The notes under the pieces are model-generated. The model was not told the DNA's origin. It did no database searches and saw nothing but the letters and a program-made list of their open reading frames with translations. A stretch of 64,000 nucleotides of DNA from Candidatus Aminicenantota bacterium. Lineage in GTDB: Bacteria; Acidobacteriota; Aminicenantia; Aminicenantales; Saccharicenantaceae. Location: assembly GCA_026393975.1 (NCBI GenBank), contig JAPKZD010000014.1, positions 1 through 64,000 on the forward strand, given 5' to 3'. Both the position numbers and the translations under genes were made by a program. Below are positions 1 through 64,000 of this stretch, in pieces; within the stretch, counting starts at the first letter, position 1; the number at the start of each line of letters is the position of its first letter.

Positions 1-461
1 GGGAGATCGTCCCCTGGCGGACCAGGGACCGGATGAACTCCGACCCCGGAATGACTGACCCGTAAATCGTTGATGACTTCGGATACATGGCGACTCCTAT
101 CATAGCCCAAGGTGTCACCTATGTATCTGAACGAGAGCAGCCATCCATAAGACTTCGCGGCCGTATGGGCCCTTCCTCTTCGCACACGAATAAATACTCG
201 GCCAAAAGAAAAGTTGTCAATGTCGCGTCAATATTGGAGGTGAGGCCTGGGGAGGCCGGTTGCCAGGCGCTCCTCAAGATTCTGCGGGACGCCTTGATAG
301 GGCGGATTCTGGCCTCATAAATAGAGACGACGGTCGAATCGTAGAATTCGCAAACGCTTGTATTTTTATGACTTCAGCCAAATAATTAGCTAAAGGATGT
401 CGGAAAAGGCGTATCCCTCTAGAGATTTTGCCAGAAAACTCACATTATGTCTGGACCATTT
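1..461. other. Gene-poor left edge
   Basis: No gene is convincingly supported here. A 77-codon ATG frame at 87-320 (plus) has no recognisable domain, no clear Shine-Dalgarno sequence and no coding-like composition. Bases 111-130 (GGTGTCACCTATGTATCTGA) recall sequence flanking IS481/IS21-type insertion sequences, but this is from memory and no transposase is visible. The stretch from about 300 to 460 is more AT-rich than the genes around it. Confidence 0.4.
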
Positions 462-1259
462 TTAAGGGATGAGGTCTTTCTGACCCAGGACTGCTTTTTT
501 CAGTTCCGGGTGGATCTTCGCTTTATGAACCTCGGCCTGGGATAGGATCGCGCGGGCCTCGTCCACGCGACCGCCGATGAACAGGAGATTGATCAGGTTG
601 TTGTAGGTTTCGCGGAAGTCCGGGTCCTTGGCGATGGCCTGTCGGTACTCGGTCTCGGCCTCCGCCGGCCGCTTGAGCATGAAGAGAATGTTGCCATGCC
701 AATAGCGATAGAGGGCCGGGATCGCCGAGGCCTCTCTGTTGGAGTCCGGCCTGCCTCGCGCTTCCTCTGCTCTGGTCATCTCTTGTCTTGAATCTTGGAG
801 CGCCTGGTCGTATTTTTCAGCCAGACCGGATCCGTGGCTCTTGGATGCTGCATACGCCGCCGCGAGGTCCGCGAGCTCATCGGTCAGGCGGATCACGTCC
901 TCCGACTGTCTTTGGAGGTTCTGCCGCCCCACGAGAAAAAGAGCCTCGGCGATCATAAGGTAGCCCGCTTCGGCCGCCTGAAGATGTTCGAGCGCCCGGC
1001 TGAATTCGCCTCGCTTGTAAAGGACCAGGGACATCAGGAAATGGGCTTCCTGGTGCTCCGGCAGCAACCTGAGGCAGGTGAGGGCCTCCGTTTCGCACTT
1101 ATCCAGGCGGTCCTTGCGGAAAGCTGCCCTGGCCTTTTCGATATGGGGAGAGAGAGCCGCGTAGGCGTTGATAAGGGCCATTTCCTTGTCCTGGGTCCAG
1201 ACCCTCGGGACGAGGACACCCAAGACCAGCAAATACGGGAGGATCCTGCTTCGTCTCAT
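462..1259 (-). CDS. Secreted TPR-repeat protein
   Basis: A 265-residue protein predicted to be exported and to act as a protein-binding scaffold. The chosen ATG (1259) gives Met-Arg-Arg-Ser-Arg followed by a hydrophobic stretch (LPYLLVLGVLV) that looks like a signal peptide or anchor. An in-frame ATG at 1304 would add 15 residues ahead of it and is less likely. Helical repeats of TPR type follow: one near residues 60-95 (amphipathic, with HFLMSLVLYKRGEFSRALEHL) and another near 185-225 (YRYWHGNILFMLKRPAEAE). No catalytic motif is seen. It stands alone on the minus strand, divergent from the cupin gene. The TPR call is fairly safe; the role is unknown. Confidence 0.7.
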   Translation of the reverse strand: MRRSRILPYLLVLGVLVPRVWTQDKEMALINAYAALSPHIEKARAAFRKDRLDKCETEALTCLRLLPEHQEAHFLMSLVLYKRGEFSRALEHLQAAEAGYLMIAEALFLVGRQNLQRQSEDVIRLTDELADLAAAYAASKSHGSGLAEKYDQALQDSRQEMTRAEEARGRPDSNREASAIPALYRYWHGNILFMLKRPAEAETEYRQAIAKDPDFRETYNNLINLLFIGGRVDEARAILSQAEVHKAKIHPELKKAVLGQKDLIP

Positions 1260-1401
1260 GGCCTCAGCACCTATCGACCGTGGTGATGCGATGTCTTTTA
1301 CCACCCAAGAAAAGCGTAGTGCAATGGGCCCCCGGTGTCAATCCTCTTAATCGGCCTCGGGGCGCGGCCAGGGGAGTTTTTTATCCCAAAAAGAAATGTC
1401 G

Positions 1402-1433
1402 TATAATAACGAATCATACCGTTGGGAAAGGAG
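1402..1433 (+). promoter_or_regulatory. -10 box and ribosome binding site of cupin gene
   Basis: A perfect TATAAT lies at 1402-1407 and AAAGGAG at 1427-1433, nine bases before the ATG at 1443. The expected -35 region (about 1379-1384) is a poor match, so only the -10 and the RBS are claimed. Confidence 0.5.
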
Positions 1434-1442
1434 TAACAACCC

Positions 1443-1832
1443 ATGTCCGGCTACTTTGGTCCGATCGAGGAACAAACCCTTAAGAACACGTATTTTCGTC
1501 AGGTCCTATTCACCGGCAAGCACTGCCAACTCGTCGTGATGTCCCTGCAGCCGGGTGAAGAGATCGGCAACGAGGTGCATCCCGAGGTCGACCAGTTCTT
1601 CCGCGTCGAGCAGGGGGAAGCCAAGTTCGTCCTGAATGGTTCGGAAGAGCATGTGGTCCGTAAGAACGAGGCCGCTATCGTGCCGGCCGGCACGTACCAT
1701 AATGTCATCAACACGTCAAAAACAACACGGTTGAAGCTGTATACGGTTTATTCTCCGCCCAACCATCCGGCCGGCACCGTTCATAAGACCAAGGCCGAGG
1801 CCGAAGCCGCGGAAAAGCTCGCGCACCATTAA
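1443..1832 (+). CDS. Cupin-domain protein
   Basis: A 129-residue single-domain cupin. Motif 1 is visible around residues 38-58 (GEEIGNEVHPEVDQFFRVEQ), offering His and Glu ligands, and motif 2 around residues 79-88 (VPAGTYHNVI), offering another His. Such proteins bind one metal ion in a beta-barrel and act as isomerases, dioxygenases or sugar-handling enzymes; the motifs do not say which. There is no signal peptide, so it is probably cytosolic. The C-terminal 20 residues are Ala/Glu/Lys-rich and likely helical. A strong RBS and TATAAT precede it. It is about the usual size for small stand-alone cupins. Family assignment is firm, substrate unknown. Confidence 0.85.
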   Translation: MSGYFGPIEEQTLKNTYFRQVLFTGKHCQLVVMSLQPGEEIGNEVHPEVDQFFRVEQGEAKFVLNGSEEHVVRKNEAAIVPAGTYHNVINTSKTTRLKLYTVYSPPNHPAGTVHKTKAEAEAAEKLAHH

Positions 1833-1880
1833 GCATGGGCCTGGGCTGCTGCCGCAGGCACTCATTAAATAAGGCCGTGC

Positions 1881-1886
1881 TATAAT
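1881..1886 (+). promoter_or_regulatory. -10 box close to plsC start
   Basis: TATAAT at 1881-1886 ends ten bases before the ATG at 1897, so transcription would begin about 3-4 bases before the start codon. No Shine-Dalgarno sequence fits in that space and no good -35 box is seen. It is one of several genes here with this leaderless-type arrangement. Confidence 0.4.
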
Positions 1887-1896
1887 CAGCCGGTCC

Positions 1897-2592
1897 ATGC
1901 GCAGCGCACTCCTCGTCATCGTTTTTCTCATCCTGACTCTTCTCGCCATTCCCGTTCTCCTTGTCAGCGCGCTCTTTGGGCTGCGGGACGTGTTCCTCGC
2001 CTACGGCTGCTGGATGATGCGGGTTGGGCGGTTCATCCTCGGCCTCGACGTCGAGGCCGCGGGGCTCGACCGGATCGACCGGGGAACTTCCTACGTTTTC
2101 ATGTGCAACCACTTGAGCTTCCTGGACGCCCCGCTTCTGATGACCGTCCTCGACCGGCCGGCGCGGGTGATCGTCAAGCGGTTCGTCTTCCGTATCCCGG
2201 TCCTGGGACTGGGCATGCGGTTCTCCGGCTACGTGCCCCTGGACAAGGAGGGCGCCGGTGCGGGCCGGAAAAGCATCGCCCGCGCCGCGCAACTGATCAA
2301 AGAGATGCGTTACTCGTTCCTCGTTTATCCCGAGGGGGTACGGAGCTGGGACGGAAAAACTCTGCCGTTCCGTCGCGGCGGCTTCTTCCTGGCCCTCGAG
2401 ACCGGCGTGCCCATCGTTCCTGTGTCGATCAAGGGAACCTACGAGCTGATGCCGCGCGGGCAGTGGCTCGTCCGGAAAGGGCCCGTCAAAATCACCCTCC
2501 ATGAGCCCATCCCCGTGACCGGCTACACGCAGGACACCATGGCTGAGCTCATGGAAAAGGTGAGAGCGGCGGTTTCGTCCGGCCTGTCTTGA
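1897..2592 (+). CDS. plsC: 1-acyl-sn-glycerol-3-phosphate acyltransferase
   Basis: A 231-residue membrane-associated acyltransferase that would add the second acyl chain to lysophosphatidic acid in phospholipid synthesis. An N-terminal hydrophobic helix spans residues 3-28. The catalytic HX4D motif is NHLSFLD (His72, Asp77), and the acceptor-binding motif is YPEGVRS (residues 144-150, normally FPEGTRS). A downstream block with VPIVPVSIKG matches the family's motif IV. Length is typical of PlsC. The gene stands alone after the cupin gene with its own -10 box. Related enzymes acylate other lysolipids, so exact substrate preference is inferred from the family. Confidence 0.88.
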   Translation: MRSALLVIVFLILTLLAIPVLLVSALFGLRDVFLAYGCWMMRVGRFILGLDVEAAGLDRIDRGTSYVFMCNHLSFLDAPLLMTVLDRPARVIVKRFVFRIPVLGLGMRFSGYVPLDKEGAGAGRKSIARAAQLIKEMRYSFLVYPEGVRSWDGKTLPFRRGGFFLALETGVPIVPVSIKGTYELMPRGQWLVRKGPVKITLHEPIPVTGYTQDTMAELMEKVRAAVSSGLS

Positions 2593-2671
2593 AGCCCGCC
2601 TCGCCGGCGTCGGCTCGTTCGACGACACCGGCGCCTTCGACGGCCTCAAGCTGCGCGGCGCGGTAAAATAG
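2591..2671 (+). pseudogene. Possible 3' remnant of a secreted beta-sandwich protein
   Basis: Directly after plsC, one frame reads about 26 codons to a TAG with the sequence AGVGSFDDTGAFDGLKLRG. This recalls the C-terminal strand of concanavalin-A-like or glycosidase accessory domains, which often end in a 'GSFDDTGxFD' pattern. There is no start codon and no room for the rest of such a gene, because plsC occupies the upstream sequence. It may be a leftover from a deletion, or chance. Low confidence. Confidence 0.3.
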
Positions 2672-2683
2672 CCTCTCTCCCGA

Positions 2684-2923
2684 TCACTTAAGCAGGGCCG
2701 AAACGGAGATGTCCTCATCGATGTCGGGCCATTGGATGCCGACTCCACCTCCGATGAACCGCCAGTTATCTCTCTGCCCGGGTAAGGCATCCCTGAGGCG
2801 GGGAAGCCACCCCAGGGGAACGCTGATGATCCTCCCGTCCAGCAGGCGGACATGCATCATGTCCGGATCAAACCAGACCTCTTTGGCCATGATTTCGGAG
2901 GTTTTAGCGGCCGAAGTACGCAT
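2684..2923 (-). CDS. DUF2442 family protein
   Basis: A 79-residue protein with the DUF2442 pattern: WFDPDMMHVRLLDGRIISVP at about residues 17-36 and GVGIQWPDIDEDISV near the C-terminus. The ATG at 2923 is preferred because AAGGAA sits eight bases upstream; ATGs at 2950 and 2890 are alternatives. It overlaps the 3' end of the upstream DUF4160 gene by 20 bases, so the two are translationally linked. DUF4160/DUF2442 pairs are common small two-gene cassettes in bacteria and are often suspected to be toxin-antitoxin-like, without a proven activity that I know of. No DNA-binding motif is obvious. Confidence 0.8.
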   Translation of the reverse strand: MRTSAAKTSEIMAKEVWFDPDMMHVRLLDGRIISVPLGWLPRLRDALPGQRDNWRFIGGGVGIQWPDIDEDISVSALLK

Positions 2924-3140
2924 CCCATTTTTCCTTGATAAAGTCGACATTCTCGAGAACCATACGCCGTATGATGTTCAGTTCCCTTCCGTTATACCCT
3001 ATCGATAAGGCAAGTTCAACCGGGTCTAGCCAGAATTTTGCGTAACCGGCGCCGGACTCCACGTGAACATGCCGGGGTTCCGTGCTCTCATTACTGAAGA
3101 AAAAGAACCGATATGGCCCTTCCCCAAGTATCGTCGGCAT
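2904..3140 (-). CDS. DUF4160 family protein
   Basis: A 78-residue protein with the DUF4160 signature: an N-terminal MPTILGEGPYRFFFFSNE followed by EPRHVHVE (His25, His27) and then a helical C-terminus ending in KEKWDAYFGR. The HxH placed after a proline-containing turn is characteristic of the family. It is the first gene of a two-gene unit with the DUF2442 gene, overlapping it by 20 bases. No signal peptide. The biochemical function of the family is not established; a toxin-antitoxin role is only a guess from pairing and size. Confidence 0.82.
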   Translation of the reverse strand: MPTILGEGPYRFFFFSNESTEPRHVHVESGAGYAKFWLDPVELALSIGYNGRELNIIRRMVLENVDFIKEKWDAYFGR

Positions 3141-3198
3141 GATATATATAGACGCTGGAGTCGAAGAATATTCTCAGGCTGGTACTTTGGATTGAGGC

Positions 3199-3600
3199 AT
3201 GACGATCCGTAATATGATGAAAGCCCTGCTGAATAGACCGGAAGACGCGCCCGGGGCAGACCCCTGCATCCTCGCCCAGAGCCCCGAAGAGCTCGAGGCG
3301 GCCATCCAATCCCGGGACCGTCTCATGGTCCTCTTTTACGCTTCCTGGTGTCCGTTCTCGCAGGCCTTCCTTCCGACCTACCGCAACCATGCGGCCGCCG
3401 GCGAGCCCTGCTACATGCGGATTCTGGCCGACGACGGGGACCCTGTTGCCACGAAATACTCCATCGATGTCTTCCCCACGGTCCTCTATTTCGAGAAGGG
3501 GAAGGTGGTCAAGCGGCTGGACGGCGTTTATCACCGCGGGCTGAGCAAGGGCCAGCTCGAGGATTTCGCCCGCCGCTGCGCCGTTCCCGGGGATCGATGA
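3199..3600 (+). CDS. Thioredoxin-like protein with monothiol CPFS site
   Basis: A 133-residue thioredoxin-fold protein. The active-site region is ASWCPFSQ with Cys51; the resolving cysteine of the usual CxxC is Ser54. The cis-proline loop is FPTV with Pro93, and YFEKGKVVKRLDGV follows as the last beta hairpin. Cys23 and Cys71 are other cysteines that could take part. There is no clear signal peptide, so it is probably cytosolic. With one active-site cysteine it may act as a monothiol reductase, a thiol trap or a non-redox chaperone, not a standard dithiol reductase. It is followed by a lipoprotein gene on the same strand, with no evident functional link. Confidence 0.75.
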   Translation: MTIRNMMKALLNRPEDAPGADPCILAQSPEELEAAIQSRDRLMVLFYASWCPFSQAFLPTYRNHAAAGEPCYMRILADDGDPVATKYSIDVFPTVLYFEKGKVVKRLDGVYHRGLSKGQLEDFARRCAVPGDR

Positions 3601-3661
3601 AGAAGGCCGGCCATTTGGATGAATGCAACGCGTAACGCGTAACAAAGATGAGGACAAGCCC

Positions 3662-4963
3662 ATGAGAATGAGATCGGTCCTTACCGTTATTCTCGCCGGG
3701 ATCGCCTGTCTCCTCCTGGCCGGCTGCCAGGCGAAAGATGAGGTCATGCCCGAGACGACGTTCCGTTCGCTTTTGAAACTCGTCGCCAGCGATACCGCCG
3801 ACAATACCAGCTTCGGCATGTCCGGCGACGTCGATGGCGATCTGGCCATCGTCGGAGCCCCCGGCGATGACGTCAACGGGACCAACAGCGGCGCGGCCTA
3901 CATCTTCTCCCGCGACCTGGGCGGGCTCGACGGCTGGGGCCAGATCAAGAAGCTCGTCGCGAGCGACGCGGCCGCCGACGACCTTTTCGGCGTCTCCGTG
4001 GACATCTCCGGCGATTACGCCGTGGTCGGCGCGGTCGCGGAGGACGGGGCCGGGACGGGCCGGGGCGCGGCCTATATCTTCTACAGGAATCAGGGCGGGG
4101 CCGACAACTGGGGCCAGGTCAAGAAGCTCACCGCGAACGCCGCGGCGGACAATGACGGATTCGGGTTCGCCGTCGCCCTCGAGGGGGACACGTTGATCGT
4201 CGGCGCGGACGGCGAGGACGGCGGCGGCACCGACGAGGGCGCGGCCTACGTCTTTTACAAGGACCGGGGCGGAGCCGACAACTGGGGCCCGGTCGTCAGG
4301 CTCGTGGCCGGAGACCCGGACGACGCCGACCAATTCGGATACTCCATTGGCCTCAGCGGCGATGTCGCCGTCATCGGTTCCCCCGGCAAGAACGGGGCCG
4401 GGTCGAACCGCGGCGCGGCCTACATCTTCTCCCGCGACATGGGCGGCGCCGACGGCTGGGGTCAGCTGAAAAAGCTCACCGCGGACGACGCTTCCGACGA
4501 CGTCTGGCTCGGGACCTCGGTGGCGCTCGACGGAGCGCTCGCCGTCATCGGAGCGGGCTGGGACAACGGCGGCGGGACCGACAGGGGTGCGGCCTACCTC
4601 TTCGGCAGGGACCAGGGCGGGGCGGACAACTGGGGCCAGTTCAAGAAGCTCACCGCGAGCGACGCCCACGATTCCGCCATTTTCGGCTACGACGTCGCCG
4701 TCGATGGGGACTACGTCGTCATCGGCGCGGGCTGGAGCAAGGGAGGCGGCTCGGAGAGGGGCCAGGTCTACGTCTTCGTCCGGAGTGAGGGCGGGACGGA
4801 TAACTGGGGCGAAGCCCAGATCCTGCGGGCGAGCGACGGCGCGAACGAGGATTGGTTCGGGTTCAGCGTGGCCATCGACGGCCTTTATCTCCTTTCCGGG
4901 GCGTCGGGAGAGGACGGCGCCGGGTTGAGCCGGGGCGCGGCCTACATGTTCCGGAAGATCTAG
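3662..4963 (+). CDS. FG-GAP seven-repeat propeller lipoprotein
   Basis: A 433-residue lipoprotein. The ATG at 3662 gives a lipoprotein signal peptide ending in LLLAGC (Cys near residue 21); an ATG at 3623 would place 13 charged residues ahead of it. After a short linker come seven tandem repeats of about 57-60 residues. Each reads roughly L-A-x-D-x-x-x-x-x-x-F-G-x-S-V-x-x-x-G-D, then a VGA segment, a glycine-rich DxxGGG turn, RGAAYIF and GGADNWGQ. This is the FG-GAP/integrin-like pattern, and seven copies would close a seven-bladed beta-propeller filling the whole mature protein. It is probably an envelope binding protein. No enzyme motif is seen. The ligand is unknown. Confidence 0.85.
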   Translation: MRMRSVLTVILAGIACLLLAGCQAKDEVMPETTFRSLLKLVASDTADNTSFGMSGDVDGDLAIVGAPGDDVNGTNSGAAYIFSRDLGGLDGWGQIKKLVASDAAADDLFGVSVDISGDYAVVGAVAEDGAGTGRGAAYIFYRNQGGADNWGQVKKLTANAAADNDGFGFAVALEGDTLIVGADGEDGGGTDEGAAYVFYKDRGGADNWGPVVRLVAGDPDDADQFGYSIGLSGDVAVIGSPGKNGAGSNRGAAYIFSRDMGGADGWGQLKKLTADDASDDVWLGTSVALDGALAVIGAGWDNGGGTDRGAAYLFGRDQGGADNWGQFKKLTASDAHDSAIFGYDVAVDGDYVVIGAGWSKGGGSERGQVYVFVRSEGGTDNWGEAQILRASDGANEDWFGFSVAIDGLYLLSGASGEDGAGLSRGAAYMFRKI

Positions 4964-4984
4964 GGTGTTGCGGACGGCCTGAGC

Positions 4985-5914
4985 ATGGAGCCCGAATCCC
5001 GATACGACCTGGCCCTGACGTTCGATTGGGAGTACGACCGGGATTTCATCCGCGTCATCGAGGAGGCCGCGCGGGGACGCGGCCTCAAGACGGCCGTCGT
5101 TCCGCCGGCCGACGCCGGCCGGTTCCTCGAAGCCTTCCGCTCGGGCCAGCTCGATTTCCGCGTCCTTCTCGACCGGGCCTCGGGAGCTTCGCCCGAATTC
5201 GTCGGCCTGCAGGCCCTGGCCGCTGAAAGGGGCCGGGACGTCATCGAAGGCCTGGATAAGCTCCGCTGGGCCTCGGACAAGGCGACCATGCACCTGGAGT
5301 TCCTGACCGCGGGCATCCGCACTCCGCACACCGTGATCCTGCCATCCCACGCGACGAAGCCGGACATCTCCCTGAGGCCCGAGGACCTGGCTCTTTTAGG
5401 CGTCCCCTTCGTCGTCAAGCCGGCCAACACGACCGGCGGCAGCGTCGGCGTCGTCGCCGACGCGGCCGGTCCGGCGGACGTCCTCGCCGCACGCCGGACC
5501 TATCCGGCCGACAAGTACCTTCTCCAGGAGAGAATCGTCCCCGAGGCGAGGGATGGGAAAAGGTTCTGGTTCAGGGGGTTCTATGTCCTCGGCGAGGTCC
5601 ATCTCACGTGGTGGGACGACCGCACGCATCTCTATGCCGAGCTCGGCTACGACGAGGCCGCCGCGTGTTCTCTCGGCCCGATCTACGCGATCGTGCGGAC
5701 GATCGCCCGTGTCTCCCGGCTCAGGTTCTTCTCGACAGAGATCGCCAGGGACGCCCGGGGCCGCCTGCTCGTCGTCGATTACGTCAACGAGATCTGCGAC
5801 ATGAGGCTCCAGTCCTCTCATCCGGACGGCGTCCCCGACGCCGTGGTCGCGAGGATCGCCAACCGCATCGCCGCCCACGCCGGCGGGGCGGCGGGCCGGA
5901 AACAACCCGTTTAG
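4985..5914 (+). CDS. ATP-grasp family ligase-like protein
   Basis: A 309-residue protein with an ATP-grasp fold, the family that joins a carboxylate to an amine or thiol using ATP. Visible marks are a Rossmann-like N-terminal part, KATMHLEFLTAGIRTPHT (the usual helix before the ATP-binding lobe), the nucleotide-binding strand VPFVVKPANTTGGSVGV with its Gly-rich loop, and the metal-binding end LLVVDYVNEICDMRLQS with Asp, Glu and Asn-type ligands. It resembles D-Ala-D-Ala ligase/RimK-like proteins but is not clearly either. It begins 21 bases after the lipoprotein gene without a strong RBS and is followed nine bases later by a pseudopilin-like gene. The substrate cannot be read. Confidence 0.7.
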   Translation: MEPESRYDLALTFDWEYDRDFIRVIEEAARGRGLKTAVVPPADAGRFLEAFRSGQLDFRVLLDRASGASPEFVGLQALAAERGRDVIEGLDKLRWASDKATMHLEFLTAGIRTPHTVILPSHATKPDISLRPEDLALLGVPFVVKPANTTGGSVGVVADAAGPADVLAARRTYPADKYLLQERIVPEARDGKRFWFRGFYVLGEVHLTWWDDRTHLYAELGYDEAAACSLGPIYAIVRTIARVSRLRFFSTEIARDARGRLLVVDYVNEICDMRLQSSHPDGVPDAVVARIANRIAAHAGGAAGRKQPV

Positions 5915-5923
5915 GAGACCGCG

Positions 5924-6298
5924 ATGAAAATCAAGGGCATGCTGATCGTCGTCGTCATGGCCATGGTCGTCGTCTATTTCATCTTTTTCGGCAAGGTGGC
6001 CGACAACAAGGGGGGCCTCCAGATCGAGGTCGACAAATACCTTCAGACGAAGATCAAGCTGACCGCGGTCAACCTGGAATCGCTCTCGCGCGAGGTCCTC
6101 TCGTACGCGGCCGAAGGCGAGGGCCTTCCCGAAAGCCTCGAGGCGCTCCGGAAATTCCATCCCACGGCGGCCGTCCTTCCGGACGCGTGGGGGAGGAGGA
6201 TCCGCTACGAGAGGCTTTCCGATTCTTCGTTCCGTCTCCGATCCGCTGGTCCCGACGGCGTCTTCGAGACGGAAGATGACATCGTCAAGGATTTCTAA
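5924..6298 (+). CDS. GspG-like pseudopilin C-terminal domain protein
   Basis: A 124-residue membrane-anchored protein with a good RBS (AGGAGA). An N-terminal hydrophobic helix spans residues 4-22 (MLIVVVMAMVVVYFIFF). The soluble part ends in PDAWGRRIRYERL and SAGPDGVFETEDDI, the pattern of the type II secretion major pseudopilin GspG (calcium-binding C-terminus 'SxGxDGxxGTxDDI'). The prepilin peptidase site (Gly-Phe-Thr-Leu-Ile-Glu) is missing, so it is probably a fixed membrane protein and not a fibre subunit. Its 3' end overlaps the convergent J-like gene by 14 bases. Family resemblance is good over the last 40 residues; function unknown. Confidence 0.65.
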   Translation: MKIKGMLIVVVMAMVVVYFIFFGKVADNKGGLQIEVDKYLQTKIKLTAVNLESLSREVLSYAAEGEGLPESLEALRKFHPTAAVLPDAWGRRIRYERLSDSSFRLRSAGPDGVFETEDDIVKDF

Positions 6299-6653
6299 AG
6301 AAGATCCGCCTGAGCCGGGCCCACAGGGTATTCTTGGGCGGGATGTCCTCGATCTCGACCTTGCCGACCGACTTGCGGAAGGGGGCCTTCGGCGGGAAAT
6401 AGGCGGCGTGCCGGAGGAGGGCCAGGTCGTAATCTTTCCGTTTCTTGGCGTCCCGAAGCGTCTGGAAGGCCTCCTGGATGCGCTCGAGGATGAGCCCGCG
6501 CTCGGCCTCCGTGACCAGGCCATAGACGGCCAGCGAGCCGTCGCGGTAGGTAGTCAACGCGGCTTGATAGGCTGCCCAGATCTCGTCCTGGGAGGCGGTC
6601 CTTTCGACGCTCAGCAGCTCGTAGTAGTTCCAGTCTTCGATTCTCTTCAGCAT
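6285..6653 (-). CDS. J-domain-like protein lacking HPD
   Basis: A 122-residue protein whose first 75 residues follow the DnaJ J-domain outline: DWNYYELLSVERTASQDEIW for helix I and the start of helix II, and EAFQTLRDAKKRKDYD for helices III-IV. Where the DnaK-activating His-Pro-Asp should be, it reads Tyr-Arg-Asp-Gly. It is therefore unlikely to stimulate Hsp70 ATPase and may be a protein-protein adaptor. The C-terminus is basic. Its ATG overlaps the stop of the upstream MinD-like gene (TGATG), so the two proteins are very likely made together and may interact. A general helical protein is the alternative reading. Confidence 0.68.
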   Translation of the reverse strand: MLKRIEDWNYYELLSVERTASQDEIWAAYQAALTTYRDGSLAVYGLVTEAERGLILERIQEAFQTLRDAKKRKDYDLALLRHAAYFPPKAPFRKSVGKVEIEDIPPKNTLWARLRRIFFRNP

Positions 6654-7591
6654 CAGACGTCCGGAAGCCGGATCTCCGGGGGAGTCCGCAGGGTGAATTC
6701 GATCGAGTAGGCCAGCTCTTCGGACATCTGGCGGATGGCCCGGGCCGCGGCCGAGTCCTTATGTTCCAGGTAGAACGGCTTGAGGCCGCGGAGCGACTCG
6801 TGGACGTCGTCGTCATAGGGTACGGCGCCGAGGTACTTCATGTCGATGAGGAGGTATTTCCGGGCCACGTCGGCCACGGACCGCCCGAGGAGGACGTCCC
6901 GCTCGTCGCGCGTCTTGTTCATGACCAGGCAGGGCCGGAAGGCCCGCAGGGCCCGGTAGAGGATGGTGCCGTAGGACCGGTCGTTCTCCATGAGCGACTT
7001 GAAGAAGCCGTAGAGCGACTGCGAGTTCTTCTCGATCTGGTCGAGCATCTTCTGGTGGAGGTCCTGGATCTTGTAGTGGTCCATATAGAGCTTGAGGACC
7101 CGCATGATGCAGGACTTCAGGAACAGATAGGTGTTTTCGATGGCCGTGGGCTCGGGCGTGGCGACGACGACCCCGGGGTTGGCGCTCAAGAAGAAATCGA
7201 GCGTGTTGAAACTGCTCCCCGTGCCCAGGTCGAGGATGACGTTCTGGGTCTTGAGCTGGCGGAGCTGGCGGAGGAGGCGGAGCTTCTTGTAATGATTGAG
7301 GTTGGCGATGAAGAGGATATTCTCCGAGCCCTTGACGATCCGCAGGCCGCGGTAGGGCGTTTCGACGGCCGCCTCCTCGAGCGAGGGGACGTTGTTGGTC
7401 AGAAAATCACCGAGGTCCGGGTGGGAGGCCTTGATGCCCAGCAGGGTGTGGAGGTTGGGGGCGCCGAGGTCGGCGTCGACGAGGACGACCTCGCGGTCGA
7501 GAGAGGCCAGGTGGAGGCCGAGGCTCGCGGCGACGAAGCTCTTGCCCGTCCCGCCCTTGCCTCCGCCGATAGCCCAGATCCTCTTATCCAT
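6653..7591 (-). CDS. MinD/ParA-like P-loop ATPase
   Basis: A 312-residue SIMIBI-class ATPase. The deviant Walker A motif is GGGKGGTGKS with signature Lys12 and Lys17, followed by VVLVDADLGAPNLHTLLG (switch I / Walker A' Asp). VILDLGTGSSF supplies the Walker B-type Asp. The second half is longer than in MinD itself, and no clear C-terminal amphipathic membrane helix is evident. The ATG at 7591 is preferred to one at 7624 because it starts right at the core fold. Relatives position flagella, pili or chemosensory clusters (FlhG, ParC). Here it is coupled by a 1-base overlap to a J-like protein, which suggests a dedicated partner. No flagellar genes are nearby. Confidence 0.85.
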   Translation of the reverse strand: MDKRIWAIGGGKGGTGKSFVAASLGLHLASLDREVVLVDADLGAPNLHTLLGIKASHPDLGDFLTNNVPSLEEAAVETPYRGLRIVKGSENILFIANLNHYKKLRLLRQLRQLKTQNVILDLGTGSSFNTLDFFLSANPGVVVATPEPTAIENTYLFLKSCIMRVLKLYMDHYKIQDLHQKMLDQIEKNSQSLYGFFKSLMENDRSYGTILYRALRAFRPCLVMNKTRDERDVLLGRSVADVARKYLLIDMKYLGAVPYDDDVHESLRGLKPFYLEHKDSAAARAIRQMSEELAYSIEFTLRTPPEIRLPDV

Positions 7592-7706
7592 TTTTTCCTT
7601 GGCGCCGATAGATAAATTTACCACAGAAACCGCATGAATTCAATCGACAGGGAACGCCCTTGCAAGGTCGTCCGCGAAACGATCGAACCGTGACCCGCCG
7701 CGCCGT

Positions 7707-9395
7707 CTAGGCTTCCCGGGCTTCCGCCTCGTGCCCCTTCTTCTTGTTCCAAGCCTTGCGGATGAGGAGGAGCATGACCAGGACCAGGGCGACGATCATG
7801 ACCCGGGCGCCCCAAAGGTAGGGCCGGTGGGCCGGGTCCTTCCCCGTCATCAGGAACTCCTTGACGGCGTCCTGGTAGGTCCAGACGCCGAGCATGATGA
7901 GGAGGTAGACCGGGGTGACGTAGGTGATGATGAACTTGAAAATGCGGGGGACCTTGAGGTCGGCGCCCTTGTGCATCTCCTCCCAGCCCTTTTTCATCTT
8001 GAAGACCCAGGAGAAGAGGATGACCTCCATGGTCGCGAAGACGACCAGGCCGAAGGTGCCGGCCCAGAAGTCGAGCTCGTCGAGGAAGCCGAACTTGAAG
8101 AAGGCGATGACGAAGGCGGTCAGGGTGACCAGCACGGAGAAGACGACGATGACGGCCTTTTCGCGCTTCCACTTGAACTCGTCCTCGAGGAAGGCGATGG
8201 CCGGCTGGGTCATGGCCACCGACGAGGTGATGCCGGCGATGAAGAGGAGAAAGAACCACATGCCGCCGAAGATCTGGCCGAGCGGGATCTTCTGGAAGAT
8301 GACCGGCAGGGCCTGGAAGCCGAGGTTGAAGGCCCCGCCCTCGGCGATGATCTTGGTTTCGGCCACGCCGAAGAAGGCCACGGCCACGGGGATGGCGATC
8401 GTGCCGCCGAGGATGACCTCGGCGAACTCGTTGGTCGACGAAGTCGTCAGGCCGTTCAGAGTGATGTCCTGCTTTTCCCTGACGTAGGAGGCGTAGGTGT
8501 TGATGATGCCCTGGCCGAGGCTCAGGGTGAAGAAGATCTGCCCGGCGGCGATCAGCCAGACGGAAGCCGACCCCAGGCGGCTAAAGTCCGGATTCCAGAT
8601 AAAGCCCATGCCGTTGGCGACGTTCATTTCCGGCTGGGACGGGTCGGGCGTGCCCAGGGTCAGGACCCGGACGACGAGGATGATGCCGAAGATGAAGAGA
8701 AGCGGCATGCCGTATTTGGCCAGGATCTCGATGCCCTTGGAGATGCCCTTGTAGAGGAAGTAGAAGTTGAGGCTGATCGTGATGGCCCAGAAGATCAGGA
8801 CGGGGGCCAGCGAGCTGAAGAACTCGTTCGACTCGACGCCCTGGAAGCCGTGCAGGAACTTGCCCATGGCGTCGCGATTGGCGTGGCCGAAGTACTTGCC
8901 CGTCACCGAGAACCAGGAATAGCCCAGGCACCACGACTCGATGAAGTTGTAGTAGATGACGATGACGAAGGGGATGACGATGCCCAGGGCGCCGAGGTAC
9001 TTCGACGGCGCCTTCTTCCACATGAGGTGGAACATGCCGGGGGTCGTGCCGTGGCCCTTGACCCCGCCCATGCGGCCGATCGTCCACTCGACCCACATCA
9101 TCGGGATGCCGAGCAGGATGAAAGCGACGAAGTAGGGAATCATGAAGGCGCCGCCGCCGTTGGCCGCCGCCTTGGCCGGGAAGCGGAGGAAGTTGCCCAG
9201 GCCGATGGCGTTTCCGGCCACGGCCAGGATGAGGCCGATGCGCGAGCCCCACTGTTCGCGGCCGCCGGCCTCGACGACGACTTCGGGCTTCTTGCCGAAA
9301 AGAACGCGGGAGAAGCAGTAGATGGTCAGAGTCAGGATGAATCCCCAGCCGAAGACGAGGAAAAACCAGCCGTTGGTGGTCAGGCCTTGAGTCAT
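7707..9395 (-). CDS. Sodium-coupled neurotransmitter-type (NSS/SNF) symporter
   Basis: A 562-residue, about 12-helix inner-membrane transporter of the LeuT class, which takes up amino acids or related amines with Na+. The hallmark TM1 region is present (GNAIGLGNFLRFPAKAAANG, around residues 61-80), followed by GGGAFMIPYFVAFILLGIPM and a matching EWTIGRMGG. TM6-TM8 segments (SLGQGIINTYASY; TSSTNEFAEVILGG) contain Asn/Ser/Thr residues expected near the sodium and substrate sites. The N-terminus carries one extra hydrophobic helix (residues 10-30), making it longer than LeuT. A consensus-like promoter lies upstream. Substrate is not readable. Confidence 0.92.
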   Translation of the reverse strand: MTQGLTTNGWFFLVFGWGFILTLTIYCFSRVLFGKKPEVVVEAGGREQWGSRIGLILAVAGNAIGLGNFLRFPAKAAANGGGAFMIPYFVAFILLGIPMMWVEWTIGRMGGVKGHGTTPGMFHLMWKKAPSKYLGALGIVIPFVIVIYYNFIESWCLGYSWFSVTGKYFGHANRDAMGKFLHGFQGVESNEFFSSLAPVLIFWAITISLNFYFLYKGISKGIEILAKYGMPLLFIFGIILVVRVLTLGTPDPSQPEMNVANGMGFIWNPDFSRLGSASVWLIAAGQIFFTLSLGQGIINTYASYVREKQDITLNGLTTSSTNEFAEVILGGTIAIPVAVAFFGVAETKIIAEGGAFNLGFQALPVIFQKIPLGQIFGGMWFFLLFIAGITSSVAMTQPAIAFLEDEFKWKREKAVIVVFSVLVTLTAFVIAFFKFGFLDELDFWAGTFGLVVFATMEVILFSWVFKMKKGWEEMHKGADLKVPRIFKFIITYVTPVYLLIMLGVWTYQDAVKEFLMTGKDPAHRPYLWGARVMIVALVLVMLLLIRKAWNKKKGHEAEAREA

Positions 9396-9423
9396 GAGAC
9401 CTCCTCGAGATAGAAAGAAAAAC

Positions 9424-9452
9424 TAAATACCATAGGACGCGGCCTCTGTCAA
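9424..9452 (-). promoter_or_regulatory. Promoter of NSS symporter gene
   Basis: On the minus strand TTGACA (9447-9452) is followed after 17 bases by TATTTA (9424-9429), with the ATG at 9395. The -35 is perfect and the -10 is weak. It is divergent from the rpoZ promoter. Confidence 0.45.
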
Positions 9453-9467
9453 AGAAAATCCGCCGGC

Positions 9468-9496
9468 TTGATAATTCCCCGGTTTTTTGGTATGGT
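9468..9496 (+). promoter_or_regulatory. rpoZ: Promoter of rpoZ
   Basis: TTGATA (9468-9473), a 17-base spacer and TATGGT (9491-9496) precede the GTG start at 9541. GAGGAG ends ten bases before the start codon and decides the GTG choice. Confidence 0.55.
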
Positions 9497-9540
9497 AAGG
9501 AGCCCATCCAAGGCAATTCTCTGCGAGGAGCCGATAGACG

Positions 9541-9927
9541 GTGGATAAATTCGGAAACATCGACAGCAAATACCGGTTCATCATCCTGGCCTCGAAGCGG
9601 GCCAAACAACTGCTCAAGGGCGCCAAGCCCAAGATCAAGGGCAAATCCAAGAGCCTGATCCGGATCGCCGAGGCCGAGGTCAGAGCCGGACTCATCGAGT
9701 ACGAGATCATCCCCATCCGGATGGACGACGTTCCCGAACGGGACGATCGCGTCTTCGTGGGAGCCGCGATCCCCGACGAGCACGGGGATGCCGAAGGGGT
9801 CGCCGTCAAGGACCTCCCCGAGGGAGAACCCAACGTCGAGCCCGAAGAAGGGCCCGAAGTCGAAGAAGAGGGTGACGAGGACGACGAGGGCGAGGAAGAC
9901 GGCGTCAAGGAAGACAAGGACGAATAA
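9541..9927 (+). CDS. rpoZ: RNA polymerase omega subunit with acidic tail
   Basis: A 128-residue omega subunit, which helps assemble and stabilise the beta-prime subunit. The N-terminal two-thirds carries the family core: NIDSKYRFIILASKRAKQLL (residues 5-24) and LIRIAEAEVRAGLIEYEI (around 38-55). The start is GTG, supported by GAGGAG upstream. From about residue 85 the protein is a very acidic tail (EEGPEVEEEGDEDDEGEEDG) with no counterpart in the usual 70-90-residue subunit. Such a tail could bind basic partners or be disordered. The gene is not next to gmk or spoT-like genes as in many bacteria. The core assignment is good. Confidence 0.85.
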   Translation: MDKFGNIDSKYRFIILASKRAKQLLKGAKPKIKGKSKSLIRIAEAEVRAGLIEYEIIPIRMDDVPERDDRVFVGAAIPDEHGDAEGVAVKDLPEGEPNVEPEEGPEVEEEGDEDDEGEEDGVKEDKDE

Positions 9928-9945
9928 TCCGGACCCAGCGGCGTC

Positions 9946-10470
9946 TCAGGCAGGTCCGCCCTTTTCCCCCGCCTGCACGATCATCTCGACGTAACTGCTG
10001 GTGATGAAATCTGTCCGGCCGAAGCCCAGGGACCGGGCGAACTTGGTGATCTCATGTCTTTCCCCTTCGAGCTCGAGGAAGTTCCCGACCGATGTCTCGT
10101 CGAGGCATATGGTCAGCCGGCTCTTCCGGAAGACGGTCCGGTGCTTCGTGTAGGCGAATATCTCCTTGAGCCCGAGGGCCTTGAGGATCTTTCGGAGCTC
10201 CTTGGGGTCGCGGACCTGGGTTTCGAATTCCTCGCGGACCTTGAAAGACCTGGATTTTCGGGGCTCGCCCTTGAACGTCAGCGTCGCCCGCTTTCCCGCC
10301 GCCCGCAGCCGGAGGGCCCGACGGCCGGCGCGGAGATCGCCCGCCGCGTTATCGTAGAGGGCGTTCGTTTCGCGGTGTCTCTCCCGGGACACGGCGGCGC
10401 CCAGGCCGAGGAGCTTCTCCCTCACGGCCTTGGGGTCCTGGATCCGGATCTTGACTTCGATCTCTATCAT
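9946..10470 (-). CDS. CYTH-domain phosphatase/cyclase (CyaB-like)
   Basis: A 174-residue CYTH protein. The N-terminal ExExK metal and triphosphate motif is IEIEVKI (Glu3, Glu5, Lys7). Further tunnel residues appear as LRLRAAG, ATLTFKGEP, VREEFET and a C-terminal LELEGE strand. The family includes class IV adenylate cyclases, thiamine triphosphatases and inorganic triphosphatases, and sequence alone does not separate them. The pattern matches the archaeal and bacterial 'class IV adenylate cyclase' annotation. It is the last gene of a minus-strand run with polyprenyl synthase, yajQ, tatD and the DUF885 gene, 19 bases after its neighbour. Confidence 0.85.
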   Translation of the reverse strand: MIEIEVKIRIQDPKAVREKLLGLGAAVSRERHRETNALYDNAAGDLRAGRRALRLRAAGKRATLTFKGEPRKSRSFKVREEFETQVRDPKELRKILKALGLKEIFAYTKHRTVFRKSRLTICLDETSVGNFLELEGERHEITKFARSLGFGRTDFITSSYVEMIVQAGEKGGPA

Positions 10471-10489
10471 CGCTCCCTTTCCTCCGGTT

Positions 10490-11515
10490 TCACCGCTTCC
10501 GGGTCAGGACGAAGACGGCCAGGCGGAGGAGCGTCTCGCGGGGCGTCGAGTCGGGGAACCGGTTGACGAACTCGAGCGACCTCTCCGCGAATTCGCGGGC
10601 CTTGAGGCCGGCGTAGTCGAAGGCACCGCCGTCGGCCAGGGTTCCGAGCAATTTCCGCCGCTCTTCGGCGGAGATGTCTTTCCGGCCGACGAGGCCCTTG
10701 ATGCGTTCCCGCCCGGAGCGCCCGCCGGTCTTGAGGGCCCGGATCAGCGGCAACGTGACCCGCCCCTCGGCGAGGTCGGACAGGACGGGCTTGCCGAGGA
10801 CATCGGGGTCGCCCGTGAAGTCGAGAAGGTCGTCGATGATCTGGAACGTCATGCCTAAGTTCAGGCCGAATGCGGCGACGGCTTCTTCCTCTTCAGGGGA
10901 CGCCAGCCCGAGGATGGCCCCGATCCGGCAGCACGCGGCGAACAGGACCGCCGTCTTGTTCTCGACGATGTTCAGGTACTGCCCTTCGGTGATGCGGGCG
11001 TCGCCGGCGAGGGCGTACTCGTCGAGCTCGCCCTCGATCATCCGGGCCGTGACGTCGGCGAGGAGACGGGTGACCCGGTCGTGACGGGACTGGAGGGAGA
11101 GGCCGATGGACTTGATATAGAGGTAATCGCCGAGAAGGACGGTAATGTTGGGACCCCACTTGGCGTGGACCGACTCCTTGCCGCGCCGGACGCCGGCGTT
11201 GTCGACGATGTCGTCGTGGATGAGGCTGGCCGTGTGGATGAGCTCGACGAGCGAGGCCAGAAAGACGGATTCCTCGCTCCCCGGGCTGAAAAGACGGGAG
11301 GTCAGCAGGACGAGCGCCGGACGGAGCCGCTTCCCCTTCTTGCGGAGGACGTAGCGGCTGACCTCGGAAGTCAGGGGGTTGGCCGAATGCGACCAGGATT
11401 CGAGCCGGTCCTCGACCCGGTCGAGGTCGGACCGGATCTCCTTATAGAGAGAGGACATGTCCTTCCACTTGGGGACGGACGACCAGCGGTCGAGGAGGGG
11501 TGTCGGCGACGTCAT
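10490..11515 (-). CDS. Polyprenyl diphosphate synthase
   Basis: A 341-residue trans-isoprenyl diphosphate synthase that elongates allylic diphosphates with isopentenyl diphosphate. The first aspartate-rich motif is HDDIVDN, followed by the RRG signature, and the second is IIDDLLDFTGD, with a GKP loop after it. Length and the residues before the first Asp motif (VELIHTASLIH) fit medium- or long-chain enzymes such as octaprenyl/heptaprenyl synthases for quinone side chains; chain length is an inference. Its first codon overlaps the stop of yajQ (ATGA), so translation is coupled. Cytosolic. Confidence 0.9.
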   Translation of the reverse strand: MTSPTPLLDRWSSVPKWKDMSSLYKEIRSDLDRVEDRLESWSHSANPLTSEVSRYVLRKKGKRLRPALVLLTSRLFSPGSEESVFLASLVELIHTASLIHDDIVDNAGVRRGKESVHAKWGPNITVLLGDYLYIKSIGLSLQSRHDRVTRLLADVTARMIEGELDEYALAGDARITEGQYLNIVENKTAVLFAACCRIGAILGLASPEEEEAVAAFGLNLGMTFQIIDDLLDFTGDPDVLGKPVLSDLAEGRVTLPLIRALKTGGRSGRERIKGLVGRKDISAEERRKLLGTLADGGAFDYAGLKAREFAERSLEFVNRFPDSTPRETLLRLAVFVLTRKR

Positions 11516-12003
11516 CGGTAGTTCAAGAACTGCATGTGAATGCCGAGGTCCTGGCCTTTGAGGAAGGTTATGACCTCCTGGAGGACGTCGATCTTGGCCG
11601 AGGAGACCCGGACCTCGTCGCCCTGGATGGCCACTTGGGCCTTGAACTTTTCTTTCTTGACGAGCTTGACGATCTCCCGGGCCTTTTCGATGGGGATGCC
11701 GACCTGGAAGACGACCTCTTGTTTGACCGTCCGGTTGGGCCCGTCTTCGATCCTCCGGTAATCCAAGGCCCGCAGAGGGACCTTGCGCTTGACGAGCTTT
11801 TCTTCGAGGGCCGTCCGCAGGGCCTTGATCTTGAAGTCGTTCTCGGCGACGAGGGTCAGCTTGTCCTTCTCGAGGACGATGTCGACGCGGCTGTTCTTGA
11901 AATCAAAACGGTTCCGGATCTCCTTCAGGGCGACGTTGACGGCGTTGGTCACTTCCTGGAAGTCGATGCGGGAGACGATGTCGAAGGAATGGTCCTGTCC
12001 CAT
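11512..12003 (-). CDS. yajQ: YajQ family nucleotide-binding protein
   Basis: A 163-residue member of the YajQ/DUF520 family, recognised by SFDIVSRIDFQEVTNAVNVA at the N-terminus, the central RFDFKNSRVDIVLEKDKL and the C-terminal VSSAKIDVLQEVITFLKGQD. It has two ferredoxin-like halves. Family members bind nucleotides, and some bind cyclic di-GMP and control transcription, so this could read the c-di-GMP that a GGDEF enzyme elsewhere in the window may make; that link is inference. It overlaps the polyprenyl synthase gene by four bases and follows tatD by 12. Confidence 0.92.
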   Translation of the reverse strand: MGQDHSFDIVSRIDFQEVTNAVNVALKEIRNRFDFKNSRVDIVLEKDKLTLVAENDFKIKALRTALEEKLVKRKVPLRALDYRRIEDGPNRTVKQEVVFQVGIPIEKAREIVKLVKKEKFKAQVAIQGDEVRVSSAKIDVLQEVITFLKGQDLGIHMQFLNYR

Positions 12004-12015
12004 GGCGGGGTTATC

Positions 12016-12825
12016 TTAGCACTCGCCCCCCGTTTTTTCAAATGGGAAGAGGCCGGCGAAATTCCGCGTCGTCGCCCCGGCCAGGTCCTCCAGGGAGAGG
12101 CCCCGGATCCCGGCCAGGACGCGGGCCGTCTCAACGACGAAGGCGGGCTCGTTCCGCCGTCCCGAGCCGCGGTAGGGGACGGGGGCGAGATAAGGGGAAT
12201 CGGTTTCGACGAGGAGACGGTCGAGGGGGACTTTCCCAGCCACTTCCCGGAGCTCTCCGGCCTTGGGGAAGGTCAGGATCCCGGAGAAAGAGATGAAGAA
12301 GCCCCGCTCGAGCATGGCCCGGGCCGTCGCCCAGTCCTCCGTGTAGCAGTGGAGGATACCGCCGCGCCGGAACTCCGCCCCGTCGACGGCGGCAATGATG
12401 TCGGACCCGGACAAGCGGCTGTGGAGGATTGCCGGCAAGCCGGCGCCCTCGGCGAAGGCGAGCTGGGCGCGCAGGGCCTCTTGCTGGAGACCGGCGGGCG
12501 AAAAATCGTAATAGTAGTCGAGCCCGATTTCACCGACCGCCCGGATGTCGCCCCGGGCGGCGAGCTCGCCGAGTTCGCGAATGTGGCTCGAATCGAAGTC
12601 CTTGGCCTGGTGCGGGTGGACGCCGGCGGCGGCCAGCACGGTCGGAAACTCGACGGCCAGGCCGGCGATGGCCGGCAGGCTCGCGGCGCGGGTCAGGTCG
12701 GCCGGGCAGAGTATGGCGACGACGCCCGCGGCGAGGGCCCTGCGGACGACGTCGGCCCGGTCGGCGTCGAACTCGGCCATGTCGAGGTGGGCGTGCGAAT
12801 CGACCAGCCTCGGCGTTCCTCCCAT
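12016..12825 (-). CDS. tatD: TatD-family metal-dependent hydrolase
   Basis: A 269-residue TIM-barrel hydrolase of the TatD DNase family. Metal ligands are visible as DSHAHLD near residue 9, GEIGLDYYYD in the middle (Glu), AILHSRLSG and GGILHC(Y)TE (His), and LLVETDSPYLAP (Asp) near residue 205. These enzymes have 3'-5' exonuclease or other phosphoesterase activity in the cytosol. Ordinary length. It is inside a minus-strand operon: 22 bases after the DUF885 gene and 12 before yajQ. Confidence 0.92.
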   Translation of the reverse strand: MGGTPRLVDSHAHLDMAEFDADRADVVRRALAAGVVAILCPADLTRAASLPAIAGLAVEFPTVLAAAGVHPHQAKDFDSSHIRELGELAARGDIRAVGEIGLDYYYDFSPAGLQQEALRAQLAFAEGAGLPAILHSRLSGSDIIAAVDGAEFRRGGILHCYTEDWATARAMLERGFFISFSGILTFPKAGELREVAGKVPLDRLLVETDSPYLAPVPYRGSGRRNEPAFVVETARVLAGIRGLSLEDLAGATTRNFAGLFPFEKTGGEC

Positions 12826-12847
12826 CGCTGCTAAAACGGGCGGCGTC

Positions 12848-14587
12848 TTACTGCACCATCTTCACCTTCAACGTCCGGAGCGGGATGGCGCCGTAGCTGA
12901 GGAGTTTCTGCAGGAAGTCCTTGGCGTTGAAGGCCTCTCCCTTGAGCTTTTGGTAGTCTTTCTCCAGGTCGAGGATCTCTTGGTAGCCGATGTAGGACTG
13001 GGCCGCTTCGCCCGGGTTGAGCACGATCTGGTGCCAGCGACGTTCGGCCTCGGCCTTGGTCATGAATCCCCGCACTGTCATGTATTCGACGACTTTTTCC
13101 TTCGTCCAGGTGCCCTCGTGGATGTTGATGTCCATCTGGAAATCGATGACGGTCTTGAGCAGGAGCTTGAGCTGATTGAGCCGCATCCGCAGGTCGTAAT
13201 TGCCGTAGCCGTTTTCCATGAACAAGTCCTCGAGGAAGACGGGCCAGCCCTTGAGAAGTCCCTGGTTGGGGGCCAGTCTCTTGATGATAGAGGGATCTTT
13301 CCGGGTGAAATAGGCGGGCACGAACGTGCCGGGGAAGATCTTCTGGACGGCCATGAAGTCGACGTAGTAGTTGTTGTGTTCCTCGAGGAAGGACGCTGTG
13401 TCCTCCGCGGACCAGGCCTCGGGAATGGGCCGCACGTAGAGCGTGTAGGTACCGCCCGTTTCGAAGGCGCCGGGCGTCGCCAGCCGGGTCCAGAGGCCGT
13501 CGGCCAAATAGGCCGGCATGGGCTCGATGACCAAGGGCTCCTCGGGCAGGTTGATGAGACCCTGCTTCTGGATGAAGTCTTTGATGCCGGCCGCGGCGGT
13601 GTTGAGCCGGCCGATGAACTCGTCCCGGCCGACATGGTCGGTCTTGATCTTGTCGAGCACGCCCTGGATGACCATGTTGCGGGTCTGCTCCTCGCCCTTC
13701 GTCCGTCCGAGCTGTTCGATGTCGACGTTGGGATACATGATCTTGTAGAAGGGGATGCAGACGAACAGCATCTCGCGGCGGATGTTGTTGAAATCCGCCA
13801 GGGAACGCTGGACGATCTCCTCGATGATGGGCAGGTGGCCCTGGGTCGTCATCCGCAGGGTCCGCAGGTGCGATTCGCCGGTCCGGAAATTTCCCGTCGA
13901 CTTGGCCAGGAGCGTGCCCTTCAGGAACCGCTGGTAATCTTCCAGGGCCGCGACGGCCTTGACGACCTCGGCCTGGAGGGCGGGGGCGCCTCCCGAGAGC
14001 TTCGGGATCTCCGTCCTGTAGAAATCGATGATGGCCGGCATCTGGTCGATGGCCGCCTGGGTATAGTCCTGAGGCGGGGTCTTCAGGTTGTCCTTGGCCC
14101 GCTTGACCAGACCCGGGATGAGCTTGGCCCGGGAGGTGGCGGCGGCGGCGGAGCCGCCGTTCTTGAGGAGGAGGCTCCGGAGGCTGTTGACGAAGAGGTC
14201 GTTATACAGGACGGGATTGTACTCCCAGGGGACGAGATTCTGGAGCTTGAGGAACTCCAGGTCCAGAAAGTCCAGGAACATCTCGTGCTCGACTTGGATG
14301 TCCGGGGAGAGCTTGGTCTTGTCGATCTTGGACACGAGCTCCTGGTTGAACCCGTCGAGGGTCTCGTTGAACTTGTCGAGGCTGCCCTCGCTCGGGTCCT
14401 CGAGCTTGTCGTTGTATTTCGTGTAGCCCTGCAGGGTCCCGGCCGTCGGGTAGAACTTGAAGTAGGCGTCCCAGAACGTGTCCTGGAATTTCTTGAACTT
14501 GGCGTCCTCGGGCGATTGGGCCAGAAGGGCCCCTGTTCCGCAGGCGAGGATGGCCAGCACGGCGAGTGCCATGGCTGTTTTCTTCAT
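12848..14587 (-). CDS. DUF885 protein with degenerate metal site
   Basis: A 579-residue exported protein of the DUF885 (M32-like) family. A signal peptide covers residues 1-23 (ALAVLAILACGTGALLA). Family landmarks include the N-terminal YFKFYPTAGTLQGYTKYNDK and the C-terminal GEAFNAKDFLQKLLSYGAIP. At the site that normally reads HEaxPGHhxQ it reads VQKIFPGTFV (Gln415, Lys416, Thr421), and the usual EGWALYxE is KGWPVFLE. The zinc ligands are therefore replaced and the protein is unlikely to be an active peptidase. Probably periplasmic or surface-exposed. First gene of the minus-strand operon, with its own promoter. Confidence 0.82.
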   Translation of the reverse strand: MKKTAMALAVLAILACGTGALLAQSPEDAKFKKFQDTFWDAYFKFYPTAGTLQGYTKYNDKLEDPSEGSLDKFNETLDGFNQELVSKIDKTKLSPDIQVEHEMFLDFLDLEFLKLQNLVPWEYNPVLYNDLFVNSLRSLLLKNGGSAAAATSRAKLIPGLVKRAKDNLKTPPQDYTQAAIDQMPAIIDFYRTEIPKLSGGAPALQAEVVKAVAALEDYQRFLKGTLLAKSTGNFRTGESHLRTLRMTTQGHLPIIEEIVQRSLADFNNIRREMLFVCIPFYKIMYPNVDIEQLGRTKGEEQTRNMVIQGVLDKIKTDHVGRDEFIGRLNTAAAGIKDFIQKQGLINLPEEPLVIEPMPAYLADGLWTRLATPGAFETGGTYTLYVRPIPEAWSAEDTASFLEEHNNYYVDFMAVQKIFPGTFVPAYFTRKDPSIIKRLAPNQGLLKGWPVFLEDLFMENGYGNYDLRMRLNQLKLLLKTVIDFQMDINIHEGTWTKEKVVEYMTVRGFMTKAEAERRWHQIVLNPGEAAQSYIGYQEILDLEKDYQKLKGEAFNAKDFLQKLLSYGAIPLRTLKVKMVQ

Positions 14588-14615
14588 TCGTTCCTCCTCA
14601 AAACCGTTTAGAAAA

Positions 14616-14645
14616 TCCTAACATACTTGCCCATTCCCTGACAAA
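14616..14645 (-). promoter_or_regulatory. Promoter of DUF885 operon
   Basis: On the minus strand TTGTCA (14640-14645) is followed after 18 bases by TAGGAT (14616-14621), with the ATG at 14587. The match is moderate. Confidence 0.4.
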
Positions 14646-14687
14646 CCCTTTTTACAACCCTCGAAGTATGTGAACGAAAGGCTCGTT

Positions 14688-15689
14688 TTACCACCGGATG
14701 AAGGCCGACGCCCAGGTGTAGCCCGACCCGAAGGCGGTCAGGGCGATCAGGTTCCCCCGCTTGATCCGGCCCTCTTTCAGGGCCTCGTCGAGCGCGATGG
14801 GGATGGACGCGGCCGTGGTGTTGCCGAAGCGTTGGATGTTCCGGACGACCTTCTCCACCGGGATCTTGAGGCCCTTGGCGACCATGAGCGAAATCCGGTC
14901 GTTGGCTTGATGGGGGATGAGGGCGTCGATGTCGTCGACGGTGAGGCCGTTCGCCTCGAGGCCCGCCCGGACGGCTTCGGGCATGCGCTGGCAGGCGTTG
15001 ACGAACACGTTCCGGCCGTCCATTTTCGGGAAGAACCGGCCCTCGTCGAAAAACTCGCGCTGAAAGGTTGGGTTGTCCATGGGGCAGGGCTTTTCCATCC
15101 AGAGATGGGCGGCGAAACGGCCGTCGGAGAAGAGGTGCGTCGACAGGATGCCACGCCCGTCGTCCTTCCCGTTCGGCTCGAGGATGACGGCCCCGGCGCC
15201 GTCGCCGAAGAGCACGGACATGTCCCGGCCCTGATCGGAGAAGTCGAGGTTCGTCGATTGCACCTCGGCGGCGACGAGGAGGATCCTCTTGTAGGTACCC
15301 GCGCGGATGTACTGGTCGGCCGCGGACAGGGCGTAGATGAAGCCGCTGCACTGGTTGCGGACGTCCAGGGCGCCGATCGTGCCCAAGCCCAGCTTGGCCT
15401 GGACGAGGACCCCGATGCCGGGGAAATAGTGATCGGGGGAGAGGGTCGCGGCGACGATGAAGTCGATGGAGGAAGGCTCGATCTTCGCGTCGGCGATGGC
15501 CCGCCGGGCGGCCTCGACGGCCAGGTCGGACGTACCGACGCGCCCGTCGATGTGGTGGCGTTCGACGATGCCGCTCCGCTCGCGGATCCATTCGTCGGAC
15601 GTGTCCATGAGCTTTTCGAGGTCCTGGTTGGTGACGACCCGGGGCGGAACGTAGTGGCCGGTTCCGGTGATGATCGTTCGCGTATTCAT
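14688..15689 (-). CDS. fabH: 3-oxoacyl-ACP synthase III (KAS III)
   Basis: A 333-residue condensing enzyme that starts acyl chains by joining acyl-CoA to malonyl-ACP. The catalytic triad is visible: Cys114 in VRNQCSGF, His in PHQAND and Asn in GNTTAAS. SGIVERHHI and the terminal FGSGYTWASAFIRW are typical. The ATG at 15689 is chosen because the family starts at this point and because upstream ATGs overlap a TATAAT on the same strand. It lies 61 bases downstream of an SDR gene and near a serine palmitoyltransferase-like gene, so it could serve general fatty-acid synthesis or a dedicated lipid. The sequence does not decide. Confidence 0.9.
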   Translation of the reverse strand: MNTRTIITGTGHYVPPRVVTNQDLEKLMDTSDEWIRERSGIVERHHIDGRVGTSDLAVEAARRAIADAKIEPSSIDFIVAATLSPDHYFPGIGVLVQAKLGLGTIGALDVRNQCSGFIYALSAADQYIRAGTYKRILLVAAEVQSTNLDFSDQGRDMSVLFGDGAGAVILEPNGKDDGRGILSTHLFSDGRFAAHLWMEKPCPMDNPTFQREFFDEGRFFPKMDGRNVFVNACQRMPEAVRAGLEANGLTVDDIDALIPHQANDRISLMVAKGLKIPVEKVVRNIQRFGNTTAASIPIALDEALKEGRIKRGNLIALTAFGSGYTWASAFIRW

Positions 15690-15699
15690 GGACATTTTC

Positions 15700-15705
15700 A
15701 TTATA
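15700..15705 (-). promoter_or_regulatory. fabH: -10 box close to fabH start
   Basis: TATAAT on the minus strand ends ten bases before the ATG at 15689. The predicted start of transcription is within about 3-4 bases of the start codon. The -35 region is weak. Confidence 0.4.
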
Positions 15706-15750
15706 GAGGAAGCCTCCGGAAAAATAAACAACGGGGCTCGCCGGCCGGCG

Positions 15751-16725
15751 TCAAAGCAGACCTTTCCAGAGATACCAGGCGATCGTCTCTCCCAGGCCTT
15801 CTTCAAGGGAAAAGCGGCTTTCGAAGCCGAGTCCTTGGCGGGCCTTGCGGACGTCAGCCACCCAACAGTCCGGCTTCATCTGCTTGTACTTGCTCACGCT
15901 GAGGGCGCTCGCCCCGCCGCCGAGACGGCCGATGCCCTCCGAGGCGGCCGAAGCCAGGTAGGCCGTCCAGAGGGGCAAGTGAACCCGGATGAGTTTTTTT
16001 CCAAGCAAGCCGGCCACGGTCCGGCCGATGTCTTCCCACGTGTAAATCCTGGGGTCGGCGATGTTGAAGACTTCTCCGCTCGGGATCCCGGGCTTCGCCG
16101 CCAGCAGAATAGCGCGGACGGCGTCCCGGACATAGAGGAGGCTCAAGGATTTGCGGCGCTGGCCGACCAGGGGCAGGATACCGCGCTTCATCCAGCGGAA
16201 GTACTCGAGGAAATCCTCGTCGCGGGGGCCGTAGACGGCGGCCGCCCTGAGGGTGACGACGGGGAAGCGGTCCTTGTACTTGAGGATCTCCGCCTCGGCC
16301 ATGAGCTTGCTCTCCCCGTAGGGGGAGACCGGGTGCGGCGGATCCCCCTCGCAGACCGGCCGCCGCGGCGTGGAGGGCCCTCCGGCGGCGATGCTGCCCA
16401 GGTGGACGAAGCGCGGGGCGCAGGACTGGCCCTCGAAGGCCCGGAGGAGATTTGCCGTCCCCTCCCGGTTTACGGTATAATACATGCTCGTTTTGAGAGT
16501 TTTGGTCAATCCGGCCAGGTGGAAGACGCAGTCCAGCCCGGCGGGCAAGGCCGGCAAGTTCTGCAGGTCGCCCGTGAGAAGATGGACGCGTTCGATTCCC
16601 TCGAGCCAGCGCAGCTTCGACGGGTTGCGGACGAGGGCGTAGACCTCCACCCCGGGTTCCTCGAGGAGGCGCTCGACGAGATGGCTCCCCAGGAAGCCCG
16701 TTCCACCGGTGACCAGGACCCGCAT
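15751..16725 (-). CDS. NAD-dependent epimerase/dehydratase-type SDR (ceramide-pathway candidate)
   Basis: A 324-residue extended short-chain dehydrogenase. The NAD(P) motif is VTGGTGFLGSHL at residues 4-15; the active site is YGESK (Tyr and Lys) with an upstream Ser in HLGSIAAGG. The middle has LDCVFHLAGLTK and VNREGTANLLRAF. The start at 16725 opens directly on the first beta strand and sits seven bases after a near-consensus -10. It is divergent from a serine palmitoyltransferase-like gene. In known bacterial sphingolipid loci an extended SDR reduces the 3-keto sphingoid product, which makes this a candidate for that step. A sugar epimerase or sterol-type dehydrogenase is the alternative. 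Confidence 0.8.
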   Translation of the reverse strand: MRVLVTGGTGFLGSHLVERLLEEPGVEVYALVRNPSKLRWLEGIERVHLLTGDLQNLPALPAGLDCVFHLAGLTKTLKTSMYYTVNREGTANLLRAFEGQSCAPRFVHLGSIAAGGPSTPRRPVCEGDPPHPVSPYGESKLMAEAEILKYKDRFPVVTLRAAAVYGPRDEDFLEYFRWMKRGILPLVGQRRKSLSLLYVRDAVRAILLAAKPGIPSGEVFNIADPRIYTWEDIGRTVAGLLGKKLIRVHLPLWTAYLASAASEGIGRLGGGASALSVSKYKQMKPDCWVADVRKARQGLGFESRFSLEEGLGETIAWYLWKGLL

Positions 16726-16732
16726 GACCCGG

Positions 16733-16761
16733 ATTGTATGAGATTCGGCCGCGGGGGTCAA
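16733..16761 (-). promoter_or_regulatory. Strong promoter at SDR start codon
   Basis: On the minus strand TTGACC (16756-16761), a 17-base spacer and TACAAT (16733-16738) lie seven bases before the ATG at 16725. Transcription should begin at or next to the ATG, giving a leaderless message. Confidence 0.6.
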
Positions 16762-16801
16762 TGAGGCCGCCGGGCATCTCTCGGAGTCAAAGGAGACAAT
16801 C

Positions 16802-17983
16802 GTGGACCTTTTCGACAAGTGCTTGGCCTTTACCCGGGCGGACGAGCTTAAGGCGGCGGACCTCTATCCCTATTTCATCCCTATCCAAGAGGCCGTCGGG
16901 AACCGGATCACGGTCAACGGCCATCCCATGATCATGGTTGGGTCGAACAACTACCTCGGCCTGGCCGACCATCCGAAAGCCAAGGCGGCCGCCCGGGAGG
17001 CGGTCGACCGCTACGGCGTCGGGACCTGCGGCTCCCGGTTCCTGACCGGCACGATCGACCTGCATGAAAAGCTCGAGGAGCGGCTGGCAAAATTCATGAA
17101 CCGCGAGGCCGCCCTGACCTTCAGCACGGGCTACCAGACGAACCTGGGCATCATATCCGCGATCGCGGGCAAGGGCGACCACATCATCATCGACCGCATG
17201 GTCCATGCCAGCATCATCGACGCCTGCCGGCTGTCTTTCGCCACGGTCCACAAGTACAGGCACAATAGCATGAAGGACCTCGACCGGATCCTGGCTTCAC
17301 TCGACCCCGGCGCGGGCAAGCTTATCGTTGTCGACGGCGTCTTCAGCATGGAGGGCGACATCGCAGACCTGCCGGGCATCGTCCCCCTGGCCCGAAAATA
17401 CGGCGCCCGCATCCTCGTCGACGACGCCCACGGCATCGGCGTCCTCGGCGCGAACGGCCGCGGCACGGCCGAGCATTTCGGCCTCGAAAAGGACATTGAC
17501 CTGGTCATGGGCACATTCAGCAAGACCTTTGCCTCGATCGGCGGGGTCGTCGTCGGCGACGCGAAGATCATCTCTTTCATCAAGCATCACGCCCGGTCGC
17601 TGATCTTCAGCGCCGCGGCGACGCCCGGTTCCATCTCCTCCGTCCTGGCCATCCTGGACATGCTCGAGACACAACCCGAGCTGCGGACCCGCCTTTGGGC
17701 CATCACGGAGAGGATGCGAACGAGCTACCAGGCCATGGGCTACGACACCGGCCGGTCCCGGACGCCGATTATCCCGATCCTCGTCCACGACGACGAGAAG
17801 TGCTTCATGCTCTGGCGGCTCTTAAGGGAGGAAGGGATCTTCACGACGCCCGTCGTCTATCCCGCCGTCCCGCACGGCCATGCCCTCATCCGGACGAGCT
17901 ACGGGGCCGGCCACACCGACGAAGAGCTGGACACGATCCTGGCGGCCTTCGAGAAATGCGGCAAAGCTCTGGAGATCATTTGA
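16802..17983 (+). CDS. Serine palmitoyltransferase-like alpha-oxoamine synthase
   Basis: A 393-residue PLP enzyme of the alpha-oxoamine synthase family, which condenses an amino acid with an acyl thioester. The PLP lysine is Lys241 in MGTFSKTFASIGG; His135 (MVHAS) stacks on PLP; VDDAHGIG holds Asp208 and His210. SRFLTGTIDLH, FSTGYQTNLG and VDGVFSMEGD closely follow, from memory, Bacteroides-type serine palmitoyltransferases more than biotin KAPA synthases, and no biotin genes are nearby. Start is GTG. The gene diverges from an extended SDR and a KAS III, which supports sphingoid-base synthesis. A KAPA synthase or glycine C-acetyltransferase role is not excluded. Confidence 0.85.
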   Translation: MDLFDKCLAFTRADELKAADLYPYFIPIQEAVGNRITVNGHPMIMVGSNNYLGLADHPKAKAAAREAVDRYGVGTCGSRFLTGTIDLHEKLEERLAKFMNREAALTFSTGYQTNLGIISAIAGKGDHIIIDRMVHASIIDACRLSFATVHKYRHNSMKDLDRILASLDPGAGKLIVVDGVFSMEGDIADLPGIVPLARKYGARILVDDAHGIGVLGANGRGTAEHFGLEKDIDLVMGTFSKTFASIGGVVVGDAKIISFIKHHARSLIFSAAATPGSISSVLAILDMLETQPELRTRLWAITERMRTSYQAMGYDTGRSRTPIIPILVHDDEKCFMLWRLLREEGIFTTPVVYPAVPHGHALIRTSYGAGHTDEELDTILAAFEKCGKALEII

Positions 17984-19785
17984 TTCGCCGTTTCTGCGTC
18001 GTCACCCTGGCCCTGCTTGCCCTCGGCCTGGCAGCCGACGCCGCCACACTGACCCTTCCTCTCTCCCAGGTCAAACCGGGCATGAAGGGCCGGGGGAAGA
18101 GCGTCTTCCAGGGCGCGGCGATCGAGGAGTTCGACGTCGAGATCCTCGGCGTCCTCGAAAACGTCCAGCCCAAGCGGAACGTCATTCTGGCCCGCCTCCG
18201 CGGCCGCGGACTCGAAACGACCGGCATCATCGCCGGCATGAGCGGCAGCCCGGTCTACGTCGACGGTAAGCTCATCGGCGCCGTGGCCTACGGGTTCAGC
18301 TTTTCCAAGGAGGCCATCGCCGGGATTACGCCGATCGACGAGATGCTGGCCATCGACAGGGCTTCCCTCGATCTCAAGACGGGCGGTGCCGTAACCGTCC
18401 CCATCCGCGACGACATCAGCCAGGAAGAGCTTTCGGGGACGTTCCTGAAGTCGCTCGAGTCCAGGCCTCAGGCCCGGTCGGCCGGCCTGACCATCGCCCC
18501 TCTCGAGCTTCCGCTCATGTTCAGCGGATTTTCCACCGGGGCCTTCGAGAGGGCGAGGTCGTTTTTCGCCCCCCTCGGGTTTCGGGCCGTCAGGGCCGGG
18601 ACGGGCGGTCAATCGCGGCTGGGCCTGCCGCCGAGCGGCCCCTCCCTCCGGGAAGGGGACGCGGTTGGCGTCCAGCTCTTGGGCGGCGACCTCGACATTT
18701 CCGCCATCGGGACGGCGACGTACGTGGACGGCGCCAAGGTCCTGGCTTTCGGCCATCCTCTCTACAACCTGGGGGCCGTGGATTATGCCATGACCAGGGC
18801 CGACGTCATCACCGTCATGCCCAGCCTGGAGAGTTCTTTCAAGCTGGCGTCGACGGGCCCGGTCATCGGCCGTTTCTCCCAGGACAGGACACCGGGGGTC
18901 GCCGGCGATATCGGCGTCATGCCGCGCCTCATCCCTCTCAACATCAGCCTCCAGTCCGGCCCCGCGGTCCGGAAGGACTACAAGCTCAAGCTCGTCAACG
19001 ACAAGTTCCTGACCCCGGCCCTGGTCAACATGGCGGTGTCGACCTTGGTCACGAGCGAGGAGCGGAGCCTCGGCGACCTCGCCCTCGATTTCAACGCCGA
19101 CATTTTCCTCGACAAGGGCGGGATGAGCGTCCACCTGGAAGACCTCTTTTCCGGCAGTTACGACAATGCCCCGGTGAGCCTGTCCGGGCTCGTGGCTGCC
19201 GTCGTGCATTACCTGATGAACAACGAGTTCAAGGACGTCGGGATCTTCCGTATCGACCTCAACGTCCGGGTCTTCGAGGAAAGCCGCTCCTGCGCGCTCG
19301 AGAAGGTCCTCCTCGACAAGTACGAGGTGTCTCCCGGGGAGCCGATCCAGATCAAGGTTTTCTACAGGACACAGAAGGAAGAGAGCCTGATGGAGGAGGT
19401 CACGGTCCAGACCCCGGCCCTTCCCGCGGGGACCGAGTTCCAGATCATCGTCGGCGACGCCGCGTCGATGCAGCAGGTCGAACGGGCCCAGTACAGGATG
19501 CAGGATTTCGTGCCGCGGAGCCTCAGCCAGCTCGTCCGGCTCCTGGGCAGCCTCCGCAAGAACAACCGCATTTATTTTAAGATCATCGCCTCCAAGCCGG
19601 GTCTGTTCCTGAAAGGCGAGGAGATGCCGAACCTGCCGCCCACCATGAAGTCGATGTTCGCCTCGCCGCGGGCCGCGGCATCCCCCCCGACGGAGATCAC
19701 CCGCTCGACCTTGAGCGAATACCAACTGCCCGTCCCCTATGTCTTCAAGGGCGGGGCGACGATCCCCGTCAAAATCCGAAAGTAG
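17980..19785 (+). CDS. SpoIVB-type S55 serine peptidase
   Basis: A 601-residue secreted protein. The TTG at 17980 overlaps the TGA of the upstream gene (TTGA) and opens a signal peptide (residues 2-21, CVVTLALLALGLAADA), which decides this unusual start; there is no ATG nearby. The S55 domain follows: VKPGMKGRGKSVFQG, then the catalytic motif GIIAGMSGSPVYVDG with Ser90, and VLAFGHPLYNLGAVDYAM further on. The C-terminal 250 residues have no recognised domain. S55 peptidases in sporulation cleave signalling proteins, but similar secreted ones occur in non-sporulating Acidobacteria. Coupled to the SPT-like gene and 12 bases before a secreted propeller gene. Confidence 0.83.
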   Translation: MIRRFCVVTLALLALGLAADAATLTLPLSQVKPGMKGRGKSVFQGAAIEEFDVEILGVLENVQPKRNVILARLRGRGLETTGIIAGMSGSPVYVDGKLIGAVAYGFSFSKEAIAGITPIDEMLAIDRASLDLKTGGAVTVPIRDDISQEELSGTFLKSLESRPQARSAGLTIAPLELPLMFSGFSTGAFERARSFFAPLGFRAVRAGTGGQSRLGLPPSGPSLREGDAVGVQLLGGDLDISAIGTATYVDGAKVLAFGHPLYNLGAVDYAMTRADVITVMPSLESSFKLASTGPVIGRFSQDRTPGVAGDIGVMPRLIPLNISLQSGPAVRKDYKLKLVNDKFLTPALVNMAVSTLVTSEERSLGDLALDFNADIFLDKGGMSVHLEDLFSGSYDNAPVSLSGLVAAVVHYLMNNEFKDVGIFRIDLNVRVFEESRSCALEKVLLDKYEVSPGEPIQIKVFYRTQKEESLMEEVTVQTPALPAGTEFQIIVGDAASMQQVERAQYRMQDFVPRSLSQLVRLLGSLRKNNRIYFKIIASKPGLFLKGEEMPNLPPTMKSMFASPRAAASPPTEITRSTLSEYQLPVPYVFKGGATIPVKIRK

Positions 19786-19797
19786 GAGTCCGGAATC

Positions 19798-21957
19798 ATG
19801 CGCAAAACGCCCCTCGTTGGAATCCTGGGACTGGCCGTCCTGGCGACCTCCCTCCAGGCCGTCGTCCCCCAGAAATGGGAGCTTCGGACGCGGGAGGATT
19901 ACTTGAGAGGCAAGTTCGACGGCATATCGGTCTCCTACGACGGGATGCTGGCCCTGGCGCCCAAGGAAGAGAAGATCGTCGCCCCCCAGGAGGAGTTCTA
20001 CTTGTCCGTTTTGGCGATGCCGGATGGAACGACTTTCCTTGGGACGGGACACGGCGGCAAGGTCTACCGGATCGGAAAAGACGGGAAGTCCGAGGTTTGG
20101 TTCCAGGCGCCGGAGATGGACGTGACTTGTCTCGCCCTGGACAGGAAAGGGGTCCTCTACGCTTCGACCTCGCCGAACGGCCGGATCTACAAGATCACGG
20201 GGAGCGGCAAGGGCGAGGAGTTCTTCAATCCGGCTGAAAAATACATCTGGGACCTCCTGTTCATGGACTCGGGTGAACTCTGGGCGGCCGTCGGAGAGAG
20301 CGGCGGGATCTACCGGATCTCACCGCTCGGCGAAGGCCGGATGTTCTTCAAGGCCGCCGAAAACCACATTCTGTGCCTCGAAAAAACGGCGCGGGAAGAC
20401 GTCATCGCGGGAAGCGGAGGCAACGGCCTGGTCTACAAGATCACGCCGGAAGGCCGGGCCTCCGTCCTGTTCGAGACGCCGTATGAAGAGGTCCGCAGCC
20501 TGGCCATAGACCGGGAAGGCTTGATCTATGCAGCCGCGTCGGGCACGCCGACGAGGTCGCGGCAGGACGCCAGCCCCGCCGCGCCTGTCCGGCTCGACGC
20601 CGAGGTTTCGATCACAGTCAGCGCTTCGGGCGGCGACGGCCGAACGGCCTCCGCCGCGGCGCCCGGAGCGAAGGACGGCGGAGCCCTCTACCGGCTGACC
20701 GGAGACGGGGTGGCCAAGCGTCTGTGGAGCTCCGATGACGAAATGATCTACACGCTCCTCTGGAAGGAGGACGAGAAAAAAGTCCTTTTCGGCACCGGGG
20801 GCAAGGGCCGGATCTACTCCGTCGACAAAGAGGAGAGGGTCGCCCTCCTTCTCCAGCAGAGCTCCGAGCAGGTCTACCAGCTCGCGCCTCTCGATTCCAA
20901 GATCTACGTCCTCTCGAACAACCCCTGCTATTTTGGGCTCCTGCTCACAGAGCAGAGGTTCGCGGGGGAGTACACGGGCCCGGTCTTCGACGCGCGGACG
21001 CTGGCCTCGTGGGGGCGCATCGTTTGGGACGCTGCCGTCGCCGCGGGCGCGTCCGTCCAGTTCCAGAGCCGCAGCGGCAACACGAGCGAGCCGAACGCGA
21101 TGTGGAGCGACTGGTCGCCTCCCTACGGCAAGACCGAAGAGCAGATCCTCAGCCCCAGAGCCCGTTTCCTCCAAGTCAAGGCGCTTCTCCGGGTCCAGAT
21201 CGGGAAAGCTTCGCCCGTCCTCGACCGGGTGACCGTGTTCTACCTGCAGTCGAACATCGCCCCGTCGGTCGCCCGGCCGGAATTCCTCCGGCCCAACGAG
21301 GTTTATCTCAAGCTCCCCGACCCGGATGACGTCATCCTCGGCGTCGAGAGGAACTTTCCCGAAACCTCGGCGAAAAAAGACGAGCTGCGGATCGGCCTGC
21401 CGACCCGGAAAGCCGAGCGCAAGGGCTTCCAGACGGTCGTCTGGGACGCGGCTGACGAGAACGGAGACACGCTTCGCTTCGGGCTGGCCATGCAGAAGGA
21501 CGGCGAGTCTGAATGGCGCGTCCTCGAGGAAGGCTTGACGGAGACGATCTACGCCTTCGACACTCTGTCCTTCCCCGACGGGACCTACGTTCTCAAGATC
21601 ACGGCCTCCGACGCGCCGTCCAACCCCCTGGGGCTCGAGCTCACGTCCGAGAGGACGAGCCCGCCCTTCGTCATCGACAACTCCCTCCCCGCGGTCAAGA
21701 ACTTCACGGCGGCGCGCAACGGCGCTCTGCTCGACATCTCTTTCCAGGCGGAGGACGCCTACTCCTACATCGAAGAGGCCAAGGTGCTTGTCCGGCCCGG
21801 CGAATGGCGCGTCGTCTTCCCCGTCGACGGGATCGCCGACTCGCGGAGCGAGTCGTTCAAGTTCTCGGTGAAGCTCCCGCCCGGGGCGGAGAACCAGGTC
21901 ACGGTGCGGGTCCGGGACAGCTACGGGAACGTCGGGGTCTTCCGGCAGAATTTCTGA
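19798..21957 (+). CDS. Secreted beta-propeller protein with C-terminal Ig-like region
   Basis: A 719-residue exported protein. The signal peptide is residues 1-21 (LVGILGLAVLATSLQA). Residues 60-400 contain four or more NHL/WD-like strands with a recurring pattern such as GKVYRIGKDGKSEVWF, GRIYKITGSGKGEEFF, GGIYRISPLGEG and GLVYKITPEGRASVLF, spaced about 40-45 residues, typical of a beta-propeller. The last 250 residues look like fibronectin/Ig strands (DGTYVLKITASDAPSNP). An Ala/Ser-rich segment interrupts at about 250-295. It follows the S55 peptidase gene by 12 bases and may be its substrate or partner. No catalytic residues identified. Confidence 0.75.
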   Translation: MRKTPLVGILGLAVLATSLQAVVPQKWELRTREDYLRGKFDGISVSYDGMLALAPKEEKIVAPQEEFYLSVLAMPDGTTFLGTGHGGKVYRIGKDGKSEVWFQAPEMDVTCLALDRKGVLYASTSPNGRIYKITGSGKGEEFFNPAEKYIWDLLFMDSGELWAAVGESGGIYRISPLGEGRMFFKAAENHILCLEKTAREDVIAGSGGNGLVYKITPEGRASVLFETPYEEVRSLAIDREGLIYAAASGTPTRSRQDASPAAPVRLDAEVSITVSASGGDGRTASAAAPGAKDGGALYRLTGDGVAKRLWSSDDEMIYTLLWKEDEKKVLFGTGGKGRIYSVDKEERVALLLQQSSEQVYQLAPLDSKIYVLSNNPCYFGLLLTEQRFAGEYTGPVFDARTLASWGRIVWDAAVAAGASVQFQSRSGNTSEPNAMWSDWSPPYGKTEEQILSPRARFLQVKALLRVQIGKASPVLDRVTVFYLQSNIAPSVARPEFLRPNEVYLKLPDPDDVILGVERNFPETSAKKDELRIGLPTRKAERKGFQTVVWDAADENGDTLRFGLAMQKDGESEWRVLEEGLTETIYAFDTLSFPDGTYVLKITASDAPSNPLGLELTSERTSPPFVIDNSLPAVKNFTAARNGALLDISFQAEDAYSYIEEAKVLVRPGEWRVVFPVDGIADSRSESFKFSVKLPPGAENQVTVRVRDSYGNVGVFRQNF

Positions 21958-21964
21958 GGCCGGG

Positions 21965-22531
21965 CTATTTCGTCTTCGCCCGCTCGAGGTACGTGTCGTC
22001 CCGCGTATCGACGCGGATGACGTCCCCTTCCTTGATGAACTCCGGGACCTGGACGACCGCGCCCGTCTCGAGGACGGCGCGCTTGTAGAGGGCCGTCTTG
22101 GTCGCGCCCTGGAGCCGGGGCTCGGTGCTGACGACCTTGAGGTCCATGGATTTGGGCAGGTTGACGCCCACCGGATTGCCCTCGAACGTCTCGACCTCGA
22201 TGACCGTGTTCGGCTTGAGGTACTTGACGGAGTCGCCGATGGTCTTGGCGGTCAGCGTGACCTGCTCGTAGTTATCGAGGTTCATGAAGAAATAATCGTC
22301 GCCCTGCTGGTAGAGGAACTCCATTTCGACCTCATCGAGGTGGGCCTGCTCGAGCCGTTCCTCGGAGCGGAAGCGGTGCTCGATCTGGGAGCCGACCTGG
22401 ATGTTGCGCAGTTTCGTCTGGACCATGGCCTTCCACCGTCCGGGCGTGATGAGCTGCATTTCCATCACTCGGAAGAGGGTCCCGTCCATGACGATGATCA
22501 TGCCTTTGCGGATCTGAGTCGCGTCGATCAT
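21965..22531 (-). CDS. efp: Elongation factor P, arginine-loop type
   Basis: A 188-residue EF-P, which enters the ribosomal E site to relieve stalling at polyproline. Starts at 22531 (MIDATQIRKGM); an in-frame ATG at 22570 adds 13 residues outside the usual length. The KOW, OB and C-terminal domains are intact, ending in VDTRDDTYLERAKTK with the EF-P signature region KRAVLETGAVVQVPEFIKEG. The modification loop is TPGRWKA, so the site that is Lys34 in E. coli is Arg32 here. No modification enzyme gene lies in the window. Convergent with the propeller gene, only 7 bases apart. Confidence 0.92.
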   Translation of the reverse strand: MIDATQIRKGMIIVMDGTLFRVMEMQLITPGRWKAMVQTKLRNIQVGSQIEHRFRSEERLEQAHLDEVEMEFLYQQGDDYFFMNLDNYEQVTLTAKTIGDSVKYLKPNTVIEVETFEGNPVGVNLPKSMDLKVVSTEPRLQGATKTALYKRAVLETGAVVQVPEFIKEGDVIRVDTRDDTYLERAKTK

Positions 22532-22622
22532 GAAGTCCTCCAGGGGATGGGGCGCCGAAGCGTCCGTCAAGCCGCATATTTTACCACACTCGTGCCGCCG
22601 ATGCAGTCATTCTCCATCATGT

Positions 22623-22652
22623 TTGATTTCTGGAGATGTTTCCTTGTATAAA
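22623..22652 (+). promoter_or_regulatory. Promoter of MBL-hydrolase operon
   Basis: TTGATT (22623-22628), an 18-base spacer and TATAAA (22647-22652) precede the ATG at 22673. The leader would be about 14 bases and carries only a weak Shine-Dalgarno sequence. Confidence 0.45.
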
Positions 22653-22672
22653 TAGACTTCGAAAGAACGGAC

Positions 22673-23452
22673 ATGACGGAGATCATCTTTCTCGGCACGT
22701 CGGGGTACGTTCCTACGCCGGAACGGGACAATGCGGCGTTTCTCCTGAAAACGGGGGAGACATCGATCCTCGTCGACTGTCCGGGCAGCCCGCTCCGCAA
22801 GCTCGCAGCCGCGGGGATCAAGCCGCTCGACGTCGGGAGCGTCTTCGTCACCCACGTCCACGCCGACCACGTCTACGGCCTGCCGTCCCTCGTCCACGGG
22901 CTCATGCTCCGGGACCACGTTTTCCGCCTCTTCGGCTCCGCCGAGTCCGTCGATTTCTGCCGGCGGCTCCTCGACCTCTTCGGACTCCGGGAGCCGAAAT
23001 ACAAGACGCGCGTCGAATTCGTGGCGCTTGCGCCGGGAGAGAAGACGGCCGTCGCCGGCGGAGTCGACGTTACCGCCTGGAGCGTTCCCCACCAGACCTC
23101 CTCGCTGGCCTTCGAATTCCGCGTCGGTCCGGGAGCGAAGAAGGTCGTTTTTTCCGGCGACACGCCCATCCACCCCGCGCTTTTTGAATGGGCCCGCGGC
23201 GCGGACGCGCTCGTCCACGACTGCGGGGCCCCGGCGCGGTTTTTCGAAAAGTTCCCCGTCCTCAAGTCCGTGCACACGAGCGCCCTGGACTTGGGAGAGT
23301 GGAGCGAAAGGGCGGGGGTCCGGCTTCTGGCCCCGGTCCATTTTCTCACCGAGCTCGATTTCGAGGTCGGTGAGATGGAGAAGGAAATCCGGACCCGTTT
23401 TACGGGCCGTCTCTTCATGCCGTCCGACGGTGAAAGGGTGGCGGTCGAATGA
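22673..23452 (+). CDS. RNase Z-like metallo-beta-lactamase-fold hydrolase
   Basis: A 259-residue metallo-beta-lactamase-fold enzyme. The zinc motif is THVHADHVYGLP (HxHxDH at about residues 61-66), preceded by an LGTSGYVPTPERDNA loop and followed by VVFSGDTPIHPAL (Asp ligand) and LVHDCGAP. The GTSGYVPTPxRxN start and the DTP block match the RNase Z/arylsulfatase-like group. RNase Z would trim tRNA 3' ends, but the exosite needed for tRNA is not obvious here, so a general phosphodiesterase is equally possible. It overlaps the amidohydrolase gene by four bases (ATGA) and has its own promoter. Confidence 0.82.
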   Translation: MTEIIFLGTSGYVPTPERDNAAFLLKTGETSILVDCPGSPLRKLAAAGIKPLDVGSVFVTHVHADHVYGLPSLVHGLMLRDHVFRLFGSAESVDFCRRLLDLFGLREPKYKTRVEFVALAPGEKTAVAGGVDVTAWSVPHQTSSLAFEFRVGPGAKKVVFSGDTPIHPALFEWARGADALVHDCGAPARFFEKFPVLKSVHTSALDLGEWSERAGVRLLAPVHFLTELDFEVGEMEKEIRTRFTGRLFMPSDGERVAVE

Positions 23453-25137
23453 CGCGAAAATCAGCCGGCCTCGCTCTGATTCTTTTCATGGCCCTGGGAT
23501 TCGTCCATGGCTGCAAGCGTTCTCCGGAGGGAAACATGGTCGACCTCGCTTTATTGAACGGAAAAATCTGGACGGGCGACCCCGGCCGGCCCTGGGCCGA
23601 AGCCGTGGCCGTCCGCGGCGATAAGATCTTTGCGGTCGGGACGACGGCGGAAGTCCGGAAGCTCGCCTCGGGCGCGGCGAACGTCGTCGACCTCGGCGGG
23701 GCCCTCGTCCTGCCCGGCTTCATCGACAGCCATACCCATTTCCTGGCCGGCGGCTTTGCCCTGAAGAGCATCCAACTCCGGGCGGCCCGGAGCCGCGAGG
23801 AGTTCGTCGCCCTTATAGCGGCCAAAGCGCGCGAGCTCGGCAAGGGCCGCTGGGTCGTCAACGGCGACTGGGACCACCAGGAGTTCAGCCCGCCGGAGCT
23901 GCCGCGCAAGGACTGGATCGACGCCGTGACCCCCGACAACCCGGTCTGCGTCAACCGGCTCGACGGGCACATGATCCTGGCCAACAGTGCGGCTCTGAAG
24001 CTGGCCGGCGTCACCAAGGACACGCCCGTCCCGCCCGGCGGAGAGATCGTCAAGGACCCGGCGACCGGAGAGCCCACCGGAATCCTCAAAGACATGGCCA
24101 TGGACCTCGTCTACGCGAAGATCCCCGAGCCGTCCTTCGCCGAGAAGCTCGAGGCGGCCGAAGCCTCCCTGCGCCACGCCGCCGAGAACGGCGTCACTTC
24201 GGTCCACGAGATGGCCGACGCGGCGAGCTTCGAGGTCTTCGAGGAACTGGCCAGGCGGAGCCGGCTGACGGCCCGCGTTCATGTCTATATCCCCATCACC
24301 GAAGTCGACACTCTCGCCCGGCTCAAGCTCAAATCGCCATTCGGAAGCCCGTATCTCAAGCTGGCCGGCCTGAAGGGGTTCGTCGACGGTTCCCTCGGTT
24401 CGGCAACGGCCTATTTCTTCGAGCCCTACACCGACGACCCGGGGACCTCCGGCCTTCTCCACGGGCAGATGTTTCCCGAGGGCATCATGGAAAAGAGGAT
24501 CATGGAGGCGGATCGGGCCGGCCTCCAGCTCGCGATCCACGCCATCGGCGACAAGGCCAACAGTCTGCTCCTCGACATGTATGAAAAGGCCGTCGCCGCG
24601 AACGGCCCCCGGGACAGACGCTGGCGGGTCGAGCATGCCCAGCATTTGAGGCCGGCCGACATCGTACGCTTCGGGCGGCTGGGCCTCGTCGCCTCCGTCC
24701 AGCCTTACCACTTGATCGATGACGGCCGCTGGGCCGAAGGGAAGATCGGCCCGGAGCGGGCCCGGACGACATACGCCTTCCGTTCCCTGCGCGAGGCCGG
24801 GGCGACCCTCGTCTTCGGCTCCGATTGGACCGTCGCGCCCCTGAGCCCGGTTCTGGGGATTTACGCCGCCGTGACCCGCCGGACGCTCGACGGGAAAAAG
24901 CCCGGCGGCTGGATCCCCGAGGAAAAGATCTCCGTCGAGGAGGCCGTCCGGGCCTACACGGTCAACGGCGCTTACACGGAGTTCGCCGAAGCGGCCAAGG
25001 GCACGATCCAAGCGGGGAAGCTTGCCGACATGGTCGTCCTCGACCGCGATATTTTCACCATACCGCCCGAAGAGATCGCCGGCGTCAAAGTCGCCATGAC
25101 CGTCTTCGACGGGAAGATCGTTCACAGGAAGGATTGA
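23449..25137 (+). CDS. YtcJ-like amidohydrolase, probable lipoprotein
   Basis: A 562-residue metal-dependent hydrolase of the amidohydrolase superfamily. The first 24 residues look like a lipoprotein signal (ALILFMALGFVHGC). The composite beta domain holds DLALLNGKIWTGDP and LVLPGFIDSHTHFLAGG with the HxH metal site. A central KGFVDGSLGSATAYFFEPY and AIHAIGDKANSLL supply further residues; HAQHL and VFGSDW (Asp) complete the barrel, and the C-terminus has GTIQAGKLADMVVLDRDIF. This matches YtcJ/AepA-type proteins, whose substrates are largely unknown. Overlaps the MBL gene and is followed 11 bases later by rnhC. Confidence 0.88.
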   Translation: MTRKSAGLALILFMALGFVHGCKRSPEGNMVDLALLNGKIWTGDPGRPWAEAVAVRGDKIFAVGTTAEVRKLASGAANVVDLGGALVLPGFIDSHTHFLAGGFALKSIQLRAARSREEFVALIAAKARELGKGRWVVNGDWDHQEFSPPELPRKDWIDAVTPDNPVCVNRLDGHMILANSAALKLAGVTKDTPVPPGGEIVKDPATGEPTGILKDMAMDLVYAKIPEPSFAEKLEAAEASLRHAAENGVTSVHEMADAASFEVFEELARRSRLTARVHVYIPITEVDTLARLKLKSPFGSPYLKLAGLKGFVDGSLGSATAYFFEPYTDDPGTSGLLHGQMFPEGIMEKRIMEADRAGLQLAIHAIGDKANSLLLDMYEKAVAANGPRDRRWRVEHAQHLRPADIVRFGRLGLVASVQPYHLIDDGRWAEGKIGPERARTTYAFRSLREAGATLVFGSDWTVAPLSPVLGIYAAVTRRTLDGKKPGGWIPEEKISVEEAVRAYTVNGAYTEFAEAAKGTIQAGKLADMVVLDRDIFTIPPEEIAGVKVAMTVFDGKIVHRKD

Positions 25138-25148
25138 CGAAGAACCTC

Positions 25149-25832
25149 ATGGCGGAACCGAAACTTTTCGCCCCCGAGCCCGGGCACATCGGGACGGACG
25201 AGTCGGGCAAGGGGGATTTCTTCGGCCCCCTCGTCATCGCCGCCTTCTTCATGCCCGCGGGCCAGGAGGGGGTTCTGCGCGAGCTCGGGGTCAAGGATTC
25301 GAAAAGGACTTCGGACGCCCGCTGCCGCGAGATCGCCGAAACCCTCAAAAAGGGCTATCCCTATCATTCCGTGATCGCCATCGGTCCGGAGAAATACAAC
25401 GAGCTCTACGGCAAGCTCCGTAACCTCAACCGCCTGCTCGCCTGGGGGCACGCCCGGGCGATCGAGAACATCCTCGAGCGGATTTCGGCCGGCAAGGCGG
25501 TCACGGACAAGTTCGGCGACGAGAAGTTCGTCCGCAACGCCCTGCTCAAGAAGGGCCGTGAGATCGAACTCGTCCAGATGCCCCGGGCCGAGGAGGACGC
25601 CGCGGTCGCGGCCGCATCCATCCTGGCCAGGGCTGAGTTCCTGACGCGTCTCCACTTTCTTTCGAAAGATGTCGGGGTCGAACTGCCCAAGGGCGCTTCG
25701 GACCTGGTCGAAGCGGCCGCGGTCAAGCTCGTCCGCCGGAAAGGGGCGGAGGTGCTCGACAAGGTGGCCAAGACCCATTTCAAGACGACCGTCCGCGTCC
25801 TGGCCCAGGCCGGAGTCGCCAAGCTCGTCTGA
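25149..25832 (+). CDS. rnhC: Ribonuclease HIII (catalytic domain only)
   Basis: A 227-residue RNase HIII that removes RNA from RNA-DNA hybrids. The signature IGTDESGKGDFFGPLVIAAF holds the first catalytic Asp-Glu pair (residues 17-18), a central Asp lies in LGVKDSKRTSD and RAEEDAAVAAASILARAEF is the conserved last helix. The canonical enzyme has about 80 extra N-terminal residues forming a TBP-like substrate-binding domain; here the ATG at 25149 opens directly on the catalytic domain. It is therefore a short form. Starts 11 bases after the amidohydrolase gene and ends one base before the permease gene. Confidence 0.88.
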   Translation: MAEPKLFAPEPGHIGTDESGKGDFFGPLVIAAFFMPAGQEGVLRELGVKDSKRTSDARCREIAETLKKGYPYHSVIAIGPEKYNELYGKLRNLNRLLAWGHARAIENILERISAGKAVTDKFGDEKFVRNALLKKGREIELVQMPRAEEDAAVAAASILARAEFLTRLHFLSKDVGVELPKGASDLVEAAAVKLVRRKGAEVLDKVAKTHFKTTVRVLAQAGVAKLV

Positions 25833-25833
25833 C

Positions 25834-27051
25834 ATGATCGTCCTGGCCAAGATCGGGCTCGTCGTCGCCCTGCTCCTCGTCCTCATCCGGCTGAAGTGGG
25901 ATCTGGGCCTGGTCCTTTTCCTCAATACCTGCCTCGCGGCCGTCCTCTTCGGCATGAAACCGGCGGCCTTCGGCCGGGCGGTCCTCGCCGGCGCGACGGC
26001 CTGGGAGACGCTCGAGCTCGCCGGGATCATCGTCCTCGTCCTTTACCTGGGCGAGTTCCTCCAGACGAGCGGTGCCTTCCGGACCATGGTCAACGCCCTG
26101 AAAAACATCGTCCGCGACGACCGCCTGATCCTGGCCATCCCCTCGGTGTTCATCGGCCTTCTGCCGATGATGGCCGGGGCCATGATGGGCGCTCCCATCG
26201 TCGAAGAGGCGGGCCGCCGCTGGAACCTCGAGCCGGCCTGGAAGACGTTCTTCAACTACTGGTTCCGCCACATCTGGGAATACTGGTGGCCCCTCTACCT
26301 CAACATCATCCTGGCGGCGGCCATCTTCCGCGTTCCCGTCTGGAAAATCAGCCTTTACCAGGCGCCCTTCACCCTGGTCGCCTTCGGGGCGGGGCTCGTC
26401 GCTCTCTACAGAAAGCTGCCGCGCCTGCCGCGGGAAAAAGAGAACCGCGGCTCGTGGAAAGACGCGTGGCTCGTCGTCTTCAGCATCTGGCCGATCGTCC
26501 TGACCATCGTCCTCATCTTCGCGGCCCGGATGAACATGCTCCTGGCCCTGACCGTCGCCTCCGTCCTAACCCAGGTCACGGCCCGGATGGACCTGGCCAA
26601 ACGGTGGGGCATCGTCGTCCGCGGCTTCTCGCCGAAGATCGTCTGGCTCATCGTCGCCCTGATGGTCTTCAAGAAGGTCCTCGAGGTCTCCGGCGCTCTC
26701 GACGCAGTCGTCCGGGTCGTCCCGCCCCACGGCCTGTCCGCCTACATCCTCCTCTTCGCCGCGCCTTTCGTCGTCGGCCTGCTGACGGGCGTCAACCAGG
26801 CGTTCGTGGCCATCTCGTTTCCACTCCTCCTCTCGGTCATCGGGACGGGGAAACCCGACATGGTCCTCATGACCTTCGCTTATGTCAGCGGGTTCGTCGG
26901 GATCCTTCTTTCGCCGGCCCATCTCTGCTTGGCCCTGACGGCCGACTATTTCAAGGCGGAGATGCGGGACGTCTACCGCATCCTCGCTTGGCCTGTGGCC
27001 GCGGTCTTCGGCGCGGCCCTCCTCGAAGTTTTGGTGTTCCGCGTCTTCTAG
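25834..27051 (+). CDS. DUF401 family membrane protein
   Basis: A 405-residue polytopic inner-membrane protein with about ten hydrophobic helices. The DUF401 pattern is recognised in FLNTCLAAVLFGMKPAAFG, VLVLYLGEFLQTSGAFRTMV, LPMMAGAMMGAPIVEEAG, FNYWFRHIWEYWWPLYLNII and LTGVNQAFVAISFPLLLS. The fold resembles ion-transporter-type carriers with two inverted halves, so it may be a transporter for organic anions, but no substrate is known. The ATG at 25834 directly follows the rnhC stop. Last gene of the operon. Confidence 0.83.
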   Translation: MIVLAKIGLVVALLLVLIRLKWDLGLVLFLNTCLAAVLFGMKPAAFGRAVLAGATAWETLELAGIIVLVLYLGEFLQTSGAFRTMVNALKNIVRDDRLILAIPSVFIGLLPMMAGAMMGAPIVEEAGRRWNLEPAWKTFFNYWFRHIWEYWWPLYLNIILAAAIFRVPVWKISLYQAPFTLVAFGAGLVALYRKLPRLPREKENRGSWKDAWLVVFSIWPIVLTIVLIFAARMNMLLALTVASVLTQVTARMDLAKRWGIVVRGFSPKIVWLIVALMVFKKVLEVSGALDAVVRVVPPHGLSAYILLFAAPFVVGLLTGVNQAFVAISFPLLLSVIGTGKPDMVLMTFAYVSGFVGILLSPAHLCLALTADYFKAEMRDVYRILAWPVAAVFGAALLEVLVFRVF

Positions 27052-27204
27052 AGTCGTCAGAAACATAATCGCTCGAGGTATTCCCGCCGTCGGCCGCTGG
27101 AGGGCCTCGGGGGTCGTCGTCGTCCGCTGCGGTGATTCTTAACGCCGTCCCGGGTCGGATCCGATGGGAGGAGTCCGCGTATCCGTCCCGGGCCAGCTGA
27201 ATCC

Positions 27205-27227
27205 CCGCTTCATGCTTCCTCCGACGA
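27205..27227. repeat. 23-base repeat, copy 1
   Basis: The block reads CCGCTTCATGC followed by TTCCTCCGACGA. The same 23 bases occur with a single C/T change at 53343-53365, and similar text continues for about 15 bases. Both copies lie in gene-free sequence. Confidence 0.55.
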
Positions 27228-27285
27228 CACCCCTCAGCCCCTGTCTCCGCGTCCGACTCTGGGAATCGACGGGGCGTTAATCGAC

Positions 27286-27313
27286 TTTACGTTCCAGCGA
27301 TCCCTGATATAAT
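27286..27313 (+). promoter_or_regulatory. Promoter of alanyl-tRNA editing gene
   Basis: TTTACG (27286-27291), a 16-base spacer and TATAAT (27308-27313). The ATG is at 27352, leaving a leader of roughly 30 bases with GGGAGA as a Shine-Dalgarno candidate. Confidence 0.5.
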
Positions 27314-27351
27314 TACGATGATCAGTGAGTCTCGACAGCGGGAGAAGCGCG

Positions 27352-28557
27352 ATGCCAGAAACGCGGCGGCTGTATTACGAAGATGCCTATCTCATGGAAT
27401 TTGACGCGGAGGTCGTGGCCCGGACCGAGTACGAAGGGCTCCCCGCGTACATCCTCGACAAAACCTGTTTCTATCCGGAGTCCGGCGGCCAGCCGTGGGA
27501 CAGAGGCACGCTCGGCGGCGTCGAGGTCCTCAAGGTCCTCGACCTCGACGGAGCCATCCTCCACGTGCTGAAGAGCGAGATCGCGGGCGGAACGGTCCAC
27601 GGCCGCGTCGACGAGACGGCCCGCTTCGACCATATGCAACAGCATACCGGACAGCACATCCTCTCGCAGGCTTTCTACGAGACGCTCAAGGGCGAAACTC
27701 TTTCTTTCCATCTCGGCCCGGATGCCTCCACGCTCGAGATCGGCCTGCGGGCCATCTCGGACGCGGAGTGGGACAGGGTCGAGGACAGGGCCAACGCGAT
27801 CGTCTGGGAGGACCGCGAGGTCAAAACCTATTTCGTGCCCGAAGAGAAGATCGGGGAGGTGCCCTTGCGGAGGCCGCCCAAGAAACAGGGCCTTCTGCGG
27901 GTCGTCGAAGTCGACGGATTCGATTATTCCGCCTGCGGCGGGACGCATTGCCGCCGCACCGGCGAGATAGGGATGATCAAGCTCACCGGGGTCGAGAAAA
28001 TAAGGGGGAATCTGCGCTTCGAATTCCGCTGCGGGGGGAGGGCCCTTCGGGATTACCGGGGGAAAGACCGGACGGTCCGGAAGCTGGCCGGGGCGTTTTC
28101 CTGTTCGGTCGGAGACGTGGCCGCTCAAGTGGAAAAGCTCGCGGCCGATAACAAGGCCATGAAGAAGCGGTCCCGACGGCTCGAGGAGCGGTTGGCTGCT
28201 TTCGAGGCCGGGGAGGTCATCAAGGCGGCCTCCGGACCCCTCATCGCCGGCGTCCTCGAGGACAAAACCCCCGACGAGGCGCGCTTCCTGGCCTTGAACA
28301 TCGTCAAGAGCGGCGAATTCGCCGTGGTCTATGGCGTCCGGGGCGAGAGCCAGGGGCACCTCATCGTCGCCCGGTCCGATTCCCTGCCGGCGGACTTACG
28401 GAAGCTCGTCCCCGCCGTCGGGGCCGTCGTCCCGTGCAAGGGAGGGGGAGGGCCGTCCCTGGTCGAGCTGGTCACGCCCGAGAAAGAGCGGCTTCAGGAG
28501 GCCGTTGACGCGGCCGTGGCCTGGCTCCGGACGAACGAGGAAAAGCTGAAAACCTAA
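27352..28557 (+). CDS. Alanyl-tRNA editing protein (AlaX-L type)
   Basis: A 401-residue stand-alone editing enzyme that hydrolyses wrongly charged Ser- or Gly-tRNA(Ala). It has an N-terminal OB-like part (CFYPESGGQPWDRG), a catalytic domain with zinc ligands HTGQH (His98, His102) and SACGGTHC (Cys195, His199), and a C-terminal extension (from about residue 270) with the DHHA1-like helix and KGGGGPSLVELVTP. The synthetase aminoacylation domain is absent. ATG 27352 is chosen because the upstream in-frame start (27325) adds nine non-conserved residues. Long form (AlaX-L) is inferred from length. Confidence 0.9.
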   Translation: MPETRRLYYEDAYLMEFDAEVVARTEYEGLPAYILDKTCFYPESGGQPWDRGTLGGVEVLKVLDLDGAILHVLKSEIAGGTVHGRVDETARFDHMQQHTGQHILSQAFYETLKGETLSFHLGPDASTLEIGLRAISDAEWDRVEDRANAIVWEDREVKTYFVPEEKIGEVPLRRPPKKQGLLRVVEVDGFDYSACGGTHCRRTGEIGMIKLTGVEKIRGNLRFEFRCGGRALRDYRGKDRTVRKLAGAFSCSVGDVAAQVEKLAADNKAMKKRSRRLEERLAAFEAGEVIKAASGPLIAGVLEDKTPDEARFLALNIVKSGEFAVVYGVRGESQGHLIVARSDSLPADLRKLVPAVGAVVPCKGGGGPSLVELVTPEKERLQEAVDAAVAWLRTNEEKLKT

Positions 28558-28597
28558 ATCGTCAGATGAGTGGTTATTGACCCGTTCGCCTACGCTA

Positions 28598-28684
28598 AGC
28601 CCCGCCTTTCAAGGCGGGGATGAGAAGCGAGGCTCAGGGTTAACCCCGAACAAGCACCGGCATTCATGCCGGGGAGTCCCGGGA
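28598..28684. repeat. Three-hairpin element, copy A
   Basis: Stem 1 pairs CCCCGCCTT (28600-28608) with AAGGCGGGG (28611-28619). GCTCAGGGTTAACCCCGAAC (28632-28651) contains a GGGTTAACCC palindrome. Stem 3 pairs CCGGCAT (28657-28663) with ATGCCGG (28666-28672), followed by GGAG. The order, the GCTCAG..TTAACCC block and the final CCGGGGAG recur at 58135-58216. The ends are arbitrary. It recalls IS200/IS605-type element ends, but no tnpA or tnpB is present. Confidence 0.55.
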
Positions 28685-28733
28685 TTGACAGCGCCGTGCA
28701 GCCGGCCCCAGCATAGTTAGGAGGGTAGATTCT

Positions 28734-28763
28734 TTGTCCGGAGCAGGAATTTCATGGTATAAT
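28734..28763 (+). promoter_or_regulatory. Promoter at start of small antitoxin-like gene
   Basis: TTGTCC (28734-28739), an 18-base spacer and TATAAT (28758-28763) lie only six bases before the ATG at 28770. A leaderless message is expected. Confidence 0.5.
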
Positions 28764-28769
28764 ATTTTC

Positions 28770-28973
28770 ATGGAGCGTGGGAAAAAGCACGAAGGAATTC
28801 TTCTCCTGAAGACCTCGAACGAGGCGCGGGAGATCGAATTCGAGCTGAGTTATTTGATCTCCCTGACTCCGCCCCAGAGATTCCGCCTGATGGAGCGCAA
28901 GAGCCGCGAAATGCGTTCCTCTCTCTATCGCCATGGCCACGGAACGTCTGCTTCGATCACTAAACGAAAATAA
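28770..28973 (+). CDS. Small helical protein, partner of nucleotidyltransferase
   Basis: A 67-residue, charged, mostly helical protein (ELSYLISLTPPQRFRLMERK in its middle). Similar small ORFs carrying 'LSLTPxQRFxxM' are often found next to nucleotidyltransferase genes, where the pair is annotated as possible toxin-antitoxin. Here it overlaps the nucleotidyltransferase gene by 41 bases in another frame. ATG 28770 is chosen because the upstream TTG would put the promoter inside the gene. No DNA-binding motif is evident. The pairing claim is from memory of such loci. Confidence 0.6.
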   Translation: MERGKKHEGILLLKTSNEAREIEFELSYLISLTPPQRFRLMERKSREMRSSLYRHGHGTSASITKRK

Positions 28974-29334
28974 AGCCGTTTTCGTCGTCATCGGCGCGAC
29001 GGCTTTCCCGGCTTACGGCTACGCTCGGGCGACTTTAGATATCGACCTTTTCGTCAAACCAACTCGACCCAATATCCGCAGAGTCATGAAGTCCCTCAAA
29101 GTCCTGATCCGTCAATATCTCCTGGAAACCGATATCCATCCTTTTGTCAAAGGCGTTGTCTTCGAGGATATCTGGAAAAATAAAATCACAAGCAAGATCG
29201 GGAAAACAAAGGTGTATTTCCCTTCGCTTGAGGACATGATCCGGATGAAAAAGGCCGCCGGCCGCGCCAAGGATCGGGAAGATTTAAAATTCCTGAAAAA
29301 GCTCCTAAAAATGAAAATCGAAGAAATTCGATAG
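28933..29334 (+). CDS. Nucleotidyltransferase-fold (AbiEii/DUF6036-like) protein
   Basis: A 133-residue protein with a minimal nucleotidyltransferase fold. VVIGATAFPAYGYARATLDIDLFV (residues 17-40 region) gives the G-A/G-S loop and the metal-binding Asp-x-Asp (DID). The C-terminus has SLEDMIRMKKAAGRAKDREDLKFLK, typical of DUF6036/AbiEii-like small enzymes. These can act as toxins by transferring nucleotides to tRNA or proteins. The gene overlaps the small upstream gene and starts near its end. Function not proven. Confidence 0.72.
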   Translation: MATERLLRSLNENKAVFVVIGATAFPAYGYARATLDIDLFVKPTRPNIRRVMKSLKVLIRQYLLETDIHPFVKGVVFEDIWKNKITSKIGKTKVYFPSLEDMIRMKKAAGRAKDREDLKFLKKLLKMKIEEIR

Positions 29335-29352
29335 ATCTTCTTGCGGATAGGC

Positions 29353-30219
29353 CTAAGCCGTTTTTCGTGATTGATGTGCCGAGATGAACATCATCACCGA
29401 CGTGTAAAGGACGACGCCCAGCACGACCCATTTCATCACGGTCAAGGGCAGGGACTTCACGACAAAGGCGGCCAGGAGCACGCCGAAGATCCCGGACAGC
29501 GTCAGGGCGACGGCGGCTTTCGGGTCGTAGGCTTTTTCCTTGACGAACCGGGCGCTCCCCGCGGCCATCAGCATGGCCGTGGCCGTCATCATGATCGGGA
29601 AGGCCGTCTTGGGATGCATGCCCAGAGCGTAGACGGTGGCCATGCAGGGAGCGTAGAAACCGACGCCGATCGTCTGGAGGGCGCCGAAGGCGAAGCTCAC
29701 GACCACGGCCACGACGAGCTTCCAGCCCTCGAGGCCGATCGCTTCCCCTCCTACCGGAAACCATTTGAGCAGGCCGGCGAGGATGATCAGGGCAACGGCC
29801 AGGAGCCCGAAGCCCATGCCGAGCTGGATCTTCCGGCGGGACATCCGGGATACCACTCCGGCGCCGAGGACCGCTCCGGCCGGGGCCGCGATGGACATGG
29901 AAGCGAGGGTCAGGGGCTTGACGGCGACAGCGGACATGAAAATGAAGGCCTGGGTGGCCGTGCAGATGGTGTTGCCGACGTTCATCGTGCCCGGAATGAC
30001 CCGGTCGTCCACCAGCTTGAAGAACTTGAAGATGGCCGTCTGCTGGGCGAAGCTCCCGATGCCCAGGGTATCGAGCATGTTGGTGATGAAGCCCGTCCCG
30101 AGGAGTCCGGGCCAGGGAGTTGAGGAGAATTCCCTCCTGCTCCTGTAGGCGTCGGTCAGGTAGTAGAAACCGAAGAGCGAAGTCAGGAGGCCGAGGACGG
30201 CTTTCAGTATGATGACCAT
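29353..30219 (-). CDS. TauE/SafE (TSUP) family anion exporter
   Basis: A 288-residue inner-membrane protein with about eight helices in two repeats. The TSUP marks are GLLGTGFITNMLDTLGIGSF in the first half and ALQTIGVGFYAPCMATVYAL in the second, each with a Gly-rich turn and a polar residue. Members export sulfite, sulfonates or related anions. No sulfur genes lie nearby, so the substrate is open. Starts 60 bases after the end of the MacB-like permease gene on the same strand, so it may be in the same transcript. Confidence 0.85.
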   Translation of the reverse strand: MVIILKAVLGLLTSLFGFYYLTDAYRSRREFSSTPWPGLLGTGFITNMLDTLGIGSFAQQTAIFKFFKLVDDRVIPGTMNVGNTICTATQAFIFMSAVAVKPLTLASMSIAAPAGAVLGAGVVSRMSRRKIQLGMGFGLLAVALIILAGLLKWFPVGGEAIGLEGWKLVVAVVVSFAFGALQTIGVGFYAPCMATVYALGMHPKTAFPIMMTATAMLMAAGSARFVKEKAYDPKAAVALTLSGIFGVLLAAFVVKSLPLTVMKWVVLGVVLYTSVMMFISAHQSRKTA

Positions 30220-30279
30220 GGCCGCCCATAGTAAACGAAGCCGGTCCCGGCGTCAAGGATTTCAGCGGCCGCCGGTCCG

Positions 30280-31520
<1,241 letters not shown>

Positions 31521-31524
<4 letters not shown>

Positions 31525-32756
31525 TGTTCCGACCTCAGGGCCTCGACCGGGTCGAGCTTGGCCGCCCGGTTGGCCGGGTAGATGCCGAAGAACAGCCCGA
31601 TCGACCAGGACATGACCATGGCCAGGACGATCGAGACGGGTTCGACGCTCGAGGGCATGGACGTGGCCGCGGAGATGATCCGGGCGACCAGAAAGCCGAG
31701 GACGATGCCGATGAACCCGCCGAGCGCGGAGATGACCGAGGACTCGATGAGGAACTGGTAGAGGATGTCCTTCCGCCGGGCCCCGACGGCCATGCGGATG
31801 CCGATCTCCTTGGTCCTTTCCGACACGGAAACGAACATGATGTTCATGATGACGATACCGCCGACGATGAGGGCGATCGAGGACACGGCGATCATGGCGA
31901 AGTAGATGCCCGACGTGGCCGTCTTGTAGAACTGGATGAAGGTCTCGGACGTGGCGAACGAGAAATCGTCGGCGTCGTTGTAGGACCTTTTCCGCCACGA
32001 CCGGAGGACCGTCCGGACCTCGTCCTGGGCCTTGACCATCTCCTCCTGGGAGTTGGTGTGGATGTTGATGCTGATCGAACGCCGCGAGCCGTAGACCTTC
32101 ATGAAGGTCGTGATGGGGACGCGGACGTAGTTATCCTGGCTGAAGCCGAGGATCTTGCCCTTTTTCTTGCCGACCCCGATGATTTGGAAATCCCGGCCGC
32201 CGACCTTCAGCCACCGGCCGATGGGGTCGAGCGACCCGAAGACCTTTTCGGCGACGTCGGAGCCGATGACGCAGACCGTACGGGAGTTCGTCTCGTCCTG
32301 GCTCTGGAGGTGTCGGCCGCTCTCGAGCTCGAGGACCGAGCCGATCTCGTGGTCGAGATGGGTCACGCCGCGGATCTCCGTCTCCTTGAGCGATTGACTG
32401 CCGTATTTCACGGTCTGGCTGGTCGACACGCTGGCCCCGATGAGCTCGCAGGAGGGGCAGTGGGCCCGGATGAGATCCCGCTCGACCAGGGTCAGGTCCT
32501 TGCGCTTCATCTGCTCCCGGAAGTCCTTGAGGGAGGTCCCGATCATCGAGAATTTCTGGACCGAGAAATCGTTGGCCCCGAAGAAGGACATTTTCGTGTA
32601 GACGTAGTTGTTCAAGCCCTGGATGACCGAGACCACGGCGATGATGGTCAGGACGCCGATGATGATGCCGAGGAGGGTCAGGAAGGTCCGCAGCTTGCTC
32701 GACCGCAGAGAGACTACGGCCATGGTGAAGGATTCTTTGATCTGCAGCTTAGCCAT
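31521..32756 (-). CDS. MacB-like ABC transporter permease (first of pair)
   Basis: A 411-residue permease of the same family as its downstream neighbour, with TM1 (LRTFLTLLGIIIGVLTIIAV), a periplasmic core containing two cysteines in RAHCPSCEL, and the C-terminal signature VGGIVIMNIMFVSVSERTKEIG. It has a four-base overlap with the second permease. The CPSC pair in the core could form a disulfide. It is divergent from rluB by 67 bases. Confidence 0.86.
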
Positions 32757-32808
32757 GACTTTCGGGCTCTATTGTACCCTATATATACGAATCGCCGAAG
32801 CTTTGGTT

Positions 32809-32814
32809 TATAAT
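32809..32814 (+). promoter_or_regulatory. rluB: -10 box close to rluB start
   Basis: TATAAT ends nine bases before the ATG at 32824. No good -35 hexamer is present and no Shine-Dalgarno sequence fits, in line with a leaderless transcript. Confidence 0.4.
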
Positions 32815-32823
32815 GGGCTGGCA

Positions 32824-33615
32824 ATGGCAACGATGCGCTTGAACAAGTTTCTGGCCCACGCCGGGGTTTGCTCGCGGCGCGAGGCGGACCGCATCATCGC
32901 GGAGGGCCGGGTCAGCGTCAACGGCAAGGTCGTCCAGGAGATGGGCCAGAAGATCGACGCTTCGCGCGACAAGGTCGTCGCCGGCAGCCATCTCGTCAAG
33001 AGCGAAGAGGAACGGCCCGTCTTCATCCTTCTCAACAAGCCGGCCGGCCGCGTCGTCAGCGTCAAGGACCCGTTCGGCCGGCCGACGGTCATGGACCTCC
33101 TGCCCCGTCTTCCGGTCCGGGTCTATCCCGTCGGGCGCCTCGACGTCGACACGGAGGGGGCGCTTCTCCTGTCGAACGACGGGGACATGGCCCTCCGGCT
33201 GACCCATCCCCGTTACGGCGTGGGGAAAGTCTACCATGTCCGGGTCGAAGGCGAGCCCACGGAAGACGACCTCAACAAGGTCCGTCATGGCATTTTTCTC
33301 GAGGGGCGCAAGACAGCGCCCGCCCGGATCCAGGTCTTGCGGCGGGGGCACCGTCATTCGATCCTCGCGGTCGAGATCCACGAAGGCCGGAAGAGGGAGA
33401 TCCGGAAGCTTTTCGAGGCCGTCGGCTACCCCGTCTCCGATCTCGTCCGCGTCGAGTTCGCCGGCCTGACCCTCGAGGGCCTCAAGCCGGGCCACTGGCG
33501 CTATCTCAAGACCACGGAGATCTCGCGACTGAGGAAGCTCGTGGAAGGCAGCGGCGCGGCGGCCCCGCCTCGCCGCGAGAACGCGGCCCGGCCTAAAGCA
33601 AGATCCGGCCGCTGA
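32824..33615 (+). CDS. rluB: RluB/RsuA family pseudouridine synthase
   Basis: A 263-residue enzyme that isomerises a uridine in rRNA. The N-terminal S4 RNA-binding domain is MRLNKFLAHAGVCSRREADRI... (residues 4-60). The catalytic motif is YPVGRLDVDTEGALLLSNDG with the Asp in RLD, and KVYHVRVEG and HEGRKREIRKLFEAVGYPV are the other family blocks. Length and the S4 domain fit RluB (23S rRNA position 2605), with RsuA as an alternative. The C-terminal tail is basic. Divergent from the MacB-like pair. Confidence 0.9.
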   Translation: MATMRLNKFLAHAGVCSRREADRIIAEGRVSVNGKVVQEMGQKIDASRDKVVAGSHLVKSEEERPVFILLNKPAGRVVSVKDPFGRPTVMDLLPRLPVRVYPVGRLDVDTEGALLLSNDGDMALRLTHPRYGVGKVYHVRVEGEPTEDDLNKVRHGIFLEGRKTAPARIQVLRRGHRHSILAVEIHEGRKREIRKLFEAVGYPVSDLVRVEFAGLTLEGLKPGHWRYLKTTEISRLRKLVEGSGAAAPPRRENAARPKARSGR

Positions 33616-36057
33616 TCATTGCGGCCCGCCGGCCTGACCTTCGCCCCTGTCGTTCCCGCCCGAGAAGGACTTCCAGCCGCTGGCCAGCCGCTGGAGCTCG
33701 CGGTCGACGAGGCCGTGGACCGTCCCTTCCTCGTAGCTCCCGTCCTCCCGCACCAAACCCGCTTCGATGCCCGTCAGGATCTCGATACCCTCATCGATCG
33801 TCCGGACGGGATAGACGTGGAATTTTCCTTCCCGGACCGCGGCGACGACGTCGGCGCGGAGCATGAGGTTCTGGGCGTTCTGGTGGGGGATGAGGACGCC
33901 CTGCGTCCCGGTCAGGCCCTTGGCCCGGCAGACGCCGAAGAAGCCCTCGATCTTTTCGTTGACCCCGCCGATCGGCTGGATCTCGCCCTTCTGGTTCAAG
34001 GACCCCGTGACCGCGAGGTCCTGGCGGAGGGCGAGGCCCGACAGGCTCGACAGGATGGCGTAGACCTCGGCCGACGAGGCGCTGTCGCCGTCGACGCCGC
34101 CGTAGGACTGCTCGAAGGCGAGGGAGGCGGCCAGGGAGAACGGCCTCTTCGACGCGTACTTCCCGCGCAGGTAGCCGCCGAGGATGAGGACGCCCTTGTT
34201 GTGGGTCGGGCCGCTCATGTCGGCCTCCCGCTCGATGTTGATGACCCCGGCCCGGCCCATGGCCGTCCGGGCGGTGATGCGGGCCGGCTTGCCGAACATG
34301 AACTGACCCATGTCGTAGATCGACAGCCCGTTGACCTGGCCGACCACGGCGCCTTCCGTGTCGATGAGGATCGTCCCCTCCTCGATCATCTCCTGGATCT
34401 TGTCCTCGATCAGGCTGACCCGTTCGAAGCGCTCGCGGATGGCCTTCTCGACGTCGTCGCGGCCGACGGCCGACTTCTTGTCCTTGCCGGCCCAGTAGCT
34501 GGATTCGCGGATGACGTCGGCGATGACGTGGAAGCGCGTCGAGAGCTTCCGCTGGCGCCCGGCGATGCGCGTCGCGTATTCGATGAGCGCCGCGATGCCG
34601 TCCTTGTCGAAGGACATCAGCCCGTCATCGTCGCAGATCTTCTTGATGAACCGGACGTAGTCTCCGACGGCTTTCTCGCCCTTGTCCATCTCCGAGTCGA
34701 ACTCCGCCTTGATCTTGAAGATCTTCTTGAAGTCCTCGTCCATGGAGTAGAGCAGGTTGTAGATCGAGGCGTCGCCGATCATGACGACCTTGACGTCGGA
34801 CTTGATGGACTCCGGCTTGAGCCGGGCGCTCGAGAACAGGTACATCTGGAGGTAGTTCTGGATCTCGAAGATCTGATTCCGCAGGGTCCTTTTAAGGGTC
34901 GCCCAGACCCCCGGCTCGACGAGCGCGTCCAGGGCGTTGATGACGAGGTAGCCGCCGTTGGCCTTGAGGAACGAGCCGGCCTTGATCATGGTGAAGTCCG
35001 TCTGGCCCATGCCGGCGCGGGAGTAGGAGACCTCGATCGACCCGAAGAGGTTGACGTAGCTCGGGTTGGTCTCCATGACGACGGGTGCGCCGCGCTGGTC
35101 TGAATTGTCGACGAGCAGGTTGACCCGGTACTCCAGGAGATGCTCGAGCTGTTCCTTGTCCTCTTTTTTCTGATTCTTGAACAGGTCGATCGTCTTGACA
35201 AGGGCCTTCTCGACGTCCTCGAGGTAGGCGTCGATCTTGGGGAAGGCGAAGCGGGCCCGGACCTCGCCGATGCCGCCCTTGATGACGGGCGTGATGGATT
35301 CCTCGTCCCAGGCCCGGAGGAGCGTCCGTGTCTCTTCGTCGATCTCCTTGAGCTTCTCGAAGATATCCTCCAACTTGGCCGACAGCTCCACGTATTTCGC
35401 CCGGAGCGTCTCCATGGTCTCCTTGGGGATCTTCTTTTCCTTGACCAGTCCCTCGATCTTGGCGAAGGGGAGGGGTTGGCCGTCGATGACGGGGATGAGG
35501 TCGGGCCTGGTGAACATGCCCATCTGGACCTGGATGACCGAGAAGCCCTGCTCGGCCGCCTCTTCCTCGAATCGCTGGAGGATGTCCCGCTGTTTTTTCT
35601 GCTGGCTCTCGATGATGGCGTCCCGCTTTTCCGCGTAGTACGGGCTCTTGAGCAGGTTGGGGATGTTCGTCCGGAGCAGGTCGATCATCCTGGCCATGGC
35701 CTCGCCGAAGAGCTTTCCCTGGCCGGAGGGGAGCAGGATGAGGACGGGTTCGTCGGGGTACTTGAAGTTGTTGACGTAGAGGATATCGTCGGGCGTCCGG
35801 TCGCCTTTCTCCAGCCGCTCGAGGAACTGTTTCACCGTCGTCGTCCGGCCCGTGCCGACCATGCCGGTGATGAAGACGTTATAGCCGAGGCTCTTGATGT
35901 CCAGGCCCGTCTGGATGGCCCGCAGGGCGCGTTCCTGGCCGATGATCTCCTCGCTAGCCCGGACCTCGTTCGTCGAGGCGACGGGGATGATGTCCGGACA
36001 GCAGGTCCAGCGCAGTTTGTCGGGGGTGAGCTCGGCGAAGCCTGTTCTCGTTTTCAT
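33616..36057 (-). CDS. LonB-like ATP-dependent protease
   Basis: An 813-residue fusion of an AAA+ ATPase and a Lon (S16) protease domain, of the bacterial YcbZ/LonH type. The P-loop is GMVGTGRTTT at residues 65-74, with Arg in place of the usual Lys, as in much of this family. A long coiled-coil insertion spans residues 150-300. The protease domain holds the catalytic Ser in GGVDGDSASSAE and the Lys in PIGGVNEKIEG. No membrane helix is evident. The ATG at 36057 is chosen over 36462 because the latter adds about 135 residues of low coding quality. Converges with rluB. Confidence 0.9.
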   Translation of the reverse strand: MKTRTGFAELTPDKLRWTCCPDIIPVASTNEVRASEEIIGQERALRAIQTGLDIKSLGYNVFITGMVGTGRTTTVKQFLERLEKGDRTPDDILYVNNFKYPDEPVLILLPSGQGKLFGEAMARMIDLLRTNIPNLLKSPYYAEKRDAIIESQQKKQRDILQRFEEEAAEQGFSVIQVQMGMFTRPDLIPVIDGQPLPFAKIEGLVKEKKIPKETMETLRAKYVELSAKLEDIFEKLKEIDEETRTLLRAWDEESITPVIKGGIGEVRARFAFPKIDAYLEDVEKALVKTIDLFKNQKKEDKEQLEHLLEYRVNLLVDNSDQRGAPVVMETNPSYVNLFGSIEVSYSRAGMGQTDFTMIKAGSFLKANGGYLVINALDALVEPGVWATLKRTLRNQIFEIQNYLQMYLFSSARLKPESIKSDVKVVMIGDASIYNLLYSMDEDFKKIFKIKAEFDSEMDKGEKAVGDYVRFIKKICDDDGLMSFDKDGIAALIEYATRIAGRQRKLSTRFHVIADVIRESSYWAGKDKKSAVGRDDVEKAIRERFERVSLIEDKIQEMIEEGTILIDTEGAVVGQVNGLSIYDMGQFMFGKPARITARTAMGRAGVINIEREADMSGPTHNKGVLILGGYLRGKYASKRPFSLAASLAFEQSYGGVDGDSASSAEVYAILSSLSGLALRQDLAVTGSLNQKGEIQPIGGVNEKIEGFFGVCRAKGLTGTQGVLIPHQNAQNLMLRADVVAAVREGKFHVYPVRTIDEGIEILTGIEAGLVREDGSYEEGTVHGLVDRELQRLASGWKSFSGGNDRGEGQAGGPQ

Positions 36058-36198
36058 GGCCGCGTCTCCTCGCCTCAACCTACCACAATCGCCGGCTTTC
36101 CTCAAGACGGGGGCCGCCCTCGCGCTTTTTTGATGAAAATACCCCGGACATCTGCTAAAATAGGTCTCCTTCGGACCCGGGATAGGAGAAAGACGTCC

Positions 36199-36669
36199 AT
36201 GAAAATCCATCAAGGCAAGCTCCAGGCCAAAGGGTTCAGGGTCGCGATCGTGGTCAGCCGCTTCAACAGCTTCATCTCGGAGCGGCTCCTCGAAGGCGCC
36301 CTGGAAGCCCTCCAGAAAATGGGGGCCCAGGAGGCCGACCTGACGGTCTACAAGGTGCCGGGCTCTTTCGAAGTGCCGCTCGTCGCCAAGAAGATCGCCA
36401 AGGCCAAGGCGGCCGACGGCATCCTCTGCATCGGCGCCCTCATCCGCGGGGACACGCCCCATTTCGATTTCCTCGGCGCCGAGGTCATCAAGGGGCTGGC
36501 CCAGATCGCCATGGAGGACGGCGTTCCCGTCTCATTCGGCATCCTGACCGTCGACACCGTCGAGCAGGGCATCGAGCGGGCCGGGACCAAGTCGGGCAAT
36601 AAGGGTTACGACGCCGCCTTCTCGCTCATCGAGACGCTGAGCATGATCAAGGAGGCGGGCCTCCGCTGA
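36199..36669 (+). CDS. ribH: 6,7-dimethyl-8-ribityllumazine synthase
   Basis: A 156-residue enzyme making the last riboflavin precursor from the pyrimidinedione and butanone phosphate. Substrate-site blocks: VVSRFNSFISERLLEGALEA, YKVPGSFEVP, IRGDTPHFDF (active-site His) and TVDTVEQGIERAG. Good RBS (GGAGAA). Normal length, probably assembling into a 60-mer or decamer. Other rib genes are not in the window. It leads a plus-strand run to nusB and lysS. Confidence 0.95.
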   Translation: MKIHQGKLQAKGFRVAIVVSRFNSFISERLLEGALEALQKMGAQEADLTVYKVPGSFEVPLVAKKIAKAKAADGILCIGALIRGDTPHFDFLGAEVIKGLAQIAMEDGVPVSFGILTVDTVEQGIERAGTKSGNKGYDAAFSLIETLSMIKEAGLR

Positions 36670-36689
36670 GCGGTTGACCGGGTCGAGCC

Positions 36690-37143
36690 ATGGGACAACG
36701 CCGTAAAGCGCGGGAGTGCGCCCTCCAGATCCTGTTCCAGTTCGAGTTCAATACCGGCGATCCCAAGGCCCTCGTCAAGGTCTACTGGGAACACCAGAAA
36801 GCGTCGTCCGAGGTCCGGAAATATGGGACTTGGATCGTCGAGGAGATCATCGCCCACGGGGAGGACATCGACCGGGCCATCCAGTCGGCCTCGAAGAACT
36901 GGCGCCTCTCCCGCATGGCCGTCATCGACCGGAATATCCTGAGGATCGCGGTTGCGGAGCTCCTCTACGAAAAGACGCTTGCCCCGGCCATCATCATGAA
37001 CGAAGCGATCGAGGTCGCCAAGCGCTACAGCGGCGAAGAGTCCGCCGTGTTCGTCAACGGGGTCCTCGACGCCGTGGGGCGGCTGCTCAAGGAGAAAGCC
37101 GGCAAGCCGGGAACGGCGGCCGGGCCGGGCAAAGAAGGTGAGC

Positions 37144-37151
<8 letters not shown>
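36690..37151 (+). CDS. nusB: Transcription antitermination factor NusB
   Basis: A 153-residue helical protein that binds boxA RNA with S10 in rRNA antitermination. Typical blocks are RRKARECALQILFQFEFN at the N-terminus, WRLSRMAVIDRNILRIAVAEL and AIEVAKRYSGEESAVFVNGVLDAV. 20 bases follow ribH, the usual neighbour. Its last codons overlap the lysS start by eight bases. The C-terminus is Gly/Ala-rich and less conserved. Confidence 0.95.
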
Positions 37152-38634
<1,483 letters not shown>

Positions 38635-38638
38635 ACCC

Positions 38639-39859
38639 ATGAAGTTCGAGCTCTTCGTCGCCCGGCGCTACCTCACGGCCAGGAGGAAGCAGGCCTTCAT
38701 CTCCGTCATCACCTCGATCTCCGTCCTCGGCATCGCCATCGGCGTCGCCGCCCTGGTCATCGCCATCGCCCTCATCACCGGCTTCCAGGGGGACGTTCAG
38801 GACAAGATCCTGGGCGCGACCTCCCACGTCATGGTCTCGGACCTCGGCGGCCAGCGGCTCTCCGGCTACGAAGGCCTGGCCGAAAAGATCCGGGCCATCC
38901 CGGGCGTCGAGTCCGTGACCCCCGTCGTCTACAACACAGTGCTCATCACCGGGCTTGGCGAGAGCTCCGGGGCCCTGGTCAAGGGCATCGACTTCGACCG
39001 CGAGCGGCAGGACGCCGCCTGGCTCCAGAAGCTCGAGGCCGGGCGGATCCCGGATGGGGGCGGGGCCCGGGAAGGCCTCCTCCTCGGCCGGGAGCTCGCC
39101 CTGCGGGTCGGCGCCCAGGTCGGCGACGCCGTCGACGTCGTGACGGCCTCCTCGACCCTGTCGCCGTTGGGCCTTTTGCCGAAGAGGAAGAGGTTCCAGG
39201 TGACGGGGATCTTCAACACCGGGCTCTACGAGTTCGACAACTCGACGGCCCTCGTTGCGATCGGCGTCGCCCAGAAGCTCTTCGGCCTTGAAGGCCGGGC
39301 CAGCTACATCCAGGTCAAGCTGCGCGACATTTTCGCCGCGCCCGCCGTGGGCGAGAAGATCAAGGCGGCCTTGCCGCCCGTCGTCTACATCACGACGTGG
39401 ATGGAGCTCAACAAGTCCCTCTTCTCCGCGTTGAAGCTCGAGAAGAACATCATGTTCCTGACCATCACCCTGATCGTCATCGTGGCCGCCCTGAACATCA
39501 TCGCCACGCTCATCCTCATGGTCATGGAGAAGACCCGCGACATCGGCATCCTCATGGCCATGGGCGCGACGCCCCGGTCGATCAACCGGATCTTTTTCTA
39601 CCAGGGGGCGCTGATCGGCGTCATCGGGACGGCCCTCGGCGTCCTCCTCGGCCTCGGCTGGTGCGCCCTGGCCAACACCTTCGAGCTCATCAAGATCCCC
39701 GTGGACATCTACCAGATCTCCCACGTCCCGTTCCGGCTGAGGCCCCTCGACCTGGCCCTCATCGTCGGGGTGACTCTGGCGATCAGCTTCGTATCGACCC
39801 TTTTCCCGGCCCGGCGCGCGGCCAAGGTGGATCCCGTGGTGGCGTTGAAATATGAGTGA
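38639..39859 (+). CDS. lolC: LolC/LolE lipoprotein-releasing permease
   Basis: A 406-residue inner-membrane ABC permease that hands lipoproteins to the periplasmic carrier. TM1 is FISVITSISVLGIAIGVAALVIAIALITGF with the preceding FVARRYLTARRKQ, which is typical. A periplasmic domain covers residues 55-260. Three C-terminal helices include NIIATLILMVMEKTRDIGILMAMGAT. Overlaps lolD by eight bases. Only one LolC/E-type gene is found, so it may form a homodimer (LolF-like). Confidence 0.92.
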   Translation: MKFELFVARRYLTARRKQAFISVITSISVLGIAIGVAALVIAIALITGFQGDVQDKILGATSHVMVSDLGGQRLSGYEGLAEKIRAIPGVESVTPVVYNTVLITGLGESSGALVKGIDFDRERQDAAWLQKLEAGRIPDGGGAREGLLLGRELALRVGAQVGDAVDVVTASSTLSPLGLLPKRKRFQVTGIFNTGLYEFDNSTALVAIGVAQKLFGLEGRASYIQVKLRDIFAAPAVGEKIKAALPPVVYITTWMELNKSLFSALKLEKNIMFLTITLIVIVAALNIIATLILMVMEKTRDIGILMAMGATPRSINRIFFYQGALIGVIGTALGVLLGLGWCALANTFELIKIPVDIYQISHVPFRLRPLDLALIVGVTLAISFVSTLFPARRAAKVDPVVALKYE

Positions 39860-40547
39860 TCGCGTCCTCGTCGCCGAAAATCTGGGGAAAACCTACCCCC
39901 TCCCGAAGGGGGAACTGCGCGTCTTCGAAGGCCTCGGTTTCGAGCTCGAGCGGGGCGAGCTCGCGGCCATCATGGGGGCTTCGGGGGTGGGCAAGACGAC
40001 GTTCCTCAACCTCCTCGGTGCCCTCGACCGGCCTTCGGAAGGACGCGTCCTTCTCGACGGGGAAGACCTCTTCGCGGGAACGGACCGGGAGGTCGCCGGG
40101 GTCCGCAACCGCAAGATCGGCTTCGTCTTCCAAGTCTTCCACCTCCTTCCCGAGTTCACCGCCCTCGAGAACGTCAGCTTGCCCCTGATGATCCGGGGCG
40201 TCCCGAAAAAGGAGGCTTTCCTCAAGGCCCGCGACATCCTCGAGGAAGTCTCCCTCGAGGACAAGGCCCATTCGCGGCCGAGCCAGCTCTCCGGCGGCGA
40301 GCAGCAGCGCGTGGCCATCGCCCGGGCGCTCGTCAACGAGCCCCGGCTCCTGCTGGCCGACGAGCCGACGGGCAACCTCGACTGGAAGACCGGGGAAAAA
40401 GTGCTCCGGCTCGTCCTCGACCTCCACGAGCGCAGGGGGCTGTCCTCCATCCTCGTCACCCATAACGAGAAGATCGCCCGTTACTGCCACAAGGTCTACA
40501 TGATGGAGGCGGGGGAGCTGAAACTTTTATCCTCCCTCCCGAGTTAA
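39852..40547 (+). CDS. lolD: LolD lipoprotein-transport ATPase
   Basis: A 231-residue ABC ATPase with Walker [11 protein letters not shown]-loop [12 protein letters not shown], signature [14 protein letters not shown], Walker [13 protein letters not shown] and a switch His (VTHNEKIA). It shares an eight-base overlap with lolC, so the pair is a unit that drives lipoprotein release. A hairpin follows its stop. Confidence 0.95.
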
Positions 40548-40576
40548 TCCGGGTATGAGGTCTCCGGCCGCCCCAG

Positions 40577-40601
40577 GCCCCGTTTTTGAAAAAAACGGGG
40601 C
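40577..40601. terminator. Hairpin between lolD and bamA
   Basis: Eleven base pairs, GCCCCGTTTTT (40577-40587) with AAAAACGGGGC (40591-40601), around a GAA loop. No T-run follows on the plus strand, so it may attenuate, not stop, transcription into bamA. Confidence 0.5.
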
Positions 40602-40631
40602 GATATGGTATACGTTAGAAGGATATCCGAA

Positions 40632-42938
40632 ATGAAAAAGTTCGTCCTGGCCCTCCTGCTCATCGTAATCCCCGGTTTCCTGGCCGCCCAGGAGATCCTG
40701 GAGAAGATCGAGATTGTCGGTAACGACCGGGTGACGCCGGAGACGATCCTCTACTATCTCACGGTCCGGGAAGGCGATTACTACGTCACCGACCAATTCC
40801 GCCGGGACTTCCGCGTCCTCTGGTCGACGGGATTTTTCTCGAACATCAAGTTCGAGGAGGTCCCCGGGACGAGGGGCCGGATCGTCCGGATCACGGTCGA
40901 GGAGAACCCTGTCGTCAAGGCCATCACCTACAAGACGGGCAAGAAGGTCAAGGAAAAAGACATCGTCAGCAAGCTGAAGGAAAAAGACCAGTCCATCCTG
41001 CCCTATTCGTATTACAGTCCCTACAAGCTCCAGCGGATCAAGGACACCATCACCGACCTCCTTTATGAGAAGGGGCTTCTGGCCTCGAAGATCAACTCGG
41101 AGATCGTCAAGCAGGGCAAGAACGAGGTGGACGTCCTGATCAGGATCGACGAGGGCCCCAAGGTTCGGGTCGGGGACGTCGTCTTCGAGGGCAACACCAA
41201 GCTCCTGCCGAGCTCGCTCAAGTGGTCGATGAAAGACAACCGGCCCCACAGCCTAGTTAACTGGGTCCTGGGCAAGGACGTCTACAAGCAGAACAAGCTC
41301 ACCGACGACGTCGACCTGATCAAGAAGAAATACCAGGAGAACGGCTACATGGAGGCCGCCGTCGGCCAGCCGCGGATCGAGGAGATCGAGAGGCGCACGG
41401 TCACGTTCAAGAAGCAGAAGATGATGCGGCTGACCATCCCCATCACCGCCGGTTATCTCTACCGCGTCGGTGAGATCAAGGTCGAGGGGAACAAAGCCGT
41501 CAACATCAAGTACCTCCGGGCCATGGTCAAGCTCCAGCCCACGGAGGTTTACAGCACCAAGGACCGGGAAAAGAGCGTCGACAACATCTCGGAGGTCTAC
41601 CGGGACGGCGGCTACGTCTATGTCCAGGTTATTCCCGTCGAGAACCTCGACCCCAAGAGGAAGATCGTCAACGTCACCTTCAACATCGTCGAAGGGGAGG
41701 TCGCCTTCCTCAATCGTCTCGACTTCCGCGGCAACGTCTACACCAAGGACAAGGTCATCCGGCGGGAGATGATAATCCGGGAGGGCGACCGCTTCAGCCT
41801 GAGCATGTTCAAGAACAGCATCCTGCGGATCAAGCAGCTCGGGCTCGTCGACCTCGAGAAGGACCCCGACATCAAGCCCAACCCGGACGACCCGACCAAG
41901 ATGAACGTCCTGGTCAACGTCAAGGAGCTCCAACGGAACAACCTCCAGTTCACCGCCGGCTACAGCGGCTACGAGGGGACGTTCGTGGCCTTCAGCTACT
42001 CCACGGTCAACTTCCTCGGGGCGGGCGAAACCCTGGAGCTCACCGCCCAGCAGGGCAAGCTCGTCAAGAATTACTCCTTCGGCTTTTCCGAGCCGTACCT
42101 CTTCGACAAGCCCATCACGGCGGGCTTCAACATCTACGACCGGAAAACTGACTACAGCTCGTTCGGTCTCTACAAGCAGTTAACGAAGGGCATTGACCTC
42201 TCCGTCGGGACGAGGCTTTTCGGGATGTGGCGGGCGAACATGACGTACACCATCCAAAAGCTCAACGTCTCCTATCCCCAAGGGGCGGGGATCTCGTCGA
42301 TCTACGGTTCCGGCGCGTTCTATGAGAGTTCGATCACCCCGATGCTTTTCCGGTCGACGATCGATAGCCCCCTGACGCCGACGCACGGCACGCAGTACTC
42401 GCTGAGCATAAAGTACGCCGGCACTTTCCTCGGCGGCGCGATCGACCTGATCAAGCCCCAGCTCGAATTCACCTACTACCACCCGATCATCGGCCGCGGC
42501 CCCAAGGCCCACGTCATCGGCTTCCACGCCCAGTACCAGGTAGTCAAGGCGATAAACGGCTCCGAGATCCCGTATTGGGAGAAGTTCTTCCTCGGCGGAG
42601 AGCGCTCGATCCGCGGCTACGAGGTCTACTCGATCGGGCCCAGGGATGTGAACGGCTACAACCTGGGCGGCGAAAAGACTGCGGTCTTCAACGCGGAGTA
42701 CATCGTCCCCGTCGGCGGCCCGCTCTATTTGATCGCCTTCTACGACGTGGGAAATTCCATCCCCTACAGCGAAAAGCTCGGATTCAAGGACATGTACTCG
42801 TCGATGGGCATCGAGGCCCGGCTCTTCATCCCCGCCCTGCGCGTGCCCTTCCGCCTGATCTTCGCTTACAACAACAAGAAGATCTATTCGACCGACCCGG
42901 ATTTCGCCTTCCGTTTTGCCGTGGGCACGACGTTTTAG
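40632..42938 (+). CDS. bamA: Outer membrane assembly factor BamA
   Basis: A 768-residue Omp85 protein that inserts beta-barrel proteins into the outer membrane. Signal peptide 1-19 (LALLLIVIPGFLAAQ). Five POTRA repeats can be followed (starts near residues 20, 90, 175, 270 and 350, with GNDRVTP and FEGNTKLLP as examples). The barrel starts near 430; EKFFLGGERSIRGYE (with the invariant RGY) is the conserved lid strand. The last residue is Phe, the usual outer-membrane barrel signal. ATG 40632 starts the signal peptide; 40605 adds nine residues. Precedes ompH and fabZ. Confidence 0.95.
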   Translation: MKKFVLALLLIVIPGFLAAQEILEKIEIVGNDRVTPETILYYLTVREGDYYVTDQFRRDFRVLWSTGFFSNIKFEEVPGTRGRIVRITVEENPVVKAITYKTGKKVKEKDIVSKLKEKDQSILPYSYYSPYKLQRIKDTITDLLYEKGLLASKINSEIVKQGKNEVDVLIRIDEGPKVRVGDVVFEGNTKLLPSSLKWSMKDNRPHSLVNWVLGKDVYKQNKLTDDVDLIKKKYQENGYMEAAVGQPRIEEIERRTVTFKKQKMMRLTIPITAGYLYRVGEIKVEGNKAVNIKYLRAMVKLQPTEVYSTKDREKSVDNISEVYRDGGYVYVQVIPVENLDPKRKIVNVTFNIVEGEVAFLNRLDFRGNVYTKDKVIRREMIIREGDRFSLSMFKNSILRIKQLGLVDLEKDPDIKPNPDDPTKMNVLVNVKELQRNNLQFTAGYSGYEGTFVAFSYSTVNFLGAGETLELTAQQGKLVKNYSFGFSEPYLFDKPITAGFNIYDRKTDYSSFGLYKQLTKGIDLSVGTRLFGMWRANMTYTIQKLNVSYPQGAGISSIYGSGAFYESSITPMLFRSTIDSPLTPTHGTQYSLSIKYAGTFLGGAIDLIKPQLEFTYYHPIIGRGPKAHVIGFHAQYQVVKAINGSEIPYWEKFFLGGERSIRGYEVYSIGPRDVNGYNLGGEKTAVFNAEYIVPVGGPLYLIAFYDVGNSIPYSEKLGFKDMYSSMGIEARLFIPALRVPFRLIFAYNNKKIYSTDPDFAFRFAVGTTF

Positions 42939-42971
42939 GGCCACTCCGACTCCCCGACAGGAGGTTCCGAT

Positions 42972-43517
42972 ATGAGAAGTCACCTTCGGCTCATCGCGCT
43001 GGTCGCGGCCGCCGCGGCCGGGTTCGCCGGGCTCGTCCCCGCTCAGGAGGCGAGCAAGCTGGGGATGGTCAATTCCCAGGAGATCCTCGACAAGTCCGTG
43101 GAAGGCCAGCGGGTGCTGGCCCAGCTCCGGGCGGCGGACAAGAAGTACACCGAGAGCATCACCCGGCTGGACGATCAGATCAAGCAGCTCCAGAACCGGT
43201 TGAGCGCGCAGCGGCTGACCCTGACGGCCGAGGCGGCCGCGAAGATCCAGGCCGACATTCAGAAAGCGCAGATGGAACGGCAGCGGACGGCCGAGGACGC
43301 CAACCGGGCCATGCAGGAGCTCCAGGCGGCGACTTCGGGACAGCTCCAGACCCAGCTCCTCCCCATCATTGAACAGCTCCGGAAGGACAAGGGGCTTGAC
43401 GTCATTTTCGACCTTGTCAAGAGCGGCACCGTGTTCGTGAGCCCGTCGCTCGACCTGACCGCCGAGGTCATCCGGCGGTATGACGCCCTGAAGGCGGCCC
43501 CCCCGGCCAAGAAGTAG
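42972..43517 (+). CDS. ompH: Skp/OmpH periplasmic chaperone
   Basis: A 181-residue periplasmic chaperone that holds outer-membrane proteins. Signal peptide 1-25 (LIALVAAAAAGFAGLVPAQ). The family start KLGMVNSQEILDKSVEGQRVL is followed by a coiled-coil 'tentacle' of about 90 residues (Gln/Arg/Ala-rich) and the C-terminal FDLVKSGTVFVSPSLDLTAEVI. Located directly after bamA, as in many diderms. Confidence 0.9.
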   Translation: MRSHLRLIALVAAAAAGFAGLVPAQEASKLGMVNSQEILDKSVEGQRVLAQLRAADKKYTESITRLDDQIKQLQNRLSAQRLTLTAEAAAKIQADIQKAQMERQRTAEDANRAMQELQAATSGQLQTQLLPIIEQLRKDKGLDVIFDLVKSGTVFVSPSLDLTAEVIRRYDALKAAPPAKK

Positions 43518-43535
43518 ACCCGAGCGAGGCAGCCC

Positions 43536-44003
43536 ATGATATCGGTAGAACAGATCTCGAAATTTCTGCCCCACCGTTTCCCCTTCCTGCTCGTCGACCG
43601 CGTCCTCGAAATCGTCCCCGCGAAGACCATCGTCGCCCTGAAGAACGTGACCTGCAACGAACAGTTCTTCCAGGGCCATTTCCCGGAATGGAAGATCATG
43701 CCCGGGGTCCTCATCATCGAGGCCATGGCCCAGGCCGGAGCCATCCTCCTCCTCAGCTCCATCCCCGAACCGGAGAGCAAGTTCATCGTCATGAGCAAGA
43801 TCGACAAGGCCAAGTTCAAACGGATGGTCGTTCCCGGCGACCAGCTCCGGCTGGACGTCGAGTGGACCCGGGGGAAAGGGCGGATCTGCCAGATGAAAGG
43901 GAAGGCCTTCGTGGACGGGGATCTCGCGGCCGAAGCGGAAATCTACGCCAGCATCCTCGACATCGAGGATCTCAAAGGAAAAAAGGGCCCGGGACAGATC
44001 TAA
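43536..44003 (+). CDS. fabZ: 3-hydroxyacyl-ACP dehydratase
   Basis: A 155-residue hot-dog-fold dehydratase of fatty-acid elongation. The start ISVEQISKFLPHRFPFLLVD and the catalytic His in FFQGHFPEWKIMPGVLIIEA with a following EAMAQAGA (Glu) are textbook FabZ. It sits directly after ompH; in many diderms lpxD lies between them and lpxA follows, but here neither is present. The gene ends a long plus-strand run. Confidence 0.95.
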   Translation: MISVEQISKFLPHRFPFLLVDRVLEIVPAKTIVALKNVTCNEQFFQGHFPEWKIMPGVLIIEAMAQAGAILLLSSIPEPESKFIVMSKIDKAKFKRMVVPGDQLRLDVEWTRGKGRICQMKGKAFVDGDLAAEAEIYASILDIEDLKGKKGPGQI

Positions 44004-44051
44004 TCCGACGACGCCCCACTCACCTCTACCCCCGCGATACCGGACGGGAGA

Positions 44052-44789
44052 TCATTTCATCAGGAAAAGGGCGTCGTTGAGGTTGGAATTGTAGGTGACG
44101 CCGGCGATGGTCACTTTCTGGGCTTCGGTCCCGTTGTGGAGGACGCGGATCGAGAAGGCGACCGTCGTGCCGCCGACCTTCTGGTAGTTGCTCAGGAAAG
44201 TCTCCGCGTCAACTTCGCCGCCGGTCTGGTCGATGGATTTGCCCTGCTCCTTGTAGGGAAGGTACGTGGCCGGGTCGAGGAAGAATGTGTTCTTGTGGCC
44301 GTCCGGGAGGGTCTGCTCGAGGACGATATAGTCCTTGTCCTCGATTTTCGCCTTGGGCTTCAGGGCGTAGGTGATGCCGAGCTTCAGGGGGTTGAGGAAA
44401 GCCTGATTGCCCAGGGCTTGGCGGGCGAATTCCTTGGTCATGAAATCGGGCATCTCTTCCGTCGTCCCGGTCTGGGGATTCGTGGACCAGGCCTTCTGGC
44501 CGTCAAATGCCTGCGTGATGGTTACTCCCAGTTCGGCGATATCGATGTCCATGCGGACCTTGTCGGGCTCCTTCTGGTACATCGTGATGGGCGCCGTGAT
44601 GGGGTAGGGGCTGGTGACCTCAAGGGTACCCGTGATGGTCGTGTCCTTGATGGCCTCGAGGGCCTTGCGTCCGCCCATGGCGTCGATCATCTTGTTCAGG
44701 ACGTCCTGGGCTGTCTGCCCGTAGCCGGGCAGGGCGGCGAGCGTCATCAGCACGGCAGCGCCGAGGATCCACGCAGTTGCTTTTTTCAT
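44052..44789 (-). CDS. LolA-like outer-membrane lipoprotein-sorting protein
   Basis: A 245-residue exported protein. ATG 44789 opens the signal peptide (WILGAAVLMTLAALPGYGQ); the upstream ATG at 44822 adds 11 residues before it. The mature part reads DVLNKMIDAMGGRKALEAIK and continues as an antiparallel beta sheet (YQKEPDKVRMDIDI; LNPLKLGITYALKPK; FFLDPATYLPYKEQG), the pattern of LolA/LolB-fold lipid carriers and 'sorting' proteins. It may carry lipid or lipoprotein across the periplasm. Convergent with fabZ. Confidence 0.75.
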   Translation of the reverse strand: MKKATAWILGAAVLMTLAALPGYGQTAQDVLNKMIDAMGGRKALEAIKDTTITGTLEVTSPYPITAPITMYQKEPDKVRMDIDIAELGVTITQAFDGQKAWSTNPQTGTTEEMPDFMTKEFARQALGNQAFLNPLKLGITYALKPKAKIEDKDYIVLEQTLPDGHKNTFFLDPATYLPYKEQGKSIDQTGGEVDAETFLSNYQKVGGTTVAFSIRVLHNGTEAQKVTIAGVTYNSNLNDALFLMK

Positions 44790-45167
44790 AGGTTCCTCCA
44801 GTTTCTTCTGAGTTGCGATCATTCGATATTACGGATATTGTAAACGAAAGTTCGGCTTTTGCCAACCTTCCGGACCTGCGCGAATTTTCTTGGCATTCGT
44901 TTATCGGCCACTCGGCAAGTTCGGACTAGTCTTTAATAATATGTAAGTCTAGCCATTTTTTCAGGAGAAGTCTATTTCATTTGTATATAATTAAAAATAA
45001 ACAATATAATCCAGTTATATGGCTTTAAAGAATAAAGATAATGTAATGAATCAGGACATATAAAAATTGTCAAGTATAATATATATCTTGATTTAGATTG
45101 ATAAATAATGTTATAATAAATATGTCCAATATTGGGACATATTTTCGGGATAGTGATAGTGCGGAAC
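44790..45167. other. AT-rich intergenic region
   Basis: About 380 bases without a gene. From 44930 to 45145 it is strikingly AT-rich compared with the rest of the window, with runs such as TATATAATTAAAAATAA. It carries one good promoter (45088-45117) and three copies of GGACATA or its complement. No RNA gene is recognised. Confidence 0.6.
45053..45140. promoter_or_regulatory. Promoter and possible operator of sensor gene
   Basis: TTGATT (45088-45093), an 18-base spacer and TATAAT (45112-45117). The predicted start (about 45124) falls in ATGTCC-AATATTG-GGACAT (45122-45140), an imperfect palindrome; GGACATAT also occurs at 45054-45061. These could be an operator near the transcription start. 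The binding protein is unknown. Confidence 0.5.
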
Positions 45168-47480
45168 ATGGCCCGTAATTTCTCTTTGATCGCCTGCGCG
45201 AACTTTGACCGGGAAATCCTGGCCATCCAATCCTCCCCGGATTTCCAGGACGTCCGTTTCAAAACGCTGCCTGTTGATTGTGACCAGGTCGAAGCCGAAT
45301 GGCACGGCCTGGGCGAAGCCGTCGGGTCCTTCCGCAACGACGGGTGTTCCGTTTGCATCTTCGGCAGCTACTGCCTGACCCGGGCCGAGAAGGACTTCGG
45401 ACTGGGCGAGGCCTGCCGGTTCGTCCAGAAAGGCCAGTGCTTCGAGTGGGTCGCCGACAAGGAGATCCTCGACCGTTTTCTCCAAGACGGCGCGCTTCTC
45501 GTCCTGCCGGGATGGCTCAGGTCCTGGGAAGCCCAGGTCGACAAGCGTTGGCCGTCCGGCCGGAAGAGCGCCCAAATCTATTTCCGCGAGCTGGCGAAAA
45601 AAGTGGTCCTCCTCGACACGGGCGTCCATCCCGATATCGACCGCGAGCTAAAATCCTTTGCCCGCTTTCTTCGGCTCCCGCATGAGGTCTTTCCCGCGGG
45701 ACTCGAGCATTTCAAACTGAATCTTGCCCGGATCGTCCTCTCCTGGCGCGTGGAACGGGAGAAGGAGGGCGTCGAGAACCACGTGGCCGCGATCCGCCGG
45801 CAGATGTCCGACTACGCCCGGATCGGTCATCTCCTGGAAGCCGTGACCAACGTCAAGAGCTTGGAGGAGGCCCTGGCCGGCGTCCTCGAGCTTTTCCGCG
45901 TCCTCCTCTCGCCGCAGGAAGTCGTCTACCATCCTGTCGAATTCTTTTCCGGCCGGCCCGGCCCCGAAGGCTCTCCCTGGGACAGGATCATCGCGCTCAA
46001 CGCCGATTATGCCTGGACCGACGACCGGCGTGCGATCTATCTCAAGATCTCCCATAACCGGGAGCTCCTGGGCATCCTCGAGGTCGTCGGCTTCGGCGAT
46101 CCGGAACGGCGGGAACACGACCTCGACCTGGCGCTGGCCCTGGCCAGGATCTCGGGTTTGGCCCTAGCGAACGTCAAGACCAGCCGCGCGTTGAACGCGG
46201 AACGGGACAGGGCCGCCATTGCCGAAGCCGCCTTGACGACCGGGGAAGAGAAGATGACGACGATTTTCAGCTATCCCCTCGGCCTCTACAGAACGACGCC
46301 CCAGGGGCAGATCCTCGACGCCACGCCGACGCTGGCCCGGATGCTCGGCTACCCGGACGTCGCCGCGCTCAAGACGGTGAACTTCTGGGACATCCATAAC
46401 GACCCGGCCGACAGGGACAGCTGGCAGGCCGTCCTCGATTCGAGCTCCATGGTCGAGATCTTCGAAACCCAGCTCCGGCGGAGCAACGGCACGCTTTTTT
46501 GGGCCAAGGATTCTTCCCGGGCGGCCAAAGACTCCCGGGGGGACGCCCTGTTCTACGACGGGGTCATCGAAGACATCTCCCGGAAGAAGCATATGGAAGA
46601 AGACCACTCCTGGGGCGTGCGTTTGCAGGCTTCGGTGAGCGAAGATGTCCTCCGTCGTCTTGGAGCACGCCCGGCGGCTGACCGCGAGCGCCACCGCGTT
46701 CGTCGGGCATATCGACGAGCGGACGGGGCGGCTCGTCCCCGCGGCCCTAACTTCGGACGCCCGGGACCTGCTCGCCGGGCATTCCGCGAACGGCGGGAAT
46801 CCCCACGAGGCCTCGGGGATGTGGCGCTGGGTCCTCGAGAAACTCAAGCCCATCGTGACGAACGACACCAGCATGGACCCTCGTTTTTCCGGGATGCCCA
46901 CATGGCATTTCCCCGTCCGCCAGTTCCTGGCGGTTCCCGCGGTCATGTCGGGCGGCGTCGTCGGGCTGATCGTCGTCGCCAACGCGGAAAACCCCTACGT
47001 GGAGAGGGACCGCACGGCGATCGAACGCCTGGCCACCCTATACGCGATCGCCATCCACCGGACCCGGACGGAGAACGAGTTGCGAGACCTGTCGCTCATC
47101 GACGAGTTGACGAAAGTCTACAACCGCCGCGGCTTCATGACCCTGGCCGAACAGCAGATCAAGGTCGCCCACCGGACGAAGAAGGAGATGTCCATCTTCT
47201 ATGCCGACCTCGACGACTTGAAGAAAATCAACGACACCTACGGCCACGACAAAGGGGATGCCATACTGGTCGAGGCCGCCGCCATGCTCCGGGACGTCTT
47301 CCGCGATTCCGACATCATCGCCCGCCTCGGCGGGGACGAGTTCGCCGTCTTGGCCATCGACGCCGCGGAAGGGAAGGCGGCGACCCTGGCCCGCAGGCTC
47401 CGGGAAAAGATCGCGGCGCGAAACTCCCGTCCGGGGCAGGAGTATTCCGTTTCCTTCAGCCTGGGGACCGCCCGCTATGA
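45168..47480 (+). CDS. Sensor protein (DUF1638-like, GAF, PAS); frame-split from cyclase
   Basis: The frame opens at ATG 45168 (a TTG at 45132 is less likely). Residues 1-190 resemble DUF1638: SLIACANFDREI, a CIFGSYCL segment, GQCFEWVADKEILDRFL, GALLVLPGWLRSWE and VVLLDTGVH. Residues 215-350 look like a GAF domain; 365-485 are a PAS domain (PLGLYRTTPQGQILDATPTL; VIEDISRKK). Beyond about residue 490 (46640) this frame loses coding character, although it stays open to 47480. The next frame takes over with a GAF-GGDEF continuation. A frameshift or sequence error probably joins the two halves. It probably senses a small ligand. Confidence 0.65.
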   Translation: MARNFSLIACANFDREILAIQSSPDFQDVRFKTLPVDCDQVEAEWHGLGEAVGSFRNDGCSVCIFGSYCLTRAEKDFGLGEACRFVQKGQCFEWVADKEILDRFLQDGALLVLPGWLRSWEAQVDKRWPSGRKSAQIYFRELAKKVVLLDTGVHPDIDRELKSFARFLRLPHEVFPAGLEHFKLNLARIVLSWRVEREKEGVENHVAAIRRQMSDYARIGHLLEAVTNVKSLEEALAGVLELFRVLLSPQEVVYHPVEFFSGRPGPEGSPWDRIIALNADYAWTDDRRAIYLKISHNRELLGILEVVGFGDPERREHDLDLALALARISGLALANVKTSRALNAERDRAAIAEAALTTGEEKMTTIFSYPLGLYRTTPQGQILDATPTLARMLGYPDVAALKTVNFWDIHNDPADRDSWQAVLDSSSMVEIFETQLRRSNGTLFWAKDSSRAAKDSRGDALFYDGVIEDISRKKHMEEDHSWGVRLQASVSEDVLRRLGARPAADRERHRVRRAYRRADGAARPRGPNFGRPGPARRAFRERRESPRGLGDVALGPRETQAHRDERHQHGPSFFRDAHMAFPRPPVPGGSRGHVGRRRRADRRRQRGKPLRGEGPHGDRTPGHPIRDRHPPDPDGERVARPVAHRRVDESLQPPRLHDPGRTADQGRPPDEEGDVHLLCRPRRLEENQRHLRPRQRGCHTGRGRRHAPGRLPRFRHHRPPRRGRVRRLGHRRRGREGGDPGPQAPGKDRGAKLPSGAGVFRFLQPGDRPL

Positions 47481-47568
47481 TCCGGACAAGCCCTGCACCC
47501 TCGCCGAGCTCATCACCTCGGCCGACAGGAACATGTATCAGGACAAGAGTACGAGGAAGACCGCCTGA
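46645..47568 (+). CDS. GAF-GGDEF diguanylate cyclase half
   Basis: 307 residues in the +1 frame from the PAS-containing gene. Residues 3-140 form a GAF domain (HARRLTASATAFVGHIDERT; FLAVPAVMSGGVVGLIVVAN) and 150-305 a GGDEF domain: SLIDELTKVYNRRGF, DLDDLKKINDTYGHDKGD and RLGGDEFAVLA near residue 230. The GG(D/E)EF core is intact and RDSD lies five residues before it, the inhibitory I-site for c-di-GMP. It starts at ATG 46645 with no Shine-Dalgarno sequence, and an in-frame TGA (46636) lies just upstream, so it may be the end of a single frameshifted protein or be translated separately. Confidence 0.75.
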   Translation: MSSVVLEHARRLTASATAFVGHIDERTGRLVPAALTSDARDLLAGHSANGGNPHEASGMWRWVLEKLKPIVTNDTSMDPRFSGMPTWHFPVRQFLAVPAVMSGGVVGLIVVANAENPYVERDRTAIERLATLYAIAIHRTRTENELRDLSLIDELTKVYNRRGFMTLAEQQIKVAHRTKKEMSIFYADLDDLKKINDTYGHDKGDAILVEAAAMLRDVFRDSDIIARLGGDEFAVLAIDAAEGKAATLARRLREKIAARNSRPGQEYSVSFSLGTARYDPDKPCTLAELITSADRNMYQDKSTRKTA

Positions 47569-47584
47569 CGACCGTCGCCGTCCG

Positions 47585-48952
47585 TCAGTTCCGGATCTTG
47601 TACTTGGCCAGCTTGTTGTAGAGCGTCGTCCGCGAGATGCCCAGGATCTTGGCCGTCTGGCGCATGTTCCCCTTGGCCACCTTCAGGAGATAGACGATGT
47701 AGTCCTTCTCCAAGTCGTCGAGCGAGGACAAGTGGCCGCGGCCGGCGAAGGCGATCGCTCCCTGCGGCGGGATGTAATCGCGGAGGTACTTGGGCAGGTT
47801 GGCGACGTCGATGAAGTCCTTCTTGCAGAGCATGGCCGCGCTTTCCAGGACGTTGGCCAGCTCGCGGATGTTGCCCGGCCAGCCGTACTTGAGGAAGAGC
47901 TTCTGGACTTCGCGCGAGACGCCGCGCACGTTCTTCGAAAAATTCCGGCTCGCGCCTTGGAGGAAATGGCGGACGAGCAGGGGGATGTCCTCCAGCCGTT
48001 CTCTGAGGGGGGGGAGGTCGATGGTGACCTTGTTCAGGCGGTGGAAAAGGTCCTCACGGAATGTTCCGGTCCGGACCATCTCGGCCAGGTCCCGGTTCGT
48101 GGCGGCCAGGACCCGGACCTCGACGGCGGTGTTCTCGTTGGCGCCCAAGGGCCGGAACTCGTGGTTCTCCAGGACCCGCAGGAGCTTGGCCTGGACGGCC
48201 ACGGGGATCTCGGCGATCTCGTCGAGGAAGATGACCCCGCCATCGGCCTCATCGAACATGCCGCGCTTGTCCTTGTCGGCCCCGGTGAAAGCGCCCTTCT
48301 TGTAGCCGAAGAGCTCGGACTCGAAGAGGTTTTCGGGGATGGAGGCGCAGGAGCAGATGACCAGGGGCTTCTCCCCGTAGGGGCTCAGGCCGTGGAGGGC
48401 CCGGGCGACGACCTCCTTGCCGGTCCCGGTCTCGCCGGTGACGAGGGCGCTCGAGAAGTACTTGGCGATGTTCTCGATGAGGCCGAAGATCTCGAGCATG
48501 CAGGGGTTGCGGCTGATCAGGCCCCGGAAAACGTATTTTCGCTCGAGCTTCTTTTCCAGGTGCAGGGTCTCCCGGCGGAGTTCCCGTTTCCGGGAGATCC
48601 GGCGGAGGACGTCCTGGAGGATGTCGTGCTCGAACGGCTTGGGGATGAAATCGGTCGCCCCGGCGTTGACGATGTCGAGGACGGCCTCTTGACCGGCGGG
48701 TTTGCCGCCGACGAGGACGTCGACCAGGGCGTCGGCTTTCTTGATCTTCTTCATGACCAGGAGGCCGGCGGCGAGCGAGTCGCCGGAGTCGACCAGGACG
48801 ACGCGGATCCCGTTCTCCCGGACGACGGCGAGATAGTCGTCTTCGGTCTGCGAGAAAAAGACGTTGAAGTCGACGGCCACAGGGGCCTTCTTGATGGTCT
48901 CGTAAAGCGAGAAATCGTCGGAGATGATCAGGAGGTTGGTCTGCGCTTCCAT
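47585..48952 (-). CDS. Sigma-54-dependent response regulator (NtrC family)
   Basis: A 455-residue transcription activator for sigma-54 promoters. An N-terminal receiver domain carries phosphoacceptor Asp55 (VVLVDSG) with Asp12/Asp13 and Lys105 (FIPKPF). The AAA+ domain has GETGTGKE (Walker A), GAFTGA (sigma-54 contact loop) and GGVIFLDEIAEI (Walker B). A C-terminal Fis-type helix-turn-helix (MRQTAKILGISRTTLYNKLA) binds DNA. No kinase is adjacent; the frame-split sensor converges with it 17 bases away. Partner and targets are unknown. Confidence 0.92.
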   Translation of the reverse strand: MEAQTNLLIISDDFSLYETIKKAPVAVDFNVFFSQTEDDYLAVVRENGIRVVLVDSGDSLAAGLLVMKKIKKADALVDVLVGGKPAGQEAVLDIVNAGATDFIPKPFEHDILQDVLRRISRKRELRRETLHLEKKLERKYVFRGLISRNPCMLEIFGLIENIAKYFSSALVTGETGTGKEVVARALHGLSPYGEKPLVICSCASIPENLFESELFGYKKGAFTGADKDKRGMFDEADGGVIFLDEIAEIPVAVQAKLLRVLENHEFRPLGANENTAVEVRVLAATNRDLAEMVRTGTFREDLFHRLNKVTIDLPPLRERLEDIPLLVRHFLQGASRNFSKNVRGVSREVQKLFLKYGWPGNIRELANVLESAAMLCKKDFIDVANLPKYLRDYIPPQGAIAFAGRGHLSSLDDLEKDYIVYLLKVAKGNMRQTAKILGISRTTLYNKLAKYKIRN

Positions 48953-49065
48953 CGGTGCCCGGCCTCGTGCCTCGGCGGTGTCCTTATCTTATCAATTCCG
49001 GCCGGAATAAACAACTTCTCCGGCTCTCCCGAATTTTCCGGCATCTCCCGGAATTCCGCGAGGCG

Positions 49066-52000
49066 TCATTTCGGCGATTCCGGTGTCTGCCCCGGCCGGC
49101 CCCGGACGAAGGTCAGCCGGGTCCGGTTGTGGCCTTCCTCTTCGATCCTGACGACTTCATATCCGGTCCGGGCGAGGTACTTGACATGGGCCCGGAGGTA
49201 GGCCAGGCCCTGCTCGCAGAGGAAATCGAGCCAGTCCCCGGTCGCCGTCTCGTCCATGACCTCGGGTGTTTGTTCGACGAAGGTCGTCTGCGCTCGGGGC
49301 GTCAGCCTGTTCTCCGAAGGACCCCGGCGCTTGGCGTAGATGTTGACACCGTCGGCGGTCTCGAGGGTGTTCATGTGGGGAGCCCAGCGGGCGGCCCAGC
49401 GTTCATACCGGTCTTGGAATTTCTTGTTCGAGGCGGCGAACCGGGCGTCCCCCTGGAGTTCCCGGGCGATGAGTTTCATCAGGGCGTCCCCGGCCGCCTT
49501 GTCCTCGGCGTAAAGGGGCAGGCGGAGGGCCTTGAAGTAGGTGAACCAACCCTTGGGGATCCGGTAGTCCCGGAAAAGGTAAGGCGAGTAGTTGGAGAAC
49601 GGCTGGACCCATTCGTGGGAGGGGTAGCCGTGGAGGTTGAGAAAAATATCGGGAGACCATTTTTCGTAAAGCTTCGTCCGGACGGCGGCTTCGGGCAGGA
49701 GAGGCTTGGCCCCGGTCTGGTAGCCGATATCCACGCCCAGGGATCCGTAGCGCCCGGCGTGCAGGCTGTGGAAGGGCTCGTTCTTCTGCATCTCATAGGC
49801 CGCCTCGGCCCCGTCCGGATTTTCCAAGGGTTGGAGGACGAAGTTCATCTTCTTGAGCGCCTCCCGGTAAACGGGGTCCCGGGCGACGAGTTCGGCGAAA
49901 CGGAGGAGGTAATTGGTCGAAGAAACCTCGTTGGCATGCTGGCGGGCGACGACCTGGAGAGTCGGCTTGAAAGTGATCAGACGCGGCAGGGAGACGTATT
50001 TTTCGAACGGCAGGAAAAGCTCGAGGACGGGCACGTCCCGGCCCTCGTAGGACCTGCCCCCGATGTAGCTCCGGACGGCCTTGAACGAGGACAAGCGGCG
50101 GATGAGGTCCCGGGCCATGACGGGCGAGATGATTTCCCGAGTCGTCACGACCGTCTCTTCGGGTCGCGGAGGAGGGGGGGCGGCGGGGGTCTCCCCGGGC
50201 GGCGGGACGACCTTGAAATTCTCATCCTTCTCCAGAGTCTGGCAGAGGAGCCGAAGCGTGAAGCCTTCGACTTTCGGGAAGCCGAAGACGTCGCCCAGGG
50301 CTCCGGCGGCGAAGAGCTTGCGCCAGGAGCTCACGATGTCGATAAGAGCCAGATAGTCGGCCTCCTTCTCCCAATCGGTTTCGACGACGACATTGGCGAT
50401 GCGGTCCGTCCGGCCGTCGTAGACGAGCTCCGTCGTCCGCGTCTCTTTGGGCTTGAGCGTCGGGAAGACGGTCTTGCGCGAGACCTCCTCGTGCCCCTTC
50501 TCCTTCCAGCGGACGGTCATTTGTGGAGCGGCCGCCGGCCAGTCCTCAAGGACGACCCTGGCCCGGGCCGGGCCGCCCTCGAGCGAGGGATGGAGGGACG
50601 GCAGAACGTTGCCCGGGGCCGATGACCGGGAGGTGTCGGCCGGCAGGTCTTTGTCTTCCGGGTCGAAATGGGTGATGCCTCGCAGGAGGTCGAGCGTGTC
50701 GAAGTAGATCTCGTCGTGAAGCGCCTCGAGGGACGAGATGATTTCCTCGTCGAGGCCGATCCGGTAGTCCGGCTCGCTCGCCTGGACGTCGACGAGAAGC
50801 CGCTTGAAATAGGGCTGTTTGGAGAACGTCGGCTCGCCGCTCGTTTTCTTCCGGACATGGCCGGCGACCGCCTTAAGGACGTCCTCCTGGTAGAAAGCCC
50901 AGAATTTTTCGAGGTCGGTCTCGAGCGGGAGGTCGCAGACGACGGACCCGCCGGCCTCGATGCGGAGCCAACCGCAGGTGACCTTGGCCGTCCCCCATTC
51001 CGGGAAGACGTTCGAAAGGGGAATGTCCCTCGTCCGGGGCGTGAAGCCCCGGTCGAGCAGGACGGCGTTCCTGTCGTCATAGGCCCTGATCTCGTAAACC
51101 GGCCCCCCCGGCTCCTTGACCTCGAACTCGATGCGGTCGAGGGGGATGGCCAGCTCACGGGCCAGGATCTCGTCCACGGGGTAGAGCTCCTGGAGCCACC
51201 GGCTCGGCTCGGCATAAGCGCGCTTGGGCCGGGTGAAGTCCTCCCTTTCCTCGGCGAACCTGACGGAAATGTGGTGGACACTCTTCCCCCTGAGGGCGGG
51301 CAGGACTTTTTCGACGAGCCAGAAATAACCGGGCTTGTAGGCGCAAACGACCTCTACGTCGGCCGCGGCGTATCCGGCCGCACGGAGGATTTTTTCGACT
51401 TCCCCGCGGACTTTCTCCCGGACGCCCGGCGATTCGCTGACCCCCAGACTGACCATGAGGGAAGCGGCTGTCCCGGCCGTACCGGCGAGGCCGCCGACCT
51501 TTTCTCGGATCAGGGCGAGGGCGTCGTCGACCTCCCAGGTGAACTCCTTCGATTTTTCGAAGACCGCCCGGCCTTCCCTGAGCGTCGAGGCCTTGACCGA
51601 GACCGCGGCGTTTCCCGCCGCGTTCCGCAGGATATCGCCGACGGCCGCTTCGAAGGGCACGTTCGACCCGGGCAGGAGAAGCTCGGCATCGATGGATTCG
51701 AGGTCCCGTCCCTTGAGCTCGGCCGCCGTTTTCTCGACCGCGTTCATGAGGAAAGCCTCCGCGGCCCCTTTCTCCCCGCTCAGGAACTTGTCGATGTCCG
51801 CTGCGAGGTCGGCCAGCTGGGGCTTCCCTTCGCCGTATTCCTCGAAGTAGGGGAAGGTCCGCGCGAGGTAGGAAAGGGTCTTGTCCAGCCCGAGCGGACC
51901 CGGAGCGTAGACGACGAGGGCCGAGGACTTTCCGAAGGCCTTGGGGACGATCTTGACCAGTCCTCCGGCGCTCGCAAGGGCCGGAGGTTTCAGCTTCCCG

Positions 52001-53277
52001 GTCTTAATGAGGTCGAGCGTCAGGGCGTTGTCCCCGACGAGGATCGGGGCGGCCAGGGCCTTTCGGCTCTCGACCTCGGCCTGCAGCTGGACGAGGGGGA
52101 ACGAGGCCCCGGCCGTAGCCAGGACGAGCCGGCTCGAGAGCTCGGCGATATTCCCGCTTCCGAAGTCATCGGGAATGACGATCGAAGAGTCGAGCGCGTC
52201 GGGGATCCCGTCCTTGTCCTGGTCGGAATAGACACCCTTGGTCGAAAAAAGGCCGAGGAGGTCGAATTCCTTGCCCGGCCCCTCGGCGCCGGGCCGCTCC
52301 TTGAAACCGGGCGTCAGGAGCCTCTTGGTCGCGCCAATCCTCGGCAGGATGACTTGCGACTTCGCGTCGCCGAAACAGAGTTCGAAGGTCAGGGCGGCGC
52401 AGGCTGGGTAGGAAAGGACGCCAGTCCGGACGCCCTTGAGCTGCTGCCGCTCGAGTAAGAGTAGGGCGTCCTGCGCTTTTTTCCTGTCGCCGTCCTCCGT
52501 GAAGTGGATCTCGATACCGAGGTTCTTGATCTGGCCCTGGTCGAAGGATAAGGCCCGGAGGCCGTCCGACGAGCCTGGGTCGACGGGGAATTCGTAAAGC
52601 GCGTCCCGGACGACCGTCTTCTGGAACTTGACTCCCGCCTCGGCAAGGAACGCGGTCAGGTCGTTCTCGAAGCTCATGTAGGTGGCCCCGGTTTCGCGGC
52701 CCCAGACCTCCCAGAAATACGGCCAGCGCAGGAAAAATGCACGCCCGGTCCGGAGGAGGGCTTCGTCCGACCCGGCGACGCAGGCGATGCCGCGCTGGTT
52801 TTTCCGGGCGAACAGGAACACCAGCCCCCGGTTCGGGCCGAGCGAGACGGGATCGAGCCGGCGCTCCTTCAAAGCTTCGCGAACCCAGGCCAGGTTGTTG
52901 CCGATGAGGATCGGGAAGGGGAGGGACTGACGGCTGGCGACCTCCGATTCCCGTCGGACGAGCCCGAAGTCGACGGCCAGGCTCTCGAAATTGACCCGGG
53001 CGGCGATGTCGGCGGCCAGGGCGACCTCGCGGGCCGTCGGCTTGTCGGGAATGATGATGGTGACGGCCGGCTTCTCCGGGAAACCGTCTCCGTCGAGGTC
53101 GAGGACGGCCTTGCCCGGGCCGAAGAGCTGAGACAGACTGTCGACTTCGGCCAACCCTACTCCGGTCCAAGTAGGGCCGGGACTGCCGGTTTCCAGCACC
53201 GGCACTGCAAAGCCGGTGGGAAGCCCGGCCTGGAGGAGGCACAGGCCCGCGAGGGCCGTGAGGAGCGCTTTTTTCAT
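49066..53277 (-). CDS. Giant secreted M14-type carboxypeptidase with duplicated N-terminal domain
   Basis: A 1403-residue exported protein. ATG 53277 opens a signal peptide (LLTALAGLCLLQAGLPTG). Two similar N-terminal units follow: one near 50-330 (DLDGDGFPE, TIIIPDKPTAREVALAADI) and one near 350-560 (DQDKDGIPD, SSIVIPDDFGSGNIAEL), each with a possible Ca-binding DxDxDG loop. They faintly recall BcsB-type domains. A middle region has no known domain. The C-terminal 300 residues are an M14 zinc carboxypeptidase: VARQHANEVSS (His1114, Glu1117), NLHGYPSHEW (His) and FVEQTPEV (Glu). It may cut peptides or peptidoglycan outside the cell. Confidence 0.82.
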   Translation of the reverse strand: MKKALLTALAGLCLLQAGLPTGFAVPVLETGSPGPTWTGVGLAEVDSLSQLFGPGKAVLDLDGDGFPEKPAVTIIIPDKPTAREVALAADIAARVNFESLAVDFGLVRRESEVASRQSLPFPILIGNNLAWVREALKERRLDPVSLGPNRGLVFLFARKNQRGIACVAGSDEALLRTGRAFFLRWPYFWEVWGRETGATYMSFENDLTAFLAEAGVKFQKTVVRDALYEFPVDPGSSDGLRALSFDQGQIKNLGIEIHFTEDGDRKKAQDALLLLERQQLKGVRTGVLSYPACAALTFELCFGDAKSQVILPRIGATKRLLTPGFKERPGAEGPGKEFDLLGLFSTKGVYSDQDKDGIPDALDSSIVIPDDFGSGNIAELSSRLVLATAGASFPLVQLQAEVESRKALAAPILVGDNALTLDLIKTGKLKPPALASAGGLVKIVPKAFGKSSALVVYAPGPLGLDKTLSYLARTFPYFEEYGEGKPQLADLAADIDKFLSGEKGAAEAFLMNAVEKTAAELKGRDLESIDAELLLPGSNVPFEAAVGDILRNAAGNAAVSVKASTLREGRAVFEKSKEFTWEVDDALALIREKVGGLAGTAGTAASLMVSLGVSESPGVREKVRGEVEKILRAAGYAAADVEVVCAYKPGYFWLVEKVLPALRGKSVHHISVRFAEEREDFTRPKRAYAEPSRWLQELYPVDEILARELAIPLDRIEFEVKEPGGPVYEIRAYDDRNAVLLDRGFTPRTRDIPLSNVFPEWGTAKVTCGWLRIEAGGSVVCDLPLETDLEKFWAFYQEDVLKAVAGHVRKKTSGEPTFSKQPYFKRLLVDVQASEPDYRIGLDEEIISSLEALHDEIYFDTLDLLRGITHFDPEDKDLPADTSRSSAPGNVLPSLHPSLEGGPARARVVLEDWPAAAPQMTVRWKEKGHEEVSRKTVFPTLKPKETRTTELVYDGRTDRIANVVVETDWEKEADYLALIDIVSSWRKLFAAGALGDVFGFPKVEGFTLRLLCQTLEKDENFKVVPPPGETPAAPPPPRPEETVVTTREIISPVMARDLIRRLSSFKAVRSYIGGRSYEGRDVPVLELFLPFEKYVSLPRLITFKPTLQVVARQHANEVSSTNYLLRFAELVARDPVYREALKKMNFVLQPLENPDGAEAAYEMQKNEPFHSLHAGRYGSLGVDIGYQTGAKPLLPEAAVRTKLYEKWSPDIFLNLHGYPSHEWVQPFSNYSPYLFRDYRIPKGWFTYFKALRLPLYAEDKAAGDALMKLIARELQGDARFAASNKKFQDRYERWAARWAPHMNTLETADGVNIYAKRRGPSENRLTPRAQTTFVEQTPEVMDETATGDWLDFLCEQGLAYLRAHVKYLARTGYEVVRIEEEGHNRTRLTFVRGRPGQTPESPK

Positions 53278-53342
53278 GGTCCGGTCTCCGTAATGAGCTT
53301 CGCGGAATTCTATCACAATCGCCGCCGCGAATTCCTCTATCA

Positions 53343-53365
53343 CCGCTTTATGCTTCCTCCGACGA
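53343..53365. repeat. 23-base repeat, copy 2
   Basis: CCGCTTTATGC followed by TTCCTCCGACGA, differing by one base from 27205-27227. The complement reads like a Shine-Dalgarno (GGAGGAA) followed by ATG in copy 1 only, which may be chance. Confidence 0.55.
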
Positions 53366-53515
53366 TGCCCTCACCCCCCTTGTCCCGCAGCCTCCTCCGG
53401 GCATCGCCCCTACGCCGTTTTCTTGAGAAGAAGGGGGACATGTATAGCTTCGAGAGAAGCGGTACGTGTCCACGTTCTTTAGTGAAAGGGAAAAGCTCCG
53501 TATGAGCGGTGAACG

Positions 53516-53544
53516 TTGTCATTAGCGCAGAGCCCGGGTAAAAT
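53516..53544 (+). promoter_or_regulatory. Promoter of GH-D glycosidase gene
   Basis: TTGTCA (53516-53521), a 17-base spacer and TAAAAT (53539-53544). The leader to the ATG at 53607 is about 55 bases and ends with GAGGAGA. Confidence 0.55.
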
Positions 53545-53606
53545 AGCCGAGATCGAGAGCGCGACGGCGAGTCCCAGGACGCCCATCAATTAATGAGGAG
53601 AGACCG

Positions 53607-55742
53607 ATGAAGAAACTCCTGACAGCTAAAAGGATAAAAGCGTCCGTGATCGTCACCGTGGCGGTCTTTGTGTCGGCCGCGGTCATGGTGTCTTGCGGCA
53701 GAAAGGGGCCGGCTTCGGCGGCGCCGCCGAATGAGTCTGCCCGGGTTTCCATTAAAAGGGATAAGATCCGCGTCCGATACGATGGCCGGGAAATATTCTC
53801 GGGTGAGATTTCCGGGGTTGAGTCCGGGGCCGAGGCCAAAATCAACGTCTTCCGGACGGGGGATGCCGTCAGCCAGGTGATCCTCCTGACCCCCCGCGGG
53901 CGCGGAGGTAAGGTCCGGCTCGAGGGAACTCTCTTCGGCGGCCCCGAATCCTTCCCCTGCGAAGCCGACCGCCGCGACCGCGGTCCGATCATGGTCCGGC
54001 ACGTTTCCGGCACGAGTCGCAGCCTGCTCAACCGGGCCGTCTACGACCGGGGCCGGGACTGGGTGTTTTCGGTCGACGCCGGGCCGCGGGCCTCGGTCAG
54101 GCCCCTCGAGGAAGAGCCGGGAATCCGGCAATACGGCTTCGAGGCCGAGGGCGGCGAGATCGTCCTCCGCTTCCGGCCTCGCTTCTACCAGGTCCACCGG
54201 GGCCTCGAGTTCTTCGAACCGTGGACCTACAAGATCTGGCCGCATCCCGTCGCCGGCTGGATCTCCTGGTTCGCTTTCTATGACAAGGTGACGGAAAGGG
54301 ACATCGTGGAGACGGCCGACACGCTCTCGACCGTCCTCCTGCCGTTCGGTTATGAATACCTCCAGATCGATGACGGCTATCAGCGCGGCGAGGGGCTGCC
54401 CGAGCTTTGGCTCGAAGCGAACGCCAAGTTTCCCCGGGGGCTGGGATTCCTGCCGCGCTACATAAAGAGCAAGGGCTTGAAGCCGGGCATCTGGACCAAC
54501 GTCGCCTTCAAGCAGGCCGATTTCGCCGCCTCGCGCCCGGACTGGTTCGTGACCGACGAGACGGGAAGCCCCGCCCGAGGCAGCTGGGTCGAGTTCAGCC
54601 TCGATGCCTCGAAGGCGGAAGCGGTCGACGCGGTGGTCAGGCCGGTGTACCGCGGCCTGCGGGAGATGGGCTGGGAATATTTCAAGGTCGACGCCCTCCG
54701 CCACCTGCGCTACGAGGGCTACAACGCCCACGCCGGCTATTTCGAAAGGGAGAAACGCAGCCTCGTCGGAGCGTACAGGGGGTACGTCGAAGCGATACGC
54801 GGGGAGATCGGCCGGGATTTTTTTCTTCTCGGCTGTTGGGGCATCCGTCCCGAGCTCATCGGTCTTCTCGACGGCTGCCGGATCGGGACGGACGGCTTCT
54901 CATACGCCGGCCTGGCCCAGTTCAACTCCTGGAACAACGTCGTGTGGCGGAATGACCCGGACCACATCGAACTCAACGCGGACCGCTACAAATCGACCCT
55001 CGTGACCTCGCTCACCGGGTCGATCCTCCTGCTGACCGACAAACCGGAGCTCTACCGGACGGAGGCCGTCGAGCCCGCCCGCAGGGCGGCGCCCGTCCTC
55101 TGGACCCGGCCCGGACAGGTCTTCGACGTCGACCCGTCGAGGTCCGGCGAGCTCGGCCGCGTCGGCGCCGAGGTCAGCGGCTCCGGCTCTCGGGTCTTCG
55201 ATGCCGGTCTTCAGCCGACCTGCGACCTCTTCCTTCTCGAGATCGCCCGGCCTTTCGAGGACTGGATGGTCCTTGGCCGGACGGGCGAGTCCGTCCGAGA
55301 GATCCAGTTCGCCGACCTCGGTCTCGACCCCGGAAAGGAATACTTCGTCTTCGAGTTCTGGACGCGGCGTCTGCTCGGGAGCTTCCTGACGTCGTTCGCG
55401 CCCGGGCCGCTCGACCCGCTCTACCGCTCCCAGGCCCTGGCCATCCGGGAGAGGAAGCCGCATCCCCAGGTCATCGCTACGAGCCGGCACGTCACGTGCG
55501 GCGGGGTAGACCTGGTCGAGGCCCACTGGGGGGACGGAACGCTCTCCGGGAGGAGCCTTGTTGTCGCCGGAGACCCCTACGACATCTACCTGACCGTGCC
55601 CGAAGGCTACCGGCTGGAGGGTTTCGAATGCCCGGGGATCCCGGACGCTGAGGTTAAAAAAGAGGGCCTGCTCGTCCGGGTCAGACTGCTCCCCGGCGAG
55701 AGCGGGACGGTCGACTGGTCGGCCCGTTTTACCAATAACTAG
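53607..55742 (+). CDS. Alpha-galactosidase-like (clan GH-D) lipoprotein
   Basis: A 711-residue exported glycosidase. Residues 1-30 form a lipoprotein-type signal (VTVAVFVSAAVMVSC). The GH27/36/31-like barrel begins with GWISWFAFYDKVTERDIVET and YEYLQIDDGYQ. YFKVDALRH supplies the nucleophile Asp (about residue 362) and DGCRIGTDGFS the acid/base Asp (about 428). The N-terminal 190 residues are a beta-sandwich, and the C-terminal part is another beta domain. The exact substrate (alpha-galactosides or related) is inferred from the clan. A clear promoter precedes it. Confidence 0.82.
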   Translation: MKKLLTAKRIKASVIVTVAVFVSAAVMVSCGRKGPASAAPPNESARVSIKRDKIRVRYDGREIFSGEISGVESGAEAKINVFRTGDAVSQVILLTPRGRGGKVRLEGTLFGGPESFPCEADRRDRGPIMVRHVSGTSRSLLNRAVYDRGRDWVFSVDAGPRASVRPLEEEPGIRQYGFEAEGGEIVLRFRPRFYQVHRGLEFFEPWTYKIWPHPVAGWISWFAFYDKVTERDIVETADTLSTVLLPFGYEYLQIDDGYQRGEGLPELWLEANAKFPRGLGFLPRYIKSKGLKPGIWTNVAFKQADFAASRPDWFVTDETGSPARGSWVEFSLDASKAEAVDAVVRPVYRGLREMGWEYFKVDALRHLRYEGYNAHAGYFEREKRSLVGAYRGYVEAIRGEIGRDFFLLGCWGIRPELIGLLDGCRIGTDGFSYAGLAQFNSWNNVVWRNDPDHIELNADRYKSTLVTSLTGSILLLTDKPELYRTEAVEPARRAAPVLWTRPGQVFDVDPSRSGELGRVGAEVSGSGSRVFDAGLQPTCDLFLLEIARPFEDWMVLGRTGESVREIQFADLGLDPGKEYFVFEFWTRRLLGSFLTSFAPGPLDPLYRSQALAIRERKPHPQVIATSRHVTCGGVDLVEAHWGDGTLSGRSLVVAGDPYDIYLTVPEGYRLEGFECPGIPDAEVKKEGLLVRVRLLPGESGTVDWSARFTNN

Positions 55743-55804
55743 CGTGGATAAATACAATAGGTTGTGGACATTACGAGGGAATATAGCACAGCTAGATTAT
55801 TCGC

Positions 55805-55833
55805 TTGACAAGCTTGCGCGCGTCCGCTAGCAT
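55805..55833 (+). promoter_or_regulatory. Promoter of SpoIID-domain gene
   Basis: TTGACA (55805-55810), a 17-base spacer and TAGCAT (55828-55833), 30 bases before the ATG at 55864. The -35 is perfect. Confidence 0.55.
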
Positions 55834-55863
55834 AGAACCGTCCCGATAGTCAGCGGGTTCCCT

Positions 55864-58071
55864 ATGAAATTTCGCAAGATTAAGTACCTGTTTATCCTTT
55901 TCGCCGCCTTCTTTTTCTTCGGGGGGATTCCTGTTGAATTCGGGACCGAAGGGGCCTTCTTCCACGGCTTCATGATCCCCAAGCCCGAGATCAGAATCGG
56001 CCTTGGCACGAACCTCGAGGACATCCGCATCCGCTCCTCCTCGGGCATGAAGATCTACCAGGTCGACACGGACTACAAGCTGATCGCCGACGATGCCGAC
56101 GAGGTCCAGATCAAGGGGGGAGGGGAGAAGATCACGGAGAAGTACGTCATCCTCCTGGCCCACGCCAAGGAACGGGAAGAGGCAGACCTCCTGGCCGCCG
56201 GATTCAAGAGCAAGATCGGCGGCAATGTCTCTGTCGCCGAGGACTCCCAAGCGGACGCCGCCGGCGTCTTCGAGATCAAGCTCGGCGATTTCCTGACCCG
56301 CGGCGACGCCTTAGCCAAGGTCGCGGAACTCAACGTGGTCGGTCTGAAGGACGTCTGGATCGCCCGCGAGGACATCACGGAGGAGCCCTCCCGCCCGATT
56401 TGGATGTTCCTCAAGAACGAACTTAAGCCCCTTGGCCGGGAATCGACCATCTACTTCATCCCGGGTAACCCCCAGAGCTTTCTTAGCCTCAACGGGCGGA
56501 GCTACCGGGGCTTCCTGATCATGAAAGGGAGCCGGAAGGGGATCGTCCTCACCAACGTCCTCAACCTCGAGGAATATCTGAAGAGCGTCGTCCCCGGCGA
56601 GCTCTCGCCCGGCCAGTTCAATGCCCTCGAGGCGCTCAAAGCCCAGGCCGTGGCCGCCCGGACCTATGCCTTGAAGAACAGAGGCCTGTACAAGCAGTTC
56701 GGTTACGACCTCGTCGACACGCCGCGGTCCCAGCTCTACATGGGGATGTCGTCCGAGCACCCCCTGAGCAACCGGGCTGTCGACGAGACCAAGGGCGAAG
56801 TCATGCGCTATCGGGGCGAGCTGATCGACGCCCTGTACACGAGCACCTGCGGCGGCAAGACCGAGAACGTCGAGAACGTCTTCGCCGGCCGTCCCGCGCC
56901 TTATCTCAAGAGCGTCGAATGCACCCTCGAGATGCAGCCGGAATGGCAGCTCGAGGCCAAGACCCCGGTCGCGCCCATCACCGTCGACGGCCGGAACGCC
57001 AGCCTCGACGTCGCCCTCCTTCTCGGCCTGGGTGTCGTGCCCATGGGCGCCGAGCCTTTGGACTTCCGCCAGGACGTGTCCTTCGACGAGGCCGTCGAAT
57101 GGATCAAGGACACGCGCCGGCTCCTCGGCGTCAAGGAACAGGGATTCGTTCCCGATTCCGCGGCTCTGAATTTCATCAGCCTGGCCCGTCTCCTCATCGA
57201 GGCCTTCGGCTGGCAGGAACGGATCGAGCGGCTGCTTCTGCCGGGCGAGGTGGATTTCATCCTCAAGGACGTCCCCCAGGTCCAGGGCAAGGACCGCAGG
57301 CCCCTGGCCTACAGCTTCCAATCGGGGCTTTTCCCGGCCTCCGTGCGTTCCGGAGACCCCCTCCGGGCGGTCAGTCGGGCCGAGCTGGCCATAGCCCTGG
57401 CCCGCATCGTCAAGGACCAGAAGGACTTCTTCCAGTCCGGAACGTTCCGGGCGGCGGGGAAGGGCACGATCGAGGTCGGCCAGGATTTCGAACGGAAGAC
57501 GCTCGCCCTTTCCAACCATGTCCGGCTGCTCCGGACGGTCGAAGGGGAGACGACGTTCGCCACGAAACTGACGCTCCTCGGCGGAGAGAAAGTCCGCTGG
57601 CTCGAGCGGGAGGGCCAGGTCGCCTATCTGGAGGTCTTCTACCCGCCGAACTCGAACGTCCTCGACCGGTTCTCGCGGTTCAACCGCTGGCAGGTCCGGA
57701 AAACGCGCCAGGAGCTCGAGGCCCTGATCAACCAGTCGTATCCCATCGGCGGCCTCGTCGACATCAACGTCAAGTCGCGGGGCGCGTCGGGCCGGGCGAC
57801 CGAGCTCGTGATCACCGGGAAGGACAACAGCGTGACGGTCCACGGGTTCCAGATCCGGGCCGCGCTGGGTCTCCGCGACACGCTGTTCGTCGTGGACCGG
57901 TCCTACGACGAGGCGGGGTCGGTCGATACGTTCACGTTCTCGGGCCGCGGCTGGGGACACGGCGTCGGCCTCTGTCAGGTCGGCGCCTACGGCATGGCCG
58001 TGGCCGGTGAGAAATACCAGGACATCCTCAAGAAATACTATCGCGGCATCAAGCTCGACAAGTTCTATTAG
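55864..58071 (+). CDS. SpoIID/LytB-domain secreted protein
   Basis: A 735-residue exported protein. Signal peptide or anchor in residues 5-22 (KYLFILFAAFFFFGG). A SPOR-like beta region lies near 90-170. The SpoIID domain holds EYLKSVVPGELSPGQFNALE (probable catalytic Glu near residue 243) and AQAVAARTYALKN, and ends in SGRGWGHGVGLCQVGAYGMA near residue 695. SpoIID is a lytic transglycosylase acting on denuded peptidoglycan in sporulation; in non-spore-formers homologues are thought to act on the cell wall. It has extra inserted regions and is longer than SpoIID. Located alone with its own promoter. Confidence 0.85.
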   Translation: MKFRKIKYLFILFAAFFFFGGIPVEFGTEGAFFHGFMIPKPEIRIGLGTNLEDIRIRSSSGMKIYQVDTDYKLIADDADEVQIKGGGEKITEKYVILLAHAKEREEADLLAAGFKSKIGGNVSVAEDSQADAAGVFEIKLGDFLTRGDALAKVAELNVVGLKDVWIAREDITEEPSRPIWMFLKNELKPLGRESTIYFIPGNPQSFLSLNGRSYRGFLIMKGSRKGIVLTNVLNLEEYLKSVVPGELSPGQFNALEALKAQAVAARTYALKNRGLYKQFGYDLVDTPRSQLYMGMSSEHPLSNRAVDETKGEVMRYRGELIDALYTSTCGGKTENVENVFAGRPAPYLKSVECTLEMQPEWQLEAKTPVAPITVDGRNASLDVALLLGLGVVPMGAEPLDFRQDVSFDEAVEWIKDTRRLLGVKEQGFVPDSAALNFISLARLLIEAFGWQERIERLLLPGEVDFILKDVPQVQGKDRRPLAYSFQSGLFPASVRSGDPLRAVSRAELAIALARIVKDQKDFFQSGTFRAAGKGTIEVGQDFERKTLALSNHVRLLRTVEGETTFATKLTLLGGEKVRWLEREGQVAYLEVFYPPNSNVLDRFSRFNRWQVRKTRQELEALINQSYPIGGLVDINVKSRGASGRATELVITGKDNSVTVHGFQIRAALGLRDTLFVVDRSYDEAGSVDTFTFSGRGWGHGVGLCQVGAYGMAVAGEKYQDILKKYYRGIKLDKFY

Positions 58072-58134
58072 GCTATTTTCGGGCCCCGAAATCGCAAATT
58101 AAGGACTTGCGACGTATGCTATGATACGTTCGAT

Positions 58135-58216
58135 ACCATCAACCCCGTTTTAAAAAACGGGGTTGATGGTGCTCAGTATTAACCCTGAGCATACCCCGGG
58201 CTTCAGACCGGGGAGC
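58135..58216. repeat. Three-hairpin element, copy B
   Basis: A 17-base perfect inverted repeat (58135-58151 with 58154-58170, loop AA) is followed by GCTCAG-TATTAACC-CTGAGC (58171-58190, six-base stem) and a third CCGG..CCGGGGAG stem near 58196-58216. The order and GCTCAG..TTAACCC..GA.C block match copy A at 28598-28684. It lies between the SpoIID and speE genes, in a probable 5' leader of speE. Confidence 0.6.
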
Positions 58217-58253
58217 CGAATGGGTTGATACGGGTTCGAGAGGAAGGCAAGAC

Positions 58254-59117
58254 ATGAAAACGACCAAAGCGCTCAACGCGAAAAAAACCGAGGCCAGGGA
58301 ATTCCAAACCCGCGCCTCCGGAATATTCTTCACCGTGAAAGACGTTCTCTACGAAGGGAAGTCGAAGTTCCAGCGGATCGAGATCATCCGCAACGAGGAT
58401 TACGGCCGCGTGCTCCTCCTTGACGGGCTCGTCCAGACGACCGAGCGGGACGAATTCTATTACCACGAGATGCTCGTCCATCCGGCCATGGCCGCACACC
58501 CGCGGCCCGCGAGGGTCCTGATCATCGGCGGGGGAGACGGAGGCGCGCTTCGCGAGGTCCTCAAGCACCCGGTCAAAAAAGCGTGGCTCGTCGAGATCGA
58601 CGGCCAGGTCATCGAGGCCTGCCGCGAGCACTTCCCCTGGCTGAGGAAGACGCTCAAGGACGGCCGGGCCGAGCTCGTCGTCGCCGACGGCAACGTCTTC
58701 ATCGACAAGGTCCGGGAGACGTTCGACGTCATCATAGTCGATTCCTCGGACCCGGTCGGGCCATCGACCATCCTTCACCAGGAATCGTTCTACAGGAAGC
58801 TCAAATCCAAGCTCAATCCCGGCGGCATCATCGCCGCCCAGGCCGGCTCGCTCATGCTCCACCTGGATTCGCACGCCAGGAAGAGCGTCTTCCTGAAGAA
58901 GATCTTCCGCCACTCGCCGCTCTACCTCGGGCCCGTGCCGACCTATCCCGTCGGCATGTGGTGCTACAACTTCCTCTCGGACAAGGTGAATCCGGCGGAC
59001 GTCCGGACTCTCTACGTCCCCGATGGACTGCGCTACTTCAACCCGGATATCTATAGGGCGGCCTTCGCCCTGCCGAATTTCCTCGCGGATAAGCTGGCCA
59101 AGGCCAAGGCGAAATAA
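58254..59117 (+). CDS. speE: Spermidine synthase
   Basis: A 287-residue aminopropyltransferase that makes spermidine from putrescine and decarboxylated SAM. The core has VLIIGGGDGGALREVLKHP (SAM-type Gly-rich loop), AWLVEIDGQVIEACREHFP and DVIIVDSSDPVGPSTILHQE with the catalytic Asp. The N-terminal IFFTVKDVLYEGKSKFQRIEI and LDGLVQTTERDEFYYHEML are typical. No other polyamine gene is nearby. A structured element precedes it. Confidence 0.95.
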   Translation: MKTTKALNAKKTEAREFQTRASGIFFTVKDVLYEGKSKFQRIEIIRNEDYGRVLLLDGLVQTTERDEFYYHEMLVHPAMAAHPRPARVLIIGGGDGGALREVLKHPVKKAWLVEIDGQVIEACREHFPWLRKTLKDGRAELVVADGNVFIDKVRETFDVIIVDSSDPVGPSTILHQESFYRKLKSKLNPGGIIAAQAGSLMLHLDSHARKSVFLKKIFRHSPLYLGPVPTYPVGMWCYNFLSDKVNPADVRTLYVPDGLRYFNPDIYRAAFALPNFLADKLAKAKAK

Positions 59118-59123
59118 GGGGAC

Positions 59124-60101
59124 TCAGTAATTCAGGGTGCCCGCCGCCTGCCGTTTGGCGAGAGCCGCGAGCATGTCCACGGTCATCGCGGCCAGGCCGT
59201 ATCCCGGCTTCCAACCCCATTCCTCGCGGGCCGAGGAATCGTCGATCGAGGCCGGCCAGGAGTCGGCGATGGCCTGGCGGAAATCCGGTTCGTAGCGGCA
59301 TTCGAACGCGGGGATGTGCTTGCGGATCTCGGCCGCGAGATCCCCGGCCGTGAAGCTCATGGCCGTCACGTTGAAATTCGAATGGTGTTCGAGCCCCCCG
59401 AAGTCCGCCTCCATGAGGTCGAGCGTGCACTTAAGGCAGTCGGGCATGTACATCATGGGCAGCCGGGTGTCCTCCCGCAGGAAGCAGGTGTAGCGGCCGT
59501 GCTTGACGGCCTCGTAGAAGATGGCTACGGCGTAATCCGTCGTGCCGCCGCCGGGCAGGGTCTGGTGGCTGATGATCCCGGGATAGCGGCAGCCCCGGAC
59601 GTCGAGGCCGTATTTCCGGACGTAGTAATCGCAGAGCAGCTCGCCCGAGACCTTGGTCACGCCGTACATGGTCGTCGGGTCGAGAACGGTGTCCTGAGGG
59701 GTCATCTCCCGGGGCGTGGCCGGGCCGAAGACCGCGATCGAGCTGGGCGAGAAAACACGCACGAACCCTCGGGCCCGGGCTGTCTCGAGGACGTTGTAGA
59801 GCCCGTTCATGTTGACGTCCCAGGCCTTCTGGGGGTTCTTTTCGCCCGTCGCCGAAAGCAGGGCGGCCAGGTGGTAGACCGTGTCGACGGCGTATTTCCC
59901 GATGAGCCCGGCGAGGGCGCCGCGGTCCGTGACGTCGAGCAGCTCGAACGGCCCGCCTTCGGCCAGCTCGGCCGGGGGGCGGAAGAGGTCGGTGACGACG
60001 ACGTTGTCGGCGCCGTGTTTTTTCCGCAGGGCCTGGGCCAGCTCGGACCCGATCTGCCCGGCCGCTCCTGTCATCAAGATCCGTTTCGTTTCTTTAGTCA
60101 T
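59124..60101 (-). CDS. tdh: L-threonine 3-dehydrogenase, SDR type
   Basis: A 325-residue extended SDR that oxidises L-threonine to 2-amino-3-ketobutyrate. The NAD loop is MTGAAGQIGSELAQAL; the active site is YGVTKVSGE with Ser in FSPSSIAVFG. The substrate blocks GCRYPGIIS and TTDYAVAIFYEAVKHG match the animal/Flavobacterium-type short-chain TDH and not the zinc type. Promoter upstream. A UDP-sugar epimerase is less likely because of those blocks. Confidence 0.9.
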   Translation of the reverse strand: MTKETKRILMTGAAGQIGSELAQALRKKHGADNVVVTDLFRPPAELAEGGPFELLDVTDRGALAGLIGKYAVDTVYHLAALLSATGEKNPQKAWDVNMNGLYNVLETARARGFVRVFSPSSIAVFGPATPREMTPQDTVLDPTTMYGVTKVSGELLCDYYVRKYGLDVRGCRYPGIISHQTLPGGGTTDYAVAIFYEAVKHGRYTCFLREDTRLPMMYMPDCLKCTLDLMEADFGGLEHHSNFNVTAMSFTAGDLAAEIRKHIPAFECRYEPDFRQAIADSWPASIDDSSAREEWGWKPGYGLAAMTVDMLAALAKRQAAGTLNY

Positions 60102-60145
60102 GAGGGTCGACTCCGCTCGGGTGATGGTCGAAAAACAGAGTGATA

Positions 60146-60173
60146 CTTATAGCACAGGCGGGGGGAAAGTCAA
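60146..60173 (-). promoter_or_regulatory. tdh: Promoter of tdh
   Basis: On the minus strand TTGACT (60168-60173), a 16-base spacer and TATAAG (60146-60151) lie about 45 bases before the ATG at 60101. Confidence 0.45.
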
Positions 60174-60182
60174 AGGGGGACT

Positions 60183-60206
60183 GTCCCTCTTGTTTTCAAG
60201 GGGGAC
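60183..60206. repeat. Inverted repeat between tdh and hutH
   Basis: GTCCCTCTTG (60183-60192) pairs with CAAGGGGGAC (60197-60206) around TTTT, ten pairs with one G.T. It is REP-like and no T-run follows, so it is not clearly a terminator. Confidence 0.4.
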
Positions 60207-60275
60207 TTCGGCTAAAGTGATGGGGCTCAATATGCATCACGGATCTGACCATAATCACTCCGAGGAGGCAATCCC

Positions 60276-61799
60276 ATGTCCATCATCCTGAACGGGACCG
60301 GTCTGACCGTCGAGAAAGTCGTCCAGGTGGCGCGTGACGGCGCTCCCGTGGCCCTCGCGCCTGAGGCCAGGAAGCGCATCGAGAAATGCCGGGCCCTGCT
60401 CGAGGACAAGATCCGGAAAAATGAGATTATGTACGGTGTCAACACCGGGATCGGCGAACTAGCCAACGTCGTCCTGACCCAGGACCAAGTCGAGGAATAC
60501 CAGCGTTATCTCATCTACAGCCACGCCGCGGGATACGGGAAACCGATGCCCGGGGATGTCGTCCGGGCGGCCATACTCAGCCGCATCAGCTGTCATTGCC
60601 ACGGCCACTCGGGCCTCCGCCCGGTCGTCACGGAAACCCTCGTCGAGCTCCTCAACAAGGGCGTGACGCCGGTCATGTGCGAGAAAGGCTCGGTCGGCGC
60701 CTGCGGCGACCTGTCGCCGATGGCTCAGATGGCCCTCGTCCCCATGGGCGAAGGCGAGGCCTTCTACAAGGGCGAGCGCCTGCCCGGCGCCGAGGCCCTC
60801 AAGCGGGCCGGCATCGCACCCATCGTTCTCCACGCCCGCGACGGCCTGGCCATGATCAACGGCTCGAACGTCATCGCCGGGATGTCCGCCTTGATCGTCC
60901 ACGACGTCCACCGCTGGCTCAAGATGTCCGAGATCGCCGCGGCCATGACCCTCGAGGTCCTCAACGCCAACATGAAGGCCTACGACGAAAGGGTCCACAA
61001 AACCCGCGGCTACCCCGGTGCCCTGGAGTCCGCCGCAAACATCCGGCGCATCACCGAGGGGAGCGAACTCCTGGCTCGGCCCGGGAAAAAAGTCCAGGAC
61101 GCCTATAGCCTCCGCAGCACGCCCCAGGTCGTCGGGGCCGTCCGCGACTCCCTTAAATGGGCCCGGTATATGGTCGAAATCGAGCTCAACGGCGCGGCCG
61201 ACAATCCCATTTTCTTCCCCGACGAGGATCTCGTTCTGACCGGCGCCAACTTTCAGGCTGGGCCCATGGCCCTTCCCCTCGAGCTCCTCGGGACGGCCGT
61301 GACCACGATCGCCGTCCTTTCGGAGCGCCGCCACAACCGGCTGATGAACCCGCACCTGAGCGCCGGCCTGCCCGCCTTCCTGACCAAGGGCGCGGGCATG
61401 TTCTCAGGCTTGATGCTGACGCAGTACACGGCCGGTGCCCTCGTCTGCGAGAACCGCGTGCTTTGCCACCCGGCGGCCACCGGCTCCATCCCGGCCGCGG
61501 CCGACCAGGAGGATTTCGTCAGCATGGGCATGACCACGGCCCTCAAGACGCGCCAGATCATCGATAACGCCCAGGCCGTGCTGGCGATCGAACTCATGGC
61601 CGGGGCCCAGGCCGTCGATTTCCGCAAGCCCCACAGACCGGGCAAGGGGACCGCGGCCGCCTACGAGGTCATCCGCAAGTACGTCGCCCACCTCGAGGAG
61701 GACCGGCCCCTTTACAACGACATCAACAAGCTCAAGGAGGTCGTCGAATCGGGCGAGATCCTCGACGCCGTCGAGGCCGCCGTCGGGACGCTCGCTTGA
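60276..61799 (+). CDS. hutH: Histidine ammonia-lyase-type MIO enzyme
   Basis: A 507-residue MIO enzyme that removes ammonia from histidine (or another aromatic amino acid). Tyr53 (YGVNTGIG) and His83 (SHAAGYG) are in place as in histidine ammonia-lyase, as is the QED motif (ADQEDFVSMG). The MIO triad is Ala142-Cys143-Gly144 (GSVGACGDLSP), where Ser is usual; the Cys can also cyclise in mutant enzymes of the family. RBS GAGGAGG precedes ATG. Other hut genes are not in the window; an SDR gene follows 4 bases later. Confidence 0.88.
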   Translation: MSIILNGTGLTVEKVVQVARDGAPVALAPEARKRIEKCRALLEDKIRKNEIMYGVNTGIGELANVVLTQDQVEEYQRYLIYSHAAGYGKPMPGDVVRAAILSRISCHCHGHSGLRPVVTETLVELLNKGVTPVMCEKGSVGACGDLSPMAQMALVPMGEGEAFYKGERLPGAEALKRAGIAPIVLHARDGLAMINGSNVIAGMSALIVHDVHRWLKMSEIAAAMTLEVLNANMKAYDERVHKTRGYPGALESAANIRRITEGSELLARPGKKVQDAYSLRSTPQVVGAVRDSLKWARYMVEIELNGAADNPIFFPDEDLVLTGANFQAGPMALPLELLGTAVTTIAVLSERRHNRLMNPHLSAGLPAFLTKGAGMFSGLMLTQYTAGALVCENRVLCHPAATGSIPAAADQEDFVSMGMTTALKTRQIIDNAQAVLAIELMAGAQAVDFRKPHRPGKGTAAAYEVIRKYVAHLEEDRPLYNDINKLKEVVESGEILDAVEAAVGTLA

Positions 61800-61803
61800 C
61801 GCC

Positions 61804-62520
61804 ATGAGCCTGCGGATCGCCCTTGTCACCGGAGCCAGCCGAGGCCTGGGCCGGGCCATCGCTCTCCGGCTGGCCGAGGACGTTTCCGGTGTCGCCGTTC
61901 ACTATCTCACCCGTCGCGACGAGGCCCAGGAGCTGGCCGCCGCCATCCGCGAGAAGGGTAAGCTCAGCGCCGTCTTCCGGGCCGACCTGACCAAGAAAGC
62001 CCAGTCCGCCGGCCTCATCAAGAAAGTCGAGGAGCGCTTCGCCCGCATCGACATCCTCGTCAATAACGTCGGACCGTTCCTCGTCAAGCCCTGGGACCAG
62101 CTCGAGGTCGCCGACTGGGAACGCGTCCTCCGCGGCAACCTCTTCGGGCCCTATTTCTGCGCCAAGGCCGCCCTGGCCGGGATGCGCAAGCGGAAGTGGG
62201 GACGGATCGTCAATATCGGCTACAGCCGGGCCGAGCACCTCGGAGCGTTTCCGACGATCGCGCCCTACGCCGTGGCCAAGACGGGCCTGCTCGTCCTGAC
62301 CCGGACGGCGGCGGCCTCGGAGGTCGGAAACGGCATCACGGTCAACATGGTTTCGCCGGGCCTCATCAGGGGCGGCGTCCTGCCCCACGCCCGGGATCTC
62401 TCCGAATCCCAGTTGGGGACGTTCGAGGACGTCGCCGAGGCCGTGGCCTTCTGCGCTTCGGACAAGGCGGCCGCCATTACCGGGGCCAACCTGATCGTCG
62501 CCGGCACTTGGAAGATGTAA
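61804..62520 (+). CDS. Short-chain dehydrogenase/reductase (FabG-like)
   Basis: A 238-residue classical SDR. NAD(P) motif TGASRGLGRAIAL; NNVG in ILVNNVGPFLV; catalytic Ser in NIGYSRAEHLG with Tyr-x-x-x-Lys in YAVAKTG. Tightly coupled to hutH (4 bases), so it may act on the same pathway, but the substrate is not known. Ordinary length; FabG itself is a possible alternative. Confidence 0.85.
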   Translation: MSLRIALVTGASRGLGRAIALRLAEDVSGVAVHYLTRRDEAQELAAAIREKGKLSAVFRADLTKKAQSAGLIKKVEERFARIDILVNNVGPFLVKPWDQLEVADWERVLRGNLFGPYFCAKAALAGMRKRKWGRIVNIGYSRAEHLGAFPTIAPYAVAKTGLLVLTRTAAASEVGNGITVNMVSPGLIRGGVLPHARDLSESQLGTFEDVAEAVAFCASDKAAAITGANLIVAGTWKM

Positions 62521-62523
62521 GGG

Positions 62524-62574
62524 GGGGTCAAACCGACCTTTTGTTAGTTTCTGATAAAAGGTCGGTTTGACCCC
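62524..62574. terminator. 19-base perfect inverted repeat after SDR gene
   Basis: GGGGTCAAACCGACCTTTT (62524-62542) and its exact complement (62556-62574) around a 13-base loop, four bases after the SDR stop. It may act as a terminator, or be a REP-type mobile hairpin; the TTTT lies inside the stem, not after it. Confidence 0.5.
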
Positions 62575-62584
62575 ATTCACCGGA

Positions 62585-62614
62585 TTGACAGGACGCCGGT
62601 CGCCGGAGTACATT
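62585..62614 (+). promoter_or_regulatory. Promoter of SPFH gene
   Basis: TTGACA (62585-62590), an 18-base spacer and TACATT (62609-62614). AGGAGAGG lies before the ATG at 62647. Confidence 0.5.
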
Positions 62615-62646
62615 CAAGCCGTATCGCCACACAGGAGAGGACAACT

Positions 62647-63504
62647 ATGGCCGTTTATATTTGGATCGCCGTCGTTGTGATCGTGATATTCCTGGCCGGG
62701 ATCCGCGTCATCCGGCCGACGCACCGCGGGCTGGTCGAGCGCCTCGGGAGGTATAACCGGTTCGTCAAGGCCGGCTTCCAATGGGTCGTGCCCGTCATCG
62801 AAACGCTGCACAGTGTCAACATCACCGAGCAGATGGTCGACGCGGCGCCCCAGGAGATCATCACCTACGACAACCTCAACGCCCGCGTCGACGCCCAGGT
62901 CTACTTCAAGGTCAAGGACGACGAGGGGAGCGTCAAGGCCTCCCAGTACAACGTCAACAACTACCAGTGGCAGATCGTCAACCTGGCCCGGACGACCCTG
63001 CGCAACATCATCGGCACGCTGACCCTGAAGTCGGCCAACAGCGAGCGGGGCAAGATCAACGAGGAGCTCCTCAAGACCCTATCCAGCGAGACGGCGCGCT
63101 GGGGCATCGACGTTGTCCGGACCGAGCTCAAGGAGATCGACCCGCCCAAGGACGTCCAGGAGACGATGAACAAGGTCGTCAAGGCCGAGAACGAGAAAGT
63201 CGCCGCCGTCGACTTCGCCACGGCCCGGGAAACGGTCGCCGACGGCGAGCGCCGGGCCGAGATCAAGAAGGCCGAGGGCATCCGGCAGGCCACGATCCTC
63301 GAGGCCCAGGGCGAGGCCGAGGCCATCCGACTGGTCAACGAAGCCGCCGAGAAGTATTTCGTGGGCAATGCCCAAATCCTGCGCCGGCTCCAAGCCCTCG
63401 AGACGGCCCTTCAGTCGAACGCCAAGATCATCGTTCCGTCCGATAAGGACCTGGTCAACGTCATCGGCGAGATGGCCGGAATCATCCCCCTCAAGCGGGA
63501 ATAA
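62647..63504 (+). CDS. SPFH/Band 7 (stomatin-like) membrane protein
   Basis: A 285-residue membrane-microdomain protein. TM helix 4-22 (YIWIAVVVIVIFLAGIRVI); SPFH core RGLVERLGRYNRFVKAGFQW and DNLNARVDAQVYFKVKDDEG; then a coiled coil rich in Ala/Glu (residues 180-250). Such proteins form rings that control membrane proteases. A HtrA gene lies convergent next door, but NfeD is absent. Normal length. Confidence 0.92.
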   Translation: MAVYIWIAVVVIVIFLAGIRVIRPTHRGLVERLGRYNRFVKAGFQWVVPVIETLHSVNITEQMVDAAPQEIITYDNLNARVDAQVYFKVKDDEGSVKASQYNVNNYQWQIVNLARTTLRNIIGTLTLKSANSERGKINEELLKTLSSETARWGIDVVRTELKEIDPPKDVQETMNKVVKAENEKVAAVDFATARETVADGERRAEIKKAEGIRQATILEAQGEAEAIRLVNEAAEKYFVGNAQILRRLQALETALQSNAKIIVPSDKDLVNVIGEMAGIIPLKRE

Positions 63505-63509
63505 CGGCG

Positions 63510-64000
63510 TCAGTCGATCTTGACCAGGATGATCCGCACCTTGCGGTTCTTGCCGCTCTGGTCGACCTCGAGCGTCACCGTGTCCCCGATCTTGTAGCCG
63601 TCGAGCGCGTTGTAGAGGTCGTCGTAAGACGCGATCTTCGTCCCATCGATCCCGATGATGACGTCCCGGATGAAGAGCCGGCCCCTGTCGTCGCGGCTGA
63701 GCCCTCGCAGACCCAGGTCGTAGGCCGAGCTCTCCCGGGGCACCTCGGCGATGACCGCCCCTTGGACCTCGGCCTGGCGGGCGTACTCGTCACGGACGAA
63801 CGTGATGCCCAGGCCCGGCCGCGTGACCTTGCCGAACTGGATGATCTGGGGCACGATCTTCCGGATGGTGTCCACGGGCACGGCGAACCCCACCCCGCTC
63901 GAAGCCCCGGACGGGCTGGCGATCATCGTGTTCATGCCGATGAGCGCGCCGGCCGAGTCGAGGAGCGGCCCGCCCGAATTCCCCGGGTTGATCGAGGCGT
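63510..64000 (-). CDS. HtrA/DegP-type serine protease, C-terminal part (truncated by window)
   Basis: Only the last 163 codons are in the window; the 5' part lies beyond the right edge. NPGNSGGPLLDSAGALIGMN carries the catalytic Ser of the trypsin-like fold (GNSGGP), followed by SGVGFAVPVDTIRKIVPQII. A C-terminal PDZ domain starts near LGITFVRDEYARQ, with FIRDVIIGIDGTKIASYDDLYNALDGYK. The usual role is periplasmic quality control. Converges with the SPFH gene by 5 bases. Confidence 0.9.
   Translation of the reverse strand, partial: ASINPGNSGGPLLDSAGALIGMNTMIASPSGASSGVGFAVPVDTIRKIVPQIIQFGKVTRPGLGITFVRDEYARQAEVQGAVIAEVPRESSAYDLGLRGLSRDDRGRLFIRDVIIGIDGTKIASYDDLYNALDGYKIGDTVTLEVDQSGKNRKVRIILVKID

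What the first reader, a model, noticed from the sequence alone, without database searches (positions are those of the whole stretch)
15751..17983. Candidate sphingoid-base locus: SPT-like enzyme divergent from an extended SDR and KAS III
The 16802-17983 enzyme has the alpha-oxoamine synthase core (Lys241, His135) and, from memory, follows Bacteroides-type serine palmitoyltransferases along its length (SRFLTGTIDLH, VDGVFSMEGD, MGTFSKTFASIGG). Its divergent neighbours are an extended SDR, as in known bacterial ceramide loci, and a KAS III. No biotin genes are near. Sphingolipids are not a textbook trait of this type of bacterium.
Basis: partly seen in the sequence, partly recalled or inferred. 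Interest (0 to 1): 0.6.

Follow-up and report, generated by a model that had tools for sequence, protein, structure and literature searches.

The report
Sphingolipid gene pair in Aminicenantes bacterium
An uncultured bacterium of the Aminicenantes group carries a gene pair that very probably starts sphingolipid synthesis; this fits recent evidence that such lipids are widespread in bacteria, but the usual third enzyme has been lost from its normal place in this genome.

Summary
Window 16802-17983 is an intact alpha-oxoamine synthase (AOS), divergent from an extended SDR (15751-16725), with a KAS III beyond it. The genome is a Candidatus Aminicenantes (Acidobacteriota) MAG. The AOS is Spt-like: its nearest solved relative is Sphingobacterium serine palmitoyltransferase, active-site residues are kept, and Ala271 sits where SulA has Lys, Kbl Asn/Thr and BioF Thr. 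It falls in a 100/100 clade with proven Spts; joining it to Kbl or to BioF is rejected (p about 0.01). The genome has no BioB above cut-off, and two separate true Kbl. The SDR is related (34-42%) to SDRs inside Spt-GNAT-SDR operons of several phyla, so a CerR-type reductase is likely. The KAS III is ordinary FabH, conserved whether or not the AOS is present. The third gene, a GNAT like bacterial ceramide synthase, sits before ribH-nusB in relatives but is missing there in this window; only a divergent GNAT remains in the genome. A second Spt-like paralogue (53%) lies elsewhere. Spt-like genes are already reported from 38 phyla and ceramides from an acidobacterium, so this is a new member of a known kind. 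No activity or lipid was measured.

The parts
16802..17983 (+). Spt-like alpha-oxoamine synthase (type A), 393 aa
   Evidence: 3A2B Spt 401 bits; Ala271 and catalytic residues; tree
15751..16725 (-). extended SDR, CerR-like candidate reductase
   Evidence: PF01370; 34-42% identical to SDRs of Spt-GNAT-SDR operons, YxxxK and GxxGxxG kept
16726..16801 (.). 76-bp spacer between the divergent SDR and AOS starts; presumably holds both promoters
   Evidence: coordinates and the conserved SDR start; promoter not tested
14688..15689 (-). KAS III, FabH: neighbour, judged not a specific part of the pathway
   Evidence: over both FabH model cut-offs; conserved without the AOS
36199..37151 (+). ribH (start approximate) and nusB; site just before ribH where relatives carry the GNAT, absent here

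Best explanation
The 16802-17983 enzyme is a bacterial serine palmitoyltransferase-like AOS. PLP on Lys241 binds an amino acid (most likely serine, possibly alanine or glycine), which is condensed with a long-chain acyl-CoA or acyl-ACP with loss of CO2, giving a 3-keto sphingoid base. The divergent SDR is the CerR-type reductase of that keto group, acting before or after N-acylation. They are two of the three genes of the Spt / GNAT ceramide synthase / CerR set that recurs across Acidobacteriota and other phyla. In this genome the usual GNAT is missing from its syntenic place, so N-acylation would need the divergent GNAT on contig 15 or an enzyme not found, or does not happen. Shown: homology, residues, phylogeny, linkage, absence of the GNAT at its site. 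Inferred: activity, substrates, order of steps, end product.
For: Closest solved protein is S. multivorum Spt, 401 bits, against 264 for cysteate acyltransferase, 261 for Kbl, 209 for BioF. Residue signature NHDHK-A-R equals Spt; Kbl has Asn or Thr and BioF Thr at the Ala position. Clade with proven Spts at 100/100; joining type A to Kbl/ThAOS or to BioF rejected, p 0.0104 and 0.0108. Spt, GNAT and SDR together in 10 of 20 Acidobacteriota loci, SDR in 13, and in Nitrospirota, Rubrobacter and Aureispira. SDR divergent from AOS also in other families of the class. No BioB above cut-off; two other proteins fill the Kbl role.
Against: The curated Spt cut-off is not reached (501 of 640 bits), although operon-linked Nitrospirota Spt also misses it (570 bits). 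The ceramide-synthase-like GNAT of relatives is absent from its site and only a divergent one is in the genome. The SDR stays at the locus in relatives that lack type A. Caulobacter CerR and bCerS could not be fetched for direct comparison.
Confidence: 0.8

Rival explanations
1. The AOS is KAPA synthase (BioF) or glycine C-acetyltransferase (Kbl), serving biotin synthesis or threonine breakdown.
For: Same superfamily; 388 bits to BioF and 385 to a Kbl model. The deep branching inside the Spt group is unresolved: type A could be its deepest branch (p 0.097 and 0.24).
Against: Below both cut-offs (426 and 460); Ala271 instead of Thr or Asn; no BioB above cut-off; two other Kbl over cut-off; AU tests.
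Confidence: 0.05
2. The AOS is an Spt-type enzyme for a related but different lipid: cysteate (sulfonolipid), or alanine/glycine (1-deoxysphingolipid), or a secondary metabolite.
For: Spt-like AOS also occur in polyketide clusters (Methylocystis plasmid), and SulA-type AOS occur in relatives. Amino acid choice cannot be read from the sequence.
Against: Cysteate is unlikely: Ala271, not the Lys of SulA, and 264 bits to cysteate acyltransferase against 401 to Spt. No biosynthetic cluster surrounds it.
Confidence: 0.12
3. The SDR is an unrelated housekeeping epimerase or reductase that merely adjoins the AOS.
For: It is kept at the locus without type A in 14 relatives; its nearest solved structures are sugar epimerases, though weakly (62 bits).
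Against: Its relatives sit next to Spt in several phyla in different gene orders; most relatives without type A have type B, so an Spt to serve remains.
Confidence: 0.2

Closest known systems
Serine palmitoyltransferase of Sphingobacterium multivorum (3A2B) and of Bacteroidales
   Same: Full-length homology, all catalytic residues, Ala at the SulA-diagnostic site, same clade
   Different: About 44-49% identical; below the curated Bacteroidota Spt cut-off; next to an SDR, where Bacteroidales Spt is beside a diacylglycerol kinase family gene
Spt-GNAT-SDR (Spt/bCerS/CerR) operons of Nitrospirota, Rubrobacter and other Acidobacteriota
   Same: Same AOS clade and same SDR family, adjacent
   Different: The GNAT is missing from the locus, and from its usual place elsewhere in this window
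Caulobacter ceramide genes spt, cerR, bcerS (PMC11087976, PMC11324152)
   Same: Predicted roles of AOS and SDR
BT_0972 3-ketosphinganine reductase of Bacteroides (PMC9278070)
   Same: Proposed to reduce the same kind of keto group
   Different: BT_0972 is described with a GxxxGxG motif and similarity to yeast Tsc10; the window SDR is of the extended, epimerase-like type

Membership tests
Bacterial serine palmitoyltransferase (Spt) | AOS catalytic residues (Asn52, His138, Asp210, His213, Lys244, Arg367 of SmSPT) | tested here: met
   Asn49, His135, Asp207, His210, Lys241, Arg364
Bacterial serine palmitoyltransferase (Spt) | Ala at the site where SulA has Lys281 | tested here: met
   Ala271; rule from PMC9304779
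Bacterial serine palmitoyltransferase (Spt) | Groups with biochemically proven Spt and not with BioF or Kbl | tested here: met
   100/100 branch; AU p 0.0104 and 0.0108
Bacterial serine palmitoyltransferase (Spt) | Curated equivalog cut-off (NF047600, 640 bits) | tested here: not met
   501 bits; no equivalog cut-off of any AOS model is reached
Bacterial serine palmitoyltransferase (Spt) | Serine- and acyl-thioester-dependent 3-ketosphinganine formation | not testable with these tools
   needs an enzyme assay
Bacterial ceramide gene set (Spt, bCerS, CerR) | CerR-type SDR present | tested here: met
   34-42% identity to operon-linked SDRs; not compared with Caulobacter CerR itself
Bacterial ceramide gene set (Spt, bCerS, CerR) | bCerS-type N-acyltransferase present | tested here: inconclusive
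   close GNAT absent; one divergent GNAT at C15:61775-62890, 253 bits
KAPA synthase (BioF) | BioF cut-off and a biotin pathway in the genome | tested here: not met
   388 of 426 bits; no BioB over cut-off
Glycine C-acetyltransferase (Kbl) | Kbl cut-off | tested here: not met
   385 of 460 bits; two other genes pass it
Cysteate acyltransferase (SulA/CapA) | Lys at the SulA 281 position | tested here: not met
   Ala271
FabH (KAS III, 14688-15689) | Curated FabH model cut-off | tested here: met
   377 of 249 and 360 of 292 bits

The most novel reading that the evidence does not exclude
A lineage inside the Aminicenantes has dropped the standard bacterial ceramide synthase while keeping two Spt-like enzymes and the reductase, so its sphingoid bases are left free, are acylated by a different kind of enzyme, or become a lipid not yet described.
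Probability: 0.25. Interest if true: 0.5.

Novelty: new member of a known kind. Interest (0 to 1): 0.33.

Why it matters
It extends the predicted sphingolipid gene set, with residue, tree and linkage evidence, to an uncultured class and to much of Acidobacteriota. That bears on who makes the ceramides seen in soils and sediments. The stepwise loss of one gene within a genus is a natural comparison for working out which enzyme acylates the base.

Tried and rejected
KAPA synthase, Kbl and SulA were considered and rejected. KAS III as a sphingoid-specific partner was rejected: FabH by curated model and independent of the AOS. A first AU test that put type A together with all BioF/Kbl/ThAOS rows was not significant (p 0.097, with more rows 0.24). 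That arrangement equals type A being the deepest Spt-like branch, so narrower tests were run. The candidate ceramide synthase was sought through operon neighbours, not through a remembered Pfam family. SulA could not be put into the tree because only the best five structure alignments are printed; the diagnostic residue was used instead. The 2022 paper on bacterial ceramide synthesis and the 2024 paper on Solibacter ceramides are not held and are known here only through citations. AasR/AcpR-type genes were not searched for.

Full report
What was checked. Aligned to Sphingobacterium multivorum Spt, it keeps Asn49, His135, Asp207, His210, Lys241 and Arg364, the residues for PLP and substrate binding. 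The divergent neighbour is an extended SDR whose conserved start is at 16725, leaving 76 bp between the two starts. The KAS III at 14688-15689 lies outside the stated range.

Which organism. Whole-genome search places the window in a 2.95-Mb genome in 25 contigs, 95% complete. Named close relatives are Candidatus Aminicenantes MAGs (AOS 85-92% identical), so the phylum is Acidobacteriota.

What the enzyme is. The best solved relative is Spt of S. multivorum (3A2B, 401 bits), ahead of ThAOS (306), cysteate acyltransferase (264), Kbl (261) and BioF (209). The best curated model is the Bacteroidota Spt model at 501 bits; its cut-off of 640 is not reached, nor is any other AOS equivalog cut-off. 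Operon-linked Spt from Nitrospirota also fails that cut-off, at 570 bits. The most telling residue is Ala271. The SulA paper states that the Spt and SulA active sites differ only there, Ala in Spt and Lys in SulA (PMC9304779). In my alignments Kbl has Asn or Thr, BioF and ThAOS have Thr, and all Spts and operon-linked Spts have Ala. Five SulA-like proteins found in relatives have the Lys, which serves as a positive control.

Tree. With 51 sequences, one branch with 100/100 support separates proven Spts (S. multivorum, S. wittichii), Bacteroidales Spts, all operon-linked Spts, type A (the window gene and its orthologues) and type B from BioF, Kbl and ThAOS. Trees forcing type A together with Kbl/ThAOS alone or with BioF alone are rejected (p 0.0104 and 0.0108). 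The branching inside the Spt group is unresolved, and type A could be its deepest branch. Biotin synthase is absent above cut-off from the genome, and two other proteins are the genome's Kbl, over cut-off.

The neighbours. In named records outside the phylum, AOS relatives sit beside an extended SDR and a GNAT protein: SDR-AOS-GNAT in a Nitrospirota MAG (L086) and AOS-GNAT in Calditrichaceae and Caldisericaceae MAGs (L087, L088), AOS-GNAT-SDR on a Rubrobacter plasmid, and an SDR divergent from AOS followed by the GNAT on an Aureispira plasmid. The window SDR is 34-42% identical to these SDRs along its length. In 20 Spt-like loci of other members of the phylum, the SDR is adjacent or near in 13, the GNAT in 11, both in 10. 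In Caulobacter, spt, an N-acyltransferase and a dehydrogenase are needed for ceramide (PMC11324152; PMC11087976); the GNAT and the SDR are the expected counterparts. I could not fetch the Caulobacter proteins themselves, so this step rests on context.

What is missing. A profile of the GNAT family finds close copies (405-486 bits) in most relatives. In G016, G018, G001, G008, G013 and G027 the gene lies in the region homologous to this same window, about 26 kb from the AOS in the genomes that have both on one contig, next to nusB, and directly before ribH-nusB in the two I read closely. In this window ribH-nusB is present without the GNAT, and no remnant is seen. The only GNAT of the family left in the genome is divergent (253 bits, C15:61775-62890), near fatty-acid synthesis genes. 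Presence at the same place in many relatives argues for loss and not gain. Among 40 genomes of the order type A and this GNAT co-occur in 17 of 20, against 8 of 20 without type A (Fisher p 0.008, not corrected for relatedness).

Type A and type B. Five genomes of the genus, this one included, have both type A and a second Spt-like gene of 53% identity (here C22:50014-51132); most other genomes have one of the two. Where type A is absent from the locus, the SDR, KAS III and flanks remain in place. Type B keeps the same residue signature. The simplest reading is two partly redundant enzymes with a shared reductase. That is inference.

KAS III. It passes the FabH models, its only paralogue is 34% identical, and it is conserved with or without the AOS. 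It is best read as ordinary fatty-acid initiation.

Compared with what is known. A study of the Black Sea reports Spt-like genes in 38 bacterial phyla and notes that CerR and bCerS are often not co-localised with them (PMC11334938). [quoted passage not shown] title only seen). No paper in the library mentions Aminicenantes together with sphingolipids. So the locus is a new member of a known kind, in a lineage not named in what I could read. The less ordinary part is the loss of the usual ceramide-synthase-like gene with Spt and reductase kept.

Limits. No enzyme or lipid was measured. The genome is a MAG. CerR and bCerS assignments are by homology to operon neighbours.

Noticed in passing
L119:6398-7639, L145:6766-7977, L146:5978-7204, L147:5694-6899, L148:5895-7127: Other Aminicenantes genomes of the order carry SulA/CapA-type AOS (62-65% identical to each other) with the SulA-diagnostic Lys; L119 matches cysteate acyltransferase 28EH at 363 bits against 238 for Spt. 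L119 and L148 have a bCerS-like GNAT next door. Candidate sulfonolipid genes outside Bacteroidota.
   Followed up: partly
L005:7988-9226 (G000:C22:50014-51132): Second Spt-like gene (type B, 53% identical) in the window's genome, next to an arginine-deiminase/DDAH-like gene and, within the genus, an ECF sigma factor gene.
   Followed up: partly
L083:6001-7185: A type A AOS 75% identical to the window's in a MAG labelled Syntrophobacterales, with unrelated neighbours and no adjacent SDR: horizontal transfer or mislabelled bin.
   Followed up: no
L006:7660-8871 and 15021-16277 (G000:C15): Two Kbl paralogues over the curated cut-off about 6 kb apart, with an AcpS-like gene and an acetate-CoA ligase between them.
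   Followed up: no
L092:8001-9215: A Priestia megaterium plasmid carries an Spt-like AOS (50% identical, Ala at the diagnostic site) beside an acyltransferase and a methyltransferase gene, unusual for Bacillota.
   Followed up: no
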